Source of the DNA: Pseudonocardiaceae bacterium YIM PH 21723
Lineage (GTDB): Bacteria > Actinomycetota > Actinomycetes > Mycobacteriales > Pseudonocardiaceae
DNA length: 64,000 nt
Direction: 5' to 3'
Assembly: GCA_003600225.1 (NCBI GenBank)
Contig: QZFT01000024.1
Location: 1 to 64,000 of the forward strand
This document shows, piece by piece, positions 1-64,000 of the stretch (position 1 is the first letter of the stretch; every line of letters begins with the position of its first letter). Under the pieces are notes generated by a model, which worked only from the letters and a program-made list of their open reading frames with translations, made no database searches and had not been told where the DNA came from. The position numbers and the translations under genes are program-made.

Positions 1-2
1 CG

Positions 3-95
3 TTCCGCCGGCCGACCGTGTGGTTCACCCTGGTCACCGGCATGGTCGGGTTCGGCGGCATGTTCGCCGTCGTTAAAGACGAAATTCGGGGCTGA
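3..95 (+). pseudogene. C-terminal remnant of an MFS transporter, truncated
   Basis: The frame entering the window reads an MFS-like segment (RPTVWFTLVTG, then GFGGMFAV). That wording is typical of AraJ/chloramphenicol-exporter type transporters, where the helix continues into YSYI and well over a hundred further residues. Here it switches after GMFAV to VKDEIRG and stops. The switch falls exactly where a 13-bp inverted repeat begins, so the gene looks cut off by insertion or recombination. The 5' part lies outside the window, so it could still be a short intact C-terminus of another protein, but the family match argues for truncation. Confidence 0.45.
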
Positions 96-112
96 AACTG
101 TCTTTAACGACG
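68..112. repeat. Perfect 13-bp inverted repeat, 19-nt spacer
   Basis: CGTCGTTAAAGAC at 68-80 is matched exactly by GTCTTTAACGACG at 100-112. The left arm lies inside the end of the truncated MFS frame and the stop codon lies in the spacer. It could be a terminator-type hairpin or the footprint of a lost element; no U-tract follows, which makes a plain intrinsic terminator less likely. Confidence 0.6.
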
Positions 113-123
113 CACAACCCATT

Positions 124-370
124 GGTCCACAGTGGACTCAGGGTCCAGATGCCGGTCTGGTCATGCCGACTGGCGGCTGATCGCCACGGCGCGTGATCTC
201 AGCCCCCGATGGCCCCCGGCGTCCACCGCTGCCCGCATTGCCGATCACGCCTGGTCACCTTGCCTCGCCGAAGGCAGAGACAGGCGTGCCCCCACCCAGC
301 ACGCCGGCAGGAAAGACGCTTCCAGTAGACCATCTCCTCCTCCAAAGCCCTCTTTCGCCAACAGAAAGAC
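124..370. repeat. Long intergenic repeat module, copy A (contains MITE-like copy R1 at 278-370)
   Basis: This gene-free tract begins with the palindrome GTCCACAGTGGAC and runs through GATCACGCCTGGTCA to a 93-bp block whose landmarks are AGGCGTGCCCCCACCCA, GGCAGGAAAGACG and CTCCTCCTCCAAAGC. The same landmarks recur in the same order at 48054-48289, and the 93-bp block alone recurs inverted at 38768-38860 and 47778-47870. No convincing protein is encoded. The ORFs here have no ribosome binding site and no recognisable product. Confidence 0.6.
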
Positions 371-381
371 TCAGCAATCAC

Positions 382-408
382 AATGACTTCAGTGATAACT
401 GAGATTAA
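382..408. repeat. TTCAGT-gata-ACTGA element, copy E1
   Basis: TCAGT (389-393) and ACTGA (398-402) are inverted around GATA. The flanks (AATG on the left, AT-rich GATTAA on the right) match the copies at 13098-13124 and 13751-13778. It sits about 140 bp upstream of the PadR start. It could be an operator or a small mobile repeat. Confidence 0.5.
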
Positions 409-489
409 CTGCTCCGGGTCAGCGCCCGGTTCCAGTCAAGGAGTGAAAGACGCATCGATGATGGATCGCGATTAACTCCCGACCGGTTC

Positions 490-505
490 CGATATATCGT
501 TGACG
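490..505 (+). promoter_or_regulatory. Candidate PadR operator and -35 region
   Basis: CGATATATCG (490-499) is a perfect 10-bp palindrome directly abutting TTGACG (500-505), a plausible -35 box, 44 nt before the PadR start codon. PadR proteins commonly bind AT-rich palindromes in their own promoter, so autoregulation is likely. Direct binding is inferred only. Confidence 0.45.
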
Positions 506-548
506 TGTCGAGGTGAAGAGCACCTCGCAGAATCAAGGAGTAGGAACC

Positions 549-1268
549 ATGGATTACGCATTCGATCCACGACAGGAACGGCCCGGCTTCGGGCCCAGGG
601 GCCGCATGGCCCGCGCTCAGTTCTCCGCCGCGCTGGCGGACCACGGTCACGAGCACCACGAGCGGCGTCATCACCACGATGACGAGCGCGGACGGGGACG
701 TGGCCCGCGGCGCGGACGCGGCAGGGGACCGGCCGACCAGTTCGGTTTCGGCCCTGGCTTCGGTCCCAGTGCCGGGCCCGGCTACTTCGGCCGCGGTGGG
801 CGCCGGTCCAAGGCGGCGCGCGGCGATGTCCGCTCCGCCGTTCTGGTGCTGCTGGCCGAGGAGCCGATGCACGGCTACCAGCTGATGCAGCAGATCAGCG
901 AGCGCAGCGACAGCAACTGGCGGCCCAGCCCCGGTTCGGTCTACCCGACGCTGCAGCAACTCGAGGACGAGGGTCTGGTGCTGGCGGACAAGGCGGGCGG
1001 CAAGCGCACGTTCAGCCTGACCGACGCCGGCCGTGAGCATGTGACCACGAACAAGGAGCAGCTGGAGCAGGTCTGGGACTCGGTTCGCGGCGACGCCAGC
1101 GACGAGACGGACAAGATCCGCGAGGCGCTCGGCGCGCTGATGGGCGCGGCGCACATGGTCGCGCAGGCGGGAACGCCGGAGCAGCAGGCGGAGACGATCA
1201 AGGTGTTGAGCGACACCCGCCGGAAGCTGTTCCGCATTCTGGCCGAGGATGAGGGCACCGAGTCATGA
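549..1268 (+). CDS. PadR-family transcriptional regulator with His-rich N-terminus
   Basis: The 239-aa product is a winged-helix repressor of the PadR family. The DNA-binding core covers about residues 95-170: AVLVLLAEEPMHGYQLMQQI, then SVYPTLQQLEDEG and a typical LTDAGREH wing. The C-terminal helices would dimerise. The N-terminal roughly 90 residues are low-complexity, with a His cluster near residues 32-43 (DHGHEHHERRHHH) followed by Gly/Arg repeats; this suggests metal or ligand sensing. The ATG at 549 is chosen because AAGGAG lies about 9 nt upstream. The gene stands alone, ends in a hairpin at 1280-1308, and probably controls itself. Its regulatory target is unknown; the truncated MFS gene just upstream may once have been one. 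Confidence 0.88.
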   Translation: MDYAFDPRQERPGFGPRGRMARAQFSAALADHGHEHHERRHHHDDERGRGRGPRRGRGRGPADQFGFGPGFGPSAGPGYFGRGGRRSKAARGDVRSAVLVLLAEEPMHGYQLMQQISERSDSNWRPSPGSVYPTLQQLEDEGLVLADKAGGKRTFSLTDAGREHVTTNKEQLEQVWDSVRGDASDETDKIREALGALMGAAHMVAQAGTPEQQAETIKVLSDTRRKLFRILAEDEGTES

Positions 1269-1279
1269 CCGGTGCCGGC

Positions 1280-1308
1280 GGGGCGCTTCACATCAGTTGA
1301 GGCGCCCC
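1280..1308. terminator. Hairpin between convergent genes
   Basis: GGGGCGC (1280-1286) pairs with GCGCCCC (1302-1308), and an inner TCA/TGA can extend the stem. It lies between the stop of the PadR gene and the stop of the convergent EspR-like gene, so it can serve both transcripts. Confidence 0.5.
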
Positions 1309-1314
1309 GTGCTC

Positions 1315-1758
1315 CTACGGCTTGTCCGAGCCTGACTCCCGGGGCAGTCCCTCGAGTTCCCGAACGTGTTTGATCATTTCCACGATCGAGTTCAGGCTCT
1401 TCGCCGAGAGGCCGACCGCACGCATGGCGACCTGCTGCACGCCACTGTCCCGCATCGCGTTGAGCAGGGCGAGTTCCGCGGTGACGGCGGCGGCGGTGTC
1501 GTCATCGAAGAAGTATGCGGCGGGTACGCCGAAGAAACCGGCCAGGGCTTCCAGGTGCTTCATGGTCGGGTTGTCCCGCTGGCCTTTGCGCAGCAACCAG
1601 ATGTAGGTGGCCGACACGGTCGGGCCACCCTGGGTACGGATACCCGCGGCGACCTCCTCGTTGCTGTACGGGCCACGATCGCCTGGATGCACCGTGCTGA
1701 ACAGATGGTTGAGTTTGTCGGCCAGGGTTCTGGGCAGGCCGTCGCCTGGGTCGATCAC
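1315..1758 (-). CDS. EspR-like helix-turn-helix DNA-binding protein
   Basis: The 147-aa product resembles the mycobacterial nucleoid-associated regulator EspR and related actinobacterial XRE proteins. It has an N-terminal LADKLNHLF segment, an HTH with ATYIWLLRKGQRDNPT as recognition region, the phrase LAGFFGVPAAYFFDD, and a C-terminal helical dimerisation part (MRDSGVQQVAMRAVGLS). A longer frame exists upstream, but GTG at 1758 is preceded by GAAGGAGGTG at ideal spacing, which decides the start. Three near-identical 15-bp repeats lie upstream at 1808-1924 and are probable binding sites. EspR-type proteins bridge distant sites and regulate cell-wall functions in mycobacteria; the role here is inferred only at the level of DNA binding. 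Confidence 0.85.
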   Translation of the reverse strand: MIDPGDGLPRTLADKLNHLFSTVHPGDRGPYSNEEVAAGIRTQGGPTVSATYIWLLRKGQRDNPTMKHLEALAGFFGVPAAYFFDDDTAAAVTAELALLNAMRDSGVQQVAMRAVGLSAKSLNSIVEMIKHVRELEGLPRESGSDKP

Positions 1759-1807
1759 GGCACCTCCTTCGGTCCTGCCATCTACACCAGCAGACGCCGC
1801 TGACGTG

Positions 1808-1924
1808 CAACTGATGTGAGTGCTCAACTGGTGTGAATGTTCTACCATAGATGCTCTCATCTGGGTTGACAGGCGAGCATCGTCACTGGTTCTATTTGCT
1901 TACCGACATCAACTGATGTGAATG
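1808..1924. promoter_or_regulatory. Three direct repeats CAACTGRTGTGARTG upstream of the EspR-like gene
   Basis: CAACTGATGTGAGTG (1808-1822), CAACTGGTGTGAATG (1825-1839) and CAACTGATGTGAATG (1910-1924) lie in the same orientation. The first two are spaced 17 bp apart and the third lies 85 bp further on, which fits a looping or bridging regulator. They flank the only space in which the EspR-like gene's promoter can lie. Confidence 0.6.
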
Positions 1925-1977
1925 GCCCGTCCAGGGGGAGGGGCCGCCAGTTCACTCCGGTTGGTCGACCCCAGGGG

Positions 1978-2005
1978 CGTTGGCTGCGGGTTGTCGCAGC
2001 CAACG
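1978..2005 (+). promoter_or_regulatory. Hairpin 1 in the hisE upstream region
   Basis: CGTTGGCTGCG (1978-1988) and CGCAGCCAACG (1995-2005) form a perfect 11-bp stem with a 6-nt loop. No gene is evident between 1759 and 2206, so this belongs to the his leader or to an undetected short transcript. A weak AT-rich stretch (CTTAAT) follows. Confidence 0.45.
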
Positions 2006-2117
2006 CTTAATCCGGGGGCGTACTGGGCGATGTGGGGGGTGTGTCCAGTGCGTGGCCGCGTGGCAGGGATCGGTGTTGGGAGCCTTGAGGGGGGAGCTCA
2101 GCGCCGAGCCTGAGTAG

Positions 2118-2165
2118 CCGGCGGGTGTTGTTGGGATTCTCCCAGGGCCCAACGACACCCGCCGG
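2118..2165 (+). promoter_or_regulatory. Hairpin 2, long stem just upstream of hisE
   Basis: CCGGCGGGTGTTGTTGGG (2118-2135) pairs with CCCAACGACACCCGCCGG (2148-2165), an 18-bp stem with one internal T-G wobble and a 12-nt loop, ending about 40 nt before the hisE start. It could be an attenuator or translational control element of the hisE-hisG transcript. Confidence 0.5.
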
Positions 2166-2206
2166 TGCTTTCTCCAGGCATGACGTCCCATGAAAGACTC
2201 ATCGGC

Positions 2207-2470
2207 GTGAAGACGTTCGATGAGCTGTTCGCGGAGCTGGCGGAGCGCGCCAGGACTCGCCCGGAAGGATCAGGCACGGTTGCCGCACTGGATGCGGGCG
2301 TGCATGCTCAGGGCAAGAAGGTGCTCGAAGAGGCAGGCGAGGTGTGGATCGCCGCCGAGCATGAGTCCGATGAGCGCCTGGCCGAAGAAATCTCCCAGCT
2401 GCTGTACCGCGTCCAGGTACTGATGCTGGGGCGCAAGCTGACGCTCGAAGACGTCTACCGCTACCTGTAG
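2207..2470 (+). CDS. hisE: Phosphoribosyl-ATP pyrophosphatase
   Basis: The 87-aa product is HisE, which removes pyrophosphate from phosphoribosyl-ATP in the second step of histidine synthesis in the cytoplasm. The MazG-like core is clear: [14 protein letters not shown], then [18 protein letters not shown] and [14 protein letters not shown], with the acidic EE/EE metal-binding pattern. The GTG at 2207 matches the usual family start (VKTFDELF); an ATG at 2180 would add nine residues. Neither has a strong ribosome site. It lies 29 bp upstream of hisG and is surely co-transcribed with it. Two hairpins precede it. Confidence 0.93.
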
Positions 2471-2499
2471 GACAACCCCTCCGTGAAAGGTTCATGTTG

Positions 2500-3345
2500 A
2501 TGCTGCGTGTCGCCGTCCCCAACAAGGGAGCTCTCTCCGAGCTGGCCGCTGAGATGCTGGCTGAGGCGGGCTACCGGCGTCGACATGATTCCAAGGATCT
2601 GACCGTGCTGGACCCGGGCAACGAGGTGGAGTTCTTCTTCCTCCGGCCCAAGGACATCGCGATCTACGTGGGATCCGGCGAACTGGACTTGGGCATCACC
2701 GGCCGCGACCTCGCCGCCGAGTCCGGGGCCAAGGTGACCGAGCGGCTGGCGCTGGGCTTCGGCGGCTCGACCTTCCGGTTCGCCGCCCCGGTCGGCACCG
2801 AGTTGTCGATCGCCGACCTGGCCGGCAAGCGGGTGGCCACGGCCTACCCGCGGCTGACCAGGGAGCGCCTGGCCCAGGCCGGTGTGCAGGCCGAGGTGAT
2901 CCGTCTCGACGGCGCGGTCGAGATCTCCATCCAGCTGGGTGTGGCCGATGCCATCGCCGACATCGTCAGCTCGGGCCGCACGCTGAAGAACCACGGTCTG
3001 GCCGCGTTCGGCGACCCGATCATCGTCTCCGAGGCGGTGCTGATCGAGCGGGCGGGTTCCGCGGACACCCGGGAGAAGGCGCAGCTCAGCGGCCGGGTGC
3101 AGGGTGTGGTCTTCGCCCAGCAGTACCTGATGCTGGACTACGACTGCCCGCGCGAGCTGTTGGAGCGGGCGATCGAGCTGACCCCGGGCCTGGAGTCGCC
3201 GACGGTGGCTCCGCTGGCCGACGAGGACTGGGCCGCCGTGCGGGCGATGGTGCCGCGCAAGGAGGCCAACAAGATCATGGACAGCCTGTCCGAACTGGGT
3301 GCGAAGGCCATCCTGGTCTCCGACATCCGCAGCTGCCGGCTGTGA
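2500..3345 (+). CDS. hisG: ATP phosphoribosyltransferase, long form
   Basis: The 281-aa product is the long form of HisG, the committed enzyme of histidine synthesis, which condenses ATP with PRPP. The N-terminus LRVAVPNKG, the DLGITGRDL segment and the [13 protein letters not shown] loop that binds PRPP are typical. The C-terminal about 75 residues form the ACT-like regulatory domain found in long, histidine-inhibited HisG ([26 protein letters not shown]). Two ATGs lie at 2494 and 2500; 2500 has better spacing from GAAAGG. A strong hairpin terminator follows immediately. The hisE-hisG pairing matches mycobacterial gene order near the proteasome genes. Confidence 0.95.
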
Positions 3346-3347
3346 AC

Positions 3348-3384
3348 CGGTGCGGGCGAGGCCTTCGTGGCCTCGCCCGCACCG
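3348..3384 (+). terminator. Strong hairpin terminator after hisG
   Basis: CGGTGCGGGCGAGGCC (3348-3363) and GGCCTCGCCCGCACCG (3369-3384) form a perfect 16-bp stem with a 5-nt loop just after the hisG stop. No U-run follows, as is common in high-GC actinobacteria. Confidence 0.8.
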
Positions 3385-3400
3385 CTGTACTGGGGGAGTG

Positions 3401-3829
3401 ATGTTCGGATTTTCCGGGCTGAACGACGACGAGCTGCGCCGGTGGGCGGCGGACGGCCATCCCATCAGCATGGTGGCCGTCTTCGTGCACGTGGAGGCCA
3501 GGCTGACGGTCGCCGACGGAGATCTGCTGATCTTCACCGAAGATCAGTTCCCGGTGCTGGACCTCGCCGCGGAACTGGTGCGGTGGACCCGGACTCCCGG
3601 ATCTGATCGCGGCGACCTCGTCTGCGATGACTTCGGCCTGACCGATCCTGGTGCGGTGCGCATTGTCCGCTCCGGAACGCAGTGGCGCGTGGGCTCGGTG
3701 TTCGCCCCCGAGACCTGGAGCCGACCGGTGACCACCGAGGAAGTGGACCAGCTGATCACCGGCTTCGCGACGGAACTGGTCGGCGCCTGTAAGGAGCAGC
3801 TGGGCATCTCGGTGACCGGACTCACTTGA
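3401..3829 (+). CDS. Hypothetical protein, 142 aa
   Basis: No family is recognised with confidence. The product is soluble, acidic and without signal peptide or membrane segment. Features include SGLNDDELRRWAADGHP at the start, an EDQFPVLDLAAELVRW segment, a possible beta-rich middle (GAVRIVRSGTQWRVGSVF), and a final helix ending in KEQLGISVTG. Actinobacterial proteins of this layout are found as orphan immunity-like or DUF proteins. The start at ATG 3401 follows GGGGGAG. The longer upstream frame overlaps the hisG terminator and is not used. The last 8 bp overlap the convergent membrane-protein gene. Confidence 0.7.
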   Translation: MFGFSGLNDDELRRWAADGHPISMVAVFVHVEARLTVADGDLLIFTEDQFPVLDLAAELVRWTRTPGSDRGDLVCDDFGLTDPGAVRIVRSGTQWRVGSVFAPETWSRPVTTEEVDQLITGFATELVGACKEQLGISVTGLT

Positions 3830-4304
3830 TCAGCTGGCTTGCCACGATGATCACGATGCCGATGAGCATCTGCGCCCCGCCGATCAGACCTGATTCACGC
3901 CAGTTGTGGCCGGTGTTGCGGGCGGCCACGATTCCCCAGCCGAACAGCAGCACGGTGTTCATGATCAACCCGTAGAGGGTGTACGACTCAGTGGGCCAGC
4001 CCCGCAGTCCGGCCAGCAGCAGGAGCAGGAAAGTGGGCACGACCGCCGCGAGGATCGGCCACTGGGCTGCCATCTTGTGGCCCAGATGCGGGAAGAACCG
4101 CTTCCCGGGCTCGTGTTTGGACACGTGTTGCGCATAGGCGCGGGTCAGTGCCGTGGTCACGATGGTGACCAGGATCCAGAGCGCGTCGTTGTTCGGGGCA
4201 GGGGGCAGGCCCGGATCGTTGAGAGCTGCGAGCAGGCCGGTGGCCAGCACGGTGCCGGTCACTCCGCAGAAGACCAGGTCCGGATCGAGGGCGAGATGCT
4301 TCAT
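3822..4304 (-). CDS. Conserved integral membrane protein, 160 aa
   Basis: The product has about four to five hydrophobic helices, near residues 10-30, 40-55, 80-100, 110-128 and 140-158. A conserved-looking loop (AYAQHVSKHEPGKRFFPHLGHKMAAQWPI) lies between the second and third. Size and place, between hisG and a RecB-like nuclease, match the unassigned membrane protein next to hisG in mycobacteria. The ATG at 4304 starts MKHLALDPDL. It lies 11 bp downstream of the thioesterase-like gene on the same strand, so the two are probably co-transcribed. Function unknown. Confidence 0.75.
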   Translation of the reverse strand: MKHLALDPDLVFCGVTGTVLATGLLAALNDPGLPPAPNNDALWILVTIVTTALTRAYAQHVSKHEPGKRFFPHLGHKMAAQWPILAAVVPTFLLLLLAGLRGWPTESYTLYGLIMNTVLLFGWGIVAARNTGHNWRESGLIGGAQMLIGIVIIVASQLIK

Positions 4305-4315
4305 GCCGCAATTAT

Positions 4316-5092
4316 CTACCGCTTTCGGACCAAGAGCGTCTGGGCCGTATGCCCTACCTGTCCGGTGCGGTCCCACGTGACGCCCGCCGCCACGGCGGTT
4401 CCGGTCGCGCCGAAGGTGGCGTGGCCCTGGATGCCGACCCAGTCGCCCTCGGGCTGCCGGTGCAGGTGCACGGTGAGGTCGGTGTTCTGGAACCACCAGT
4501 CGTCGCCGTTCACCGGGCTGGAGATCCCCGAGGTGGAGTCGACCACGGTGAGCAGATTCTGCAGATTCGTCATCGGTTCGCCGTCGACCAGTGGCACCGT
4601 GGGCCGGGCCCAGCAGATTCCGGTGCCCCGGCTGCCGATGGCGTCCTCGGCGGCTCGCCATTCGACCGAGTCGATGTAGCCGCTGTCGCCGAAGCTGCCC
4701 GGCCAGTGATAGACGGGGGAGTCCTCCGGCGTGGATCCGGGTGTGGACAGCGGGTCGGCGACGATCGAGGTGTCCGAGATCAGGTGCCGCCAGGCGCGCA
4801 ACTTGGCGATGGTGCGCCCGTCGCAGTTCAGTTCCGCGCCGAGCAGTTGGACGGATTTGCCGTCGCGCAGCGTCGTCGTCCGCACGGTGAGGTCTCGCAG
4901 CGGAGCCGGGCCCCAGATCTCCACGGTCAGCCGGGAGAACTGCAGGTCGGTGCGGGCGTCGTGCAGGCCGGCCGCCCGGGCCAGCAGTGCGGTGACCGGC
5001 CCGAAGTGCTGGGCGTCGTCGCTCCACGGTCCGACGGTGTGCTCGGTGGGGCGGTACCTCTGTTCCCCCAGCGGCAGATAGTAGGCGCTCAC
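4316..5092 (-). CDS. Acyl-CoA thioesterase-like double-hotdog protein
   Basis: The 258-aa product resembles TesB-type thioesterase family proteins, which hydrolyse acyl-CoA to free acid and CoA. The N-terminal hotdog repeat spans about residues 20-120 (GPWSDDAQHFGPVTALLARA, the strand FSRLTVEIWGPAPL, then LLGAELNCDGRTIAKLRAW). The C-terminal repeat contains GDDWWFQNTDLTVHLHRQPEGDWVGI and ends with GVTWDRTGQVGHTAQTLLVR, typical of the family's final strand. Substrate chain length cannot be read. It overlaps nothing and probably starts a two-gene unit with the membrane protein downstream. Confidence 0.75.
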   Translation of the reverse strand: MSAYYLPLGEQRYRPTEHTVGPWSDDAQHFGPVTALLARAAGLHDARTDLQFSRLTVEIWGPAPLRDLTVRTTTLRDGKSVQLLGAELNCDGRTIAKLRAWRHLISDTSIVADPLSTPGSTPEDSPVYHWPGSFGDSGYIDSVEWRAAEDAIGSRGTGICWARPTVPLVDGEPMTNLQNLLTVVDSTSGISSPVNGDDWWFQNTDLTVHLHRQPEGDWVGIQGHATFGATGTAVAAGVTWDRTGQVGHTAQTLLVRKR

Positions 5093-5125
5093 CTGGCCAG
5101 CGTATTCCGATGACCGTCGAAACTG

Positions 5126-5998
5126 CTAGTCGATGTGGTCCAACACCGGTTTCTCGGTGTCCGTCGGCTCCGGCCAGCCCGGGTAGGGCGGGGGAGTGCC
5201 GCCGAAGGACGGGCAGAGTGCCTTGTGGTCGCACCAGTCGCAGAGCTTGCTGGGGTTGGGCCGGAAATCACCGGTGCGGCCCGCCGCCAGGATCGCCTGC
5301 CAGATGGCCTTCAGCGTGCGTTCGAAGCGCTCCAGCTCCGGCTCATCCGGCTGGTAGGCGAGGGTCTGCTTGTCGGCCAGGTACATCAGTTGCAGCCGCC
5401 GGGGCACCACGCCACGCAGCCGCAACAGGGCCAGGGCGTAGAACTTCATCTGGAACATCGCCTTGGCCTCGCCGATCTGCCGCGGCGCCGACCCGGTCTT
5501 GTAGTCCACCACCCGGATGTCTCCGGTGGGGGCCACGTCGATCCGGTCGATGAAGCCACGCAGCAGGACGTCACCCAGATCGATCTCCACCCGCAGCTCG
5601 CAGGCCTCGGGCTCCAGCCGCCGGGGGTCCTCCAGCTGGAAGTAGCCGTCCAGCAGCGGATTCGCCGACGCCAGCCAGGCCGGGATCTCCGGGTCGGCCT
5701 CGCCGGTGAACAGCTCGGAGATCAGCTCCGGACGCTCCGCGAGGACCTTCTGCCAGGCCGGTTCCAGCATCTCCTTGGCCCGGTCCGGCAGCCGTTCGGC
5801 GGCCGGGAGCTCGAACAGTCGCTCCAGCACCTCGTGCACCACCGTGCCGCGTACCTGGGCACGGGTGGATTTCTCCGGCAGCCGGTCGACGGCGCGGAAG
5901 CGGTAGAGCAGCGGGCACTGCTTGAAGTCGCTGGCCCGCGAGGGGGACAGCGCAGGTCGCCGTACGGTCCTCTGTTCGGGAACAGCTGCTTCGGTCAT
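5126..5998 (-). CDS. RecB-family PD-(D/E)XK exonuclease with Fe-S cysteines
   Basis: The 290-aa stand-alone nuclease resembles the nuclease domain of RecB/AddB and Cas4. Catalytic residues are visible: GTVVHEVLERLF (metal-binding His), GFIDRIDV (Asp), and VVDYKTG (D-x-K motif). Four cysteines, one in FKQCPLLYRF near the N-terminus and three in LCDWCDHKALCP near the C-terminus, form the typical iron-staple set for a 4Fe-4S cluster. The orthologue lies next to hisG and trmI in mycobacteria too. ATG 5998 is used because its N-terminus matches the family; the frame extends ten codons further. It probably acts in DNA end processing, but a cellular role is not established. Confidence 0.88.
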   Translation of the reverse strand: MTEAAVPEQRTVRRPALSPSRASDFKQCPLLYRFRAVDRLPEKSTRAQVRGTVVHEVLERLFELPAAERLPDRAKEMLEPAWQKVLAERPELISELFTGEADPEIPAWLASANPLLDGYFQLEDPRRLEPEACELRVEIDLGDVLLRGFIDRIDVAPTGDIRVVDYKTGSAPRQIGEAKAMFQMKFYALALLRLRGVVPRRLQLMYLADKQTLAYQPDEPELERFERTLKAIWQAILAAGRTGDFRPNPSKLCDWCDHKALCPSFGGTPPPYPGWPEPTDTEKPVLDHID

Positions 5999-6031
5999 GG
6001 TCAAAACCATACGACAGAGGTCTGACACTGC

Positions 6032-6397
6032 TCAGGAGGCGTTGTCGAAACGGCTCCTTGCCCGTTCGATGTCCGGCAGGTGTCCGGCGGCCCAGCCGAG
6101 TAGCGCGTCGACCGGATTCCGCAGGGTCTTTCCCAGTGGCGTGATCCGGTATTCGACGGCCACCGGCCGGGAGTCGATGACCGTCCGGTCGACGATGCCG
6201 TTGCGTTCCAGCTTCCGGAGCGTCGCGGTGAGCGATTTCTGGGTGACGGCGGGGATCGCGCGGCGTAGCTCGTTGAACCGGCATGGCCGCTCGCAGAGTT
6301 CTCCCAGTATCTGCAGGGACCACTTGTCGAGCACCTGGTCCAGCAGTTCCCGGTGGGGCGCTGTGATCGTCAGGGGGCTGTGCCCGGTATCCGGCAT
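6032..6397 (-). CDS. HxlR-family transcriptional regulator
   Basis: The 121-aa winged-helix protein is of the HxlR family. Diagnostic phrases are LLDQVLDKWSLQILGELCERPCRFNELRRAIP, then TQKSLTATLRKLERNGIVDR and a wing with VEYRITPLGKTL. One cysteine at the start of the HTH (ELCERPC region) could sense redox or electrophiles, as in several HxlR relatives. It is divergent from a RidA-like gene and the 69-bp gap holds a perfect inverted repeat at 6432-6452, so it very likely represses itself and the RidA gene. Confidence 0.92.
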   Translation of the reverse strand: MPDTGHSPLTITAPHRELLDQVLDKWSLQILGELCERPCRFNELRRAIPAVTQKSLTATLRKLERNGIVDRTVIDSRPVAVEYRITPLGKTLRNPVDALLGWAAGHLPDIERARSRFDNAS

Positions 6398-6431
6398 GAA
6401 ACCTGGTTTCGTTGAAGTGTCCTGAAGCTAC

Positions 6432-6452
6432 TAGGTATGAAAGATATACCTA
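6432..6452. promoter_or_regulatory. HxlR operator candidate
   Basis: TAGGTAT (6432-6438) and ATACCTA (6446-6452) form a perfect 7-bp inverted repeat with a 7-nt spacer, centred between the divergent HxlR and RidA-like genes. Arm length and spacing suit a HxlR dimer. Confidence 0.7.
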
Positions 6453-6466
6453 CTGAAGGAGCTTCG

Positions 6467-6853
6467 ATGGCGGTGCGTCGCTTTACCCCCGAGGGCATGT
6501 TGCAGCCCACGCCCTATCACCACGTCGCCGTGGGGACCGGAACCCGGCATGTGCATGTCAGTGGTCAGATCAGCACCCCGGGAGATCTCGCCGGTCAGGT
6601 CGCCGGGGCCCTGCGCAATGTGCGGACAGGGCTGGCCGGCGCGGGCGCGACGTTCGAGGACGTCCTGCGGCTGACGTTCTACGTCGTGGACTGGGAGCCG
6701 GAGAAGATCCACGAGTTCATGGCCGGCGTCGAGCGGGTCGCGGCGGAGGTCGGGTTGCCGGTGCCACTGCCGCCCGCCTCGCTCATCGGGGTGGACCACC
6801 TGTTCGAACCGGGAGTGCTGGTCGAGGTGGAGGCGACGGCCATCACGGCCTGA
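6467..6853 (+). CDS. RidA/YjgF-family protein
   Basis: The 128-aa product belongs to the RidA superfamily, trimeric proteins that deaminate reactive imine or enamine intermediates. Seen are HVSGQISTPGDLAGQVAGALRNV, the FEDVLRLTFYVVDW segment and the C-terminal LFEPGVLVEVEATAI, which fits the family's VEVEAIA ending. The usual catalytic Arg of true RidA (in the RVFV-type motif) is not evident, so it is better placed in a sub-family of unknown substrate. ATG 6467 has GAAGGAG upstream. Divergent to its probable HxlR regulator. Confidence 0.85.
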   Translation: MAVRRFTPEGMLQPTPYHHVAVGTGTRHVHVSGQISTPGDLAGQVAGALRNVRTGLAGAGATFEDVLRLTFYVVDWEPEKIHEFMAGVERVAAEVGLPVPLPPASLIGVDHLFEPGVLVEVEATAITA

Positions 6854-6919
6854 GCCGCTCGCTCGCCGATCTCAAGACCGCTGCTGAACACCGCGCCTGC
6901 CAGCACTAAGGTCTGCGTC

Positions 6920-8011
6920 GTGAGCGATGGCATCAGGCTGGGCCGATATCAGGGTGTGCCGATTCTGCTCGCCCATTCCTGGTGGCTCGGTGCGGCGGTG
7001 ATCGTCGCCCTGTACACGCCGATCGTCCAGCGGCTGCTCCCCGGCGCGAGCCTGCAACTCGCGGCCGCGCTGGCCGTGGCGTTCGCGGTGCTGCTCGGCG
7101 CCTCGGTGCTGCTGCACGAACTCGGGCACTGTGTCGTCGCCTTGCGCCTGGGCCTGGGCGTGCGCCGGGTCCGGCTGTTCCTCCTCGGCGGGATCTCCGA
7201 GGTCACCGGGGTGGCCCGGCGTCCGGCCCAGGAGGGCTGGGTCGCCGTGGCCGGGCCGCTGGTGTCGCTGGCGCTGGCCGTACTGGGCGGCGCGGGTCTC
7301 ATGGTGCTGCCGGAGCGCACCCCGTTGTGGTTCCTGGTCGCCGAACTGGCCGCCGCCAACGGCGCGGTGGCGGTGTTCAACCTGCTGCCGGGCCTGCCCC
7401 TGGACGGCGGCAGGCTGCTGCGCGCGCTGGCCTGGGGCGTGACCGGGAAACGGCGGCTGGGCACGCTGCTCGGCGTCGGCGGGGCGGGACTGGTGGCCGC
7501 CGGCCTGATCGCCTGGGCCGCCATCGGCCTGGGCAACGGGTCGCCGGACAAGTGGCTGCGGCTCGGGGTCTGCGTGCTGCTGGCCTGGTTCCTGATCGTG
7601 GGCGCCGGTCAGGAGCTGACCACCGAGCGGCGCCGGGTACTGCCGGACGGCGTGCGGCTGCTGGACTTCGCGGTGCCGGTGGTGCAGCTGCCCGCCGAGC
7701 TGCCGCTGTCGGACGCGGTGGCGGCCGCCATGGGCCGGGGAGTGCTGCTGATGCGGGCCGACGGCGTGGCCGCGGGCCTGCTGGACGAGGACCGGGCGCG
7801 GCGGCTGCTGGCCGAGGCCCCGGGTGCTCCGGCCGAGCTGGCGGCGTCGCCGGTATCACCGGAACACGTCCTGCTGGAGTCCGAGGACGGCCAGGAGCTC
7901 GTCGACCGGGTCCTGGAGACGCCGGCCTGGCATTTCCTGGTAGTGGACGAGGAGGGGCGCCCCACGGCGGTCCTGCACCGTTCCGCGGTACACGCCGCCC
8001 TGGGGCGCTAG
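6920..8011 (+). CDS. M50 site-2 protease-like membrane metalloprotease
   Basis: The 363-aa product is an intramembrane zinc protease of the M50/S2P group. HELGH near residue 67 supplies two zinc ligands and the catalytic Glu; NLLPGLPLDGGRLL near residue 155 supplies the third ligand Asp. Six or so membrane helices fill the first 230 residues. The C-terminal about 130 residues are soluble with CBS-like character (VQLPAELPLSDAVAAAMGRGVLLM). S2P of this type upstream of trmI is seen in other actinobacteria. GTG 6920 starts MSDGIRLGRYQGVPI, which matches the family. Substrates, probably anti-sigma factors or signal-peptide remnants, are unknown. Confidence 0.92.
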   Translation: MSDGIRLGRYQGVPILLAHSWWLGAAVIVALYTPIVQRLLPGASLQLAAALAVAFAVLLGASVLLHELGHCVVALRLGLGVRRVRLFLLGGISEVTGVARRPAQEGWVAVAGPLVSLALAVLGGAGLMVLPERTPLWFLVAELAAANGAVAVFNLLPGLPLDGGRLLRALAWGVTGKRRLGTLLGVGGAGLVAAGLIAWAAIGLGNGSPDKWLRLGVCVLLAWFLIVGAGQELTTERRRVLPDGVRLLDFAVPVVQLPAELPLSDAVAAAMGRGVLLMRADGVAAGLLDEDRARRLLAEAPGAPAELAASPVSPEHVLLESEDGQELVDRVLETPAWHFLVVDEEGRPTAVLHRSAVHAALGR

Positions 8012-8016
8012 CCGGT

Positions 8017-8493
8017 TCAGTGCGCGAACATGCCGGGCTCGTAGGAGCCCGCCGGGTTGCGCAGGATCACGTTCAGCCGGTTGAAGGCATTGATCAACGC
8101 CACCTGGCAGACGAGCGCCAGGGTCTGCTCCTCGTCGTAGTGCTTGCGTACCAGCGCCCAGGTCTCGTCCGAGACGCCCTCGTGCACGTCGGCCAGCCGG
8201 CTGCCCTCCTCGGCGAGGGCCAGCGCGGCCCGCTCGGCGTCGGTGAACACGGTGGCCTCCCGCCAGGCGGCCACCAGGTGCAGGCGTACCGGGGTCTCCC
8301 CGGCCGCGGCGGCCTCCTTGGTGTGCATGTCCAGGCAGAACCCGCAGCCGTTGATCTGGCTGGCCCGGATGTTGACCAGTTCCTGGGTGAGCTGGGGGAC
8401 CCCCGCGCCCTCCAGCACGGCGTGGGTTCCGGCGAGCCGCTTGATCACGTTCGCGGCGAGCTTGCTGTTCTGCAGATCCAGTCGAGTCTCCAT
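8017..8493 (-). CDS. Carboxymuconolactone decarboxylase/AhpD-like protein
   Basis: The product of 158 aa carries the AhpD-type active site NGCGFCLDMHTKEA: a CxxC pair with the following His that acts as a thiol peroxidase or proton relay. The start fits METRLDLQNSKLAANVIKRL; the frame could begin at 8547, adding 18 residues. The C-terminal half continues the alpha-helical CMD fold (LALVCQVALINAFNRLNVI). Such proteins protect against peroxides or act on lactones; the exact reaction is not clear. It lies convergent to the M50 protease with only 5 bp between the stops. Confidence 0.88.
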   Translation of the reverse strand: METRLDLQNSKLAANVIKRLAGTHAVLEGAGVPQLTQELVNIRASQINGCGFCLDMHTKEAAAAGETPVRLHLVAAWREATVFTDAERAALALAEEGSRLADVHEGVSDETWALVRKHYDEEQTLALVCQVALINAFNRLNVILRNPAGSYEPGMFAH

Positions 8494-8526
8494 GACCTGT
8501 TGACGATGCGGGGCGGTTGTGTGTGA

Positions 8527-9417
<891 letters not shown>

Positions 9418-9428
9418 CCTTAAAGGCT

Positions 9429-9481
9429 CCGAAGTTGGCGATGTTCGCGCGAGGAACGAGCCCGAACATCGCCAACTCCGG
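9429..9481. repeat. Palindromic repeat PAL copy 1 (bidirectional terminator candidate)
   Basis: Arms CCGAAGTTGGCGATGTTCG (9429-9447) and CGAACATCGCCAACTCCGG (9463-9481) pair over 19 positions with one mismatch (A opposite C on this strand; G opposite U in the minus-strand RNA). The loop reads CGCGAGGAACGAGCC. It fills the gap between the convergent stops of trmI and an envelope-protein gene. Other copies: 22034-22088, 26780-26833, 39151-39203, 59884-59938. Confidence 0.85.
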
Positions 9482-9489
9482 GATGCCGG

Positions 9490-10191
9490 TTACCTCTGCT
9501 CGCTGGTCGCCGTGCTCGGGCTGGGGGAGATCGGCGGTGCCGAGCTCGGCGGAGCGGTCGGGCTGGGTGAGGTCGGCACCGGGGCGCTCGAACCGGGCTC
9601 CTGGAACACGTTGCAGGTTCGCCAGCCGTCCTTGTCCTTGACCATGGCGACCTCGTTCTCGGTGACCGGGCCACCCGCGTTGAGCCGCCCGCGGAACAAC
9701 GCCGTGCCCTTCGACCCGTCGACCGTGACGCTGCGGAAGGCGATCTCGAACTGGGGGAGCGTCGGGGCCGGACCCGCGGCGAGTCTCTTCATCAGCGCCT
9801 CGACGTCCGCGGGACAGGAGACCGGGGCGAAGGTGTCCTGCTTGGTGTTCGCGTAGGCGCTGCGTGCCTCGGCCTGCCAGAGGGTGGCGAACTCGGTGGC
9901 CACCTTGCCGGCTGCGATCTGCTCGGGGGACAGGGGAGCGGGCGGGGGAGCGGCCTGCTGACCGCGGGGCAGGAACAACACGGCGGCGACTCCGGCCAGC
10001 AGCACCACGACACCGGCCACGATGCCCGCGAGCAGGGCGCGGCCGCCCTTGCGCGGCGGCGGTCCCTGCGGAGCGTCCGCGTCGAACCGGGCGCCGAGCC
10101 CCTGGTAACCCCGGTTCGGGTCGAAACCGGTCGGCGATGGCGGCCGATAGCCCTCGCTGGGGCCGAAGCTGGACTCAGGCGGTTGCGTCAT
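9490..10191 (-). CDS. Membrane-anchored envelope protein, Pro-rich tail, paralogue of next gene
   Basis: The 233-aa product has a Pro/Gly-rich cytoplasmic N-terminus (residues 1-50), one membrane helix near 51-74, and an extracytoplasmic domain of about 110 residues with two cysteines (FAPVSCPADVE and WRTCNVF) likely forming a disulfide. It ends in a Ser/Pro/Thr-rich tail. The outer domain looks like the DUF4878/NTF2-like type (TEFATLWQAEARSAY, then VAMVKDKDGWRTC). The adjacent gene has the same plan. No enzymatic motif is seen; a cell-envelope role is inferred from topology. Confidence 0.75.
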   Translation of the reverse strand: MTQPPESSFGPSEGYRPPSPTGFDPNRGYQGLGARFDADAPQGPPPRKGGRALLAGIVAGVVVLLAGVAAVLFLPRGQQAAPPPAPLSPEQIAAGKVATEFATLWQAEARSAYANTKQDTFAPVSCPADVEALMKRLAAGPAPTLPQFEIAFRSVTVDGSKGTALFRGRLNAGGPVTENEVAMVKDKDGWRTCNVFQEPGSSAPVPTSPSPTAPPSSAPPISPSPSTATSEQR

Positions 10192-10239
10192 GGTCCGTTC
10201 CTGCTGGTCGGGGCGGTGCGGCCAGCCTAGCCTGTGCGG

Positions 10240-10965
10240 TCACTGGCAGACCCGCCAGACGCGGTCCTCCTTGCGCAGTTCCACGGTGATCGTCAGCGGC
10301 CGGTCCTCGGTGATGCTGCCGAGGATGCCGCTCAGCCCGGTCGGGTCGTCGCCGAGGCGGACCCTGACCTTGGCGGACGCCCGGTCCGGCGACTGCTCGG
10401 CGACCTCGCCCAGCTCGTACCGCAGGGTCACGGTGTCCCCGGACAGGGCGACGAAGCGGCGCAGGAACTCCCGGGGGTCGTTCCGCTGTGCGGCACAGGT
10501 GAGCTCGCGCATGGCGTTCTCGTCCCGGGCGTTGAGCGCGGTGACGTAGCCGCCGGCCACCTCCTGCGCGGACGGCCCGGAGATCAGCAGCGAGCCGACC
10601 AACGCCGCGGCGATGAGCGCCACGAGCGATCCGGTGCCGACGAGAATCCAGCGCAGCGGACGGGGTTTCCGCTGTGCGGGAGAGAAATTTGCGGGTTGCT
10701 CGGTAAAACCACCTGGTTGGAGCAACGGTGCGGACGCCGTGTAGTAGAGCTCCGTTGCCGCTGGTGGGGTGCCCAGGCCAGGTCGAACAGTGGATGTTGA
10801 CCCACTTGTGATGTTCGGCCCCGGTAGCCCTGGGTGAGGTCCAGATGGTGGACCTTGATCGGTTTCTTCCGCTTTGTTCCCAGGCCATGTGGTGTTTCCT
10901 GGCCCGTGACCTGGTATTGATGGTTGCGGACGGTAGGGAGCGGGTCGCTGGTGTGGTTCCGACAT
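10240..10965 (-). CDS. Membrane-anchored envelope protein with NTF2-like outer domain
   Basis: The 241-aa product repeats the design of its downstream neighbour: a long Pro-rich cytoplasmic segment (about 100 residues), one membrane helix near 105-128, and an outer domain starting SAQEVAGGYVTALNARDENAMRELTC and ending KEDRVWRVCQ. Its two cysteines sit at equivalent places. The domain matches the actinobacterial DUF4878-like NTF2 fold. ATG 10965 is chosen; GTG at 10974 is also possible. Both genes are divergent from arc across a 250-bp gap. Tandem duplication is likely. Function unknown. Confidence 0.75.
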   Translation of the reverse strand: MSEPHQRPAPYRPQPSIPGHGPGNTTWPGNKAEETDQGPPSGPHPGLPGPNITSGSTSTVRPGLGTPPAATELYYTASAPLLQPGGFTEQPANFSPAQRKPRPLRWILVGTGSLVALIAAALVGSLLISGPSAQEVAGGYVTALNARDENAMRELTCAAQRNDPREFLRRFVALSGDTVTLRYELGEVAEQSPDRASAKVRVRLGDDPTGLSGILGSITEDRPLTITVELRKEDRVWRVCQ

Positions 10966-11052
10966 CACCTTCACCTGAGCCTGGTCGTTGCGGTAATGAA
11001 GAGTCTTAACAGAACCTATTCACGGCTGACATATACAAACGATCTACTGGAA

Positions 11053-11078
11053 TGGAACGTAGCGTTTCGAACGTTCCA
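11053..11078. promoter_or_regulatory. Inverted repeat upstream of arc
   Basis: TGGAACGT (11053-11060) and ACGTTCCA (11071-11078) form a perfect 8-bp inverted repeat with a 10-nt spacer, 140 bp before the arc start in the divergent promoter region. The spacing suits a dimeric regulator. No regulator can be named. Confidence 0.5.
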
Positions 11079-11217
11079 CCGAACACCGGTTCGGCCTAGT
11101 GCGTCCGGCTGAGCCAGCAGTTGTACTGGATCGACGCGCCAGACGACCAGCGGAGCACCGCCGATGTCGGTGGTCGCCGGTACCGTGGGCTCAACAGCAC
11201 GGGAGGAGGTTGCCGAC

Positions 11218-13029
11218 ATGCAGCACGATCATCCCGGAGGCCGCCCTGACGAGGGTGGCGAGCGGAGCACCGAGATCAGTCAAGCTGAGCTTGCTGCGCA
11301 GGTGCGGTACCTGGAAGACGAGATTGCGATGCTGCGTCGCAAGATCGCGGAGTCGCCGAGGCATGCCAGGCTGCTGGAGCAGCGGCTTGCCGAAGCATCC
11401 ACCAGGATCAGTCAGCTCACCGAGCGCAATGCCAAGTTGGTCGACACGCTGAAAGAGGCGCGTGGCCAGCTGCTGGCACTGCGTGAGGAGGTTGACCGGC
11501 TCGCCCAGCCACCCAGTGGATACGGCGTCTTCCTCGCGCTATTCGAGGACAATACCGTGGACGTGTTCACCGCCGGACGCCGCATGCGGGTTGCGGTCTC
11601 TCCGTCGGTGGAAGCCGAGTCGCTGGCCGTCGGTCAGACAGTGCGGCTGAACGAGGCGCTCACCGTGGTCGAGGGCGGAGCCTTCGAACGCACCGGTGAG
11701 GTGTGCTCCCTGCGCGAGCTGCTCCATGCCGACGATGGTGAGGTCGCCGGCGTCCGGGCACTCGTGGTCGGACACGCCGACGAGGAGCGGGTGGTCTGGC
11801 TGGCCCAGCCCCTGCTCGACCAGCCCCTGAAGCCGGGCGATTCCCTGCTGGTGGACTCGAAGTCGGGGTTCGCCTACGAGCGGGTGCCCAAGGCCGAGGT
11901 GGAGGACCTCGTGCTGGAGGAGGTGCCCGACGTCGACTACTCCGACATCGGTGGCCTCGGCCGGCAGATCGAGGCGATCCGCGACGCGGTGGAACTGCCG
12001 TTCCTGCACTCGGACCTGTTCCGGGAGTACGAGCTGCGTCCGCCCAAGGGTGTGCTGCTGTACGGGCCGCCCGGTTGCGGTAAGACGCTGATCGCCAAGG
12101 CGGTGGCCAACTCCCTGGCCAAGAAGATCGCCGCCCTGCGGGAGAGCGAGACGGGTGTCCCCGCTGGGGAGGCCAAGTCGTTCTTCCTGAACATCAAGGG
12201 CCCGGAGCTGCTGAACAAGTTCGTCGGTGAGACCGAGCGGCACATCCGCTTGATCTTCCAGCGGGCGCGGGAAAAGGCTTCCGAGGGTACGCCGGTGATC
12301 GTGTTCTTCGACGAGATGGACTCGATCTTCCGTACCCGTGGTTCCGGTGTCTCCTCCGACGTGGAGACCACGATCGTTCCCCAGCTGCTCAGCGAGATCG
12401 ATGGCGTTGAGGGCCTGGAGAACGTGATCGTGATCGGCGCGTCGAACCGGGAGGACATGATCGACCCGGCGATTCTGCGCCCGGGCCGGCTCGATGTGAA
12501 GATCAAGATCGAGCGGCCGGACGCCGAAGCGGCGCGAGACATCTTCTCCAAGTACCTGACCGCGAATCTGCCGATTCACGCCGACGACCTGGCCGAGTTC
12601 CACGGGGACCGCAAGGCCTGCATCGGCGCGATGATCCAGACCACGGTCGAGCGGATGTACTCGGAGGAGGACCAGAACCGGTTCCTGGAGGTCACCTATG
12701 CCAACGGTGACAAGGAAGTTCTCTACTTCCGCGACTTCAACTCGGGCGCGATGATCCAGAACATCGTGGACCGGGCGAAGAAGGCGGCGATCAAGTCCGT
12801 CCTGGAGACCAAGCAGCCCGGTCTGCGGGTGCAGAACCTCCTGGACGCGATCGTCGACGAGTTCGCGGAGAACGAGGACCTGCCGAACACCACCAACCCG
12901 GACGACTGGGCGCGCATCTCCGGCAAGAAGGGTGAGCGCATCGTCTACATCCGGACCCTGGTGACCGGCAAGAACCAGGAAGCGGGCCGAGCGATCGACA
13001 CGGCCAGCAACACCGGTCAGTACCTGTAG
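11218..13029 (+). CDS. arc: Proteasomal ATPase ARC/Mpa
   Basis: The 603-aa product is the hexameric AAA ring that captures pupylated proteins, unfolds them and feeds the 20S proteasome. An N-terminal coiled coil (about residues 27-95) binds Pup; tandem OB domains follow. The AAA domain has Walker A GPPGCGKT near residue 283 and Walker [11 protein letters not shown], then [18 protein letters not shown]. The C-terminus ends GQYL, the motif that docks into PrcA pockets and opens the gate. ATG 11218 has GGAGGAGG upstream, against a longer frame from 11164. A perfect terminator hairpin with T-run follows. It is 10 kb from the other proteasome genes, as in mycobacteria. Confidence 0.97.
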
Positions 13030-13040
13030 AAGCAGTCTCA

Positions 13041-13074
13041 GGAGGGCCCGGCGCGTGCGCCGGGCCCTCCTTTT
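13041..13074 (+). terminator. Intrinsic terminator of arc
   Basis: GGAGGGCCCGGCGC (13041-13054) pairs perfectly with GCGCCGGGCCCTCC (13057-13070) and is followed by TTTT. It is 12 bp after the arc stop. Confidence 0.92.
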
Positions 13075-13097
13075 CGGTTCTTGGATTCGTATTTCAT

Positions 13098-13124
13098 AAT
13101 GGCTTCAGTGATAACTGAAATAAA
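13098..13124. repeat. TTCAGT-gata-ACTGAA element, copy E2
   Basis: TTCAGT (13104-13109) and ACTGAA (13114-13119) are perfect 6-bp inverted arms around GATA, flanked by TAATGGC and AT-rich TAAA. It lies between the arc terminator and the HNH-like gene. The flanks as well as the core match copies E1 and E3. Confidence 0.55.
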
Positions 13125-13234
13125 GGCCTGTGGCCGGTGACTCCGCCGACCCTGGTGCCGGACTAGAACCCGCATCGACGAGGGAGGGGAGGCCTGGAAG
13201 GCGTAGTGGTGGCCGGGCAGGCTAGTTTGCCCGG

Positions 13235-13675
13235 ATGACCCTTCTCGATGACGTGGCCGAGCGTGACGGCTGGCTGTGCTGGGTGTGCGACGAACCGGTC
13301 GACCCCGATATGTCGGTGAACGATTCGCGTGGGCCCAGTGTCGACAGCCGGACCGCGGACCGGAAGGCGAAGATCGCCGAGCGGCTCGCCCATCGCGGGT
13401 GCAACAGCCGCAAGGGCGCGGTCAAGGTGGTCATCGCCTGGCCGGACCGCCTGCACGTGGCCGACCCCGCACCGTTGATCACCGTTGCCGGGCGGCTGGA
13501 GCGCAAGGGGGGCCGTGAGATGGTGGCGAGGTGCCCGACCAAGCAGGACGCCCAGGAGGCGGGGGAGTGGCTGGTGGACCGGTTCTCCCGCTTGGTGCCG
13601 GGGCTGCCGGTGACCGCCGGCGTCGAGGCCGGCGGCGGGCAGTTCCTCGTCATCCTGACCACTGGCCGCCGCTGA
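13235..13675 (+). CDS. HNH/zinc-finger-like protein, 146 aa
   Basis: The product has a C-x2-C pair at the N-terminus (WLCWVCDEPVD) and a second cluster HRGCNSRKGA some 40 residues later, the spacing of an HNH-type or treble-clef zinc finger in which the second half supplies Asn and His-like ligands. The C-terminal half (PLITVAGRLERKGGREMV, then TKQDAQEAGEWLVDRFSRL) is not familiar. HNH proteins often nick DNA, but here the central His of a full HNH triad is not certain, so activity is open. No ribosome site precedes ATG 13235; transcription may be nearly leaderless. Confidence 0.75.
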   Translation: MTLLDDVAERDGWLCWVCDEPVDPDMSVNDSRGPSVDSRTADRKAKIAERLAHRGCNSRKGAVKVVIAWPDRLHVADPAPLITVAGRLERKGGREMVARCPTKQDAQEAGEWLVDRFSRLVPGLPVTAGVEAGGGQFLVILTTGRR

Positions 13676-13750
13676 CCAGGAGCTGATTGGCCACCAGACG
13701 CGAAGCGCTGAACATGATCGACCAGCCGTTCAGCTGCTATTCAGATTGTT

Positions 13751-13778
13751 TAATGTTCTCAGTGGAAACTGAAATAAA
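13751..13778. repeat. TCAGT-ggaa-ACTGA element, copy E3
   Basis: TCAGT (13759-13763) and ACTGA (13768-13772) are inverted around GGAA, with TAATG on the left and AATAAATGCCT on the right, closely matching copy E2. It is about 90 bp upstream of the nucleotidyltransferase gene. Confidence 0.5.
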
Positions 13779-13852
13779 TGCCTTGCAGCTGGGCACGCCG
13801 CCGAGACCACTCCAGGCCTAAAACCAGCTGAGAGGAGAAGGGTCGAGCTGGC

Positions 13853-14611
13853 ATGATCGGGAGGATGACGGATTTCGCCGATGCCATCGCCGACGAGCTG
13901 GCCGCGCTACCCGCTGTCGAGGCGGTGACGCTGGGCGGATCGCGGGCCCAGGGGACCCACACACCGGACAGTGACTGGGACTTCGCCATCTACTACCGCG
14001 GTGCCTTCGATCCGGCCGGCCTCCGGGGGATCGGGTGGGCCGGCGAGGTCTCGGCTATCGGTGAGTGGGGCGGCGGGGTGTTCAACGGCGGCGCCTGGCT
14101 CACCGTCGACGGCCGGGCCGTGGACGTGCACTACCGGGACCTGGACGTCGTCGAGCACGAGCTGTCCGAGGCGCAGCAGGGCCGGGTTCGCTGGGAGCCG
14201 CTGATGTTCCACCTGGCCGGCATCCCCAGTTACCTGGTGGTCGCCGAGCTGGCGTTGAACCAGGTGCTCCGGGGCGCGTTGCCCCGGCCCGGATACCCGG
14301 AGCCGCTCCGGGAGAGCGCAGCGCGGTTCTGGCGGGCCCGGGCCTCGCTGACCCTGGACTACGCCCGCCGGAGCTACGCGCCCCGGGGACAGGTCGCCGA
14401 GGTAGCGGGTGCGGTCGCCATCGCGGCCATGGAGACGGCGCACGGGGTGCTGGCCGAACGTGCGGAGTGGGTCACCAATGAGAAGCGGCTACTGGCCCGG
14501 GCGGGGTTGCGGGAGATCGACTCGGTGATCGCGGCGCTGCACCCGGAAACGCTGCCGGAGGCGATCACCGCGGCGGAGGCGGTGCTCGATTCGGCGAGCC
14601 GAAATCGGTGA
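13853..14611 (+). CDS. Nucleotidyltransferase-domain protein (aminoglycoside-adenylyltransferase-like fold)
   Basis: The 252-aa product starts with a pol-beta type nucleotidyltransferase domain: VTLGGSRAQGTHTPDSDWDFAIYYRG carries the GGS and D-x-D metal-binding pattern, and the third carboxylate may be in AVDVHYRDLDVVE. A helical C-terminal half follows. Such proteins transfer AMP or another nucleotide to small molecules or to proteins; no partner HEPN gene is adjacent, so a toxin-antitoxin (MNT-HEPN) role is not supported. ATG 13853 has GAGGAGAAGG upstream; ATG 13865 is an alternative. Confidence 0.85.
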   Translation: MIGRMTDFADAIADELAALPAVEAVTLGGSRAQGTHTPDSDWDFAIYYRGAFDPAGLRGIGWAGEVSAIGEWGGGVFNGGAWLTVDGRAVDVHYRDLDVVEHELSEAQQGRVRWEPLMFHLAGIPSYLVVAELALNQVLRGALPRPGYPEPLRESAARFWRARASLTLDYARRSYAPRGQVAEVAGAVAIAAMETAHGVLAERAEWVTNEKRLLARAGLREIDSVIAALHPETLPEAITAAEAVLDSASRNR

Positions 14612-14630
14612 GCCTTGTTCTAATGGGCCG

Positions 14631-15038
14631 GTGGATCTTGTGCATCTGTACCGGCGCTGGCTGGACGAGCTGTGGTCCGGCGACTACATGGTCGTCGAGG
14701 ACCTCGTCTCGCCGGACTTCGTCGGGCACTGGCCGACCGGCACGGTACATGGCCGGGATGCCCTGGTGCAGATGATCCAGCAGAGCCGCTATCCGTTCTC
14801 CGCGATCTCGATGAGCCTGGACGCCGGGCCGATCATCGACGCCGACGGTGAGCTGCTGGCCGCCCGGTGGACCTTCACCGGCACCTATCTGGGCGGGGTG
14901 CACGGCGCCACCGTGGAACCCGGAGAGGTGATCAGGTTCAGCGGTCAGGACATGTTCCGGGCCGAGTGGGGCAAGTTCGTCGAGTACTGGGTCAGTTCGG
15001 ATGGCGTGGCGTTGATGCGTCAGCTGGGACTGGCCTGA
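14631..15038 (+). CDS. SnoaL-like/NTF2-fold protein
   Basis: The 135-aa product has the fold of SnoaL-type polyketide cyclases and related small proteins: an N-terminal helix (LYRRWLDELWSGDYMVVEDLVSPDFVGHWP), a turn VHGRDALVQMIQQSR, and strands ending IRFSGQDMFRAEWGKFVEYWVSSD. A pocket His (FVGHWP) and acidic residues are placed as in the family. The actual ligand is unknown. It starts at GTG 14631, 19 bp after the nucleotidyltransferase, so a shared transcript is likely, and its last 47 bp overlap the convergent MFS gene. Confidence 0.82.
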   Translation: MDLVHLYRRWLDELWSGDYMVVEDLVSPDFVGHWPTGTVHGRDALVQMIQQSRYPFSAISMSLDAGPIIDADGELLAARWTFTGTYLGGVHGATVEPGEVIRFSGQDMFRAEWGKFVEYWVSSDGVALMRQLGLA

Positions 15039-16203
15039 GCAGCACCGGCACCACCAGCAGGGCCGGCAGTGCGCTGAGGGCGATCAGCTGGGCCATGGGC
15101 AGCAGGCCCGCCGCCGCGCCGAAGCCGGTGTAGATGCCCATCGCCAGCAGTTCCACGCCGAGACCGGCCGTGGACAGGACGGTGGCCCGTTGCCCGGGTT
15201 CGATGCGCTCCTGCAGCCTGGCGGTGAACACCAGGTCCGCGTACTGCCACAGGCCGAACGCGATCGCGATGCCCACGACACCCAGCGCGGAGCCGGACAA
15301 CGCGCCGGTAACCAGTGCGATCGCGCCCACGATGTTGTGCCAGATCAGCCTGCCCGAGGTGGCGCGTTCGGCGAACCAGCTGCCGATCGCCATGGCCAGC
15401 AGCGGCACGGTGAACCACACCGGTACCCAGCTTCTCGGTACCCCCTGGTCGGCCGCCAGGATCGGCAGGTACTCGTCGATGGCGGTCAGCCCGGACACCA
15501 GCACCATCGTGAGCACACCGCGCCGGACGGCCGGGATCCGGTGCAGCTGTCCGACGCCCTGGCGCAGCGTGCCCAGGTACTCCAGCACGGCCTGCCGGAT
15601 GGTGCCTGAGCCGGGCGGTGCGACCGAATCGGGCATGGATCGGTAGACCAGCGCCTCCACCACACAGGCGGCGACGCTGAGCCAGCCGGCGAGGGCGTAT
15701 CCGCCGAGAGCGAACAGTGGGGTGGCTGCCGCCGTGGCGGTCACCATGGTCAGCAGGTGCACCGTGCTGGCGCGTGCGGAGATCGGCAGGTAGTGCTCGG
15801 TGGCGTTCATCCGGTGCAGCACGTCGTAGAGCAGTGCCTCCCGGGTGCCGCTGTTCAGCGAGCCGGCCAGTCCCCACAGCAGGAAGCCGAGGGCGAAGCC
15901 GGTGAAGTGCGGCCACAGCAGCCACAGGGCGAAGCCCGAGGCTTTGACCAGCGCGGCGATGGTCAGCAGCAGGCGCCGGGAGACGCGATCGGCCAGCGCT
16001 CCGGAGGGCACCTCGGTCAGCAGCGCGGTGGTCGACCACAGGGCGAACAGGGTGGAGACCTGTGCCGTGGTCAGGCCGGAGTCGAGGAAGAACAACCCGT
16101 AGAGCGGGTACAGCGGGATCGCTTCGTGCAGGCCCTGGGCCAGCTGGTAGCGGCGGGCGAACCCGCGGTGATCGGGGCTGGGGTGACGTCAAAGATGAGG
16201 CAT
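14992..16203 (-). CDS. MFS transporter with in-frame stop near the N-terminus
   Basis: The reading frame encodes an MFS-type membrane protein with about twelve helices, including the ALADRVSRRLLLTIAAL loop after helix 2 that is typical of the superfamily. The expected N-terminus (ATG 16203, MPHL, and after the break RRYQLAQGLHEAIPLYPLYGLFF) is split by a TGA at 16189-16191. The only later usual start is TTG at 16095, which would remove the first part of helix 1. So the gene is either a recent pseudogene, uses a CTG start near 16144 or 16131, or contains a sequencing error. The remainder of the frame is intact and well conserved in style. Substrate unknown. Confidence 0.7.
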
Positions 16204-16274
16204 GTCACCACGGTAGCGAACCGGTTCGAATAAATCCGTGGATTTTGTCCATGGGCAGTGTGGACACTGGATCG

Positions 16275-16679
16275 ATGACCGATGTTGTGCGTTCTGCCCG
16301 GCTGGATCTGGTGGCCCTGACACCGGAGCTGTTGCGGGTGATCGAGTGCGGCGATGCCGAGCGGGTGTCGGAGGTGCTGGGCGTCGAGGTGCCGCCCGAG
16401 TTCCTGCCGACGATTCCGGCGCGGGCGTTGCTGGACCGGTTGCCGGTGGAGCTGGCCAGGGGCCGGTGGTGTTCGCGGGCGATCGTGGTGCGGGCCGAGG
16501 GCCGGGTCGTGGGCAACATCGGGTTCCTGGCTCCGCCCGATGCGGACGGCACGGTGCGGCTGGAGTACGCGTTGCTGGAGTCCGAGCTCGGGCGGGGCTA
16601 TGCCAGTGAGGCGGTGGGGGCGCTGCAGGCGTGGGCGATGGAGACCGGTCTGGTGCGGATGTTCCGGTGGGCGGTGTGA
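16275..16679 (+). CDS. GNAT acetyltransferase, C-terminally truncated
   Basis: The 134-aa product matches RimJ-like GNAT enzymes through the acetyl-CoA region: RSARLDLVALTPELL at the start, VVGNIGFLAPPDADGTVRLEYALLESELGRGYASEAVGAL in the centre. It then ends METGLVRMFRWAV, whereas intact relatives continue about 35 residues through the N-x-A-S block that completes the fold. It may therefore be inactive. ATG 16275 or 16251 are possible starts, both without a clear ribosome site. The P450 gene begins 57 bp downstream. Confidence 0.65.
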   Translation: MTDVVRSARLDLVALTPELLRVIECGDAERVSEVLGVEVPPEFLPTIPARALLDRLPVELARGRWCSRAIVVRAEGRVVGNIGFLAPPDADGTVRLEYALLESELGRGYASEAVGALQAWAMETGLVRMFRWAV

Positions 16680-16736
16680 GTCCGCTAGAGGTCAAGTCAC
16701 TGGGCAGTAAACGGTGTTCACTGACATGGTGGGCTC

Positions 16737-18044
16737 ATGGTGATGGCGGAGATGCTCGCGGGGGCGCGTCCGGTCGTGGGTCATGGATTGCGGCTGGTCC
16801 GGGACCCGGTGGGCCTGTTGCTGGAGGGTCATCGGCGGCATGGTCCGGTGTTCCGGATCAGGCTGGGGCCGAAGGATGCCGTGGTGGTGCTGGGGACGGT
16901 GCACGCCAAGCAGGTGCTGAACGATGACGGTGCGGTGTTCACCGCGCACGGTGCCTATCCGTTCCTGGAGCGGATGTTCAGCCCGGACTTCTTCCTGATG
17001 GCGCGTCCGGACACGCACCGCAGGCAGCGGGAGGTGATGTTGCCGCGTTTTCAGGGCCGGGAGTTCGAGTCTTATCTGGACATCATGGAGGCGCACACCG
17101 CGGATTTCCTGGACTCGCTGGGGGATTCCGGTGGTTTCGAGCTCACCGCGACGCTGCGTCCGCTCGTTCTGCGGATCGCGACCGCCGCCTTCCTCGGTGT
17201 CCGGGCGGCGTCGCTGGCCGATGAGCTGATCAAGGACGTGGCCGCGTTCCTGGACGGCTCGGACATGGCACTGCCCGGCTGGTTGCCGTTGCCCAGGATG
17301 ATCGCCAGCAGGCGGGCTGCTGCCCGGCTGCGCCGCACGCTGCGGGAGGCGATCGGGGAGCGGCGCCGGCATCCGGTGGATCCGCCGGACTTTCTGCAGA
17401 ATCTGCTCACGGCTCGCTACGGGGATGGTTCGCCGATCCCGGAAGAGGACCTCGTCCACTTCATGCTGATGCTGACCTGGGCCGGGCACGAGACCACCAC
17501 CGGTCACCTGGCCTGGGCGATCGTGGACCTGCTGCGGCACCCGGCGGAACTGGAGTCGGTGCGCGCGGAGTATCCCGGTGCCGGCCCGTTGACGCCGTCC
17601 GCGGTGCGGTCGCTGACCCGGGTGGAGCGGTGCCTGCGGGAGACGGAGCGGTTGCATCCGGTGTCGTTCGTGATGATGCGGATCGCCGCCCGGGACACCG
17701 AGCTCGGTGGCCGGTGGATTCCGCGGGGGACGCCGGTGGTGCTGGCGCCGAGTGCGAGTCATCGGCTGCCGGAGGAGTTCGCGGAGCCTGATCGCTATCT
17801 GCCGGGGAGGTTCGCCGATCGTGCGGAGCTGGGGCGGTTGATCGGGTTCGGCGGGGGTACGCATCGCTGTCTGGGGACCAGGTTCGCGCTGGTGGAGATG
17901 GCGGTGATCCTGACCAGGCTGCTGCACCGCTATGAGCTGACGCTGGAGACGCCCGATCCCCGGCCGGTCTCCGGGTTCAGCACCAAGTGGCCGGAGCCGA
18001 CCCGGGTGTCCTATCGGCTGCGTACGCCGGTCGGGGTGGGGTGA
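16737..18044 (+). CDS. Cytochrome P450
   Basis: The 435-aa soluble haem monooxygenase shows all P450 landmarks: the I-helix oxygen-binding motif WAGHETTTGH near residue 250, the ERCLRETERLHP stretch with the ExxR pair, and the haem loop FGGGTHRCLGTRFA with the cysteine ligand near residue 380. The start GARPVVGHGLRLVRDPVGLLLEGHRRHGPVFRIRLG resembles CYP51/CYP120-like class enzymes rather than macrolide hydroxylases. Its redox partner is not in the window. ATG at 16737. The stop abuts the stop of the convergent NUDIX gene with no gap. Substrate cannot be predicted. Confidence 0.93.
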   Translation: MVMAEMLAGARPVVGHGLRLVRDPVGLLLEGHRRHGPVFRIRLGPKDAVVVLGTVHAKQVLNDDGAVFTAHGAYPFLERMFSPDFFLMARPDTHRRQREVMLPRFQGREFESYLDIMEAHTADFLDSLGDSGGFELTATLRPLVLRIATAAFLGVRAASLADELIKDVAAFLDGSDMALPGWLPLPRMIASRRAAARLRRTLREAIGERRRHPVDPPDFLQNLLTARYGDGSPIPEEDLVHFMLMLTWAGHETTTGHLAWAIVDLLRHPAELESVRAEYPGAGPLTPSAVRSLTRVERCLRETERLHPVSFVMMRIAARDTELGGRWIPRGTPVVLAPSASHRLPEEFAEPDRYLPGRFADRAELGRLIGFGGGTHRCLGTRFALVEMAVILTRLLHRYELTLETPDPRPVSGFSTKWPEPTRVSYRLRTPVGVG

Positions 18045-18566
18045 TCAGGCGTCCTGGTGCCGGTTGGCGAACCACCAGTCGATGAGCTGGCGGCCGTCGG
18101 GGACGAACGGGAAGGCCTCGGGGTTGGTGAGCCGCAGCCTGAGTTCGTTGAGGGGCATCCACCAGCCGTCGATGATCTCCTCCGGCTGGTGGGTGATGGG
18201 GCCGTCCCAGATGGCCTCGTAGGCGACGCAGAAGTAGCGGATCGGGGGTTCGCAGTAGATGTTGGCGCCGAGCTGTTCCAGTTCGACCTCGTCGACGCCG
18301 AGTTCCTCGCGCAGTTCGCGCAGCGCTCCGGTCATGGGGGTCTCGCCGGGGGCGAGCAGGCCGCCGGACCAGCAGTCGTAGACACCGGGGAAGACGTCCT
18401 TGTCCCAGCTGCGCTGGTGGACGTAGACCTTGTGCCGGTCCGGGGACAGCAGCATCACGGCTGTTCCGGCGTGCCAGAGGCCTTCGGAGCGGATCTGGTG
18501 TCTGGGGGCGGCCCCGACTTCGTTGCCGCGGTCGTCGTAGACCGCGACCAGTTCATCCCGTGTCAC
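18045..18566 (-). CDS. NUDIX hydrolase, isopentenyl-isomerase-like subgroup
   Basis: The 173-aa product carries the NUDIX box GGLLAPGETPMTGALRELREELGV (shortened here by description: G..GE..  ..RE..EE..) near residues 92-116. Upstream, YVHQRSWDKDVFPGVYDCWSGG resembles the IPP-isomerase branch and its hydrolase relatives, where the protein starts with ELVAVYDDRGNEVG. It probably cleaves a nucleoside diphosphate-linked compound. GTG 18566 is used because the family starts RDELVAVYD; a longer frame to 18641 lacks support. Convergent with the P450. Confidence 0.9.
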   Translation of the reverse strand: MTRDELVAVYDDRGNEVGAAPRHQIRSEGLWHAGTAVMLLSPDRHKVYVHQRSWDKDVFPGVYDCWSGGLLAPGETPMTGALRELREELGVDEVELEQLGANIYCEPPIRYFCVAYEAIWDGPITHQPEEIIDGWWMPLNELRLRLTNPEAFPFVPDGRQLIDWWFANRHQDA

Positions 18567-18746
18567 GCAGGCAACATATCGATCGGGTGACCCTGATCGC
18601 CTGGCAGGGGGTGTACGACCTGGGGATGACGGGTTGTCCACCGCTGGGGGGAAGGTGGGTCCCGACCGCCGATGGACGCGGTGCGGTGCCCGCGGTGCCT
18701 AGGTTTTGATCGAACAGAGACTACTGGGGATTTTCAAGGAGCGAAC

Positions 18747-19508
18747 GTGACCAGTGCACCAGTGCGCAGCACCCCGCGTACGGACCGGGTGGCGGCCAGT
18801 GCCGTCGGCCTGACCAAGGTCTATGGCAGCGGGGAGGCCGAGGTCCGGGCGCTGGCCGGTGTGGATCTGGAGATCCACAGCGGACGCTTCACCGCGATCA
18901 TGGGCCCGTCGGGTTCTGGTAAGTCGACGATGATGCACCTGCTGGCCGGTCTGGATTCGGCCAGCGGCGGGAAGGTGTTCCTGGGGGACACCGAGTTGAC
19001 GTCGCTGTCGGACAAGCAGCTGACCAAGGTGCGGCGGGACCGGATCGGGTTCGTGTTCCAGGCGTTCAACCTGCTTCCGCAGCTGACCGCGTTGCAGAAC
19101 ATCCTGCTGCCGCTGGACCTGGCCGGGCGTACCGCGGACCGGAAGTGGCTGGACACCATCGTGGAGGTGCTGGGCATCAAGGACCGGCTCTCGCACCGTC
19201 CGGCGCAGCTCTCGGGTGGTCAGCAGCAGCGGGTGGCGGTGGCGCGCGCGTTGGTGTCCCGGCCTGATGTGATCTTCGCGGATGAGCCGACGGGCAACCT
19301 GGACTCGAAGTCGGGTCAGCAGTTGCTGGCGTTCCTCAAGCAGTCGGTGAACCAGTACGGGCAGACGATCGTCATGGTCACGCACGATCCGGTGGCCGCG
19401 TCGTACGCGGACCGGGTGGTGTTGCTGGCGGATGGTCACCTGGCGGGGGAGATCTTCCAGCCGACGCCGGACACCGTGCTGGACGCGCTGCGCCGGCTGG
19501 GGGCTTGA
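18747..19508 (+). CDS. ABC transporter ATP-binding protein, MacB/LolD type
   Basis: The 253-aa ATPase has Walker A GPSGSGKST, the Q-loop VFQAFNLLPQ, signature LSGGQQQRVAVARAL, Walker B VIFADEPTGNLDS and the switch His in MVTHDP. The DEPTGNLDS wording and NLLPQLTALQNI are typical of MacB/LolD/FtsE-like exporters that act with a FtsX-type permease. GTG 18747 follows AAGGAG; a longer frame from 18672 has no ribosome site. The permease gene follows after 6 bp, so the two make one exporter. Substrate may be a peptide, lipoprotein or antibiotic; no resistance has been shown. Confidence 0.95.
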   Translation: MTSAPVRSTPRTDRVAASAVGLTKVYGSGEAEVRALAGVDLEIHSGRFTAIMGPSGSGKSTMMHLLAGLDSASGGKVFLGDTELTSLSDKQLTKVRRDRIGFVFQAFNLLPQLTALQNILLPLDLAGRTADRKWLDTIVEVLGIKDRLSHRPAQLSGGQQQRVAVARALVSRPDVIFADEPTGNLDSKSGQQLLAFLKQSVNQYGQTIVMVTHDPVAASYADRVVLLADGHLAGEIFQPTPDTVLDALRRLGA

Positions 19509-19514
19509 TCCGTC

Positions 19515-22025
19515 ATGACGTTGATTCGTACGGTGCTGGCGGAGATCCGTCAGCGGCCGACCCGGTTGTTGCTGACCGGGTTGGCGGTGATCGTGGCCGG
19601 GTTCTTCGCGGCGGCGACGTTGTTGCTGGGGGACACGGCGAAGCAGGCGTTGCTGGCGGAGGGTTCGTCGGTGCCGCCGGGGGCCACCCTGGTGGTGAGT
19701 GGTGCGGGTCAGGCGCAGGGGCCGCTGGATCCGGGCTTGGTGAAGCAGATCGCGGCGTCGCCCGGGGTGACTCAGGTGCGTGCCGCGGATGGTCCCGGTG
19801 TCTCGGTGGCGCTCGCGGGGAAGCCGACCGATCAGGATCACTGGTTCATCCAGCCTGATCCCGGTTCGGGTCCGCTGAGTTCGACGCCGGTGGTGAGGGG
19901 TGCCCTGCCCACGGGGGCGGGTCAGGTCGCGGTGTCGGAGAAGACCGCGAGCCGCAAGGGCGTCGAGGTCGGCAGCAAGCTGACGGTGACCGGCGACAAG
20001 GGCAGGATCGCTCAGGTCGTGGTGACCGGCGTGATCAAGTCCAGGCTGGATTTCGGCGGCACCCTGGTCGGTACGCAGCAGATGATCGATTCGGTGAGTG
20101 ACGGCTCGCGCGTCTACAAGGTCTATGTGGCGACGTCGGCGGGTGCGCAGGACAGCGTGCGGGCCGCGTTGGCGAAGATCGGTCCGTTCAAGGTGGAGAA
20201 CGCCTCGGACGTGGCGCAGAAGGAGCTCAAGGAGCTGTCCTCCGGGATCGACCAGATGCTGCTGGCGTTGAGCCTGTTCATCCTGATCGCGGTGTTCGCG
20301 GCGGCGGTCGTGGTGTCCTCGACGTTCCGGATCGTGGTGGCGCAGCGCAAGCGGCGGACCGCGTTGATGCGGTGTGTGGGGGCGACGCGGGGTCAGGTGC
20401 TGCGCAGTCTGCTGGCCGAGGCCGGGGTGTCCGGTCTGGTGGCCGGTGTGCTGGGTGTGGCGATCGCCCTGGGTGTGGGTTCGCTGGTGGTCGAGCTGGT
20501 CAAGGGCCCGGATTTCCAGATCGACGGGCTGGCCGTGTCCTGGTGGAAGATGGCCCTGGTCGTGGTGGGTGCCACGCTGATGACCGTCGTCGCCGCGGTG
20601 GGTCCGGCGGTGGGTGGCACGAAGGTGCCTCCGGTGGAGGCGCTGGGGGCTGCCAAGCAGGCCGATGCCGGTCCGGGGGTGCGTACGGTCCGGGTGGTCG
20701 CCGGGGTGCTGTTGGCGCTGGTCGCGGCCGGTCTGGTCGCGGTGAGCGTGGTGACCGCCACGGATGACGGCGGTCCGTTGTCGCTGATCGCGGTGATCGG
20801 GTCGGGCATGGTCGGGTTCCTGGCGCTGCTGGCCATCGGGCCGGTGCTGGTTCCGGCGCTGGCTCGGCTGGTGGGCATGCCGGTGCGGGCGGTCGGCAAG
20901 GTGGCCGGCACGGTCGCGGTGAACAACGCGGTGCGGGTGCCCCGGCGGACGGCTGCCACGACGGCGGTGCTGAGCCTGGGTGTCACGTTGATCTCCGCGG
21001 TGCTGGTGATCCTGGCTTCCAGCAAGGCGTCGGTGGCCGCGGGACTGGATGCGAAGTTCCCGGCGGCGATCGAGGTGCGGTCGGTGTCCGAGGGGCCGCT
21101 CAAGGGCGGGCAGGTGGACAAGCTGAAGGCGTTGCCGCAGGCGGGAGCGGTGGCGACCAAGAGCACCGTCGAGGGCGATGTGACCTTCAAGGGGAAGACG
21201 GACAAGGGCTGGGAGTTGTCGGGGATCGACCTGGCCGGTTACCAGCCCGCGCGGCAGATGAAGTTCTTCTCTGGCGGCGTGGACTCGCTGGGTGCGGGCA
21301 AGGTCGCGGTGGCCAAGGGGCAGGCCGACTACCTGAAGATCAATCAGGGTGACTCGGTGACGCTGCAGAACGGTCAGCGGCAGCTGGTCGTGACGGTGGG
21401 CGCGGTCGTGAAGGGCTCGGATGCCATTCAGGGATTCGTGCTGACGCCCTCGGACATGGCGAAGCTGGCTCCGGGGCTGGCGCCGAGTTCGGTGCTGCTG
21501 GATCCGGCGAAGAACGTCGACGCGGAGAAGTTGCGTACCGCCGTGGTGGAGTCGCTCGGCGCGGACTCCTCGGTGAAGGTGGTGACCTTCGCCGATCAGC
21601 GGGCGATGTTCGAGAAGGTGATGAACCAGGTCACCCTGGTCATTCTGGGCCTGGTGGGGATGACGGTGCTGGTGGCGGTCGTCGGTGTCGCGGTGACGTT
21701 GTCGCTGTCGGTGGTCGAGCGCACCCAGGAGTCGGGTCTGCTGCGGGCGCTGGGTCTGCCGAAGGCCGGGCTGCGGGCGATGCTGGCCTGGGAGGCGGTG
21801 TTGTTCGGTGGCCTGGCCGCGGTGATCGGTGTCGGGCTGGGCGTGCTGTACGGGGTGTTCGGGGTGCGGGCGCTCGGTAAGCAGGTCAGCGAGGTGATCA
21901 CGGTGCCGTTCGGTCAGCTGGTGATCGTCGCGGTGGGCATGGTGGTGCTGGCGCTGCTGGCGGCGCTGATCCCGGCGCGCGCGTCGGCGAAGGCCGGCCC
22001 GTTGAAGGCCCTGGCGGCCGACTGA
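19515..22025 (+). CDS. ABC transporter permease, FtsX/MacB-like, duplicated
   Basis: The 836-aa permease has an N-terminal helix (about residues 15-37), a large extracytoplasmic domain, three helices near 249-365 (the FtsX core with AQRKRRTALMRCVGATRGQVLRSLL), two more near 395-450, a further helix near 485-505, a second outer domain, and a final FtsX triplet near 703-822 (ERTQESGLLRALGLPKAGLRAML). This duplicated FtsX arrangement is the usual actinobacterial plan. The tight 6-bp spacing to the ATPase marks one operon. The 3' end meets the palindromic repeat at 22034-22088. Confidence 0.95.
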   Translation: MTLIRTVLAEIRQRPTRLLLTGLAVIVAGFFAAATLLLGDTAKQALLAEGSSVPPGATLVVSGAGQAQGPLDPGLVKQIAASPGVTQVRAADGPGVSVALAGKPTDQDHWFIQPDPGSGPLSSTPVVRGALPTGAGQVAVSEKTASRKGVEVGSKLTVTGDKGRIAQVVVTGVIKSRLDFGGTLVGTQQMIDSVSDGSRVYKVYVATSAGAQDSVRAALAKIGPFKVENASDVAQKELKELSSGIDQMLLALSLFILIAVFAAAVVVSSTFRIVVAQRKRRTALMRCVGATRGQVLRSLLAEAGVSGLVAGVLGVAIALGVGSLVVELVKGPDFQIDGLAVSWWKMALVVVGATLMTVVAAVGPAVGGTKVPPVEALGAAKQADAGPGVRTVRVVAGVLLALVAAGLVAVSVVTATDDGGPLSLIAVIGSGMVGFLALLAIGPVLVPALARLVGMPVRAVGKVAGTVAVNNAVRVPRRTAATTAVLSLGVTLISAVLVILASSKASVAAGLDAKFPAAIEVRSVSEGPLKGGQVDKLKALPQAGAVATKSTVEGDVTFKGKTDKGWELSGIDLAGYQPARQMKFFSGGVDSLGAGKVAVAKGQADYLKINQGDSVTLQNGQRQLVVTVGAVVKGSDAIQGFVLTPSDMAKLAPGLAPSSVLLDPAKNVDAEKLRTAVVESLGADSSVKVVTFADQRAMFEKVMNQVTLVILGLVGMTVLVAVVGVAVTLSLSVVERTQESGLLRALGLPKAGLRAMLAWEAVLFGGLAAVIGVGLGVLYGVFGVRALGKQVSEVITVPFGQLVIVAVGMVVLALLAALIPARASAKAGPLKALAAD

Positions 22026-22033
22026 CCGTAGTA

Positions 22034-22088
22034 CCGAAGTTGGCGATGTTCGCGGCGAGGGACGAGCCCCGAACATCGCCAACTTCGG
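22034..22088. repeat. Palindromic repeat PAL copy 2
   Basis: CCGAAGTTGGCGATGTTCG (22034-22052) and CGAACATCGCCAACTTCGG (22070-22088) form a perfect 19-bp stem. The loop is CGGCGAGGGACGAGCCC, in which GGC/GCC can add three pairs. It fills the gap between two convergent stops. Confidence 0.9.
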
Positions 22089-22098
22089 GATATGAGGG

Positions 22099-23157
22099 TC
22101 AGCGGAAGTCGACGATGGTTTTGAGGTCCGTGGTGGTGCGGTAGTTCTCGAAGATCTCCACCACCTGGTCGAAATCGTCGAACCGGCACACGGTGGACAG
22201 CAGTTTGCGGCCGTCGACGGTGCGGGAGCGCAGCATGTGCATGGCCGAGGCGATCACGCTCGCGGTGTGGTGCATCGGGAAGCTGGTCACGTCGAACGGG
22301 GCGGAGCCGATGTTCAGCCCCTTGGCCAGCATCAGCCAGGTATCGAACTTCTGCATCTGCTGGGACGCCCCGTAGAGCACGTACTGGCCGCGCGGACGCA
22401 GTTTGCGCATCGCCAGCCTGCGGGGATCGTCCTGTTCGGGGATGTCCTTGATGGTGGGCAGCGCGTCGAAGACGTAGTCGTAGGAGTTGTCCGCGACCTG
22501 GCCGGCGAGCTCTCCGGGCAGGTAGGCGCGCTGGGCGAAGTGCTCGGCGGCGAATCCGTTGCGCCGCGGGTTGGCGTCCATCGAGACGATCGACTGCGGG
22601 GCGAACATCCGGCCGATGATGCTGCCGGCGATGACGCCGATGGGGCCGGTTCCCAGGATGAGTACCCGGTCGCCGGGTTTGGGCGGGTGGGTGAGGATGG
22701 CCCGCAGGGCGCCGGTGATCGGTTCGATGAACGAGGCCTCCAGGTCGCCGAGGTCCTCGGGGATCCGGACGGCGGCGGCGCGGTGGTCGTCGGTGAAGTG
22801 CCGGTCGGCGGGGAAGGTGTCGCGCAGGGTCTGGCCGGAGAAGATCGGCCGCAGGGAGCGGTACTCGGCGAGGCCGTCGAAGTCGGTCTGGCCCCAGTAG
22901 ACGATCCGGTCGCCGAGGGTGATGTCCGCGTCGAGGTCCGGGCCGATGTCCACCACCTCGCCCAGGTACTCGTGGCCGAGCACGATCGGGTACTCGGCGG
23001 GGAACAGGTGGCCTTCGAAGAACGAGATGTCCGTGGAGCAGATGGAGACACACCGGGTTTTGAGCAGTAGCCCGTCCGATGGTGTCCGCGGAATGGGCAG
23101 TTCGGCCAGAATCGGTTTCCTGGGCGCGATGAGCTGCATGGCCTTCATCGTGCGCAT
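22099..23157 (-). CDS. Zinc-binding alcohol dehydrogenase family protein (MDR)
   Basis: The 352-aa product is a medium-chain dehydrogenase/reductase. Catalytic zinc ligands lie in CVSICSTDISFFEGH and YPIVLGHEYLGEVVDIG; the Rossmann region has VLILGTGPIGVIAGSIIG for NAD(P). The block of four cysteines for the structural zinc is absent. FIEPITGALRAIL is the conserved Glu segment. Its exact alcohol or sugar substrate is not clear; the polar insert (DTFPADRHFTDDHRAAAVRIPEDLG) recalls dehydrogenases acting on sugar or cyclitol derivatives. It starts ATG 23157 and is divergent from dop across 180 bp. Confidence 0.88.
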   Translation of the reverse strand: MRTMKAMQLIAPRKPILAELPIPRTPSDGLLLKTRCVSICSTDISFFEGHLFPAEYPIVLGHEYLGEVVDIGPDLDADITLGDRIVYWGQTDFDGLAEYRSLRPIFSGQTLRDTFPADRHFTDDHRAAAVRIPEDLGDLEASFIEPITGALRAILTHPPKPGDRVLILGTGPIGVIAGSIIGRMFAPQSIVSMDANPRRNGFAAEHFAQRAYLPGELAGQVADNSYDYVFDALPTIKDIPEQDDPRRLAMRKLRPRGQYVLYGASQQMQKFDTWLMLAKGLNIGSAPFDVTSFPMHHTASVIASAMHMLRSRTVDGRKLLSTVCRFDDFDQVVEIFENYRTTTDLKTIVDFR

Positions 23158-23339
23158 GCTTGTTCCTTAGCGTGTGGTGACCGCCGTTGACCAGCGAGGA
23201 CAGTACGGGTGACGTTCCGTAGACGCTCTCGCGGGTGATCACGTTGCAGTCGTTGCGCCAGCACGGTGAATCGCGACTTCTGGCGTGTTCGCGGAAGGAA
23301 TCTCCTACCGAAACCGCTGTTGCCCCGTAGGCTGCGCAT

Positions 23340-24842
23340 ATGCGGCGGATCATGGGAACCGAGGTCGAGTACGGCATCGCGGTGCCGGGCGACCCCACAG
23401 CCAACCCGGTGCTCACCTCTACCCAGGTGGTGCTGGCGTACGCGGCGGCCGCGGAGATTCCCCGGGCCCGGCGGGCTCGGTGGGACTACGAGGTGGAGTC
23501 GCCGTTGCGCGACGCGCGAGGTTTCGACCTCGGCGCGCCCGGCCTGCCACCACCGGATCCGGAGGTCGAGGATCTGGGCGCGGCCAACGTGATCCTGACC
23601 AACGGTGCGCGGCTGTACGTCGACCACGCGCACCCGGAGTACTCCACGCCCGAGGTGACCAACGCCCGGGACGTGGTGATCTGGGACAAGGCCGGCGAGC
23701 GGATCATGGAGTCCGCCGCGATGAAGGCCGCCACGGTGCCCGGTCAGCCCCGGCTGCAGCTGTATAAGAACAACATCGACAACAAGGGCGCCTCCTACGG
23801 CACCCACGAGAACTACCTGATGGCCCGCTCGACCCCGTTCACCGCGGTCATCGGCGGCCTCACCCCGTTCTTCGCCACCCGGCAGGTCATCGTCGGGTCC
23901 GGCCGGGTCGGTATCGGACCGGCGGGGGAGGAGGCCGGCTTCCAGCTCTCCCAGCGCGCCGACTACATCGAGGTCGAGGTCGGCCTGGAGACCACGCTCA
24001 AGCGCGGCATCATCAACACCCGCGACGAGCCGCACGCCGACGCGGACAAGTACCGCAGGCTGCACGTGATCATCGGTGACGCCAACCTCGCCGAGTACTC
24101 CACCTATCTGAAGGTGGGCACCACCGCCCTGGTGCTGGAGATGATCGAGGCCGGTCGCCGGTTCGACGATCTGCGCCTGGCCGACCCCGTGCGCGCGGTG
24201 CACGTGATCAGCCACGATCCGACGCTCAAGACCACGGTGGAGCTGGCCAACGGCCGCAAGTTCACCGGCCTGGACATGCAGCGCGCCTACCACGAGCGGG
24301 CCGCCGAGCACCTGGAGCGCACCGGCGCCGACCACCAGACCATGGAAGTGCTGCGGATCTGGGACGAGGTTCTCAACGACCTGGCCAGGGACCCGATGTC
24401 GTGTGCCGACCGGCTGGACTGGGTGGCCAAACTGCGGCTGCTCAACGGCTACCGGGAGCGGGACAACCTGGGCTGGGCCTCGCCCCGGCTGCACATGGTG
24501 GACCTGCAGTACTCCGACGTCCGGCTGGACAAGGGCCTGTACAACCGCCTGGTGGCGCGCGGCTCGATGAAGCGGCTGGTGTCCGAGGAGGAGATCACCG
24601 CGGCGATCATGAATCCGCCGGAGGACACCCGCGCCTACTTCCGCGGCCGGTGCCTGGAGCGGTATCCGAACGCCGTGGCGGCCGCATCGTGGGATTCGGT
24701 CATTTTCGACCTGGGCCGGGAATCACTGGTCCGCATTCCCACGTTGGAACCGCTGCGTGGCACCAAAGCGCACGTCGGGCAGCTTCTGGAAGGCGCGGAA
24801 ACGGCAGAGCAGCTGGTAGCCGCCCTGACCCGAGGTCGTTGA
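23340..24842 (+). CDS. dop: Pup deamidase/depupylase Dop
   Basis: The 500-aa product deamidates the terminal Gln of Pup to Glu and also removes Pup from substrates. It belongs to the glutamine-synthetase-like carboxylate-amine ligases. Shared features with known Dop are [21 protein letters not shown], the loop [17 protein letters not shown] that is specific to Dop and absent from Paf[21 protein letters not shown] and [21 protein letters not shown] 23340 gives [12 protein letters not shown] as in other Dop proteins. It heads the dop-pup-prcB-prcA cluster; pup starts 96 bp downstream. Confidence 0.97.
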
Positions 24843-24938
24843 GTTTCGATTACCTCGCGCGAGGCAGACCCATAATGTCGGTGTGAATAGGTAATCTTGG
24901 CGTCAGATAGTGGCAGCGCCAGTGGAGGAGGAGGCGAC

Positions 24939-25133
24939 ATGTCGCAGGAGCAGGTCCAGAAGCACGGCGGTGGCGACGGGGACGACGAGTCGAACCTGGA
25001 GGCCGGTGCCGGTCAGGAACGCCGCGAGAAGCTCGGCGAGGATGTCGACGCGATCTTGGACGAGATCGACGACGTTCTCGAGGAGAACGCCGAGGACTTC
25101 GTGCGCGCCTACGTGCAAAAGGGCGGCCAGTAA
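24939..25133 (+). CDS. pup: Prokaryotic ubiquitin-like protein Pup
   Basis: The 64-aa protein is the degradation tag joined to lysines by PafA. It is acidic and largely disordered, with the helix-forming DVDAILDEIDDVLEENAEDFVRAYV that binds the Arc coiled coil, and ends KGGQ, so Dop must convert the final Gln to Glu before ligation. ATG 24939 has GGAGGAGGAGG just upstream, which settles the start; the longer frame from 24897 is not used. It lies between dop and prcB and is surely co-expressed with the proteasome. Confidence 0.98.
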   Translation: MSQEQVQKHGGGDGDDESNLEAGAGQERREKLGEDVDAILDEIDDVLEENAEDFVRAYVQKGGQ

Positions 25134-25187
25134 CCAGTCCCGGTCCTTTAGCCCCACATATCCACTGACCAGGAGAACGCTCACCTT

Positions 25188-25988
25188 ATGGATCTCAATC
25201 CGGCGAACCTGACCCCGGGTTCCTCCTCGTTCACCGACTTCCTGCGGGCGTCCGCCCCGCACATGCTGCCCGGCGGCAGCGGTGGGGCGAAGGTGGAGGG
25301 GGTCATGCACGGCACCACGATCGTCGCGCTCACCTTCAAGGGTGGCGTGGTGATCGCCGGTGACCGGCGGGCGACCATGGGCAACCTGATCGCCCAGCGG
25401 GACATGGAGAAGGTGTTCATCACCGACGACTACTCGGCGGTGGGCATCGCCGGCACCGCCGGTATCGCCATCGAGATGGTGCGGCTGTACGCCGTCGAGC
25501 TGGCGCACTACGAGAAGATCGAGGGCGTCTCCCTGACCATGGACGGCAAGGCCAACCGCCTGTCGCAGATGATCAAGGGCAACCTTGAGGGCGCCATGAT
25601 GGGCCTGGCCGTGGTGCCGCTGTTCGCCGGCTACGACCTGGACGCCGAGGACCCCGACCGGGCCGGGCGGATCATCTCCTACGACGTGACCGGCGGCCGC
25701 TACGGCGAGACCGGTGGCTTCCATGCCGTGGGCTCCGGTTCGCTGTTCGCCAAGTCCGCGCTCAAGAAGCTCTACGACCCGGATGCCGACTCCGACGGTG
25801 CCGTGCGCGCCGCGATCGAGTCGCTGTACGACGCCGCCGACGACGACTCGGCCACCGGTGGCCCCGACCTGGTGCGCAAGATCTACCCGGTCGTGGTGAC
25901 CATCACCGCCGAGGGAGCCAAGCGCCTGCCCGACGAGCAGGCCGGCGCCGTCGCCGAGGCGATCGTCCAGCAGCGCTCGGTCCACTAG
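25188..25988 (+). CDS. prcB: 20S proteasome beta subunit PrcB
   Basis: The 266-aa precursor forms the catalytic rings. A 42-residue propeptide (ending EGVMHG) is cleaved off to expose Thr43 as nucleophile in [21 protein letters not shown], with the expected Asp (GDRR) and Lys in DMEKVF. The body follows the Ntn-hydrolase fold ([28 protein letters not shown]). AGGAG precedes ATG 25188. It lies between pup and prcA, with 37 bp to prcA, in the order found across actinobacteria. Confidence 0.97.
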
Positions 25989-26025
25989 CCCACCTCGCCC
26001 CTACGAACATCCGGGAGTCACCACC

Positions 26026-26769
26026 GTGTCGATGCCGTACTACGCCTCGGCAGAGCAGATCATGCGAGACCGCTCGGAATATGCCCGCAAGGGCATTTCC
26101 CGCGGTCGCAGCGTCGTCGTGCTCACCTACCGCGACGGGGTGCTGTTCGTCGCGGAGAACCCGTCCAGCACCCTGCACAAGGTCTCGGAGATCTACGACC
26201 GCATCGGCTTCGCCGCCGTCGGCCGGTACAGCGAGTTCGAGGCCCTGCGCGTCATGGGTATCCGGCACGCCGACATGCGCGGCTACAGCTACGACCGCAA
26301 GGACGTCACCGGACGCTCGCTGGCGAACACCTACGCGCAGACCCTCGGCACCATCTTCACCGAGCAGGTCAAGCCGATGGAGGTCGAGGTCGTGGTCGCC
26401 GAGGTCGGCACCACCGCCGAGCAGGACCAGCTCTACCGGCTCACCTACGACGGTTCCATCGGGGATGAGCCCAACTACGTGGTGATGGGCGGCCAGACCG
26501 ACGGCATCAACACCAAGCTCAAGGACACCTTCGAGTCCGGCCTGGAACTGAGTGCCGCCCTGTCCGTCGCGGTGAAGGCGCTGTCCACCGAGGGCAAGCA
26601 GCTGGAGCGCAAGCAGCTGGAGGTGGCGGTCCTGGACCGCACCCGCCCGCAGCGCGCGTTCCGCCGCATCACCGGCGCCGCCCTGGCCGCGCTGCTGCCC
26701 GCCGAGGACGAGCCCAAGGCCGAGGGTGAGGGCGACGGCACTCCGGCGAGCAACGGCTCCGGAAGCTGA
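26026..26769 (+). CDS. prcA: 20S proteasome alpha subunit PrcA
   Basis: The 247-aa subunit forms the outer gated rings that receive the C-terminal QYL of Arc. The N-terminus [32 protein letters not shown] and the block [32 protein letters not shown] are characteristic. It lacks the catalytic Thr, as expected. The C-terminus is an acidic, Gly/Ser-rich tail ([11 protein letters not shown]). GTG 26026 is the start. It closes the dop-pup-prcB-prcA group and is followed 10 bp later by a palindromic element, probably the cluster terminator. Confidence 0.97.
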
Positions 26770-26779
26770 TCAACCGACT

Positions 26780-26833
26780 CCGAAGTTGACGAGGTTCGCG
26801 GCGAGGAACGAGCCCGAACCTCGTCAACTTCGG
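26780..26833. repeat. Palindromic repeat PAL copy 3
   Basis: CCGAAGTTGACGAGGTTCG (26780-26798) and CGAACCTCGTCAACTTCGG (26815-26833) form a perfect 19-bp stem; the loop CGGCGAGGAACGAGCC matches copies 1, 2 and 5. Against copy 2 both arms changed together at two pairs (G-C to A-T, and T-A to G-C). It lies 10 bp after prcA and before a gene on the same strand. Confidence 0.9.
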
Positions 26834-26968
26834 GACCTGGTCGTCCGGAGACGGACATGTTCGTGAGCGGTCACACTGCCGGGTGACCGGGACTCATCCG
26901 TACTCACCGCGTTGGGACTCACGAGGTCCCCTAACATCGCGGGGTACACAGGGATGAGAGGTAATACC

Positions 26969-27382
26969 GTGCGTCGACACACCGGACTGCGCGTCGGCCT
27001 GCTGGGGGCGCTGGCGCTACTGTCCGCCGTTGCCTTACCGGCCTCGGCCGTCGCCACCGCACCCACAGCCGCCGGCGAACAGACCCACCTGGTGCTGACC
27101 CGCGTCAGCGGGATCGACCAGAACCACACCACCCGCCACCGGCTCACCTGCTCGCCGGTCGGCGGCGACCACCCGCGCGCGGCGAGCGCCTGCGACCAGA
27201 TCACCGCCGTCCAGGGCGACCTGAGCCGGCTCGGACCCTACGAGGGCCCGTGCACGCTGGAGTACGGCCCGCAGCACGTGACCATCGAGGGCACCTACCG
27301 TGGCGCCTGGATCTACTGGGAGCACGAGTACGTCAACCCGTGCCTGCTGCTGGCCACCACCGGGGACATCTTCCGGTTCTAG
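26969..27382 (+). CDS. Secreted subtilisin-inhibitor-like (SSI) protein
   Basis: The 137-aa precursor has a typical signal peptide (Arg/His start, LLGALALLSAVALPASA, cleavage after ASA near residue 27) and a mature domain matching Streptomyces-type subtilisin inhibitors: LTCSPVGGDHPRAASACDQI, then GPCTLEYGPQHVTIEGTYRG and EYVNPCLLLATTGDIFRF. Four cysteines are placed for the two family disulfides. The reactive loop CTLEY suggests Leu at P1, pointing to a chymotrypsin/subtilisin-like target. GTG 26969 follows GAGAGG; ATG 26954 is also possible. It is a single gene behind the proteasome cluster; a direct link to proteasome function is not implied. Confidence 0.85.
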   Translation: MRRHTGLRVGLLGALALLSAVALPASAVATAPTAAGEQTHLVLTRVSGIDQNHTTRHRLTCSPVGGDHPRAASACDQITAVQGDLSRLGPYEGPCTLEYGPQHVTIEGTYRGAWIYWEHEYVNPCLLLATTGDIFRF

Positions 27383-27397
27383 GCCTCGTTGAAGGGG

Positions 27398-27431
27398 CGG
27401 GAGCGATCCGATGCAGGGCGGGTCGCTCCCG
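27398..27431. terminator. Hairpin between SSI gene and convergent deacetylase gene
   Basis: CGGGAGCGA (27398-27406) pairs with TCGCTCCCG (27423-27431), extended inward by TCC/GGG with one wobble, followed by TCTT. It lies between the convergent stops and can end both transcripts. Confidence 0.7.
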
Positions 27432-27439
27432 TCTTCGTT

Positions 27440-28717
27440 TCAGGGCCCGACCGGTTCGAAGGTCCAGCGTTGGAGATCGCTGTTGTCGAACGGCGCCTGG
27501 GTGACCGGTTCCAGCAGCGCCGCGGGTGCGGTCAGCCGCTGGTCGGAGTGCCGGAACACCAGCTCGAACCCGCCGCCGCGATGCCGGATCAGCCGCAGCG
27601 ACTGCGGTGGCTCCCCGTCCGCGTCGAACTGGCGGATCACGGTGTCCCGCCCGTCCAGGCACTTCCACCGGTCCTGGCCGGGCACCTTCGAGTGCAGCGG
27701 CGAGATCTCCCAGCCGCCGTCGGTGGCCCGGGTCTGGAAGGTCTGGTTCGGCGTCCCGGTCTGCCGCCACAGGACCACCGGCGCGCCGTTGGCCTGCGAC
27801 GCGTCGTTCACCGCCAGCTCGCCCCCGGTGGCCACGTTCACCACCCGGTACAGGCCACGCAGATACGGGCCTTCCCGGTGCAGGTCCGGATACGGCGCCG
27901 GCAACGGTTCCACGAACCCGTCGCGCCACCGCTCGTCGCAGTGATACCGGCGGCTCATCGCCGGCCGGTACAGCGGTTGCAGCCAGTCGTCCGGCGTGCA
28001 CGATCCCGTCGGGCAGATGTCATGGTCCCGCCGGGTGTAGACGACGAACGCCCGGGTCTTGGCGTCGGTCTGCTCCGGCGACAGGTTCTCCGGTCCGTCC
28101 ACAATGGAGTAGTCCCGGTAGAAGATCACCGGCGGCGCCCCGGCCCAGCCGTCCAGTGCCCAGCGCACCATCCGCGCCACGGCCAGGTGATCGTTGTGGA
28201 AGTCCCCGGGCCGGTGATCGGCCACCGGGTCGCCCGCGCGGATCACCTCCGGGCCGAAGTCGGTCACCACCTGCCGCAGGAAGTCGCCCAGCTGCCTGCG
28301 ATGGAAGGTCTGCGGCGGATTGCGGTCTCCCGGACGGGTGGTCACCGACAGGTCCAGCGCGTACACGCCCCACATGTGCCTGCCGGTACCGGTGGTGTTG
28401 TCCGAGATCCGGACCTCCACGGTGGACAGCCGATCGCCCAGCGTCCAGCGGGTCACCGTGTGCGGCCCGACCCGATAGGGTTCCGGCCGCCAGTCCGCCG
28501 GATCCAGCCCGGCCACCGAGGCGTAGGCCTCGCGGACACCCTGCTCCCGTAATCGCATGTACTCGTCCGGCGGCATCGGCCGGTCGCCGGAATAGTCGGA
28601 GGCGATCAGGAACAGCGTCCGCACCTCGCGGCCCGACCGGATGTCCGCCAGCAGATCAGGGCTCTGGAAAAGCAGGTCATCGTCGTGATGGGCGACGATG
28701 GTGAGAACTCCCGGCAT
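27440..28717 (-). CDS. PIG-L/LmbE-type deacetylase fused to a ricin-type lectin domain
   Basis: The 425-aa product begins with a PIG-L zinc deacetylase: AHHDDD at residues 9-14 is a variant of AHPDD, and DFHNDHLAVAR supplies the second metal site. From about residue 290 it turns into a beta-trefoil of the ricin lectin kind, with repeats ending in Q-x-F/W wording (GTPNQTFQT, GQDRWKCLDG, DLQRWTFEPVG). It thus combines sugar binding and N-deacetylation. No signal peptide is visible, which is odd for a lectin fusion. GlcNAc-containing substrates (as in mycothiol or cell-wall sugars) are typical of PIG-L; the exact one is unknown. Confidence 0.82.
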   Translation of the reverse strand: MPGVLTIVAHHDDDLLFQSPDLLADIRSGREVRTLFLIASDYSGDRPMPPDEYMRLREQGVREAYASVAGLDPADWRPEPYRVGPHTVTRWTLGDRLSTVEVRISDNTTGTGRHMWGVYALDLSVTTRPGDRNPPQTFHRRQLGDFLRQVVTDFGPEVIRAGDPVADHRPGDFHNDHLAVARMVRWALDGWAGAPPVIFYRDYSIVDGPENLSPEQTDAKTRAFVVYTRRDHDICPTGSCTPDDWLQPLYRPAMSRRYHCDERWRDGFVEPLPAPYPDLHREGPYLRGLYRVVNVATGGELAVNDASQANGAPVVLWRQTGTPNQTFQTRATDGGWEISPLHSKVPGQDRWKCLDGRDTVIRQFDADGEPPQSLRLIRHRGGGFELVFRHSDQRLTAPAALLEPVTQAPFDNSDLQRWTFEPVGP

Positions 28718-28830
28718 GGGCCGAATCGTAAGTCCAGACCCACATCTGACGGCAGCCGCCGGACCGATGATTCTGCCCGGCTGTCCCGGTCATACCCGCT
28801 GACAACCCCGAACCGCACCGAAGGATCCCC

Positions 28831-29457
28831 ATGGCCGACCCCGCCGACATCTGGTCGCTGATCCACGCCGAACGTGCCGCCCTCGCCGCGGACCTCGCAC
28901 ACCTCACCGACGAACAATGGTCCACTCGCTCGTTGTGCAGTGAACTGTCCGTACGGGAGGTGCTCGCCCACCTGACGGCCGGAGCCACCCTGAACGGCTT
29001 CCGCTGGTTCGCCGGGGTGCTGCGCTGCCGCTTCGACTTCGACAAGCAGGTGGCGATGCGCCTCGCCGAGCAGCTCGGCGACAGTCCCGGCGAGACGCTC
29101 GACCGATTCGACCAGGCGCTCCGCAACAAGATCAAGCCACCGCTGCCGGTGATCGCGATGCTCGGTGAGACGATCGTCCACGGCGAGGACATCCGCCACC
29201 CGCTGGGCATTCGCCACGACTCGCCGATCGCGACACTCACCCGGGTCGCGGAGTACTACCGGAGCAGCGACCAGGTGGTCGTCGCCAGAAAACGGGTCGA
29301 AGATCTGCGCCTGGTCGCCACCGACGGCCCCTTCACCGCCGGCGACGGTCCGCTGGTGTCCGGTCGCACCCTCGCGTTGATCATGGCCATGACCGGCCGC
29401 ACGCGCCTGTGCGACGAACTCACCGGGCCGGGCGTGCCGATACTGCGCGACCGGTAA
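28831..29457 (+). CDS. Mycothiol-dependent maleylpyruvate-isomerase/DinB-like family protein
   Basis: The 208-aa product fits the actinobacterial TIGR03083-type family of DinB-fold metalloproteins. The N-terminal helix IWSLIHAERAALAADLAHLTDEQWSTRSLCSELSVREVLAHL provides a metal His, and IVHGEDIRHPLG supplies the paired His residues. The C-terminal domain (VEDLRLVATDGPFTAGDGPLVSG) is the SCP2-like half common in the family. Members use mycothiol, the thiol of actinobacteria, for isomerisation or conjugation. It stands alone, in the divergent gap next to the deacetylase-lectin gene. Confidence 0.85.
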   Translation: MADPADIWSLIHAERAALAADLAHLTDEQWSTRSLCSELSVREVLAHLTAGATLNGFRWFAGVLRCRFDFDKQVAMRLAEQLGDSPGETLDRFDQALRNKIKPPLPVIAMLGETIVHGEDIRHPLGIRHDSPIATLTRVAEYYRSSDQVVVARKRVEDLRLVATDGPFTAGDGPLVSGRTLALIMAMTGRTRLCDELTGPGVPILRDR

Positions 29458-29598
29458 TCCGGTTGAGCGCACATCGATGGGCCGCTACCGTTCCGTCTGC
29501 TTCCTGATCGAACCGAGCAATGGAGTGACGCCAATGCCGCGCCTCGCCGCTGCCCCATGCCCTGGTTCAGTCCCGATCAGCGAAGGAACGACTCTCCA

Positions 29599-30786
29599 GT
29601 GTTCGACCACTCTTCCCGTGCCCTGACCGGCACGAACATCCTCATCTGCGGCGCGAGCGTCGCCGGCCCCGCGCTGGCGTACTGGCTCGGCCGGCACGGT
29701 TGCCGCGCCACCGTCGTGGAACTGTCACCCGCCCGCCGGGACACCGGATTCGCGGTGGACTTCCGCGGTGCCACCCACCTGACCGTGCTCGAACGCATGG
29801 GCATCCTGGACGACGTCCGCCGGCGGCAGACCGGCGGCATCCCGACGACCGTGGTCGACGACGCCGGCCACCGGCTCGCGGACGTGCCGGCCGAATGGGG
29901 CGGCGGCCAGATCGAGATCCTGCTCGGTGACCTGACGCGCATCCTGCACGAACGCACCGGGCAGCACACCGAATACGTCTTCGGCGACACCGTCACCGCC
30001 CTGACCGAGACGGCTGACGGGGTGCACGTCACCTTCCGGCGAGCGCGGCCGCGGACCTTCGACCTCGTCGTCGGCGCCGACGGGCTGCATTCGACCGTGC
30101 GGCGCCTGGCCTTCGGTCCCGAATCCCGGTTCGTCACGCACCTGGGCTACTACGTGGCAGCCTGGGAGGCGGACAACGAGCCCGGAATCGACGGCACGGC
30201 GTTGATGTACAACGTCCCCGGAAAGATGATCATGGCCGTGCCGCATCGGAGCGACCGGGCGAAGGTCGACGTCTTCGCGCTGCTCGCCTCCGGGCCGATC
30301 GACCACGACCGGCAGGACCGGCGGTGCCAGGAGCAGATCCTGACCGAGGCCCTCACCGGCATGGGCTGGCGCACCGCCACGCTGCTGGATGGCCTGTGGG
30401 ACAGCCCGGCGCTGTACTTCGACTCCCTCAGCCGGGCCGACGTCCCATCGTGGTCCACCGGCCGCACGGTGCTGCTCGGTGACGCCGCCGCGGGCGCCAC
30501 CCTCGGCGGCAAGGGAACCGGATCCGCGCTGGTCGGAGCCTATGTGCTCGCCGGGGAACTGGCCGCCGCGCCCGGCGACCACCGGCGCGCGTTCGCCGGC
30601 TACGAGCGGCGGCTCCGCGCCTATGTCACCGCCTGCCAGGACGGGGGACAGGCCACCGGGGAGTTCCTCGCGCCGCTGACCGCCGACGCCCTCGACGCGC
30701 GTAATCGGCTGCTGGGCGACCAGGACCTGCTGGGCGAACGGCTGGCGGACAGCGTTGCCACGGCCGCCGGTTTCGACCTCGGCTAA
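29599..30786 (+). CDS. FAD-dependent monooxygenase (TetX/PHBH-like)
   Basis: The 395-aa product is a class A flavoprotein monooxygenase. The N-terminal Rossmann motif ILICGASVAGPALAYWLGRHG binds FAD; DLVVGADGLHSTVR is the conserved DG motif and VLLGDAAAGATLGGKGTGSALVGAYVLAGEL the GD motif. The body resembles TetX and related antibiotic-modifying or aromatic hydroxylases. GTG 29599 is chosen because GAAGGAA lies 10 nt upstream; the frame starts at 29557. The stop overlaps that of the convergent nitroreductase gene. The substrate cannot be decided from sequence. Confidence 0.9.
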   Translation: MFDHSSRALTGTNILICGASVAGPALAYWLGRHGCRATVVELSPARRDTGFAVDFRGATHLTVLERMGILDDVRRRQTGGIPTTVVDDAGHRLADVPAEWGGGQIEILLGDLTRILHERTGQHTEYVFGDTVTALTETADGVHVTFRRARPRTFDLVVGADGLHSTVRRLAFGPESRFVTHLGYYVAAWEADNEPGIDGTALMYNVPGKMIMAVPHRSDRAKVDVFALLASGPIDHDRQDRRCQEQILTEALTGMGWRTATLLDGLWDSPALYFDSLSRADVPSWSTGRTVLLGDAAAGATLGGKGTGSALVGAYVLAGELAAAPGDHRRAFAGYERRLRAYVTACQDGGQATGEFLAPLTADALDARNRLLGDQDLLGERLADSVATAAGFDLG

Positions 30787-31205
30787 CGGGGCAGGAGCTC
30801 GACGAGCGGGATGATCCGCCCGGTCTTCGCCTGATACTCGGTGTACCGACCCTTGTTGATCTCGTTCACGATCCGCCAGCGGCGTTCGTAGGACGGGTCA
30901 TCGGGCCGGATCGGCCGGGCGGTCACCGGGATCCGGCGGGTCCCCACTTGGATCTCGCACTCCGGGTGCATGGTCAGGTTGGCCAGCCAGCCCGGACCTC
31001 TCGGCGCCCCGCCGTTGGAGGCCACCACCAGGTAGGCGTCGCCCTCCCTGGCGTACACCAGAGCGCTGGTGCGCGGCAGCCCGGTGCGTCGCCCGATGGT
31101 GCGCAGCAACAGCGTCGGGGTGCCGAGCAGCCGGTGTCCGACCAGGCCACCGGAATGCTCGTAGAGCCACTGGTGGGTCCGCAGAACCGCGAGGAAGACA
31201 CTCAT
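30783..31205 (-). CDS. Deazaflavin (F420)-dependent nitroreductase-family protein
   Basis: The 140-aa product has the split-beta-barrel fold of the Ddn/DUF385 family. Typical phrases are LLLRTIGRRTGLPRTSALVYAREGDAYLVVASNGG, PGWLANLTMHPECEIQVG and the ending GRYTEYQAKTGRIIPLVELLPR. Such enzymes use the deazaflavin F420 to reduce nitro-compounds, quinones or other acceptors; the genus has F420 if this gene is functional. ATG 31205 is the start although the frame continues upstream. It converges with the FAD monooxygenase, the two stops sharing bases. Confidence 0.9.
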   Translation of the reverse strand: MSVFLAVLRTHQWLYEHSGGLVGHRLLGTPTLLLRTIGRRTGLPRTSALVYAREGDAYLVVASNGGAPRGPGWLANLTMHPECEIQVGTRRIPVTARPIRPDDPSYERRWRIVNEINKGRYTEYQAKTGRIIPLVELLPR

Positions 31206-31349
31206 CAGCTGCACCCTATGTAGCTTGGGTGGGAAGTCAAGGCGGGGCCGGGAAGTGAAAAGGCTTCCACAAAGTCGCCGAACATTCGGACACGGATCGA
31301 CCTGATTGCTACCGTCTTCGCACTGCGGACCGACGGGTGGCTGGAGCGG

Positions 31350-32501
31350 ATGGACGAGCACAGGGCAAGACTGGACGCCTTGACCGGCACCCGGATCTTC
31401 GCCGCGCTCGCCGTGTTCGTCTTCCACGCCATCGGTCTCGGGTTGATCGACGAGCGCAACACCGGCCTGCCGCTCACCTACTACGCCCGCTGTCTCGGCC
31501 CGATCGGCGTCGAGTTCTTCTTCGTGCTCAGCGGATTCGTGCTGGCCTGGTCCGCGCCCGCCGTCATCGGCTACGGCCGGTTCGTCCGGCGCAGGCTGGT
31601 CAAGATCTACCCCAACCATCTCGTCGGCTACCTGCTGGCCCTGGTGGTCTACGCCGGGTTCGCGGTCACCTGGGGCATAGCGTTGGCCAACCTGGTGCTG
31701 ATCAACGCCTGGTGGCCGGACAAGATCATGGTCGGTGGCGTCAACCCGCCGTCCTGGTCGCTGTCGGTGGAACTGCTGGCCTACCTGGTGTTCCCGCTGC
31801 TGCTGGGCGCCGTGCGCCGGATCCCCGGACCACGGCTGTGGTGGGCGTGCGCGGGCGTGCTGCTGGCCATCTGGCTGATGCCCGTCGTGGCCGACCGGCT
31901 GCCCGATCACACCCGTGCGCCGTACCCCGGACCGCTGGCGGGGGAGAAGGTCACCGCCCTGTGGTTCGTGCACCTGTTCCCGCCCGTGCGGCTGCTGGAC
32001 TTCCTGCTCGGCATCCTGGTCGCGCAACTGGTCCGCCAGGGCCGCTGGCCGCGGATCCCGGTCGGCCTGACCGTGTTGTTCGCCGCCGCCTGGTACGGGA
32101 TCTCCCTGTTCCTGCCGCCGCTGTACGCGCTCACCGCCGCGATGGCCGCGCCCATCGCCCTGCTGATCGGCTCCCTGGCCGCCGGTGAACTGCGCTCCGG
32201 CCCCGGCCTGGCAGGCGGTCCGGTACTGCGCACCCTGGGCGAGGTGTCCTTCGCCTTCTACCTGCTGCACTACACCGTGCTGGTCGCCGTCCGGCTGCTC
32301 ACCGGCGGCCTGGACCACCCGCTGACCGCCGGTGCCGGGCTGCTCCTGCTGCTGGGCAGCCTGGCCAGCACCCTGGCGTTGTCCTTCGTGGTCTACCACC
32401 TGGTGGAGAAGCCGGCGATGCGGTACTTCGCCGGGCCCCGTCCAGCCGGCGGCCGTGTGGCCCCGCCGGCTTCGGACCGGGTGGGGGCTAGATCCGTTTG
32501 A
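31350..32501 (+). CDS. Acyltransferase-3 (OafA/YrhL-like) membrane protein
   Basis: The 383-aa product is an integral membrane acyltransferase with about ten helices. The family start LDALTGTRIFAALAVFVFHAIGLG carries the catalytic-type His, EFFFVLSGFVLAWSAPAVIGYGRFVRRRLVKIYPNHLVGY is diagnostic, and PSWSLSVELLAYLVFPLLLG follows. Such proteins transfer acyl groups to sugars, lipids or secondary metabolites on the membrane. Its 14-bp end overlaps the convergent NlpC/P60-like gene. It may O-acylate a surface polymer, but it is not part of the pgs-like operon, being on the opposite strand. Confidence 0.9.
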   Translation: MDEHRARLDALTGTRIFAALAVFVFHAIGLGLIDERNTGLPLTYYARCLGPIGVEFFFVLSGFVLAWSAPAVIGYGRFVRRRLVKIYPNHLVGYLLALVVYAGFAVTWGIALANLVLINAWWPDKIMVGGVNPPSWSLSVELLAYLVFPLLLGAVRRIPGPRLWWACAGVLLAIWLMPVVADRLPDHTRAPYPGPLAGEKVTALWFVHLFPPVRLLDFLLGILVAQLVRQGRWPRIPVGLTVLFAAAWYGISLFLPPLYALTAAMAAPIALLIGSLAAGELRSGPGLAGGPVLRTLGEVSFAFYLLHYTVLVAVRLLTGGLDHPLTAGAGLLLLLGSLASTLALSFVVYHLVEKPAMRYFAGPRPAGGRVAPPASDRVGARSV

Positions 32502-33546
32502 TGACGCGCAGGCCGTCGGAGTAGAAGCCGGTGTCGCCGATCAGCGAGGCGCCGCCGACATCGCTCATCGTCGGGCCGTTGGCCCGGATCCGGCTGGAGA
32601 TGAACCGGTGCTTGCCCTGTTCATCGGTACCCAGGTAGATCGCCGAGTGGTCCAGGCCGTCGCTGTTCGGGTCGATCTCGAAGAACAGCAGGTCCCCGGG
32701 CAGCAGCGCGCCCAGCGAGGACGGCCGGCCGGCGGAACTGCTGCTGATCACCGCACCCGGCCCGACCGTGGCCATCGCGAACGCGCGGCGCGGCAGGCCC
32801 GGGCCGGCGTCGTTGCCGCCGAGCAGCGGGAAGCCGAGCCGGTAGCCGTAGACCAGCCGCAGGTAACCGGAACAGTCCGCGGCGCCGAACCGGTCCGCCC
32901 GCGTCGTCTTCCGGCCGATGTCCGGGTAGGTGAAGTCGATGCCCAGGTAGTCGATGAAGTCGTTGTTCTCCAACCGGCCCTGCGCGCCGCTGGACACCGG
33001 GCCGTAGGCGGCGTCGCCGCGGAACCGCACACCCTGGGTGTCCTTCTCCGCCGGTGCGCCGTCGGCGTACTCGAAGGCCACCGCCAGCGCGTCCGGTGAG
33101 GTGTCGGACAGGGCCTTGGTCAGCCACTGCCGGAACGAGTCCGTCTGTTCCTGACCGGCCCGCCAGGCCTGCGGCAGCAACCGCACCCAGGTGCTCGAAT
33201 CCACGTAGTGCGCGGTGAACTTCTGTTCGCGGAAGGTGCGCAGCGGCCCGCGCACCGTCGCGGTCCGCGCCCCGTCGGTCAGCGTGGCCACCACCGCGCC
33301 CTGCTGATCCTTGACGACGGTCCGGTTCGGGCCGGTCTGCCGTTCGAACTGCAGCTCGTCCGCCTTCGGGACCGGCGCCGGAGCCCCCACCGGGGCGGTG
33401 GCCGAGGACACCGCCTGCACCGGGGAAGCCGGGTCACTCTTGGATTTCACCGCGTACACGGTGAGACCGGCGACGGCCACCAGGGCCACGGCGGCGCCGA
33501 TCAGCTGGATTCTTCCGTTGCCGGCAGGGCGGCTGAGGTCGTCCAT
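32488..33546 (-). CDS. Membrane-anchored NlpC/P60-like cysteine peptidase, pgs-operon hydrolase
   Basis: The 352-aa product has one N-terminal helix (LIGAAVALVAVAGLTVYAV), a Pro/Ala-rich linker, a middle domain, and a C-terminal NlpC/P60-like part: DCSGYLRLVYGY carries the Cys (about residue 225), GDLLFFEIDPNSDGLDHSAIYLG the His (about 300). Domains of this kind cut gamma-glutamyl bonds in peptidoglycan and in poly-gamma-glutamate (PgdS-type enzymes). It is the last gene of the operon headed by the tandem HAMP protein, so cutting or releasing the PgsB/C polymer is the natural inference. ATG 33546 has AGGAG at good spacing; ATG 33552 lies too near. Confidence 0.78.
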   Translation of the reverse strand: MDDLSRPAGNGRIQLIGAAVALVAVAGLTVYAVKSKSDPASPVQAVSSATAPVGAPAPVPKADELQFERQTGPNRTVVKDQQGAVVATLTDGARTATVRGPLRTFREQKFTAHYVDSSTWVRLLPQAWRAGQEQTDSFRQWLTKALSDTSPDALAVAFEYADGAPAEKDTQGVRFRGDAAYGPVSSGAQGRLENNDFIDYLGIDFTYPDIGRKTTRADRFGAADCSGYLRLVYGYRLGFPLLGGNDAGPGLPRRAFAMATVGPGAVISSSSAGRPSSLGALLPGDLLFFEIDPNSDGLDHSAIYLGTDEQGKHRFISSRIRANGPTMSDVGGASLIGDTGFYSDGLRVIKRI

Positions 33547-33561
33547 GACCATGCTCCTGAG

Positions 33562-34035
33562 TCAGGTTCCGGGGATCAGCCCGGCCAGCACTCCACTGAT
33601 CAGCACTCCGTAGGCGGCCATGGTGACCGCTCCGGTGGCCATCAGCGTCGGTCCCGGGGGTTGGCGGACCAGCTGGTAGGCGATGAGGCCGGGCACCACG
33701 AAGCCCAGCGTCTGATGGGTGAACAGCAGCGGGAAGTCGTGTTGGATCAACGCGAACAACGCGGTCTGCAACAGCACACCCATCAGCACGACCGCGGCGA
33801 ACAGCCGCTTGCCGTAGAGGATCGCCACTTTCTGCAGAATGAGCGTCCCGCCGAAGGTCAGGGCGGTCATCAGCACGACGATGGCCCCCTGCCGGTAGTC
33901 GGTGACCAGGGTGAGGGCGAGCCAGCCCGGCGTGATCATCCCGCCGGGTGACAGGTTCGTCGTCAGATAGCAGACCAGCGAGAACAGCAGGCCGATGGCC
34001 AGGCCCAGCGTCGCGGCCTCGGGGGCGAGGGTCAT
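33562..34035 (-). CDS. pgsC: Poly-gamma-glutamate synthase membrane subunit PgsC/CapC
   Basis: The 157-aa product has four to five helices and matches PgsC/CapC: LGLAIGLLFSLVCYLTTNLSPGGMITPGWLALTLV carries the family's LSPGG-x-V-P-G-Y-like motif. PgsB and PgsC form the membrane complex that polymerises and exports poly-gamma-glutamate. The start ATG overlaps the pgsB stop by 4 bp (ATGA type), which is the usual tight pairing. No PgsA/CapA-type gene is present; the NlpC/P60-like gene takes its place 15 bp downstream. Confidence 0.85.
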   Translation of the reverse strand: MTLAPEAATLGLAIGLLFSLVCYLTTNLSPGGMITPGWLALTLVTDYRQGAIVVLMTALTFGGTLILQKVAILYGKRLFAAVVLMGVLLQTALFALIQHDFPLLFTHQTLGFVVPGLIAYQLVRQPPGPTLMATGAVTMAAYGVLISGVLAGLIPGT

Positions 34036-35387
34036 GCCTGCCTCCGCTCGTCCTGCACGGCGGCGGACCTGGCGGCCAGCGAGGCACGCATGTGCCGCAC
34101 CGAACGCAGCGCCGCGATACGCGGAGTGGTAGCGGGAATGCGTGGCAGCGGGCCGGTGACCTGCTCCTGCCGGTGCGCGACCGGCTCGGAGCTGGGGGCC
34201 AGGGGCAGCGTGGCCAGTTCAGCCAACAGGATCTCACCTTGTCCGTGGATGTTGCCGACCGTGGCCAGCGACGCGGCTCCCTGGTCGTCGGTGGCGCCAC
34301 CGACGGCGGAGAGCACCTTGTCGAGCAGTTCCTGCGGTTCCAGCCGGCCGCCGAGGTCGACGATCCGGCCCCGATAGCCGTCCGGGATGGTCGAGCGGGC
34401 GCTGCGGGTGGGCTCGCCGATCAGGATCACCTGCTCCGGATCGATCGCGCCGACGAGTTCGCCCATCTGCCCGTTGCGTTCCACCCGGTCCGGGCGGCAG
34501 TTGATCACCAGGTGCAGTGGGCGGCCGAGCCTGCCCTGCGCGGTCAGCTGATCGAGGTTCATCTTGGTCGACTCGGGGTCGTTGGCGGCGAAGATGTTCG
34601 CCACGTGCAGCCGTGCCCGGCCCGCGCCGTAGGTGGTCACGTTGAGCACGCCGGGATCCGGCGGGGCGTCCCACATGCCCCGCATCGCGTCCTCCCGGGA
34701 GATCCCGAGCAGCTCGGCGGTGGCCAGCGCGATGGCCACGTTCTCCTTGAAGGTGATCCAGGAGAACCCGGCCATCTCCTCGTCGGTGATCGCCTCCGGG
34801 TCCACCGCGATCAGCTTGCAGTCCCGCTTGCGCGCCTCCTGTCGCAGCACGTGCAGGTACTCCACCTCGGCGGTGATGCAGATGCCGCCGACGGGCATGG
34901 ACCGGCTCAGCGAGCGCGCCACGTCCTCCAGCGTCGGGCCCATCTCGGCGAGGTGGTCCTCGCGGACGTTGCACAGGATGCCGATGGTCGACTGGATCAG
35001 CTTCTCCTGGTTGAGCTCCTGCAGATCGGGCATCACCGCCATGCACTCGATCACCAGCACGTCGGGCTGGTAGGCGGCGGCGCGGCGCACGATGCCGATC
35101 TGCTCGACCACGTTGGCGATGCCGAACTTGCGGTACACCGGTTCCTCGGTGGCATCCGGGTGGATGAACCGGGCCGCGGTGCCGGTGGTCTTGGCGACGG
35201 TGACCAGTTCACCGCCGCGCAGCGCACCCGCGGTCAGCCGGGTGATGGAGCTCTTGCCGCGGATCCCGTTGACCAGCACCCGGTTCGGGATGGAGTGCAG
35301 GTGCTTGTAGTGCTGGCGTTGTTCCTGGATCGCGCCGATCAGCAGGGCGAGGCAGCTGAGGGCGAAGATGACGAACAGGTAGATCAT
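34032..35387 (-). CDS. pgsB: Poly-gamma-glutamate synthase ligase subunit PgsB/CapB
   Basis: The 451-aa product is the ATP-dependent amide ligase of poly-gamma-glutamate synthesis, related to Mur ligases. It has an N-terminal helix (IYLFVIFALSCLALLIGAI), then SIPNRVLVNGIRGKSSITRLTAGALR with the phosphate-binding GIRGKSS near residues 41-47, VLVIECMAVMPDLQELN, and ILCNVREDHLAEMG. This fits CapB over the whole length, with a C-terminal extension of about 55 residues (Pro/Arg-rich) that is not typical. It lies 4 bp after the tandem HAMP gene and overlaps pgsC by 4 bp. The monomer is presumably glutamate, not proven. Confidence 0.88.
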   Translation of the reverse strand: MIYLFVIFALSCLALLIGAIQEQRQHYKHLHSIPNRVLVNGIRGKSSITRLTAGALRGGELVTVAKTTGTAARFIHPDATEEPVYRKFGIANVVEQIGIVRRAAAYQPDVLVIECMAVMPDLQELNQEKLIQSTIGILCNVREDHLAEMGPTLEDVARSLSRSMPVGGICITAEVEYLHVLRQEARKRDCKLIAVDPEAITDEEMAGFSWITFKENVAIALATAELLGISREDAMRGMWDAPPDPGVLNVTTYGAGRARLHVANIFAANDPESTKMNLDQLTAQGRLGRPLHLVINCRPDRVERNGQMGELVGAIDPEQVILIGEPTRSARSTIPDGYRGRIVDLGGRLEPQELLDKVLSAVGGATDDQGAASLATVGNIHGQGEILLAELATLPLAPSSEPVAHRQEQVTGPLPRIPATTPRIAALRSVRHMRASLAARSAAVQDERRQA

Positions 35388-35391
35388 CCGA

Positions 35392-37536
35392 TCACGCCCT
35401 GGGGATGAGCGAGAGGGACGGGCGATCCGGGGCGACCGGGCCCTTCTTGGCGGCCTGCCTGCTGATCTCCAGGCAGCGGGCGATGGTGCCGACCTCGTCC
35501 TGCCGCTGCGGGTAGATCACCGTCTCCAGGTCGCCGCGGTCCAGTTCGGCCGCCATGTCCGCGACCCGGCGCAGTGGCCTGATCAGCATGAAGTAGTGCC
35601 AGCCGAACATCAGCGCGGACAGCAGCGCGCCGACCACGGCGATCACCCTCGCGTGCTGGGCGACGTCGTTGCCGGTCAGCCGCAGATCGCTGATGGGCTG
35701 CTCGGACACCAGGGTCCACTTCAGCCCGCTGACCGAGGCCGATCCGGTCAGCGCGGCGGCCGCGACGATCTTGCGCTGGGTGCCGACCTGCTGCACTCCG
35801 GAGACGGTCTGGCCCTTCCGCGAGGACTGGACCGAGGAGACCAGGCCGGGCTCCTGGATCTGGTCGAACGCCAGGAAGCCCTCGGTGTCGGCGATGGTGC
35901 GCATACCCGAGTCAACGAGCACGGCATGCCCACCGGCACGCTTGAGCATGGTGGTCAGGTGATCGACGTCGAACTCGGCGACCGCGCTGAACTTGCCGCC
36001 GGGGAAGGGGGAGTAGCTGTAGATCACCGGCAGCCTGCCGCTGGTGTTGCCCTGGCTGATGCCCTCCCCCTTGGGCAGTGGCGCCAGCGGCCGCAGGGGA
36101 TCGCGGCCGGATCCGGCGACCGGCTTACCGGCGGCGTCCACGATGTAGAGGCTGCGGTAGCGGGTCTGATCCTTGATCATGCTGTCCAGCAGGCCCTGCA
36201 GTTCCTGCGGGTTGCGGTTGCCGTACACGGTGGTCAGCGCCTTCACGTCGGACAGGCCCTCGGCCATGCTGCGGCGCACCGCGTCGGCCAGCGTGCTGGC
36301 CTCGTGCTTGCTGCTGCCCACCAGCACACTCGGCACCGGCGCGTTGTTCATCCCGAACAACAGCAGGGTGCCCGCGGACCAGGCCAGCAGCAGACCGGTG
36401 ACCGCGCCGACCGCCACCAGGACCGGGGATCGCTTACCCGGCGCCGAGATCACCGGCCGGGTGAGCAACAGCCCGGCCCGGATCCGCTCCAGCGTGGTGG
36501 CGATGGTGCTGGCCTCCTGCGTGGTGTGTGGACGCACCGGGTCGTCCAGGTGCCCGTCGGCGATGTTCAGCGCGTCGGCCCGCAGCGCCTTGATCGGCAG
36601 CACCAGGGTCTGCCGGACGATCACGAACCCGGCCAGGGTGATCAGCCACAGCGCGGCCGCCGGGATCAGGCCGTCCCAGTTGGTGGGCACGATGACCGTG
36701 GGGGCGCGCACGATGGAGATCAGTGAGATGCCCAGCCGGCCGGCCAGTCCGTCCACCTGGATCGGCTCGTAGCTGGCCAGGTACTCCTGGCCGTCGGCGG
36801 TGCGCTGGCCGTCGAGCGTGCCGTGCTCCCCGCGCGAGGAGGCCTTGGTCGCCAGGTCCAGGAGATTGCTGGCCTGGGCGGACTGGTCCAGCGGCTGACC
36901 GGTGGTGGTCAGCACCTGGCCCACGTTGTCCACCAGCAGCAGCGTCCGGTTGACCTCGGGTTCCTGCTTGAGCTCCGGGTTGCGCACCGGCGCGTACGCC
37001 AGCAGCAGGTAACCCTGATCCGCCTTGCCGGCCACCGGAATCGCGACCAGCAGCTTGGGCGCCGAGCTCTTGTTGACCACCGGGTAGACGGTGGGCTGCT
37101 TGGGCAGCACCGGGATCGCGGTCATCGGGATCTGCTCGCCGCGGGCCGTCACCTGCTTGCCGTTGGCCGAGTCCAGCAGCGCCAGGTTCTTCCACTTCGG
37201 GTAGCCCTTGGCCAGGTCGTCCAGCACCTGCCCGGGGTCGCGGTCGTGGCTGAGATCCATGACCTTGGCCCCGGTGCGCAGATCGGCGATGTCGGCGGTG
37301 ATCGACAGGGACATCGCCTTGGCCAGGGAGGTGATCACCCGCTCTTGGGAGTCCTTGAGGGCATCCGGGTCCCGGCCGCCGGTCAGCACGGTCAGGTAGA
37401 TCGCCGAGAAACCCGCGAGCAGCACGAACAGCAGGCTGCAGACCGCCAGGGGAGTCCCGATTCCGGAGGGGAACCCGGATTCAGGGAGCTGGGCTGCCAG
37501 CCGCGTACCGCGAGTGCTTCGCCTACTTCTTCCCAC
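35392..37536 (-). CDS. Tandem sensor-like membrane protein, two TM-outer-TM-HAMP units, no output domain
   Basis: The 714-aa product is built of two successive modules. Module 1: helix about 29-52, outer domain 53-291, helix 292-310, HAMP-like 311-360 (LVLPIKALRADALNIADGHLDDPV). Module 2: helix 371-396, outer domain 397-629, helix 630-653, HAMP 654-697 (IRPLRRVADMAAELDRGDLETV, then DEVGTIARCLE). Outer domains look Cache-like (YLLLAYAPV, YRSLYIVDAAGKPVAGSG). There is no kinase, cyclase or methyl-accepting domain after either HAMP. It heads the pgs-like operon and may sense or gate the polymer machinery; this is inference. GTG 37536 (or TTG 37539) follows GGAGA. Confidence 0.75.
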   Translation of the reverse strand: MGRSRRSTRGTRLAAQLPESGFPSGIGTPLAVCSLLFVLLAGFSAIYLTVLTGGRDPDALKDSQERVITSLAKAMSLSITADIADLRTGAKVMDLSHDRDPGQVLDDLAKGYPKWKNLALLDSANGKQVTARGEQIPMTAIPVLPKQPTVYPVVNKSSAPKLLVAIPVAGKADQGYLLLAYAPVRNPELKQEPEVNRTLLLVDNVGQVLTTTGQPLDQSAQASNLLDLATKASSRGEHGTLDGQRTADGQEYLASYEPIQVDGLAGRLGISLISIVRAPTVIVPTNWDGLIPAAALWLITLAGFVIVRQTLVLPIKALRADALNIADGHLDDPVRPHTTQEASTIATTLERIRAGLLLTRPVISAPGKRSPVLVAVGAVTGLLLAWSAGTLLLFGMNNAPVPSVLVGSSKHEASTLADAVRRSMAEGLSDVKALTTVYGNRNPQELQGLLDSMIKDQTRYRSLYIVDAAGKPVAGSGRDPLRPLAPLPKGEGISQGNTSGRLPVIYSYSPFPGGKFSAVAEFDVDHLTTMLKRAGGHAVLVDSGMRTIADTEGFLAFDQIQEPGLVSSVQSSRKGQTVSGVQQVGTQRKIVAAAALTGSASVSGLKWTLVSEQPISDLRLTGNDVAQHARVIAVVGALLSALMFGWHYFMLIRPLRRVADMAAELDRGDLETVIYPQRQDEVGTIARCLEISRQAAKKGPVAPDRPSLSLIPRA

Positions 37537-37757
37537 CAATGTCTCCGTAGGCGTGGCGCCGGGACGGTGCAGGCGTCCTGGGCGGCCACTTTCGGTTCTA
37601 AAGTCGTGCGCGAGCCCCGTACAGAGATCGCCTTATTACGAGTAACCCTAACGGGGGATAGAGTGAACAGCCTAGGCCAGTCTGGTCGCTTCGGATAGAA
37701 ATACGGACGGGCGGTAGGCTGCAGATGCGTCCAAATGGGTGTAGATAGGATTGCTAT

Positions 37758-38753
37758 ATGACGCCGATGGATTCGGTGAGTAATCAATCGGACTTGCCAT
37801 CCTCGACCCCCGGACCGCCTCGTCGCCGCCCGTGGATCCCGATCACGGTGACCGCCTTGGTCGCCGTGGCCGCGATCATCGCTCTGGTGATCTTCGCTTC
37901 GGACTCCGGTAGGGACAACGAACGGACGCCGGGCGGGCTACGTCCGCCCCACGGAGAGCTGGATCTCGCGCAGTTCCTGTCCGACTATGCCGGCGAGCTG
38001 TCCTCCGACGCCCGGTACAAACAACCCACCGCCGGCCAGCGCGCCGAGGTCATCGAACTGCTGCGCGGGCTGACCCCCGCCAGCCGCGGCACGCTCACCG
38101 GACGGGCGCAGGAGCTGGGACTCACCCTCAGTGAAGGCGCGGACATGGTGACCGGCAGGCGCTTCGTGATGGCCGCCAGCACGCCCGGCGACGCCCGAGC
38201 CTGGGGCGTGTTCCTGATCGACACCGGCGCGCCGCGGAGCAACATCGTCGTCGAGGTCCCGCACCCCAACTTCGACATGCACACCGAACTGCTCGGGCTC
38301 GACCTGTACCGCAAGGCCCCCGGATCGGTGCTGATCATGGCCGGTGCGCACCGCAAAGCCTCGAACGGCAAAGCGGACGTCGCCCACCAGGCGGAATCGA
38401 TGTTCCACTCCGCGGTCCAATTGTTCGCCGAGGGTGGCCGCACCGAGATCCAGGTGCACGGCTTCGACGACGACAACATGCCCACGACCGACGTGGTGCT
38501 CTCCCCGGGCAGCGCCGACGCGGGCGAGGTGATCACCCGCGCCGGGCGCGAGCTGGAACGGCAGGAGTTCGCCGTCTGCCGGGCGTGGGAGGACAACTGC
38601 GGCAAACTGGAGGGCACCACCAACGTGCAGGGCAAGGCCGCCCGGGAGGCGGGCCGCCAGTTCCTGCACGTGGAGACCAGCAGGGCCATCCGCGACAGCG
38701 ATCAGCTGGTCGACAAGGTCGCCGCGGCTTTGGCGGCTGCTGTCTCCCGTTAG
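37758..38753 (+). CDS. Membrane-anchored putative zinc hydrolase, divergent to the pgs-like operon
   Basis: The 331-aa product has one membrane helix (about residues 28-48) and a large outer domain. Candidate active-site clusters are VEVPHPNFDMHTELLG (His169, Asp173, His175, Glu177), IQVHGF (His234) and FLHVETSRAIR (His304, Glu306), spaced like those of zinc-dependent amidases or the phage-type gamma-PGA hydrolases. Family assignment is not certain. It is divergent from the tandem HAMP gene across 220 bp, so a shared promoter region and a job in polymer turnover are plausible. ATG at 37758. No ribosome site stands out. Confidence 0.7.
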   Translation: MTPMDSVSNQSDLPSSTPGPPRRRPWIPITVTALVAVAAIIALVIFASDSGRDNERTPGGLRPPHGELDLAQFLSDYAGELSSDARYKQPTAGQRAEVIELLRGLTPASRGTLTGRAQELGLTLSEGADMVTGRRFVMAASTPGDARAWGVFLIDTGAPRSNIVVEVPHPNFDMHTELLGLDLYRKAPGSVLIMAGAHRKASNGKADVAHQAESMFHSAVQLFAEGGRTEIQVHGFDDDNMPTTDVVLSPGSADAGEVITRAGRELERQEFAVCRAWEDNCGKLEGTTNVQGKAAREAGRQFLHVETSRAIRDSDQLVDKVAAALAAAVSR

Positions 38754-38767
38754 GTGGTATGGGTTGG

Positions 38768-38860
38768 GTCTGGTGGTTGGGGACAGCGGCTTTGGAGGGG
38801 GAGTCAGGCGGGTGGGGGCGTCTTTCCTGCCTGGCTGTCTGGTCGGGCACGCCTGTCTGG
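38768..38860 (-). repeat. MITE-like repeat R2 (inverted)
   Basis: Read on the minus strand it gives CCAGACAGGCGTGCCC, then GGCAGGAAAGACGCCCCC, then CCCTCCAAAGCCGC and ends ACCACCAGAC, matching R1, R3 and R4. It lies just after the putative hydrolase gene, with no gene in it. Confidence 0.65.
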
Positions 38861-38953
38861 TGGGGCTGGGCCGCTGCGCGGGGCTGGGTTGGTTGCTGGC
38901 GCTGGGCGGGGCTGCGGTGTGAGCTCGGCGTGAGCTGTGGGATGGTGTTTGGC

Positions 38954-39000
38954 CTGAACGTTGCTTTCACTAAGTTAAACCACCTGAAAGCCACGTTCAG
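38954..39000. terminator. Inverted repeat with 16-nt arms, one mismatch
   Basis: CTGAACGTTGCTTTCA (38954-38969) opposes TGAAAGCCACGTTCAG (38985-39000) with one mismatch and a 15-nt loop. This sequence type is familiar as a dispersed actinomycete intergenic hairpin. It lies between R2 and palindrome copy 4 in a 461-bp gene-free gap; nothing else is seen in that gap apart from these three elements. Confidence 0.5.
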
Positions 39001-39150
39001 CATGATCAACTAAGGCGACACGGTGCAGAAATCTAGCGACACGCCGTGGTTCCCATGATGTGGACGTCCTTTGTGGACGGATACAGTGGACAGTGCCTTT
39101 CGGCAACCAGTCGACCCGGCTCGGCCGTGTCCCGCTAGCCCCGCTGCCGG

Positions 39151-39203
39151 CGAAGTTGACGAGGTTCGCCGCTCCTACCTCACCGCGAACCTCGTCAACT
39201 TCG
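39151..39203. repeat. Palindromic repeat PAL copy 4, divergent loop
   Basis: CGAAGTTGACGAGGTTCG (39151-39168) and CGAACCTCGTCAACTTCG (39186-39203) form a perfect 18-bp stem, but the loop is CCGCTCCTACCTCACCG-like and not the shared GCGAGGAACGAGC. It lies 12 bp from the stop of the lipid-kinase fusion gene on the minus strand. Confidence 0.88.
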
Positions 39204-39214
39204 GAGAATGGTTT

Positions 39215-40723
39215 TCAGGGAGTTTCGCGCTCGCGGTAGACGAGCAGCCGGTTGTTGATCACGCCGAACTCGAAGCGGTGCCCAGGCGGACCCAGCTCCC
39301 CGTCGGTGGCCAGCGTGACCGGTGAGCCGTCCACCTGCACGGTCATCCTGGTCACCGACCGCTGCACGTAGACCCGGCTGCGGTGCAACGCGCCCAGCAG
39401 CGCGGCCACCGTCAGCCGTAGCCGGGAGAACCGCACATCGGCGCGCGCGTACCGGATGTCCAGCACATCGCTGTCCAGGCTCGGCCGCCACGACGGCGCG
39501 AAGCCGACCGGCACGTACTCGCCGTTGCCCGCGAACAACACCCACGCCTTGACCGGCTCACCGTCGATCCGCAGCCGCAACGGTTCGGCATTGGCCAGCA
39601 CCACGAACAACGCCGCGACCATGGCCGGCCACTTGCCGTACCGGCCCTGCCACTTCTCGCGCAGCCGCACCATGTCCGGGTAGCCGCCGATGCTCGCCGT
39701 GTTCACGAACCAGCGGGGCCAGGAACCATCCACCGAGATCGACCCCAGATCCACCGACACCGCGCTGCCGTCCTCGGTCGCCCTGGCGATCGAGCCCAGC
39801 TCGTCGACACCGACGTCCCGGGCGAAGTGGTTCAACGTGCCCGCCGGCACCAGGACCAGCGGCAATCCCACGCTCACCGCCAGCGAGGCCACCGCGGCGA
39901 CCGTGCCGTCGCCGCCGGCCACGCCCAGCGCGATCGTGTCGGAGCCGATCGCCTCGCGCAGCGTGTCCTCGGCCGGCCGGTCCGGCTCGGTGCGCACGAT
40001 GACCGCCTTCGGCCAGGCCTGCGAGATCGCCTCGACCGGGTCGAAGTTGGCGTCCCCGGAAGCCGGGTTCACCAGGAACGTCAGCCCCTGCCCGCCCGGC
40101 AGCGCGGGCGCGTCGGACTCGTGGCGCGCGTGGGCCTGCTCCGAGGTGCGCACCGGCCACCACCGCTGGGTGGCCAGGCCGGCGCCGACGCCGATCGCGG
40201 AGCCCGCGACCACGTCCGAGGGCCAGTGCACGCCGGTGTGCATCCGGGAGTACGCCACGCCGGCGGCCAGCGGGGCCAGCAGGGCGCCCACGACCGGGTC
40301 CTCCAGTGCCACGGCCGTGGTGAACGCGGCCGCGGAGGCGGAGTGCCCGGAGGGGAACGAGGAGGAGGTCGGCACCTTGTTGAGCCGTCGGTGCACCGGG
40401 AGCAGTTCCGCGGCCGGCCGGCGCCGGGGGAACAGGGGTTTGCCGATGAGGTTCGCGGACGCACTCGCCCCGGCGATAGCCGCGATCCCACGCAGGGCCG
40501 CACGCCGGGTCCGGCCCTTGCGTACCGCGAGTATCGCCGCGATGACGAACCACAGCGCACTGTGGTTCGCGGCCATGGTGAGTCGCCGGATCACCCGGTC
40601 AGCGCGACTTTTCGGTAGAGCGGCCGATTTGGCCATCCACGCCTTGTCATGCCTGCCGACCCTCTTGAACGCCGCTATGAACTGGGAGAACACTCCGATG
40701 ACGCTAACGTCTCGATGCGACAC
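39215..40723 (-). CDS. PAP2 phosphatase-diacylglycerol kinase fusion protein
   Basis: The 502-aa product joins an N-terminal PAP2 membrane phosphatase (KPLFPRRRPA, PSGHSASAAAFTTAVALEDP and SRMHTGVHWPSDVVAG carry the three signature blocks with the catalytic His) to a C-terminal lipid kinase of the DagK/YegS kind (LTFLVNPASG, GVAGGDGTVAAVASLAV, VPAGTLNHFARDVGV). It could dephosphorylate a phosphatidate and rephosphorylate diacylglycerol, or act on polyprenol lipids; direction is not known. GTG 40723 has GGGGAG 10 nt upstream. Divergent to pafA across 62 bp. Confidence 0.88.
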   Translation of the reverse strand: MSHRDVSVIGVFSQFIAAFKRVGRHDKAWMAKSAALPKSRADRVIRRLTMAANHSALWFVIAAILAVRKGRTRRAALRGIAAIAGASASANLIGKPLFPRRRPAAELLPVHRRLNKVPTSSSFPSGHSASAAAFTTAVALEDPVVGALLAPLAAGVAYSRMHTGVHWPSDVVAGSAIGVGAGLATQRWWPVRTSEQAHARHESDAPALPGGQGLTFLVNPASGDANFDPVEAISQAWPKAVIVRTEPDRPAEDTLREAIGSDTIALGVAGGDGTVAAVASLAVSVGLPLVLVPAGTLNHFARDVGVDELGSIARATEDGSAVSVDLGSISVDGSWPRWFVNTASIGGYPDMVRLREKWQGRYGKWPAMVAALFVVLANAEPLRLRIDGEPVKAWVLFAGNGEYVPVGFAPSWRPSLDSDVLDIRYARADVRFSRLRLTVAALLGALHRSRVYVQRSVTRMTVQVDGSPVTLATDGELGPPGHRFEFGVINNRLLVYRERETP

Positions 40724-40785
40724 GCGCGAATGGCTCCCCGATTGCAGCACATCAAAAATGGTCGATAAGGGCCTAATGTGGACTT

Positions 40786-42144
40786 ATGCAGCGGCGGATC
40801 TTTGGCATCGAAACTGAGTTCGGGGTCACGTGCACCTTCCACGGGCAGCGTCGGCTGAGCCCTGACGAGGTCGCGCGGTACCTGTTCCGTCGAGTGGTGT
40901 CCTGGGGCCGCTCGTCCAACGTGTTCCTGCGCAACGGCGCCCGGTTGTACCTGGACGTCGGCTCGCACCCGGAGTACGCGACGGCTGAGTGTGACGACCT
41001 GACGCAGCTCGTCACCCACGACAAGGCCGGTGAGCGGATCCTGGAGGATCTGCTGGTGGACGCCGAGCGCCGGCTGGCCGACGAGGGCATCGGCGGGGAC
41101 ATCTTCCTGTTCAAGAACAACACCGACTCGGCCGGCAACTCGTACGGCTGCCACGAGAACTACCTGGTGGCCCGGGCCGGCGAGTTCTCCCGGATCGCCG
41201 ACGTGCTGCTGCCCTTCCTGGTCACCCGGCAGCTGATCTGCGGTGCGGGCAAGGTCCTGCAGACCCCGCGCGGCGCCGTCTACTGCCTGTCCCAGCGCGC
41301 GGAGCACATCTGGGAGGGCGTCTCCAGCGCCACCACCCGCTCCCGGCCGATCATCAACACCCGTGACGAGCCGCACGCCGACGCCGAGCGGTACCGGCGC
41401 CTGCACGTGATCGTCGGCGACTCGAACATGTCCGAGGTGACCACGCTGCTGAAGGTCGGCAGCGCGAACCTGGTCCTGGAGATGATCGAGGCCGGAGTGC
41501 AGTTCCGGGACTTCACCCTGGACAACCCGATCCGGGCCATCCGGGAGATCAGCCACGACCTCACCGGCCGCCGTCCGGTGCGCCTGGCCGGCGGCAAGGA
41601 GGCCTCCGCGCTGGACATCCAGCGGGAGTACTACGAGAAGGCCGTCGAGCACGTGGCGCAGCGCGACCCGGACCCGACCGCCCAGCGGGTGCTCGAGCTG
41701 TGGGGCCGCACGCTGGACGCCGTCGAGTCGGAGAACCTGTCGCTGATCGACAAGGACATCGACTGGGCCATCAAGCACCGGCTGATCGAGCGCTACCGGG
41801 GCAAGAACAACCTGGAGCTGTCCAGCCCGCGCATCGCCCAGCTGGATCTGGCCTACCACGACATCCGCCGCGGCCGGGGCATCTTCGACCTGCTGCAGCG
41901 CAAGGACCTGGTCACCCGGGTCACCGACGACGGCGAGATCGAGTCGGCCAAGGACCTGCCGCCGCAGACCACCAGGGCCAAGCTGCGCGGCGAGTTCATC
42001 GCCGCCGCCCAGGCCGCCGGCCGCGACTTCACCGTCGACTGGGTACACCTGAAGCTGAACGACCAGGCGCAGCGGACCGTGCTGTGCAAGGACCCGTTCC
42101 GCTCGGTCGACGAGCGGGTGGAACGCCTGATCGCCTCGCTGTAG
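40786..42144 (+). CDS. pafA: Pup-protein ligase PafA
   Basis: The 452-aa product joins the C-terminal Glu of deamidated Pup to substrate lysines with [19 protein letters not shown] (the catalytic Glu/metal region), [40 protein letters not shown] and [18 protein letters not shown] are diagnostic. It lacks the Dop-specific loop, so it is ligase not deamidase. ATG 40786. In contrast to the compact locus of many relatives, here pafA is 14 kb away from prcA and pafB begins 3.6 kb further on. A strong hairpin follows the stop. Confidence 0.97.
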
Positions 42145-42155
42145 AAGCCACGACG

Positions 42156-42190
42156 GGTGCCCCCACTCACCTTGTGTGAGTGGGGGCACC
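42156..42190 (+). terminator. Intrinsic terminator of pafA
   Basis: GGTGCCCCCACTCAC (42156-42170) and GTGAGTGGGGGCACC (42176-42190) form a perfect 15-bp stem with loop CTTGT, followed by CTTTGTGT, 12 bp after the pafA stop. It separates pafA from the ATPase gene. Confidence 0.9.
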
Positions 42191-42227
42191 CTTTGTGTAT
42201 GACCTTTCGGTTAGTTTGCATAAGTAC

Positions 42228-42240
42228 AGTTATGATAACT
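42228..42240. promoter_or_regulatory. AGTTAT-g-ATAACT palindrome in an AT-rich promoter
   Basis: The 13-bp palindrome lies in an unusually AT-rich stretch (about 42195-42255) directly upstream of the ATPase gene, after the pafA terminator. It probably contains the gene's own promoter and operator. Confidence 0.45.
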
Positions 42241-42275
42241 TTGGTTATGTGAATCTGCCTGCGAAGCCGATGGCC

Positions 42276-43715
42276 ATGTTCGACCGGGACTTCGAGTGGT
42301 CAGCGTTGAACAGGTTCGTTGCCGATGACACGCGGCGGGTATCGCTCGGCGTCGTTTCCGGACGACGCCGGCAGGGCAAGACGTATCTTCTCCGTGCCCT
42401 CTGCCAGGCCCACGGCGGCTTTTATTTCGCTGCGGATGAGGCCACGGACGCCGAGTCGTTGCGTCGGCTCGGTAGCGAGCTCGCCAGGCACCTGCGCCTG
42501 CCGGCCCCGTTGCGATTCGACGACTGGCACCGCGCGGTGGATGCCCTGTTCGCTCTCGGTAGCGAGGTTCCGGTGCCTGTGGTCATCGACGAGTTCCCGT
42601 ATCTGGTCAGGGCCAACTCCTCGCTGCCGTCGATCATCCAGAACGCGCTCGCGCCGCTGCGGCCCGAGTTCGAGAACAGCCGGGCGAGGCTGCTGCTGTG
42701 CGGTTCTGCGATGTCCTTCATGGGCAAGTTGCTCGCCGGCAACGCACCGCTGCGCGGCCGGGCCGGCCTTGAACTGATGGTGCACACGTTCGACCATCAG
42801 CTCTCCGGCCGGTTCTGGGGTATCGACGATCCCCGGCTGGCCTTCCAGGTCAACGCCATCGTCGGCGGCACCCCGGCATACCGACGGGAGTTCGTCCGTG
42901 AGGATGTACCCACAGGTCCGGAGGACTTCGGCTCGTGGGTTGCGCGAACCGTGCTCAGTCCGGCCAGCCCGTTGTTCCGTGAGGCGCGCTATCTGCTGTC
43001 CGATGAGGTCGATGTCCGTGACACGGCGATCTATCACTCGGTGCTCGCCGCCATCGCGCAGGGCAGCGCCACTCGCAATGGCATCGCGAGTTTCCTGGGT
43101 CGCAAGTCCGGGGACCTGGCGCACGCACTGACGGTGCTGGAGGACGCCGGGCTGATCAGCCGGGAGCCGGACGCCTTCAAGGACAACCGCACGCTGTACC
43201 GGATCGCCGAGCCCCTGCTGACCTTCTACCACGGCGTGATGCGGCCCATCTGGTCCGACCTGGAATTCGGTCGCTCGACCGAAGAACTCTGGCAACGAAG
43301 TCAGCACCGATTCAGCGGCAACGTCCTGGGACCGCACCTTGAGCATGTGTGCCGCTACTGGACCAGGCATCTGGCTCCGGATGATCTGCTCTCGGACCTG
43401 CCGAGCTGGGTGGGGCACGGCACGGTGAACGATCCTGCCGCCAAGAGCAGCCATGAAGTGGATGTCGTGGTTCACGGCCACCGGGACGGTGGCGGCCGGG
43501 AGTTGCTGGGTATCGGCGAGGTGAAGTGGGGCGAAGAGATCGGCATTGGCCACCTGCGTCGACTGCGGCACATTCGCGGGCTGTTGGTTGCCCAAGGTCG
43601 ATCCGGGGCGGAGACGGCTCGACTGCTCCTGTACGGAGCGGCCGGTTTCTCCGCCGAACTTCGCGACGGAGCCGGTGACGATGTCCGCCTGGTGGAATTG
43701 GCCGATCTCTACTGA
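42276..43715 (+). CDS. P-loop ATPase with C-terminal PD-(D/E)XK nuclease-like domain (archaeal-ATPase/DUF234 type)
   Basis: The 479-aa product begins MFDRDFEWSALNRFV as this family does. Walker A is SGRRRQGKT near residues 28-36 and Walker B VVIDEFPYLV near 107. A winged-helix linker (ITR-type SATRNGIASFLGRKSGDLAHALTVLEDAGLIS) follows. The C-terminus holds HEVDVVV (Asp396) and GIGEVKW (Glu415, Lys417), the D...E-x-K pattern of PD-(D/E)XK nucleases. The real start is ATG 42276 or 42270; GTG 42180 would lie inside the terminator of pafA. It stands between pafA and the oxidoreductases, has its own AT-rich promoter, and is probably acquired. Its activity is unproven. Confidence 0.82.
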   Translation: MFDRDFEWSALNRFVADDTRRVSLGVVSGRRRQGKTYLLRALCQAHGGFYFAADEATDAESLRRLGSELARHLRLPAPLRFDDWHRAVDALFALGSEVPVPVVIDEFPYLVRANSSLPSIIQNALAPLRPEFENSRARLLLCGSAMSFMGKLLAGNAPLRGRAGLELMVHTFDHQLSGRFWGIDDPRLAFQVNAIVGGTPAYRREFVREDVPTGPEDFGSWVARTVLSPASPLFREARYLLSDEVDVRDTAIYHSVLAAIAQGSATRNGIASFLGRKSGDLAHALTVLEDAGLISREPDAFKDNRTLYRIAEPLLTFYHGVMRPIWSDLEFGRSTEELWQRSQHRFSGNVLGPHLEHVCRYWTRHLAPDDLLSDLPSWVGHGTVNDPAAKSSHEVDVVVHGHRDGGGRELLGIGEVKWGEEIGIGHLRRLRHIRGLLVAQGRSGAETARLLLYGAAGFSAELRDGAGDDVRLVELADLY

Positions 43716-43785
43716 TTTCAGCGGGATTCGGTCACCGTCACCGTCCGGCGGAATCCGCTGATCTTGGCCGGTGTTGATCCGCGGT

Positions 43786-44718
43786 ATGAGAGCTGTGGGG
43801 ATCAAGGAATTCGGCGGGCCCGAGGTACTGCGGGTGATCGACCTGCCCGACCCGGAGGCCGGGCCCGGTGAGGTGCGGGTCCGGGTGCACGCGGCGGCGG
43901 TGAACCCGGCGGACGCCTTCGTGCGGTCAGGGTCATGGCGGGACTTCTGGGGCCCGCGACCGGACCTGGTGGTGCCCGGCCTGGACTTCGCCGGCGTGAT
44001 CGACCAGGTCGGCGACGGGGTCGGCTGGACGCTCGGCGCCGAGGTGATGGGCGTGGTCGTCCCACCTCGCGGCGCCTACGCCGAATACCAGGTGGTCCCG
44101 GCCAACGCGGTCGTCAGGATCCCGGCGGGCACGAGCCTCGCCCAGGCCGCGACCTTGCCGATGAACGGGCTCACCGCGCGGATCGCACTGGATCTGCTCG
44201 CCCTGCAGCCGGGCCAGATCCTCGCCGTGCCGGGTGCCGCGGGCGTGCTGGGCGGGTACACCATCGGCCTGGCCAAGCAGGCGGGACTCGTGGTCATCGC
44301 CGACGCCAAGCCGCAGGACGAGCAGCGGGTCAGGAACGCCGGGGCCGATATCGTCGTGCCGCGCACGGATGACTTCGCCGCCCGGGTGCGGGAGATCGTC
44401 TCCACCGGAGCCGACGGGCTGGTGGACGCCGCCAACCTGCAGCGGCCCGCGCTGAACGCCGTCCGGGACGGTGGCCGGTTCGCCGCCAGCCGGCAGCCCA
44501 CCTTCGAGACCGAACGGGACATCACCCTGTTCGAGTTCACCGTTCGCGACTACCTGCCAGGCGGTTACCGCCTCGACGACCTGCGGGTGCTGGCCGAGGA
44601 GAAGAAGCTCAACCTGGACGTGGCCGCGATCTACCCGATGGACCAGGCCACCCTCGCCCACCAACACCTCGACCAGGGCGGCATCCGTGGCCGGTTGATC
44701 CTGGAGTTCGCGTCATGA
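43786..44718 (+). CDS. NADP-dependent quinone oxidoreductase-like protein (first of tandem pair)
   Basis: The 310-aa product is an MDR-family enzyme without zinc ligands, resembling quinone oxidoreductases. Seen are EFGGPEVLRVIDLPDPEAGPGEVRVRVHAAAVNPADAFV, LDFAGVIDQVGDGV and the NADP loop VPGAAGVLGGYTIGLAKQAG. It reduces quinones or alpha,beta-unsaturated carbonyls. ATG 43786; five further codons upstream belong to the frame only. Its stop overlaps the start of a paralogue by 4 bp, so the two are translated together and may form a heterodimer. Confidence 0.88.
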   Translation: MRAVGIKEFGGPEVLRVIDLPDPEAGPGEVRVRVHAAAVNPADAFVRSGSWRDFWGPRPDLVVPGLDFAGVIDQVGDGVGWTLGAEVMGVVVPPRGAYAEYQVVPANAVVRIPAGTSLAQAATLPMNGLTARIALDLLALQPGQILAVPGAAGVLGGYTIGLAKQAGLVVIADAKPQDEQRVRNAGADIVVPRTDDFAARVREIVSTGADGLVDAANLQRPALNAVRDGGRFAASRQPTFETERDITLFEFTVRDYLPGGYRLDDLRVLAEEKKLNLDVAAIYPMDQATLAHQHLDQGGIRGRLILEFAS

Positions 44719-45638
44719 GGGCGATCGGGCTGTTCGGTGCCGGCGAGCAGGCCCGGCTGGAACTCATCGACCTGCCGGAGCCGCAGGCCGGTCCCGGTGA
44801 GGTGCGGATCCGGGTGCACGCCGCCGCGGTCAACCCCTCCGACCTGAACCTGCGCACCGGATACTGGGGGCAGCGGCCGGAGCCGTTGATCATCGGAATG
44901 GACCTGGCCGGGGTGATCGACCAGGTGGGGCCCGGTGTTCACTGGACACCGGGCGCACGGGTGATGGCCGCCGTCGCCGCGCCCAACGGCGCCTACACCA
45001 CACAGATCGTGCTGCCCGCGACGGCGATCGCCCGCATCCCGGCAGGCGCGAGCATGGCCGAGGCCGCCACCCTGCCGATGAACGGGCTCACCGCCGACAT
45101 GGCGCTGGACATGCTGGACCTGCGCGCGGGTCAGACCGTGGCCGTCACCGGAGCGGCAGGGGCAGCCGGTGGCCACACCGTCGCGCTGGCCCGGCTGCGC
45201 GGACTGACCGTGCTGGCCGACTCGGCACCCGCCGATGAACGCCGGGTCCGCGACGCGGGCGCGCACGTGATCATCCCGCGGGGCAGCGGATTCGCCGCTG
45301 CCGTCCGGGACTCCGTTCCCGCCGGAGTCGACGGGTTGGTCGACGGTGCCCTGTTGCAGGCCGATGCCCTCGGCGCGATCCGGGACGGCGGAGCCTACGT
45401 CGGCCTGCGCCCCTACATCGGTCAGGGGGAACGCGGGATCACCATCGGCCACACCAGCGTCCGCGACCGGTTGCCCGGCGGGGCCCGGCTGGAGTCGCTG
45501 CGCGAACTGGTCGAGCAGGGAGTGCTGAAACTCGACGTTGCGGGCACCTACCACCCGCAGGACGCCGAACTGGCCCACCGCCGCATGGCTCAGGGCGGGG
45601 TCCGTGGCCGGTTGGTGCTGGATCTGGCGCTACTGTGA
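44715..45638 (+). CDS. NADP-dependent quinone oxidoreductase-like protein (second of pair)
   Basis: The 307-aa product has the same plan as the preceding gene and many identical blocks (LPEPQAGPGEVRIRVHAAAVNPSD, GAAGAAGGHTVALARLRG, AQGGVRGRLVLDLALL at the end). The overlapping ATGA marks tandem duplication followed by divergence. No zinc site is present. The pair lies between the ATPase gene and pafB, both of which have independent promoters, so their link to pupylation is positional only. Confidence 0.88.
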   Translation: MRAIGLFGAGEQARLELIDLPEPQAGPGEVRIRVHAAAVNPSDLNLRTGYWGQRPEPLIIGMDLAGVIDQVGPGVHWTPGARVMAAVAAPNGAYTTQIVLPATAIARIPAGASMAEAATLPMNGLTADMALDMLDLRAGQTVAVTGAAGAAGGHTVALARLRGLTVLADSAPADERRVRDAGAHVIIPRGSGFAAAVRDSVPAGVDGLVDGALLQADALGAIRDGGAYVGLRPYIGQGERGITIGHTSVRDRLPGGARLESLRELVEQGVLKLDVAGTYHPQDAELAHRRMAQGGVRGRLVLDLALL

Positions 45639-45774
45639 GCCGTACCAAGTTCGCCTGAAGTGGCGAATTTTCTCCGGTGACCAAGGGTTTGACCTAGGTG
45701 TCCGGAAACTGAGTGGAGGCCAATGTGGCGGTTCGTGCATGTGTTCGGTCGGATTGGTCGTAAGCTGATTGGCC

Positions 45775-46770
45775 GTGTCGACTGTCCGGACTGAACGCTT
45801 GGTCAACCTGGTGCTGTGCCTGCTGAGCACACGCCAGTATTTGACTGCGGAAAAGATCCGCACACTCGTGGCCGGATATCCCGATGGTGGGGGAGACGAC
45901 GCGTTCTTCCGCATGTTCGAACGGGACAAGGCCGAGTTGCGCGATCTGGGGGTGCCGCTGGAAAGCGGGCGCAATTCCAGCTTTGATACGACCGAGGGCT
46001 ACCGCATCGCCCGCCGGGACTACGAGCTCGGCGATATCGACCTGGAACCGGACGAGGCCGCGGCCGTCGGCCTGGCCGCCCGGCTCTGGGACTCACCGGA
46101 TCTCACCGGAGCCGCGCACGGCGCGCTGATGAAGCTGCGTGCCGCCGGGGTCGAGGTGGACCAGAACGTGCAGGCCCCGGTGGAACCCCGGGTGCGGGCC
46201 GCCGATCCGGCGTTCGCGCCGCTGCTGGCGGCCGTGCAGAACAAGCAGGCCGTCACCTTCGACTATCGCAAGGGCACCCAGCACGAGGTGGGCACCCGCG
46301 TCGTCGAGCCGTGGGGCGTGGTCTCCTGGCGCGGCCGCTGGTACCTGGTCGGCTTCGACCGGGACCGGCAGGCCCCGCGTTGTTTCCGGGTGTCCCGGGT
46401 GGTCGGTGCCGTGCGCACCGTCGGCCGGGCGGGCCAGGTTGACAGCAGGCCGCCGGACCTGGACTTGATGACCATGGTCTCCCGCAACGGGGACTGGTCG
46501 CGGCCGGAGATCCCCGCCTTGTTGTGGGTGGCCAAGGACCGGTCCAACGGGCTGCGCAGGCACGCCACCGCACGCCCGGATCACCCGGGTAACTCGGCCG
46601 ACGGCGACATCATCGAGATCGAGATCTACTCGCCGGAGTCGGCCGCCTCCTGGATCGCCGGATTCGGCCAGGACGTCCGGGTGCTGGAGCCGGAGGCCCT
46701 GCGCAAGACCGTGCACGAGCGGTTCCAGGGCGTGCTGGAGTCGATCCTGGGGGAGGAACCACTCCGATGA
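45775..46770 (+). CDS. pafB: Transcriptional activator PafB
   Basis: The 331-aa product is PafB, half of the PafBC activator that with sigma factor starts RecA-independent DNA-damage genes in mycobacteria. It has an N-terminal winged helix (TERLVNLVLCLLSTRQYLTAEKIRTLVAGYPDG, then FERDKAELRDLGVPLE), a WYL domain (TFDYRKGTQHEVGTRVVEPWGVVSWRGRWYLVGFD) and a WCX C-terminus. GTG 45775 fits the family start STVRTERLVNLV. It overlaps pafC by 4 bp and is co-translated. Confidence 0.95.
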   Translation: MSTVRTERLVNLVLCLLSTRQYLTAEKIRTLVAGYPDGGGDDAFFRMFERDKAELRDLGVPLESGRNSSFDTTEGYRIARRDYELGDIDLEPDEAAAVGLAARLWDSPDLTGAAHGALMKLRAAGVEVDQNVQAPVEPRVRAADPAFAPLLAAVQNKQAVTFDYRKGTQHEVGTRVVEPWGVVSWRGRWYLVGFDRDRQAPRCFRVSRVVGAVRTVGRAGQVDSRPPDLDLMTMVSRNGDWSRPEIPALLWVAKDRSNGLRRHATARPDHPGNSADGDIIEIEIYSPESAASWIAGFGQDVRVLEPEALRKTVHERFQGVLESILGEEPLR

Positions 46771-47756
46771 ACCGCAACCCGACCCGGGAGACCTCCACCG
46801 AGCGGCTCTCCCGGCTGCTCTCCCTGGTGCCCTACCTGCTGGCCAGACCCGGAATCCTGGTCACCGAGGCCGCCGAGGACCTCAGGATCACGCCCGCCCA
46901 GCTGCGCAAGGACCTGGAACTGCTGTGGATGTGCGGCCTGCCCGGATACGGGCCCGGTGACCTGATCGACCTGTCCTTCGAAGAGGACACCATCACCGTC
47001 TCGCACGACGCCGGCATGCGTCGCCCGCTGCGGCTCACCGGAGCGGAAGCCACCGCGCTGCTGGTCGCCCTGCGCGCCATCGGCGACACGCCCACCGTCG
47101 CCGACCCACAGCTGCGCTCCGCGGTGGACCGTGCGGTGGCCAAGATCGAATCAGCGGTGGGCCAGGCCCAGCCGGCCGGCGTGGTGGTCGGCCTGGCCGC
47201 CCGCGAGTCGGCCAGGGCCGAGGCGGCCCGGCCGATCCTCCAGGAGGCCATCACCCGGCATCGCGCCGTCGGGCTGCGCTACTACACGGCCTCCCGTGAC
47301 GAGATCACCGAACGCGTCATCGACCCACTGCGCCTGCTGATCATGGACGGCCGCAGCTATCTGGAAGCCTGGTGCCGCCGGGCCGAAGACGTGCGGATGT
47401 TCCGGCTGGACCGGGTGGATCGGGCCGAGGTGCTGGACGAACCGGCCGACCCGCCCGCCGACGCCGCTAGGTCCGACTTCAGCGACGGCGTCTGGAGACA
47501 GGACGACGCCCCGCACACCGCGACCCTCATGCTGCGCCCGGACGCCCGGTGGATCGCCGAGTACTACCCGGTGCAGGAGTCGGCCGAACTGGCCCACGGC
47601 TGCCTGCGGGTGACCATGAAGTACTGGGACCCCTCCTGGATGGTGCGCCTGCTGCTCGGGCAGGGCGGCGAAGCCGTCGTCGAGGGGCCGCCCGAACTGG
47701 TCACCCGGCTACGGGATCGCGCCCTGGCGGCGTTGCAAGCCGATCAAGATCTGTAG
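46767..47756 (+). CDS. pafC: Transcriptional activator PafC
   Basis: The 329-aa product is the partner of PafB. It has the matching layout: winged helix (RLSRLLSLVPYLLARPGILVTEAAEDLRITPAQLRKDLELLWMCGLPGY), WYL domain (VGLRYYTASRDEITERVIDPLRLLIMDGRSYLEAWCRRAEDVRMFRLDRV) and a C-terminal dimer-type WCX region. The 4-bp overlap with pafB supports a heterodimer. It is followed by a 577-bp repeat-rich gap, after which the tatA-tatC genes begin, the order seen across actinobacteria. Confidence 0.95.
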   Translation: MNRNPTRETSTERLSRLLSLVPYLLARPGILVTEAAEDLRITPAQLRKDLELLWMCGLPGYGPGDLIDLSFEEDTITVSHDAGMRRPLRLTGAEATALLVALRAIGDTPTVADPQLRSAVDRAVAKIESAVGQAQPAGVVVGLAARESARAEAARPILQEAITRHRAVGLRYYTASRDEITERVIDPLRLLIMDGRSYLEAWCRRAEDVRMFRLDRVDRAEVLDEPADPPADAARSDFSDGVWRQDDAPHTATLMLRPDARWIAEYYPVQESAELAHGCLRVTMKYWDPSWMVRLLLGQGGEAVVEGPPELVTRLRDRALAALQADQDL

Positions 47757-47777
47757 AACGGCTGGGGGCGGGGCTGG

Positions 47778-47870
47778 GTCTGGCGGTTGGCGAAGGCGGC
47801 TTTGGAGGGAGACGGGCGGGAGGCCCGTCTTTCCTGCCTTCGTGTTGGGTGGGGGCACGCCGGTCTGGCC
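47778..47870 (-). repeat. MITE-like repeat R3 (inverted)
   Basis: On the minus strand it reads GCCAGACCGGCGTGCCC, CACCCAACACGAAGGCAGG, AAAGACGGGC, CCTCCAAAGCCGCC and closes CCAACCGCCAGAC. It is the best match to R4, which lies 320 bp on in the opposite direction, so the two form a long inverted pair flanking 47871-48192. Confidence 0.7.
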
Positions 47871-47988
47871 TTCGGGTGGATTCGGGCTTCGGCCGCCTCC
47901 GGCGTGGACCCGCGCAGACCTGAGCGGCCCTGCCCGTGACTTGAGTGACCGTTGGGACCAATGGTGCTCCTGTGAGTGAACGGCTCGG

Positions 47989-48043
47989 GGTTCATCCGTC
48001 TTCAAGACGTATGGACCCCGGGTTCATACGTCTTGAAGACGTA
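47989..48043. promoter_or_regulatory. Tandem palindromes CGTCTTCAAGACG / TACGTCTTGAAGACGTA
   Basis: CGTCTT-c-AAGACG (47997-48009) and TACGTCTT-g-AAGACGTA (48027-48043) are perfect palindromes, each preceded by GGTTCAT, with start-to-start spacing of 32 bp (three helical turns). They lie 290 bp upstream of the small gene that precedes tatA and look like a tandem operator. The regulator is unknown. Confidence 0.55.
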
Positions 48044-48053
48044 AGAACTTCAG

Positions 48054-48289
48054 TGGTCCACAGTGGACTGATCTGGGCGATCGGTCCTGGTCACGCGGCC
48101 GGGAATGGTCGCCACTGAGCGCGGACCGGGGAGTCATCGCACCTAGGTAGGGGCGTCAGCTGGGGTTTCGTGAGCACGCCTGGTCAGCCGACCGCCAGAC
48201 TGGCGTGCCCCCACCCAACGCGAAGGCAGGAAAGAACGGCGCCCACGCCCGTCTCCTCCTCCAAAGCGGCTTTTCCGAACCGTCTGGCG
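48054..48289. repeat. Long intergenic repeat module, copy B (contains MITE-like copy R4 at 48193-48289)
   Basis: It begins GGTCCACAGTGGACTG, passes through GAGCACGCCTGGTCA, and ends in the 97-bp R4 block, whose terminal 8-bp arms CGCCAGAC (48193-48200) and GTCTGGCG (48282-48289) are exact inverted repeats. It matches 124-370 in landmarks and order. No gene lies inside. Confidence 0.65.
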
Positions 48290-48333
48290 CACCTCGACGA
48301 ATGCATGGTGGTCGGGTTCTCTACCGTAGGGCT

Positions 48334-48582
48334 GTGCCGTATTGGGTAATAACAGTGATCGTGGTGGCGGCCTTGCTGCTGCTGGTCTTCCCGGTAGTGT
48401 GGGTGTTGGCCCTGCTGCGAACCTTCGCGCAGGCCAGAGCACGGCTTCAGGCGAACAGCCGAGATCGACTGGGATTGATCAAAGCACGAGCCGCGGCCGT
48501 GAAGGTGGCACTCGCCCAGCGAAGCCGACCACGTAGGATCGAAGCAGCTCTTACCCAGGAGGTTCGCCATGGGCGCCCTTAG
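48334..48582 (+). CDS. Small single-span membrane protein overlapping tatA
   Basis: The 82-aa product starts [31 protein letters not shown], a single membrane helix, and continues with a basic amphipathic tail ([29 protein letters not shown]). It ends 14 bp inside the tatA start in another frame, which suggests translational coupling. The GTG at 48334 has no strong ribosome site. No family is recognised; a structural or regulatory role near the Tat system is only suggested by position. It could also be a spurious frame. Confidence 0.5.
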
Positions 48583-48844
48583 CCCCCTGCACTGGATCAT
48601 CATCATCGGTGTGCTGGTGTTGCTGTTCGGATCGTCCAAGCTCCCCGAGCTGGCACGTTCGCTCGGCAAGTCCGCCAAGATCGCGAAGGAAGAGATCCGC
48701 GGCCTGCGCGACGAGGACAAGCCGGCTCAGCAGGCCGACCAGGCCCAGCTGCCGCCCGCACAGCCGCAGCAGCAGACCCCGCCGCCCGCCGCCGCGCCGC
48801 AGGTCGCGCCGCCGCTGGACCACTCCAAGCCGAACAACCAGTAA
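48569..48844 (+). CDS. tatA: Twin-arginine translocase subunit TatA
   Basis: The 91-aa product forms the Tat pore. The N-terminal helix [39 protein letters not shown] matches TatA/TatE: a short helix, the FG hinge and an amphipathic helix. The C-terminal half is Pro/Gln-rich and flexible. AGGAGG lies just upstream of ATG 48569. It is followed after 21 bp by tatC, giving the minimal two-gene system common in actinobacteria; a tatB gene is not present here. Confidence 0.96.
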
Positions 48845-48865
48845 GAACCGGGGGAACACGGCGCC

Positions 48866-49804
48866 GTGGCAGTCAGCTGGCGACGAACACGTCGGGTCAA
48901 TCCCGATGGCACGATGACGCTGTTGGAGCACATGTACGAGCTCCGCTACCGGCTCATGGTCGCGGTGGTCGCTGTGCTCGTCGGCGCCATCTTCGGTTTC
49001 GTCTGGTGGGACATTCATCCGTTCGGCCTGCCCAGCCTCCAGGAGCTGTTGACCGGCCCGTACTGCGAGATCCCGGACACCCGCAGTGGTGGTCCGCGAG
49101 TCGTCTTCGACCCGAATCACCCGTGTCAGTTGATGGCGACCACGCCGTTCGAGATCATCCTGACCCGGTTGACCATCGGTGTCACCGTCGGCGCCGTCGT
49201 CTTCTCCCCGGTCTGGCTCTACCAGCTGTGGGCGTTCATCACCCCGGCGCTGTACTCCAAGGAAAAGAAATTCGCGCTCATCTTCGTCGCGTTCGCGTCC
49301 GTGCTGTTCGTCGCCGGCGCCTACCTGGCGTACTGGGTCGTCCCGATCGCCCTGAAGACTCTGCTCGGCCTCGGTGGCGGTGGCTACGCGGTCCAGCTGA
49401 CCGGTGACAAGTACATCAGCTTCATCATCAACATGCTGGTCATCTTCGGTGTCAGCTTCGAGTTGCCACTGCTGGTGGTCATGCTCAACCGCATCGGCGT
49501 GCTCAGCTACAAGCGGCTGGCGAGCTGGCGGCGCGGCATCATCATGCTGCTGTGGATCTTCGCCGCCTTCGTCACTCCCGGTTCCGACGCGGTCTCGATG
49601 ATCGTGCTGGCCGTGGTGCTGACGCTGCTGTTCGAGATCTCCATCCAGATCTCCCGGCTGCACGACAGGGGCAAGGCCCGCCAGCTGGTCACCGACGGAC
49701 TGATCACCCTGGACGAGGCCGAGGAACGCTTCGGCATGCGCCCCAAGATCAGCACCAAGAAGCAGGCCAAGGCCATCGACAAGCCCTACGACGACGCCAC
49801 GTGA
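48866..49804 (+). CDS. tatC: Twin-arginine translocase subunit TatC
   Basis: The 312-aa product recognises the RR signal peptide. Six helices can be drawn; the first two loops hold the long extracytoplasmic insert DTRSGGPRVVFDPNHPC typical of actinobacterial TatC, and the start DGTMTLLEHMYELRYRLM matches the signal-binding N-terminus. The motif FVTPGSDAVSMIVLAVVL lies before helix 6. The C-terminus is a charged cytoplasmic tail. GTG 48866. The tatA-tatC pair is probably transcribed with the small gene upstream. Confidence 0.96.
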   Translation: MAVSWRRTRRVNPDGTMTLLEHMYELRYRLMVAVVAVLVGAIFGFVWWDIHPFGLPSLQELLTGPYCEIPDTRSGGPRVVFDPNHPCQLMATTPFEIILTRLTIGVTVGAVVFSPVWLYQLWAFITPALYSKEKKFALIFVAFASVLFVAGAYLAYWVVPIALKTLLGLGGGGYAVQLTGDKYISFIINMLVIFGVSFELPLLVVMLNRIGVLSYKRLASWRRGIIMLLWIFAAFVTPGSDAVSMIVLAVVLTLLFEISIQISRLHDRGKARQLVTDGLITLDEAEERFGMRPKISTKKQAKAIDKPYDDAT

Positions 49805-49853
49805 GCCGGTAATTCCCTTTCCGATCCGGGTCCTCGAGACCGATGATGAGCCG

Positions 49854-50147
49854 GTGAGCGAGGAAAAGGCCTGCGGGGTATGCGAGTCCGGCTGGACCGA
49901 TGAGGTCGAGGCGTGGCTCAGCGTAGAGGTGACGGCGGACTACGACGGTCCCATCTACGTCGAGTTCTGCTCCCAGGAACATGCCGCCGAGTGGTTCACC
50001 CGGCCGTTGCCGGAGCCCGGCGGCGCGTCCGGGGAGCCCGAGTCGTTCGGCGCACGGATGATCCTGTTCGGGCTGGCCGCTGTGCCACTGGGCATCCTGC
50101 TGCTCACGGTGGTCGGATTCGCCACCGTCCTCGGGTGGATCTGGTGA
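49854..50147 (+). CDS. Small zinc-ribbon-like membrane protein
   Basis: The 97-aa product has a C-x2-C pair in ACGVCESGW and a later cysteine (YVEFCSQEHAAEWF) that resembles a treble-clef metal site, followed by one membrane helix (MILFGLAAVPLGILLLTVVGFATVLGWIW) at the C-terminus. It was not recognised as a named family. The stop overlaps the start of the acetyltransferase gene (GTGA). A role is not clear. Confidence 0.7.
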   Translation: MSEEKACGVCESGWTDEVEAWLSVEVTADYDGPIYVEFCSQEHAAEWFTRPLPEPGGASGEPESFGARMILFGLAAVPLGILLLTVVGFATVLGWIW

Positions 50148-50584
50148 GCGAGCTCAGCGTCGGCAAGCTGGACGACGACCTGGAGAAGCGGCTCGGCGAG
50201 GAACTGGACGCGTTCAACGCCGCCGCCACCGGGGACCCGGAGGAGGACTCGTTCGCCATCCAGGTCACCGAGGACGACGGCGAGCTGATCGGTGGCCTGA
50301 CCGCGTACACCTGGGGGTCGCTGTGCACCGTCGACCTGCTGTGGGTGCGCGAGGACCGGCGTCAGGACGGCTGGGGCCGCCGGATGCTGCGGGCCGCCGA
50401 ACTGGAGGCCCACAAGCGTGGCTGCGACTGGGTCACGGTGTCCACCTACAGCTTCCAGGCGCCCGACTTCTACCTGCGCTACGGCTATCAGGAGACCGGA
50501 CGTACTCCCGGCGTGCCCGGTGGGCACGAGGAGATCCACCTGATCAAACGGCTCGGGCCGGACGGAACGTCCGCCGATAGCTGA
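50144..50584 (+). CDS. GNAT N-acetyltransferase
   Basis: The 146-aa product is a GNAT-fold enzyme. The acetyl-CoA segment lies in VDLLWVREDRRQDGWGRRMLRAAELEAHKRGCDWVTVSTYSFQAPDFYLRYGYQETG: a Q/R-x2-G-x-G/R loop, then the Y-x-R-x-G-Y-like ending. A short C-terminal extension follows. It starts at GTG 50144, overlapping the small zinc-ribbon gene, so it is co-translated with it. Its tail overlaps the convergent GlxA-type gene by 41 bp. Substrate unknown. Confidence 0.9.
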   Translation: MSELSVGKLDDDLEKRLGEELDAFNAAATGDPEEDSFAIQVTEDDGELIGGLTAYTWGSLCTVDLLWVREDRRQDGWGRRMLRAAELEAHKRGCDWVTVSTYSFQAPDFYLRYGYQETGRTPGVPGGHEEIHLIKRLGPDGTSADS

Positions 50585-51494
50585 CCGGTGGCACGCCGAC
50601 CAGTTCGCGGAACGCCTCGCGGAAACTGGTCGGCGACTCGAACCCGACCTCCCGGGCGATGCGTTCCACCGGCAGATCGGAGCCCTCCAGGAGCTCCTTG
50701 GCGGTCCGGATGCGCAGCGAGCGCAGGTGATTGATCGGGGTGTCGCCCACCTGCTCGGCGAACCGGCGGTTCAACGTCCGTACGCTCACCCCCGCCTGCC
50801 GGGCGATGTCGGACAGGCTCAGCGGGCGCCGGTGGTTGTCCCGCAACCAGATCAGCGTCGCCGCGAACGGCGCCTGGCTGTCCACGACCGGGCTCTGCTT
50901 GATGAACTGCGCCTGATCGCCCTCCCGCTGCAACGGCACCACCGCCCGCCGCGCGGCGTCGGCGGCGACCACCGCACCGTGGTCCTGGCCGATCAGGTAC
51001 AGACACAGGTCCAATCCGGCCGCCGCACCCGCCGAGGTCAGTACCGAGACCTCGTCGATGAACAGCGGCCGCGGGTCGACCCGCACCGCCGGATACCGCT
51101 GCGCCAGCAGATCGGCCGCCAGCCAGTGGGTCGTCGCCCGCCTGCCGTCCAGGATCCCGGCCGCCGCCAATACGAACGCGCCCACGCAGATCGACACCAG
51201 CCGGGTGCCGCGATCGGCGGCCGCCCGCAGCGCGTCCAGCGCGCGGGGATCCGGTTCGGCGACCGGATCCAGGCAGCCGGCCACCACGACGGTATCCGCG
51301 TCCTGGAGCAGGGAGAGTGGCTGCAGGTCGGACAGCGAGAAGCATCCGGCGGACACGGTGGGCTCGGGCGCGCACACGATCACCCGGTATCCGGGGGACC
51401 CGTCGGCCAGCGTGACCTGGCCGAACGCGTCCACCGGGGTGGCCACGTCGGAGGCGATCACCCCGTCCAGGGCGAGTACGGCAACGGTATGCAT
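50544..51494 (-). CDS. GlxA-type AraC-family transcriptional regulator
   Basis: The 316-aa product joins an N-terminal DJ-1/PfpI-like domain (VAVLALDGVIASDVATPVDAFGQV, with CVGAFVLAAAGILDGRRATTHW around the conserved Cys) to a C-terminal AraC pair of HTHs (LSDIARQAGVSVRTLNRRFAEQVGDTPINHLRSLRI, then IAREVGFESPTSFREAFRELVGVPP). Such regulators sense small molecules in the N-domain. ATG 51494. It is divergent from a free DJ-1-type protein across 74 bp, so both are likely under its control. The 41-bp overlap with the acetyltransferase gene is convergent. Confidence 0.93.
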   Translation of the reverse strand: MHTVAVLALDGVIASDVATPVDAFGQVTLADGSPGYRVIVCAPEPTVSAGCFSLSDLQPLSLLQDADTVVVAGCLDPVAEPDPRALDALRAAADRGTRLVSICVGAFVLAAAGILDGRRATTHWLAADLLAQRYPAVRVDPRPLFIDEVSVLTSAGAAAGLDLCLYLIGQDHGAVVAADAARRAVVPLQREGDQAQFIKQSPVVDSQAPFAATLIWLRDNHRRPLSLSDIARQAGVSVRTLNRRFAEQVGDTPINHLRSLRIRTAKELLEGSDLPVERIAREVGFESPTSFREAFRELVGVPPVSYRRTFRPARAV

Positions 51495-51524
51495 GCTGGC
51501 AATATACCGTCGATTGCTGGCTAT
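51494..51524. promoter_or_regulatory. AraC-type operator candidate, direct repeats TGCTGGCWAT
   Basis: TGCTGGCAAT (51494-51503) and TGCTGGCTAT (51515-51524) are in direct orientation exactly 21 bp apart, two helical turns, in the gap between the GlxA-type regulator and the DJ-1-type gene. Direct half-sites with this period are typical of AraC proteins. Confidence 0.6.
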
Positions 51525-51568
51525 CTGGCCACTATTGATCCACATCGCCGATGGCTACCTTGACGTTC

Positions 51569-52180
51569 ATGACACACGTTCAACTGCTGTTGATCGACGG
51601 ATTCGACCCCATGGACGTGGTCGGCCCCTTCGAGGTCCTGTCCGCCGCCGCCTTCCTGAATCCCGGTGCGCTGCAGGTGGAATTCGCCGCCGCCACCGGC
51701 CCGGGAGAGGTGCGGTCCGCCTTCGGGAACTTCCGGCTTGCGGCCACCACCGCCCTGGATCCGGCGGCCGATCTGATCATCATCCCCGGAGTGCTGGGGG
51801 AGGACCTGGACTCGGTCACCGACAAGGTGGCGGTGACCGCGAAGGAGTTGGGGCCGCTGCTCGCACCTGTGATGGCGGATCCGGAGACCCTGGTGGCCAT
51901 CGTGTGCGGCGGGTCGATGCTGCTGGCCGTGGCCGGGTTGATCACCGGCAGGCACGCGGTCACCCATGGGATGGGTACCGAGGCACTGGCCGCAGCCGGG
52001 GTGAACGTGGTCCGGGCCCGGGTGGTGGACGACGGGGACCTGATCACCGCCGGCGGCGTCACCTCCGGCATCGACCTGGGCATTCATCTGGTGGAGCGGA
52101 TCCTCGGCCCGGGGGCGGCGCTGGCCGTCGAGGAGATCCTGGAGTTCGAGCGCCGGGGCACCGTCTGGCGGGCGGCATGA
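51569..52180 (+). CDS. DJ-1/PfpI-family protein
   Basis: The 203-aa product has the DJ-1 start VQLLLIDGFDPMDVVGPFEVL and the nucleophile elbow VAIVCGGSMLLAVAGLITGRHAVTHGMG, with Cys in place and the following His. This is the isolated relative of the sensing domain of the adjacent GlxA-type regulator; isonitrile hydratase and other hydrolases belong here. ATG 51569 gives the family start; ATG 51551 is possible. The stop overlaps the next gene by 4 bp. Confidence 0.9.
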   Translation: MTHVQLLLIDGFDPMDVVGPFEVLSAAAFLNPGALQVEFAAATGPGEVRSAFGNFRLAATTALDPAADLIIIPGVLGEDLDSVTDKVAVTAKELGPLLAPVMADPETLVAIVCGGSMLLAVAGLITGRHAVTHGMGTEALAAAGVNVVRARVVDDGDLITAGGVTSGIDLGIHLVERILGPGAALAVEEILEFERRGTVWRAA

Positions 52181-52623
52181 GTGCCTTCTATCTGACCGTC
52201 CATGTCCTGCTGGTGATCCTGGCCGTGGGCCCGATCGCGGTGGCGGGCAGCATGTTCCCCCGCGCGATCCGCAAGCTGGCCGCCGCCCCGGAGGATCCCA
52301 CCGCGATCGCCACCGCACGCGTCCTGTTGCGGATCTGCCAGGTCTACGCGGGCGTCGCGGTGTTCGTCCCGGTCTTCGGCATCCTCACCGCATTCCAGAT
52401 GCACGTGCTGACCCATCCCTGGGTGCTGGTGTCCCTCGGCCTGACCACGGTCGCCGCACTGCTGTTCGGCCTGCTGGTGCTGCCCGCCCAGCAGGCCGCC
52501 GTCGCCGCGCCCGGTCAGGCCGTCGCCGGGCGGCTGGACATGTGGACCGGGATCTTCAACCTGTTGTGGCTGGTCGTCACGGTGCTGATGATCCTGCGCC
52601 CCGGGTCCACCACCGGCGTCTAG
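52177..52623 (+). CDS. Integral membrane protein, DUF2269-like
   Basis: The 148-aa product has four hydrophobic helices (LTVHVLLVILAVGPIAVAG, LLRICQVYAGVAVFVPVFGI, WVLVSLGLTTVAALLFGLLVLPA and WTGIFNLLWLVVTVLMIL). The layout resembles the DUF2269 group of small membrane proteins. It overlaps the DJ-1-type gene by 4 bp and is surely in one operon with it. Its stop overlaps the convergent nagA by 4 bp. Function unknown. Confidence 0.82.
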   Translation: MSAFYLTVHVLLVILAVGPIAVAGSMFPRAIRKLAAAPEDPTAIATARVLLRICQVYAGVAVFVPVFGILTAFQMHVLTHPWVLVSLGLTTVAALLFGLLVLPAQQAAVAAPGQAVAGRLDMWTGIFNLLWLVVTVLMILRPGSTTGV

Positions 52624-53771
52624 CCGAAGGACCGGGCCGTTCCGGGGACCCAGGCGCCCTGCACCATCACCGCGACCACGTGCAGGTCGCGGTCCAGCAC
52701 GACCAGGTCGGCCAGCCGGCCGACGGACAGCGCGCCGGTGCGGTCACCGGCCCCCAGCACCCGGGCCGGGGTGGTCGCCGCAGCCAGCGCGGCGTGCACC
52801 ATGGACAGGCCGTTGACCTGCACCGACCGCCGGAACGCAGCGTCCATGGTGAGGGTGGATCCGGCCAGCGAGCCGGTCTCCGGGATGATCGCCACGCCGT
52901 CGCGGACCTGCACGTCCAGCGGCCCGAGCCGGTACATGCCGTCCCCGGCGCCGGCCGCGCTCATCGCGTCGGTGATCAACGCGATCCGCTCCGGGCCGAC
53001 GGTGCGCAGCACCAGTTCCACCGTCTCGGCGCTCAGATGGTGCCCGTCGTTGATCAGCTCCACGGTGACCGTGTCCCGCTCCAGCAGCGCGGTCACCGGG
53101 CCGCCTTCCCGGTGATTGATCGGCCGCATCCCGTTGAACAGGTGCGTGCCCACGGTGACCCCGGCCTCGATGGCCGCGATCGCCTGGTCGTAGGTGGCGT
53201 TCGTGTGCCCCAGCGCGGCGATCACCCCCTGCCCGGTCAGCCGGCGCACCGCGTCGATCCCGCCCGGCAGCTCCGCCGCGATGGTGACCATCCGGACGGT
53301 GTCCCTGCCCGCCGCCAGCAGCGCGTCGATCGACGCCGCGTCCGGGGCCCGCAGCAGCGCCGGATCATGCGCGCCGCAGCGGTCCTCGCTGATGAACGGG
53401 CCCTCCAGGTGGATCCCCGCGACCAGGCCGTCCTGCACCAGCTCGGCCAGGGAACCCACGATCCGGGCCAGCTCGTCCAGGTCGGCGGTGACCGTGCTGG
53501 CGAACGAGGACGTGGTGCCGTGCCTGCGGTGGAACTCGACGACCTTGCGGGCCTCGTCCTGGTCCCCGGTGGTGTAGCTGTGTCCGCCACCGCCGTGCAC
53601 ATGCAGGTCGACGAAGCCGGGCACCACCCAGTGATCGGTCAGGTCGACGTCCTGCATGCCCTGCTGAACCGGCTCGTCGATACCGGAGATCTCCGACCGT
53701 TCGGTGCGCAGGATGCCCCCGGTGACCACCCGGTCGGGCAGCACGAGGTCGGCGTTTCGCAGCTGGTACAT
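52620..53771 (-). CDS. nagA: N-acetylglucosamine-6-phosphate deacetylase
   Basis: The 383-aa product converts GlcNAc-6-P to glucosamine-6-P and acetate in amino-sugar breakdown and cell-wall recycling. It is an amidohydrolase: VPGFVDLHVHGGGGHSY gives the first metal His pair, IHLEGPFISEDRCGAHDP the Glu, ALGHTNATYDQA and THLFNGMRPINHREGG the other His residues, and ITDAMSAAGAGDG the catalytic Asp. ATG 53771 starts MYQLRNADLVLPDRVV; the frame goes on to 53813. It is a single gene divergent from a glycosyltransferase. Confidence 0.95.
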   Translation of the reverse strand: MYQLRNADLVLPDRVVTGGILRTERSEISGIDEPVQQGMQDVDLTDHWVVPGFVDLHVHGGGGHSYTTGDQDEARKVVEFHRRHGTTSSFASTVTADLDELARIVGSLAELVQDGLVAGIHLEGPFISEDRCGAHDPALLRAPDAASIDALLAAGRDTVRMVTIAAELPGGIDAVRRLTGQGVIAALGHTNATYDQAIAAIEAGVTVGTHLFNGMRPINHREGGPVTALLERDTVTVELINDGHHLSAETVELVLRTVGPERIALITDAMSAAGAGDGMYRLGPLDVQVRDGVAIIPETGSLAGSTLTMDAAFRRSVQVNGLSMVHAALAAATTPARVLGAGDRTGALSVGRLADLVVLDRDLHVVAVMVQGAWVPGTARSFG

Positions 53772-53866
53772 CAGGTGGGCTCCCAGGTCGTGACGAGCAT
53801 CGGAAAGATTCAAGCGCAGTCAGGCGTAGGCTGACAGCGCTCGCCCCACATTGAGAGGGGGCACTC

Positions 53867-53941
53867 ATGACCGATACGCCGGCCTTCAGGCCCGTACAGT
53901 CGAATCTTCCGCTTTTCACCCGACATCGGCACGTCCGTTGA
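53867..53941 (+). CDS. 24-codon upstream ORF joined to the glycosyltransferase start (TTGA overlap)
   Basis: ATG 53867 lies 6-12 nt after GAGAGGGGG, the best ribosome site nearby, and opens MTDTPAFRPVQSNLPLFT, which stops with TGA at 53939-53941. That stop overlaps TTG 53938, the first plausible start of the glycosyltransferase in the next frame. It is either a leader peptide coupled to the main gene or the true N-terminus separated by a frameshift. Confidence 0.5.
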   Translation: MTDTPAFRPVQSNLPLFTRHRHVR

Positions 53942-55050
53942 TCTCCTTCATCTGGTCGGCGGGCAATCCACTGCCCGCAGGGACCGGTGGCTCGGAGAAC
54001 TACACCGTCGGCCAGGTCAGGGAACTGACCCGGCGCGGCATACCGGCCCAGGTCGTGACGATCGGCCTCGGCGTCCAGGACGGCCGGGACGGCTTCACCG
54101 GCGTCCCGTTCCGGTCGCTGACCAGCTCCGAGGAGATCACCGGCCTCGACGGCACGGTCGTCTTCGTCAACGAGTCACTGCCGGTACCGACCAGGAATCC
54201 GGCCTTCCTGATCCTGCACAACCCACCGCCCATCCGGGACGAGCACAAGACCGCCGTCCTGGAGGGAACCCGATCCCACGCGTTGATCGCCACCAGCCGG
54301 TACGCCGCCGAGCTGTGGGCGGACTTCCTCGACGTGGACCTCGCGACGATCAACGTCGTGTACCCCTTCGCCGAGACGTGTTTCGCCGCCCAGCCGCGCC
54401 CGGAACGCCCGGCCGGTAAGACCAGGGTGCTGTTCGCGGGCCGGCTGAGCCCGGAGAAGGGCGTCTACACGCTGCTGGAGACGCTGCACATCGACATCAT
54501 CGAGCGCGATGCCGATCTCACGTTCACCGCGACGACCGCCGGCTCGGACAAGCCGCAGGGGAAGATCATCGAGCGGTTGCTGGACGGGCACCCCGGCATC
54601 ACCGTCGTCGATGCCTGCAAGGCCCCCGGTGCTATGGCGGCGCTGATGACCGAGCACGACATCGTGGTCATGCCGTCGAACAGCCAGTACTGGCACGAGA
54701 CCTTCGGCATCGTGTCGATCGAGGCGCAGCACTCGGGTTGCCGGGTGATCGCCTCCGATGACGGCGGGCTGCCCGAGACCGACTGTGGCGGGGTGGTCTA
54801 CGTCAGTCCCGATGATGCCGAGGCGCTCGCCACCGGCATCCGGCTGGCCATCGACCACGGCCCGCTTTCCGTGCTGGACCGGGAACTCGCGGGCACCATG
54901 TTCACCATCGGGCAGTCGGTGGACACGCTCCTCGCGGTACTCGCCCGGCCGCAGGCCATTCCGCCTGCGATCATCATCCGGCAGCTGGAGGAGCTGGTGA
55001 TGGCACCGTCCGCCGAAGATCCACAGGATCGGACGATCAACAGGGCGTAG
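53938..55050 (+). CDS. Glycosyltransferase family 4 protein
   Basis: The 370-aa product is a GT-B retaining glycosyltransferase using a nucleotide sugar. The N-domain has LISFIWSAGNPLPAGTGGSENYTVGQVRELTRRGIPAQVV, typical of the GGSE acceptor loop; the C-domain has RVLFAGRLSPEKGVYTLLETL and HETFGIVSIEAQHSGCRVIASDDGGLPE, the E-x7-E pattern. The start is unclear: TTG 53938 or a longer frame at 53851, with a leader ORF overlapping. The next gene, an acyl-CoA dehydrogenase, begins 11 bp after, so the two are co-transcribed. The acceptor is unknown; a cell-envelope or natural-product sugar is possible. Confidence 0.85.
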   Translation: MISFIWSAGNPLPAGTGGSENYTVGQVRELTRRGIPAQVVTIGLGVQDGRDGFTGVPFRSLTSSEEITGLDGTVVFVNESLPVPTRNPAFLILHNPPPIRDEHKTAVLEGTRSHALIATSRYAAELWADFLDVDLATINVVYPFAETCFAAQPRPERPAGKTRVLFAGRLSPEKGVYTLLETLHIDIIERDADLTFTATTAGSDKPQGKIIERLLDGHPGITVVDACKAPGAMAALMTEHDIVVMPSNSQYWHETFGIVSIEAQHSGCRVIASDDGGLPETDCGGVVYVSPDDAEALATGIRLAIDHGPLSVLDRELAGTMFTIGQSVDTLLAVLARPQAIPPAIIIRQLEELVMAPSAEDPQDRTINRA

Positions 55051-55061
55051 ACTCCGCCGCC

Positions 55062-56174
55062 GTGTTCTGTGAGTCTGCCGAATCCCCGTTCGCCGCCCCG
55101 GACCCGGAGGCGAACTGGGTCGAACTGGCCGAAACCCTGTCACTCCGGTTCGCTGAGCGGGCCGCCGAGCATGATCGTGCGACCACCCTGCCGGTGGACA
55201 ACCTGCGCCTACTGCATCAGGAAGGCTTCGACACGGCGTGGCTGCCCAGGGACCAGGGCGGCCACGACCTGAGCTGGCGCACCTTCGGCGAGGTGCTGAC
55301 CGCGATCGCGCGCGGTTGCCCGTCCACCGCGACCATCTGGCTGATGCACATGGGGGCCGCCTACGGGCTCATCGCGCAGACCGACGACGACTTCTTCGCC
55401 GGCGAGCTCAGGGCGGGCAAACGGTTCGCCAACGCGTTGTCCGAACCGGCCTCCGGCAACCGGTTCCTGATGCCCGGCCAGCACGCGGTCCCCACCGAGG
55501 GCGGCTACCGGCTGGACGGCGCCAAACGGTTCGTCAGCGGCTGCGAGATCGCGGAGTACTTCCTGGTCAACGCGCTGGTGGACGACAAGCCCGCCTTCTT
55601 CGGGATCACCGTCGACGCGAGCATGGAGTTCACCCCGATCTGGGACAGCATGGGCCTGCGCGCCACCCGCAGCCAGCTGGTCACCTTCAACGGGACGCTG
55701 CTGCCGGACGAGCGCCGGGGGATCGGTTCCCGGGGCGCGATCAACCCGATCCCGGTCGGCCTGGCGTTCCTGTCCATTGGTGTCGCCGAGGCGGCCATGC
55801 GGGCGTTGACCGCGCACGCCCGCGGTCGCCGGATTCCCGGGGAGGACGTGCAGCTCTCGGAGATGCAGTGGGTGCGGTTCGCCGCCGCCGAGGCGCATGT
55901 CCGGTTGCGGTCCGCCCGGTTGCTGGCCGGTCAGCTGGCCTGGCTGGCCGATCGGGGATCGCCGCAGGTGAACCAGGTGGGATTCGAGGCCAAGCTGCTG
56001 GCCAACGAGGTCGCCAAGGAGGTGGCCGCGCTCGGGGTCAAGATCGGCGGCGGGACGGGGTTCCTCGCGCAGTCACCGATCCAGCGGCATTTCCGGGACG
56101 CGCAGGCCGGCGCGTTGATGGCCTACTCGGTCGAGGTGTGTCAGTCCGAAATCGGCGCGCTGCTCATGAGCTGA
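55062..56174 (+). CDS. Acyl-CoA dehydrogenase family protein
   Basis: The 370-aa flavoprotein resembles acyl-CoA dehydrogenases and DszC-like monooxygenases. N-terminal helices (LAETLSLRFAERAAEHDRATTLPVDNLRLLHQEGF) are followed by LPRDQGGHDLSWRTFGEVLTAIARGCPSTATIWLMHMG, the beta-domain around RVSGCEIAEYFLV and a helical C-terminus (VKIGGGTGFLAQSPIQRHFRDAQAGALMAYS), where the family's base Glu is not obvious; loss of it often marks the flavin-monooxygenase branch. GTG 55062. In one unit with the glycosyltransferase. Its end overlaps the convergent hydrolase gene by 34 bp. Confidence 0.87.
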   Translation: MFCESAESPFAAPDPEANWVELAETLSLRFAERAAEHDRATTLPVDNLRLLHQEGFDTAWLPRDQGGHDLSWRTFGEVLTAIARGCPSTATIWLMHMGAAYGLIAQTDDDFFAGELRAGKRFANALSEPASGNRFLMPGQHAVPTEGGYRLDGAKRFVSGCEIAEYFLVNALVDDKPAFFGITVDASMEFTPIWDSMGLRATRSQLVTFNGTLLPDERRGIGSRGAINPIPVGLAFLSIGVAEAAMRALTAHARGRRIPGEDVQLSEMQWVRFAAAEAHVRLRSARLLAGQLAWLADRGSPQVNQVGFEAKLLANEVAKEVAALGVKIGGGTGFLAQSPIQRHFRDAQAGALMAYSVEVCQSEIGALLMS

Positions 56175-56968
56175 CCGTTGATGAACGCGGTGATCGCCTC
56201 CAGGGTGGCCTCCGGCGCGCTGACGTGCGGGCAGTGGCCGGTGGCGGGCAGCGTCACCAGGTGGCTGCCACGAATCCGCTCGTGGACGAAGGCGACCGCC
56301 TCCGGCGGCGCGATCGGGTCCTCGGTGCACCGCAGCACCAGCGTCGGCGTGCTGACCCGGTCCAGCTCGGCGCGGGTGTCGGACAGGAAGGTGACCCTGG
56401 CGAAGGCGCGGGCGATGCGCGGATCGGTGCGGCAGAAGCTGTCCAGCAGCTCGTGGCTGAGCTCCGGCCGGTCGGGGTTGCCCATGATCACCGGGGTGAT
56501 CGCCCGCGACCAGCCCAGGTAGTCCTGGTCGACGGCGTTCAGCATGGTCTCGATGTCCTCGCTGCCGAATCCGCCGCGATATCCCGCGTCGTCGATGTAG
56601 CGCGGTGACGGGGTGAGCAGCACCAGCTGGGCGAACCGCTGCGGGTCGGTGACCGCGGCCAGCACGGCGATCATCGCCGACACCGAGTGCCCGACGAGCA
56701 CGGCGTCCCGCAGGTTCAGCTCCCGGCAGATGCCCAGCACGTCCTCCGCGTAGGCCTGCAACGAGCTGTACCGATCGGGCCGCCACGCGGTGAGATCGGA
56801 GTGCCCGGAACCCACGTGGTCGAACAACACCACCCGGTGATGCGCGGCCAGCCCAGGGGCGATCCAGCGCCACATGTTCTGGTCGCAGCCGTACCCGTGG
56901 GCGAGCAGCACCGGACGCCCGTTCTCCGGGCCGAGCACGGTGACGTTGTTCTTCTGCAACGGGTTCAC
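56141..56968 (-). CDS. Alpha/beta hydrolase, RsbQ-like
   Basis: The 275-aa product belongs to the RsbQ/KAI2/D14 type. Diagnostic are LLAHGYGCDQNMWRWIAPGLAAHHRVVLFDHVGSGHSD, the nucleophile VLVGHSVSAMIAVLAA (Ser about 98), CTEDPIAPPEAV (Asp) and TGHCPHVSAPEATLEAITAFI (His). In Bacillus, RsbQ works with the PAS phosphatase RsbP in sigma-B activation; no such partner gene is in the window. It may bind a small hydrophobic signal. GTG 56968. Divergent from the HelY-type helicase across 136 bp. Confidence 0.9.
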   Translation of the reverse strand: MNPLQKNNVTVLGPENGRPVLLAHGYGCDQNMWRWIAPGLAAHHRVVLFDHVGSGHSDLTAWRPDRYSSLQAYAEDVLGICRELNLRDAVLVGHSVSAMIAVLAAVTDPQRFAQLVLLTPSPRYIDDAGYRGGFGSEDIETMLNAVDQDYLGWSRAITPVIMGNPDRPELSHELLDSFCRTDPRIARAFARVTFLSDTRAELDRVSTPTLVLRCTEDPIAPPEAVAFVHERIRGSHLVTLPATGHCPHVSAPEATLEAITAFINGQLMSSAPISD

Positions 56969-57104
56969 CGGATCATCCTCCCACCGCTGTCACACACGCC
57001 ACGAACAGGCGATATACGGTCGAGCGGACATACCTTGGATGAACTCGGCGACGATTCAGGCGCGGAAACACCACTTTGTCGGTGGTCTGTGACAACCTTG
57101 AACC

Positions 57105-59873
57105 GTGGCCGCACCATCTCCCGAACCAGCAACTGCCCAGCTCTCCCCGGCGGAGGCCTTCGCTGCGGCCAAACAGCGAGGAACATATCCCCAGTTGCAG
57201 GACTTCACGGCACAGGTGAGCTTCGAGCTCGACCCGTTCCAGATCACCGCCTGTCAGGCCCTGGAGAACGGGCATGGCGTGCTGGTGTGCGCGCCCACCG
57301 GTGCCGGTAAGACCGTGGTCGGCGAGTTCGCCGTGCACCTGGCCCTGAAAGAGGGCCGCAAATGCTTCTACACCACGCCGATCAAGGCGCTGTCCAACCA
57401 GAAGTACGCCGACCTGTCCCGCCGGTACGGCGCCGCGTCGGTCGGCCTGCTGACCGGTGACACCTCGATCAACAGCGAGGCGCCGGTGGTCGTGATGACC
57501 ACCGAGGTGCTGCGCAACATGCTGTACGCGGGCTCCAGCACCATCGACAACCTCGGCTACGTCGTCATGGACGAGGTGCACTACCTGGCCGACCGGTTCC
57601 GCGGCGCGGTGTGGGAGGAGGTGATCCTGCACCTGCCCGACCACGTGCGGATCGCCAGCCTGTCCGCCACCGTCAGCAACGCCGAGGAGTTCGGCGAGTG
57701 GCTGGTCGAGGTGCGCGGTGACACCACGGTGATCGTCGACGAGCACCGCCCGGTTCCGCTGTGGCAGCACATGCTGGTCGGCAACCGGATGCTGGACCTG
57801 TTCGCGTACGAGTCCGCCAAGGACGAGCTCAAGATCAACCCGAACCTGCTGCGCACCAGCCAGGAGATGGATCGGCAGTACCAGCCCTACGGGCGGGTGC
57901 GCGGCCGTCGCCCCGGTGGCCCGCGCGGCGGGAACTTCCGGCCGCCGTCCCGGATCGACGTGATCAACCGACTGGAGAGCGCGTCCCTGCTGCCCGCGAT
58001 CGTGTTCATCTTCAGCCGCGCGGGCTGTGACGCCGCCGTCGAACAGACGGTGCGCGCCGGTCTGCGGCTGACCACCGAGGACGAGCAGGCCGAGATCCGC
58101 CGGATCATCGACTCCAGCGCCATCGACCTGCCGGATGCCGACCTGACGGTGCTCGGCTACTGGGAGTGGCGCCAGGCCCTGGAACGCGGCATCGCCGCGC
58201 ACCACGCAGGCCTGCTGCCCGCGTTCAAGCAGACCGTCGAGGAGCTGTTCGTCCGCGGCCTGGTGAAGGTCGTGTTCGCCACCGAGACCCTGGCACTGGG
58301 TATCAACATGCCGGCCAGGACCGTGGTGCTGGAGAAGCTGGTCAAGTACAACGGCGAGGCCCACGTCGACCTGACGCCGGGGGAGTACACCCAGCTCACC
58401 GGCCGGGCCGGTCGGCGCGGTATCGACGTGGAGGGCCACGCGGTCGTCTACTGGCAGCCCGGCGTCGACGCGAAGGCCGTGGCCGGCCTGGCCTCGACGC
58501 GGACCTATCCGCTGAAGTCCAGCTTCCGGCCGGGCTACAACATGGCGGTCAACCTGGTGCAGCAGGTCGGCGTCGCCGCCTCGCGCCAGTTGCTGGAGCA
58601 GTCGTTCGCCCAGTTCCAGGCCGACCGTTCGGTGGTCGACCTGGCCCGCCGGGTGCAGCGAAACCAGGAGGCCCTGGAGGGCTACGCCAAGTCCATGGAC
58701 TGCCACCTCGGCGACTTCGGCGAGTACATGGCGATGCGGGTGGAGATCAGCAACCGGGAGAAGGCGCTCTCCAAGCAGAACTCGGCGAGCCGCCGCAGTG
58801 CGGCCGCGAAATCCCTGGAACAGCTGCGCAAGGGCGATGTGATCGCCGTGCCCAGCGGACGGCGCACCGGCCTGGCCGTCGTCGTCGACCCCGGCCTGGA
58901 GGCGATGAACGAGCCCCGGCCGCTGGTGATCACCGAGGACCGGTGGGCCGGCCGCCTGTCGGTGGCCGACTTCCCTGGCCCGGTCCAGGCGCTGGGCACC
59001 ATGCGGCTGCCCAAGCACGTGGACGTGCGTTCCCCCAGGGTGCGCCGGGACACCGCGGCGAGCCTGCGGGACACCGGGATCACCGCGCCCAGCTCCGGAA
59101 AGCGCGGCGGTCAGCCCGCCGAGGACGGCGAGCTCGCCGCCCTCCGCCGGGCGATGCGCAGTCACCCGTGCCACGGCTGCAACGACCGCGAGGTCCACGC
59201 CCGCTGGGCCGACCGGCACCGGCAGCTGGCCGGGGAGACGGATCGGTTGCAGAAGCAGGTCAACACGCGCACCCACTCGCTGGCCCGGGCCTTCGACCGG
59301 ATCTGCGCGTTGATGTCCGAGCGCGGCTACCTGGACAAGGGCGAGGACGGCCTCGTCGTCACCCAGCACGGCCGCCGGCTGTCCCGGCTGTACAGCGAGT
59401 CCGATCTGCTCGTCGCCGAATGCCTGCGGCAGAACCTGTGGAAGGGCCTCAACCCCGAGGAACTGGCCGCGGTCGTCTCCGCGCTGGTCTACGAGTCCCG
59501 CCGGGACAACGCGGGCCCGGCCCGGGTCCCGGACGGCCCGGTCTCCGACGCGCTGCTGGCTACCAACCGCCTGTGGGCCGAGCTGGAGGACGACGAGCGC
59601 CGGCACGGGCTCAACCGCACCCGGGAACCCGATGCCGGGTTCGCCTGGGCGGTCTACCGCTGGGTGCGTGGCGACTCGCTGGAGAAGGTGCTCACCGTCT
59701 CGGCCTCCACCGGCCAGGAACTGGGCGCCGGTGACTTCGTCCGCTGGTGCCGGCAGGTCGTGGACCTGCTGGACCAGATCCGCGATGTCACCGGACGCGG
59801 CCACGAAACCGGCGAGGCGGCGGACAAGGCGGTCAAGGCCATCCGCCGGGGCGTCGTCGCCATGGGCACCTGA
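57105..59873 (+). CDS. helY: DEAD/DEAH-box helicase, Mtr4/Ski2-like (HelY type)
   Basis: The 922-aa product is an SF2 helicase. Motifs: Q-type FELDPFQITACQAL, Walker A APTGAGKT near residue 63, DEVHYLAD near 156, SATVSNAEEFGEW, GRAGRRGIDVEGHAV. A long stalk insertion (GRVRGRRPGGPRGGNFRP) and C-terminal DSHCT region follow, as in actinobacterial HelY. Such enzymes act on RNA or structured nucleic acids, and a place after tatA-tatC is conserved in mycobacteria; here nine genes separate them. GTG 57105. The palindromic element at 59884 follows its stop. Confidence 0.93.
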   Translation: MAAPSPEPATAQLSPAEAFAAAKQRGTYPQLQDFTAQVSFELDPFQITACQALENGHGVLVCAPTGAGKTVVGEFAVHLALKEGRKCFYTTPIKALSNQKYADLSRRYGAASVGLLTGDTSINSEAPVVVMTTEVLRNMLYAGSSTIDNLGYVVMDEVHYLADRFRGAVWEEVILHLPDHVRIASLSATVSNAEEFGEWLVEVRGDTTVIVDEHRPVPLWQHMLVGNRMLDLFAYESAKDELKINPNLLRTSQEMDRQYQPYGRVRGRRPGGPRGGNFRPPSRIDVINRLESASLLPAIVFIFSRAGCDAAVEQTVRAGLRLTTEDEQAEIRRIIDSSAIDLPDADLTVLGYWEWRQALERGIAAHHAGLLPAFKQTVEELFVRGLVKVVFATETLALGINMPARTVVLEKLVKYNGEAHVDLTPGEYTQLTGRAGRRGIDVEGHAVVYWQPGVDAKAVAGLASTRTYPLKSSFRPGYNMAVNLVQQVGVAASRQLLEQSFAQFQADRSVVDLARRVQRNQEALEGYAKSMDCHLGDFGEYMAMRVEISNREKALSKQNSASRRSAAAKSLEQLRKGDVIAVPSGRRTGLAVVVDPGLEAMNEPRPLVITEDRWAGRLSVADFPGPVQALGTMRLPKHVDVRSPRVRRDTAASLRDTGITAPSSGKRGGQPAEDGELAALRRAMRSHPCHGCNDREVHARWADRHRQLAGETDRLQKQVNTRTHSLARAFDRICALMSERGYLDKGEDGLVVTQHGRRLSRLYSESDLLVAECLRQNLWKGLNPEELAAVVSALVYESRRDNAGPARVPDGPVSDALLATNRLWAELEDDERRHGLNRTREPDAGFAWAVYRWVRGDSLEKVLTVSASTGQELGAGDFVRWCRQVVDLLDQIRDVTGRGHETGEAADKAVKAIRRGVVAMGT

Positions 59874-59883
59874 TCGACCTCGT

Positions 59884-59938
59884 CCGGAGTTGACGATGTT
59901 CGCGGCGAGGAACGAGCCCCGAACATCGTCAACTCCGG
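59884..59938. repeat. Palindromic repeat PAL copy 5
   Basis: CCGGAGTTGACGATGTTCG (59884-59902) and CGAACATCGTCAACTCCGG (59920-59938) form a perfect 19-bp stem. The loop CGGCGAGGAACGAGCCC matches copies 1-3. Compared with copies 2 and 3, both arms differ at the same paired sites (A-T to G-C in the outer part; T-A for G-C in the inner part). It follows the helicase stop by 10 bp. Confidence 0.9.
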
Positions 59939-60072
59939 GACGTCTTTCTTAGGCCGGCAGAAGCCCCTCACCGCCCACGGGGCGAAGTGTGGTGTACGCG
60001 ACGTGATCCATTGGTTCCGAAATGGTCTCGTGTACCCGGCTGACCCGTCGCTGTTGTGGTTGGATCGCGAAC

Positions 60073-60735
60073 ATGAGCAGCCCGTACGGTCCGAGTGGCA
60101 ACGACCCGCAGCAGCCCTGGCCGCCGCAGCAGCAGCCGCCGGCCCCTGGATTCCCAGGTCAGCAGGCTCCGCAACAGCCAGGATTTCCGCCGCCGGGCCA
60201 GGGGGAGCCGGGGCAGTTCGGTCAGCCGGGACAGCAGTTCGGGCAGCCGCAGCCAGGATCGTCCCCTTACGGACAACCAGGTCAGCAAGGTCAGCCGGGT
60301 CAGCCGCAGCAGGGCTGGGGCCCGCCGCCCGGCCAGCAGCCGCAGCAGCAGCCCAACTGGGGTGCCTTCCCGCCGCCGCAGCAGCAACAGCCCGGCGATC
60401 CCGGTGCGCCGAAGAAGAAGCTGCCGATCGCCTGGATCCTGGGTGGCATCGTCGCGCTGGCGGTCATCGTGGTGCTGCTGTTCGGCTTCCTCATCCCGCC
60501 GAAGTTCCTGGCCTCCCGGGTCTTCGACGAGACCGCGGTCGCCCGGGACACCAAGGGCCTGCTGATCAACTCGTACAAGATCGAGAAGGTCGAGTCGGTG
60601 AGCTGCCCGGCGGGCCAGGAGGTCAAGGAGGGCAAGACCTTCAGCTGCACCGCCACCATCAACGGGCAGAAGAAGGAGGTGCCGATCACCGTCAAGGACG
60701 ACTCGGGCACCTACGAGGTCGGCCAGCCCAAGTAA
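60073..60735 (+). CDS. DUF4333-like membrane-anchored protein
   Basis: The 220-aa product has a Gln/Pro/Gly-rich cytoplasmic N-terminus of about 115 residues (repeats of PGQ/PQQ), one membrane helix near 120-142, and an outer domain FLASRVFDETAVARDTKGLLINSYKIEKVESVSCPAGQEVKEGKTFSCTATINGQKKEVPITV that fits DUF4333 with its two cysteines (SCPAG and FSCTA). A similar gene follows helY in mycobacteria. The ATG at 60073 is preferred. It acts at the outer face of the membrane; no catalytic motif. Confidence 0.88.
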   Translation: MSSPYGPSGNDPQQPWPPQQQPPAPGFPGQQAPQQPGFPPPGQGEPGQFGQPGQQFGQPQPGSSPYGQPGQQGQPGQPQQGWGPPPGQQPQQQPNWGAFPPPQQQQPGDPGAPKKKLPIAWILGGIVALAVIVVLLFGFLIPPKFLASRVFDETAVARDTKGLLINSYKIEKVESVSCPAGQEVKEGKTFSCTATINGQKKEVPITVKDDSGTYEVGQPK

Positions 60736-60776
60736 TTCGCTGGCCGACGGGGTGATCGGGCCAGCATGCTGCGTGC

Positions 60777-61991
60777 ATGGCCGATCATCACGTGCGCGTA
60801 CTGACCGACGACGAGCTCCGCCCTTCGCTGGAACTGTTCCGCGCCGCGACGCACCGCCCGCCGGACTCCGATGCGAACTGGGAGACCCTGCGGCACGGTT
60901 ACCCACCGGGCAGGCAGTTCGGCGTGTTCAGCGGCGACAGCCTGACCGGCATGGCGCACACCTTCGGCGCGCGGCTGCGTACCCCGGGTGGGGTGGTTCC
61001 GATGGGGGCGCTGACCAAACTCGGTGTCCGGGCGGATCACACCCGCCGGGGGATCGCCGGGGCACTGGTGCGCCACCACCTGCGGGACTGCACCGAGCGC
61101 GGTGAGATCGTCGCCGGCCTGCGCGCCAGCCACACCGGCATCTACGGCCGGTTCGGCTACGGCATCGCGACCAACGCCCGTCAGTACAACCTGCGCCCCG
61201 GTCTTGAGCGCCTGCACGCGGACGCCCCTGCCGGTGGATCGGTGCGGCTGCTGGACCGCACGGAGATCGGTAAGACGGTGCCGGGACTCGTCGAACGCAT
61301 CGGTCTGTACCGGCCGGGCATGATGAGCCGGCCGGCCGAATGGTACGCGGCCCACCTGGATCTGCCGCTGAACAAGGGCGAGGACATCCGGTTCGCGGTG
61401 CACAGCGGTCCGGACGGTGACGACGGTTTCGTGGGGTACGGCACCGTGCACGACGGTAACTGGGCAGAGCACTCGTTCCGCACCATCCTGGAGGTGCAGA
61501 GCCTGTACGCGCTCACCCCGCAGGTCTACGCCGGGCTGCTGCGGTTCCTGCTGTCCATCGACCTGGTCGACGAGATCCGGCTGTGGCAGCGGCCGTTCGA
61601 CGAGCCGGTGGAGTGGATGTTGCAGACCACCGAATCCCTGGTCACCCGGCACCATTCCGACGAACTGTGGCTGCGGCTGGTCGACGTGCCCGCCGCCCTG
61701 GCCGCCCGCGGCTTCCCGGATGACGTGGAGCTGGTCCTCGAGGTTCGGGACGGGTTCCTGCCGGAGAACACCGGCCGGTACCGCGTCCGCGGCGCCGAGG
61801 TCGGGCGCACCACCGCCGAGCCGGATCTGACCCTCTCCGCGTCCGCGTTGTCCTCGCTCTACCTGGGCCTGGCGACCCCGGCGACGCTGGCCGGTGCCGG
61901 TCGGCTGATCGGTAGGGACGAGGAGTCGCTCACCCGGGCGGGGAGGATGTTCCTGACTCCGCAAAGTCCCTGGTGTGGCACGTTCTTCTAG
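60777..61991 (+). CDS. Eis-like GNAT acetyltransferase
   Basis: The 404-aa product matches the Eis/GNAT-family double acetyltransferase with an SCP2-like tail. The first GNAT domain shows VVPMGALTKLGVRADHTRRGIAGALVRHHLRDCTERGEIVAGLRAS, with the R-x2-G-x-A acetyl-CoA loop, and GIYGRFGYGIAT. A degenerate second GNAT and the C-terminal SCP-like domain (GAEVGRTTAEPDLTLSASALSSLYLG) follow; the final residues FF supply the free carboxylate used by Eis. Mycobacterial Eis acetylates aminoglycosides and lysines; here it is a homologue, no resistance shown. ATG 60777. Confidence 0.88.
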   Translation: MADHHVRVLTDDELRPSLELFRAATHRPPDSDANWETLRHGYPPGRQFGVFSGDSLTGMAHTFGARLRTPGGVVPMGALTKLGVRADHTRRGIAGALVRHHLRDCTERGEIVAGLRASHTGIYGRFGYGIATNARQYNLRPGLERLHADAPAGGSVRLLDRTEIGKTVPGLVERIGLYRPGMMSRPAEWYAAHLDLPLNKGEDIRFAVHSGPDGDDGFVGYGTVHDGNWAEHSFRTILEVQSLYALTPQVYAGLLRFLLSIDLVDEIRLWQRPFDEPVEWMLQTTESLVTRHHSDELWLRLVDVPAALAARGFPDDVELVLEVRDGFLPENTGRYRVRGAEVGRTTAEPDLTLSASALSSLYLGLATPATLAGAGRLIGRDEESLTRAGRMFLTPQSPWCGTFF

Positions 61992-62063
61992 CTCGGGAAC
62001 CCGGCCGGAACCTCCATCGTTAGCGTGGTGATCTCACACCTGTGAAACCGGAGGACGAGACCG

Positions 62064-63017
62064 TTGGTGTTCAAGAGGATGATGCAGGCACTCGGTGTCG
62101 GCGGTCCGTCCGTTGACACGGTTCTGGACAACCCGAACTGCAGGCCAGGGGGCATGCTCACCGGTCAGGTGCACGTCAAGGGCGGCGATCACCCGGTCGC
62201 CATCGAGTACATCGCGCTCGGCCTGACCACCCGGGTCGAGGTGGAACGCGGCGACCAGGAGCACGCGCAGCACCTGGAGTTCCACAAGCTCCCGGTCTCC
62301 GGCCCGTTCCAGCTCGCCGCCGGGGTCACCCAGTCCATCCCGTTCCAGTTCCCGGTGCCGTGGGAAACGCCGATCACCGCGGTGTACGGTCAGCACCTAC
62401 ACGGAATGATCATGGGCCTGCGCACCGAGCTGTCGGTGGCCAGGGCCGTGGACAAGGGCGATCTGGACGCGGTGGCGGTGCACCCGCTGCCCGTGCAGGA
62501 GGGCATTCTGGGGGCGTTGCAGCAACTGGGGTTCCGGTTCAAGCACGCCGACCTGGAGCGCGGCCACCTGCGTGGCACGCAGCAGTCGCTGCCGTTCTAC
62601 CAGGAGATCGAGTTCTACGCCGGGCCGCAGTACGCGCACACGATCAAGGAGCTGGAGGTCAGCTTCGTGGCGACGCCACAGGGGATGGACGTGGTCCTCG
62701 AGTGCGACAAGCGCGGTGGTTTCTTCACCCAGGGACACGACACGATCAGCGTCTTCCACGTGCCGCACCACGGCGCGGAACAGGTCAACTGGGCGGGGCA
62801 GGTGGACGCGTGGCTGCAGCAGGCCACGCAGAAGCACTCCGGCCTGATGTCCGCGATGGGATTCGGCGGTCACCGGTCCCACGGCTACCACCAGCCGCAC
62901 GGTCACCACAGTGGTGGTCCCGGCGTCGGCACGTTCCTGGCCGCGGGTGCGGCCGGTGTGGTCGGCGGCATGGTGCTGGGCGAGGTGTTCGACGAGGTCG
63001 GCGACCTGTTCGAGTGA
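62064..63017 (+). CDS. spo0M: Spo0M-like sporulation control protein
   Basis: The 317-aa product matches Spo0M (arrestin-like) in VDTVLDNPNCRPGGMLTGQVHVKGGDHPVAIEYIALGLTTRVEVE and IPFQFPVPWETPITAVYGQ, the arrestin-fold N and C halves. A His/Gly-rich C-terminal tail (GGHRSHGYHQPHGHHSGG) is followed by a Gly/Ala hydrophobic end (AAGAAGVVGGMVLGEVFDEVGDLFE). Spo0M is found widely in actinobacteria, not only in spore formers. GGAGG lies about 9 nt before TTG 62064; GTG 62067 also possible. It ends in a long terminator hairpin. Confidence 0.92.
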   Translation: MVFKRMMQALGVGGPSVDTVLDNPNCRPGGMLTGQVHVKGGDHPVAIEYIALGLTTRVEVERGDQEHAQHLEFHKLPVSGPFQLAAGVTQSIPFQFPVPWETPITAVYGQHLHGMIMGLRTELSVARAVDKGDLDAVAVHPLPVQEGILGALQQLGFRFKHADLERGHLRGTQQSLPFYQEIEFYAGPQYAHTIKELEVSFVATPQGMDVVLECDKRGGFFTQGHDTISVFHVPHHGAEQVNWAGQVDAWLQQATQKHSGLMSAMGFGGHRSHGYHQPHGHHSGGPGVGTFLAAGAAGVVGGMVLGEVFDEVGDLFE

Positions 63018-63029
63018 TCGCCCCCTGAC

Positions 63030-63071
63030 CACGGCGGTGCCCCGGCTGGTGAGAGCCGGGGCACCGCCGTG
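63030..63071. terminator. Bidirectional terminator after spo0M
   Basis: CACGGCGGTGCCCCGGCT (63030-63047) and AGCCGGGGCACCGCCGTG (63054-63071) form a perfect 18-bp stem with a 6-nt loop between the convergent stops of spo0M and the aminopeptidase-like gene. Confidence 0.85.
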
Positions 63072-63073
63072 CC

Positions 63074-64000
63074 CTAACAGGTCAAGTCGGCGGCGGGCGG
63101 CCTGCCGGTGCTCAGGAACTCCCGGACCGCCTTGTCGACGCAGTCGGTGCCGTTGGCGAACACCCCGTGATCACCGGAGCCGGCCACCGTGATCAGCCGG
63201 GAACCACGCAGCCGCTGGTGATTGCGCAGCACTCCCTCATGCGAGTTCGCCGGGTCACGCATGCTGCCGAGCAGCAGGATCGGCGGTAGCCCGTTGCCGG
63301 TCACCGGCCGCAGGTGCAACGGCGGCCGCTGCCAGTAGGCACACACCCCGGACAGCTGGTACCAGCCCATCAGCGGATACCTGCGGCCCTGCTCGATGGC
63401 CTCCCGGTTCAGGTCCGGATACAGGCTCGGCGAGTCGTTGCAGATGGTGCCCAGGAAGGTCGCGTTCATGGTGTCCGGCAGCGGGTTGTCGTAGAACGCG
63501 TTCACCCAGTCCTCCACCGGGGTCCTGTCGCCGGTGCCGTGCTGGAGCTCGTGGACCGCGCGGAAGATCTGCGTCCGGGCACCGAAGTCCTTCTCCTTGT
63601 GCAGGGACCAATAGAACCCCAGGTCCCACACGGTCGGGGTCAGCGCCCGGCCCGGTGCCACCTGGATCGGGTTGGCCGCCAGCCCGGCTCGTACCTGCTC
63701 GTAGGTCGCTCGTACCTGCTCGACGTTCGTTCCGAGAGTGGCCTTCGCGTCCGACTTGCTCACCCAGTCCAGGTAGTCCTCGCGGAACCGGCGTTCGACC
63801 GAGCGCTGCTGGTCGCGCAGCCAGTCCTCCAGCGAGCCGGTGAAGTCGGTGCCGGAATCGAGCACGAACCGGCCCACCCGGTGCGGGAAATAGGCGGTGT
63901 AGTGCGAGCCCAGCCAGCCGCCCGCGGAGACGCCGAAGAAGTTGAGCTTCTGCTGACCCAGCAGCGATCGCAACAGATCCATGTCCCGCACGGTCTGCTC
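63074..64000 (-). CDS. Secreted tripeptidyl-aminopeptidase-like alpha/beta hydrolase (partial, N-terminus outside)
   Basis: The 308 visible residues form the C-terminal part of an S33-type alpha/beta hydrolase. The nucleophile lies in FGVSAGGWLGSHYTAYFPHRVGRFVLDSGTDF; GSMRDPANS supplies the Asp and SGDHGVFANG the His. The last part (RLITVAGSGDHGVFANGTDCVDKAVREFLSTGRPPAADLTC) is the TAP C-terminal domain with the two cysteines. The family cleaves N-terminal tripeptides from secreted proteins. The G-x-S-Y-G-G of close relatives is G-V-S-A-G-G here. The 5' end, including any signal peptide, lies past the window end. Confidence 0.88.
   Translation of the reverse strand, partial: EQTVRDMDLLRSLLGQQKLNFFGVSAGGWLGSHYTAYFPHRVGRFVLDSGTDFTGSLEDWLRDQQRSVERRFREDYLDWVSKSDAKATLGTNVEQVRATYEQVRAGLAANPIQVAPGRALTPTVWDLGFYWSLHKEKDFGARTQIFRAVHELQHGTGDRTPVEDWVNAFYDNPLPDTMNATFLGTICNDSPSLYPDLNREAIEQGRRYPLMGWYQLSGVCAYWQRPPLHLRPVTGNGLPPILLLGSMRDPANSHEGVLRNHQRLRGSRLITVAGSGDHGVFANGTDCVDKAVREFLSTGRPPAADLTC

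Follow-up and report, generated by a model that had tools for sequence, protein, structure and literature searches.

The analysed window, a 64,000-nucleotide stretch of a contig from Pseudonocardiaceae bacterium YIM PH 21723, contains a four-gene operon on the minus strand (positions 32488-37539) transcribed in the order HAMP gene, pgsB, pgsC and nlpC (Table 1). The HAMP gene and pgsB are separated by 4 bp, pgsB and pgsC overlap by 4 bp (ATGA), and 9 bp lie between pgsC and nlpC. The first-pass annotation of this DNA had reported spacings of 4, -4 and about 15 bp, of which the first two hold and the last is slightly too large. It had also named all four operon genes, but the set was incomplete, as a conserved fifth gene on the opposite strand had been overlooked. 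This gene, designated X, was found by clustering of neighbouring genes; it is divergent from the operon and conserved beside pgsBC. Promoters for both transcription units presumably lie between the HAMP gene and X, where a scan of the 218-bp divergent region for sigma-70-type promoters gave no match.

Table 1. Genes and intergenic region of the pgsBC locus in the window.
Feature	Position	Strand	Description
Cache/HAMP membrane protein gene	35392-37539	-	TTG start, 715 aa
pgsB	34032-35387	-	451 aa, PgsB/CapB-type Mur-ligase-like poly-gamma-glutamate synthase, one N-terminal TM
pgsC/capC	33562-34035	-	157 aa, ~4 TMs (hydropathy)
NlpC/P60 gene	32488-33552	-	354 aa, membrane-anchored
gene X	37758-38753	+	331 aa, TM-anchored, predicted PghP-like zinc gamma-PGA hydrolase
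intergenic region	37540-37757	.	218 bp between HAMP gene and X; divergent promoters presumed

PgsB matched the equivalog family TIGR04012 with 372 bits (2.3e-111; cut-off 222.7), and the motif NGIRGKSS was invariant among the aligned PgsB sequences; a sequence search of the PDB with PgsB returned 0 matches. PgsC was recognised by the Pfam family CapC (PF14102; 114 bits, 5.6e-33, cut-off 27) and scored 69.8 bits against NCBIfam TIGR04011, which is under the cut-off of 96.45. With all four genes present and matched to families, the initial description of a poly-gamma-glutamate-type operon of unusual composition was borne out, and this composition turned out to be conserved across relatives.

Searches with the PgsB family found pgsB above the cut-off in 23 of 150 same-family genomes, spread over eleven genera, and in 10 of 297 genomes from the class as a whole; the gene order was shared by most neighbourhoods of pgsB-positive genomes. 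When named genomes were scanned with an alignment of PgsB, 340 relatives were obtained, and the best 80 of these were used for a locus census. These comprise Amycolatopsis, Kutzneria, Kibdelosporangium, Lentzea, Saccharothrix and Micromonospora as well as Kribbella, Streptomyces, relatives of Actinoplanes and others. In this census, which is biased to near relatives because the 80 loci are the closest PgsB matches to the query, profile searches detected the HAMP gene in 80/80 loci, pgsC in 80/80, nlpC in 78/80, X in 44/80 and a CapA gene in 23/80. The HAMP gene adjoined pgsB at every one of the 80 loci. The comparison of neighbourhoods, suggested for Pseudonocardiales together with the first annotation, thus revealed conserved co-occurrence of the operon genes. 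The matching gene order recurs in Pseudonocardiaceae, Micromonosporaceae, Streptomycetaceae and Kribbella, and this recurrence across families rules out a local oddity or a chance adjacency.

Co-occurrence was also determined among the 150 same-family genomes. A full-length NlpC orthologue was scored in 20 of the 23 pgsB-positive and in 1 of the 127 pgsB-negative genomes, the single case in the latter group being a fragment with a stop. The corresponding counts were 21/23 and 4/127 for X (threshold E < 1e-75), and 17/23 and 69/127 for a CapA orthologue. Fisher tests, in which kinship is ignored, gave values of 1e-20 for NlpC, 1e-19 for X and 0.11 for CapA.

The protein encoded by the first gene of the operon is composed of two Cache-TM-HAMP units followed by a short tail of about 25 residues past the second HAMP domain, with transmembrane segments predicted at residues 31-49, 290-308, 377-395 and 626-644. 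Pfam HAMP was matched in two stretches (48 bits, 1.4e-12), and the dCache_1 score of the window copy was weak (22.6; cut-off 45); among the orthologues, HAMP was matched in 27/30 and dCache_1 in 11/30. Domains of the Cache and HAMP types usually serve in signalling. A domain search of the protein and its orthologues revealed no output domain (kinase, cyclase, methyl-accepting or similar), and direct contact is therefore the likeliest mode of action. The best-conserved part of the protein is the second HAMP domain (0.62 compared to 0.44 in the first Cache region), as expected for a contact surface. The simplest reading is that the HAMP protein would contact PgsB or PgsC directly, an assignment which we base on domain content and linkage. 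The "built-in sensor" of the first-pass annotation is consequently weakened to an interpretation of the Cache and HAMP domains, as no output domain was found.

The PgsA/CapA partner had been reported as missing, which is correct for the operon itself: no PF09587 (CapA) gene lies beside it. However, one CapA homologue is encoded elsewhere in the genome (G000:C16:86336-87061; PF09587, 221 bits), with none of the operon genes beside it. Joint action of such a distant CapA with PgsBC had been named as an outcome that would speak against an unusual system; the homologue exists and might act together with the pair. In the census, CapA was encoded near the operon in 23 of the best 80 of 340 loci, mostly directly upstream of the HAMP gene.

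The NLPC_P60 match of the fourth operon protein was marginal in the window copy (23.2 bits; cut-off 23) and was found in 30/30 orthologues. In the AF2 model (mean pLDDT 85), the C-terminal domain matched 7cfl_A in a Foldseek search with a target TM-score of 0.66. An additional N-terminal domain of about 125 residues (approximately residues 65-190) gave no clear match in the PDB fold search. NlpC/P60 enzymes commonly cleave gamma-D-Glu bonds of peptidoglycan. The catalytic residues Cys (C227) and His (H302) are present in the window protein, and a third polar catalytic residue was not recognisable in the alignment. The catalytic Cys is kept in 24/30 orthologues and replaced by Ser in 6/30; Kutzneria-type copies carry DSAG in place of DCSG, and both Cys and His are gone in some Lentzea, Kibdelosporangium and Kribbella. 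On the PgsB tree, at least two changes are needed to explain the catalytic loss. This loss in several lineages weakens the case for NlpC as an essential cutter, and the protein probably plays a structural role too.

Gene X encodes a protein with a single N-terminal transmembrane segment (residues 29-47). A Pfam search with 32 X members gave no convincing match, PF05908 included; this family was found nowhere in the genome, and a sequence search of the PDB with X returned chance-level matches only. The AF2 model of X (mean pLDDT 86) pointed to a fold relationship: the top PDB match in Foldseek was the phage poly-gamma-glutamate hydrolase PghP (3A9L; E 6e-6, target TM-score 0.58), YndL/PghL bound to gamma-PGA was matched as well (5onj; target TM-score 0.55), and in a viral structure library a Bacillus phage poly-gamma-glutamate hydrolase ranked fifth (target TM-score 0.56). 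Other zinc peptidases and N-formylglutamate amidohydrolases were retrieved with similar E-values, so that the fold alone cannot fix the substrate of X. Using hhalign, X matched a 57-sequence PghP profile, which had been built from viral contigs and actinobacterial genomes, at 70% (E 4e-5) over its C-terminal half only. A 4-sequence PghP profile gave 0.5%, i.e. no match, and four unrelated control profiles gave 0.1-0.8%.

The residues H40, E45, H78, H103 and E165 are essential in PghP (PMC6506827). Their putative counterparts in X are H169, D173, H210, H234 and E306, which appear in the same order with roughly similar spacing and an Asp for a Glu, and which are invariant in 32/32 and in 44/44 sequences. 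By our own assignment from the sequences, D173 rather than E177 would pair with the zinc-ligand Glu of PghP. X was not located near 36 of the best 80 of 340 loci, chiefly those of one Streptomyces clade. Since the predicted catalytic residues of X are never lost at operon loci and those of NlpC are, X is the better candidate for a cutter. The part of "built-in cutter", given to NlpC in the first-pass annotation, therefore goes more plausibly to X. The dedicated polymer cutter is probably X, as predicted from fold, catalytic residues and linkage.

From these results we consider it fairly probable that the locus specifies a surface polymer of actinomycetes, poly-gamma-glutamate or a similar gamma-linked chain, by the following mechanism. 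According to the known functions of their families, PgsB and PgsC would polymerise the chain and export it at the membrane, with the tandem Cache/HAMP protein as the presumed constant membrane partner of the synthase. An extracellular cue could cause the Cache/HAMP protein to gate or assemble PgsBC, most likely by direct contact. The membrane-anchored PghP-like zinc hydrolase X, in keeping with its fold, catalytic residues and linkage, would trim or release the polymer. NlpC/P60 proteins with an intact Cys-His pair, as in this genome, may act on the polymer or on a junction with peptidoglycan; a non-catalytic role is also expected, given that some lineages have lost this pair. CapA from the distant locus could take part in the complex or stand apart from it. 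A more far-reaching version, in which the Cache/HAMP protein is an obligate subunit of a separate actinomycete class of gamma-PGA synthase, replaces PgsA/CapA and has polymerisation switched directly by an extracellular ligand without kinase or second messenger, while the X family, as a new membrane-anchored PghP type, turns the polymer over, appears rather unlikely to us.

A serious rival to a sensory role holds that the HAMP protein is a structural replacement of PgsA/CapA, i.e. a fixed third synthase subunit whose HAMP and Cache folds serve as a scaffold and not as a sensor. The constant HAMP gene compared to the sporadic CapA gene (80/80 and 23/80 of the best 80 of 340 loci), the lack of an output domain, and the Kutzneria-type genomes with an operon and without a strong CapA homologue are in line with such a scaffold. 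CapA and HAMP genes nevertheless stand side by side in Streptomyces and Micromonospora loci and hence are not simple substitutes, and the domains themselves belong to families typical of signalling; we regard the scaffold as possible. Alternatively, a standard PgsBCA synthase could obtain CapA in trans from the distant gene, in which case the operon would differ in layout only. The distant CapA is 43-47% identical to the CapA proteins inside Streptomyces versions of the operon, in agreement with this explanation. Yet CapA is also widespread among relatives without pgsB (69/127), and its distribution does not follow that of pgsB (p 0.11). Moreover, within the 150 same-family genomes, none of the six pgsB-positive ones from the genus Kutzneria gave a strong match. 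A trans-acting CapA was thus rejected as a partner that follows pgsB across these genomes, and supply in trans is, in our estimation, a tentative alternative.

The product and the hydrolase are likewise open to other assignments. Instead of free gamma-PGA, the polymer might be another gamma-linked or mixed one, or else a glutamyl chain attached to some component of the cell wall; NlpC/P60 would in that case link it to peptidoglycan or release it. The cleavage of gamma-D-Glu bonds in peptidoglycan that is common among NlpC/P60 enzymes, the PgsC score under the NCBIfam cut-off and a literature search that gave no polymer reports for this group are compatible with this idea; it is made unlikely by a PgsB far over the equivalog cut-off and by the linkage of a gene for a PghP-like hydrolase to pgsB. 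Similarly, X could be a zinc amidase or carboxypeptidase acting on peptidoglycan or a small molecule instead of a gamma-PGA hydrolase, as suggested by the similar Foldseek E-values for such enzymes and by orphan X homologues in genomes without pgsB. This we find doubtful: among the listed PDB matches PghP was the best by both E-value and target TM-score, X matched the PghP profile and is strongly linked to pgsB, and many bacteria that have PghP itself lack pgsB (PMC4497714). The four X homologues of pgsB-negative genomes have no operon neighbours and in this resemble the scattered pghP genes described there.

Returning to the favoured reading of a gamma-linked polymer system with X as its hydrolase, we compared it with previous reports. 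A literature search, with most subscription papers outside its reach, found no description of this operon in actinomycetes. A pgs operon followed by a gene for a C40-type hydrolase is already known from B. subtilis; three features are new with respect to the searched literature, namely that a Cache/HAMP gene is a constant part of the operon, that CapA has an optional place and that a PghP-like gene, X, is linked to it. In a survey, pghP accompanied pgsB outside Bacillales in just 13% of cases (PMC4497714). A divergent X family beside pgsB would alter this picture of a rare pairing; judging from X, some of the missing PghP-type hydrolases may belong to such a divergent family adjoining pgsB. 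If true, many Streptomyces, Amycolatopsis, Micromonospora and their relatives possess an as yet unstudied system of the poly-gamma-glutamate type, in which a receptor is linked to the synthase and the hydrolase belongs to a new family that escapes sequence searches. X is furthermore a candidate enzyme to tailor the length of gamma-PGA.

The arrangement had been described as not known from Bacillus, and this does not apply to its hydrolase part, as in B. subtilis the pgs operon is directly followed by pgdS (PMC4497714). The locus shares with B. subtilis pgsBCAE and pgdS (ywsC-ywtABC, ywtD) the PgsB/PgsC pair and a gene for a C40-class (NlpC/P60) hydrolase immediately downstream (PMC4497714, PMC6506827). 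In contrast to B. subtilis, the operon has neither CapA nor PgsE and is led by a constant Cache/HAMP gene, its NlpC protein is membrane-anchored and joins a single NlpC domain to a new domain at the N-terminus, and the PghP-like gene X is additional. With Bacillus anthracis capBCADE it has homologues of CapB and CapC in common, whereas genes for CapA, CapE and a GGT-type CapD are absent from the operon. X resembles PghP and YndL (PghL, PF05908) in its modelled fold, in the ordered H/acid/H/H/E residues proposed to correspond and in a weak profile match; it differs from them by its N-terminal transmembrane anchor, an Asp at the presumed position of the zinc-ligand Glu, the lack of a PF05908 match, and by being host-encoded and linked to pgsBC. 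Further counterparts are the capA-HAMP-pgsB-pgsC-nlpC loci of Streptomyces and Micromonospora, which share the core gene order and often have X nearby, but carry CapA beside the operon and not, as here, elsewhere in the genome.

The catalytic pair of the operon-encoded NlpC/P60 protein, C227 and H302 in the window copy, is not conserved at all loci. Both the catalytic cysteine and the histidine were lost at loci L124, L132, L136 and L145, while the Kutzneria loci L068, L112, L116 and L155 encode proteins lacking the catalytic cysteine but not the histidine. Apparently, all eight are pseudo-enzymes retained in the operon. At L132, a second, intact NlpC copy is located close by.

Loci L072, L073, L083 and L086 are variants with either a split HAMP protein or a second HAMP gene after the first. 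The NlpC gene is missing from them and the predicted gamma-PGA hydrolase gene X, where present, has the same direction as the operon. The pgsB remnant of genome G050 is a decayed copy; other members of the genus carry the operon.

Features at or beyond the operon loci
Feature	Position	Strand	Remark
Acyltransferase-3 gene	window 31350-32501	+	convergent with NlpC gene
X-like secreted protein	L273:5948-6889 (G000:C33)		second, diverged copy; same genome as operon
PAF-acetylhydrolase-like alpha/beta hydrolase	L114:4051-5448		example from X-less clade
YkcB/PMT-like glycosyltransferase	L114:11145-13091		example from X-less clade
Short pgsB remnant	L097:7083-7316 (G050:C39)		remaining operon genes absent

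In the window, the acyltransferase-3 gene overlaps the end of the NlpC gene by 14 bp and was not among the conserved neighbours found by neighbour-gene clustering. Beyond X, a PAP2 phosphatase-diacylglycerol kinase fusion adjoins the Pup ligase gene (39215-40750, -, and 40786-42144, +).

The second X-like protein of this genome has no adjoining pgs genes and lacks the residue matching H210, one of the invariant residues of X; it may be inactive or altered. Locus L099 (JOAA01000013.1), labelled Rhodococcus rhodnii NRRL B-16535, clusters with Kibdelosporangium and Actinosynnema, and this record is probably a misnamed strain. X is absent from a clade of pgsB loci, mainly of Streptomyces (L114 and about 20 more Streptomyces-type loci). 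In its place, these loci have nearby genes for a PAF-acetylhydrolase-like alpha/beta hydrolase, which is secreted and conserved, and for a YkcB/PMT-like glycosyltransferase.
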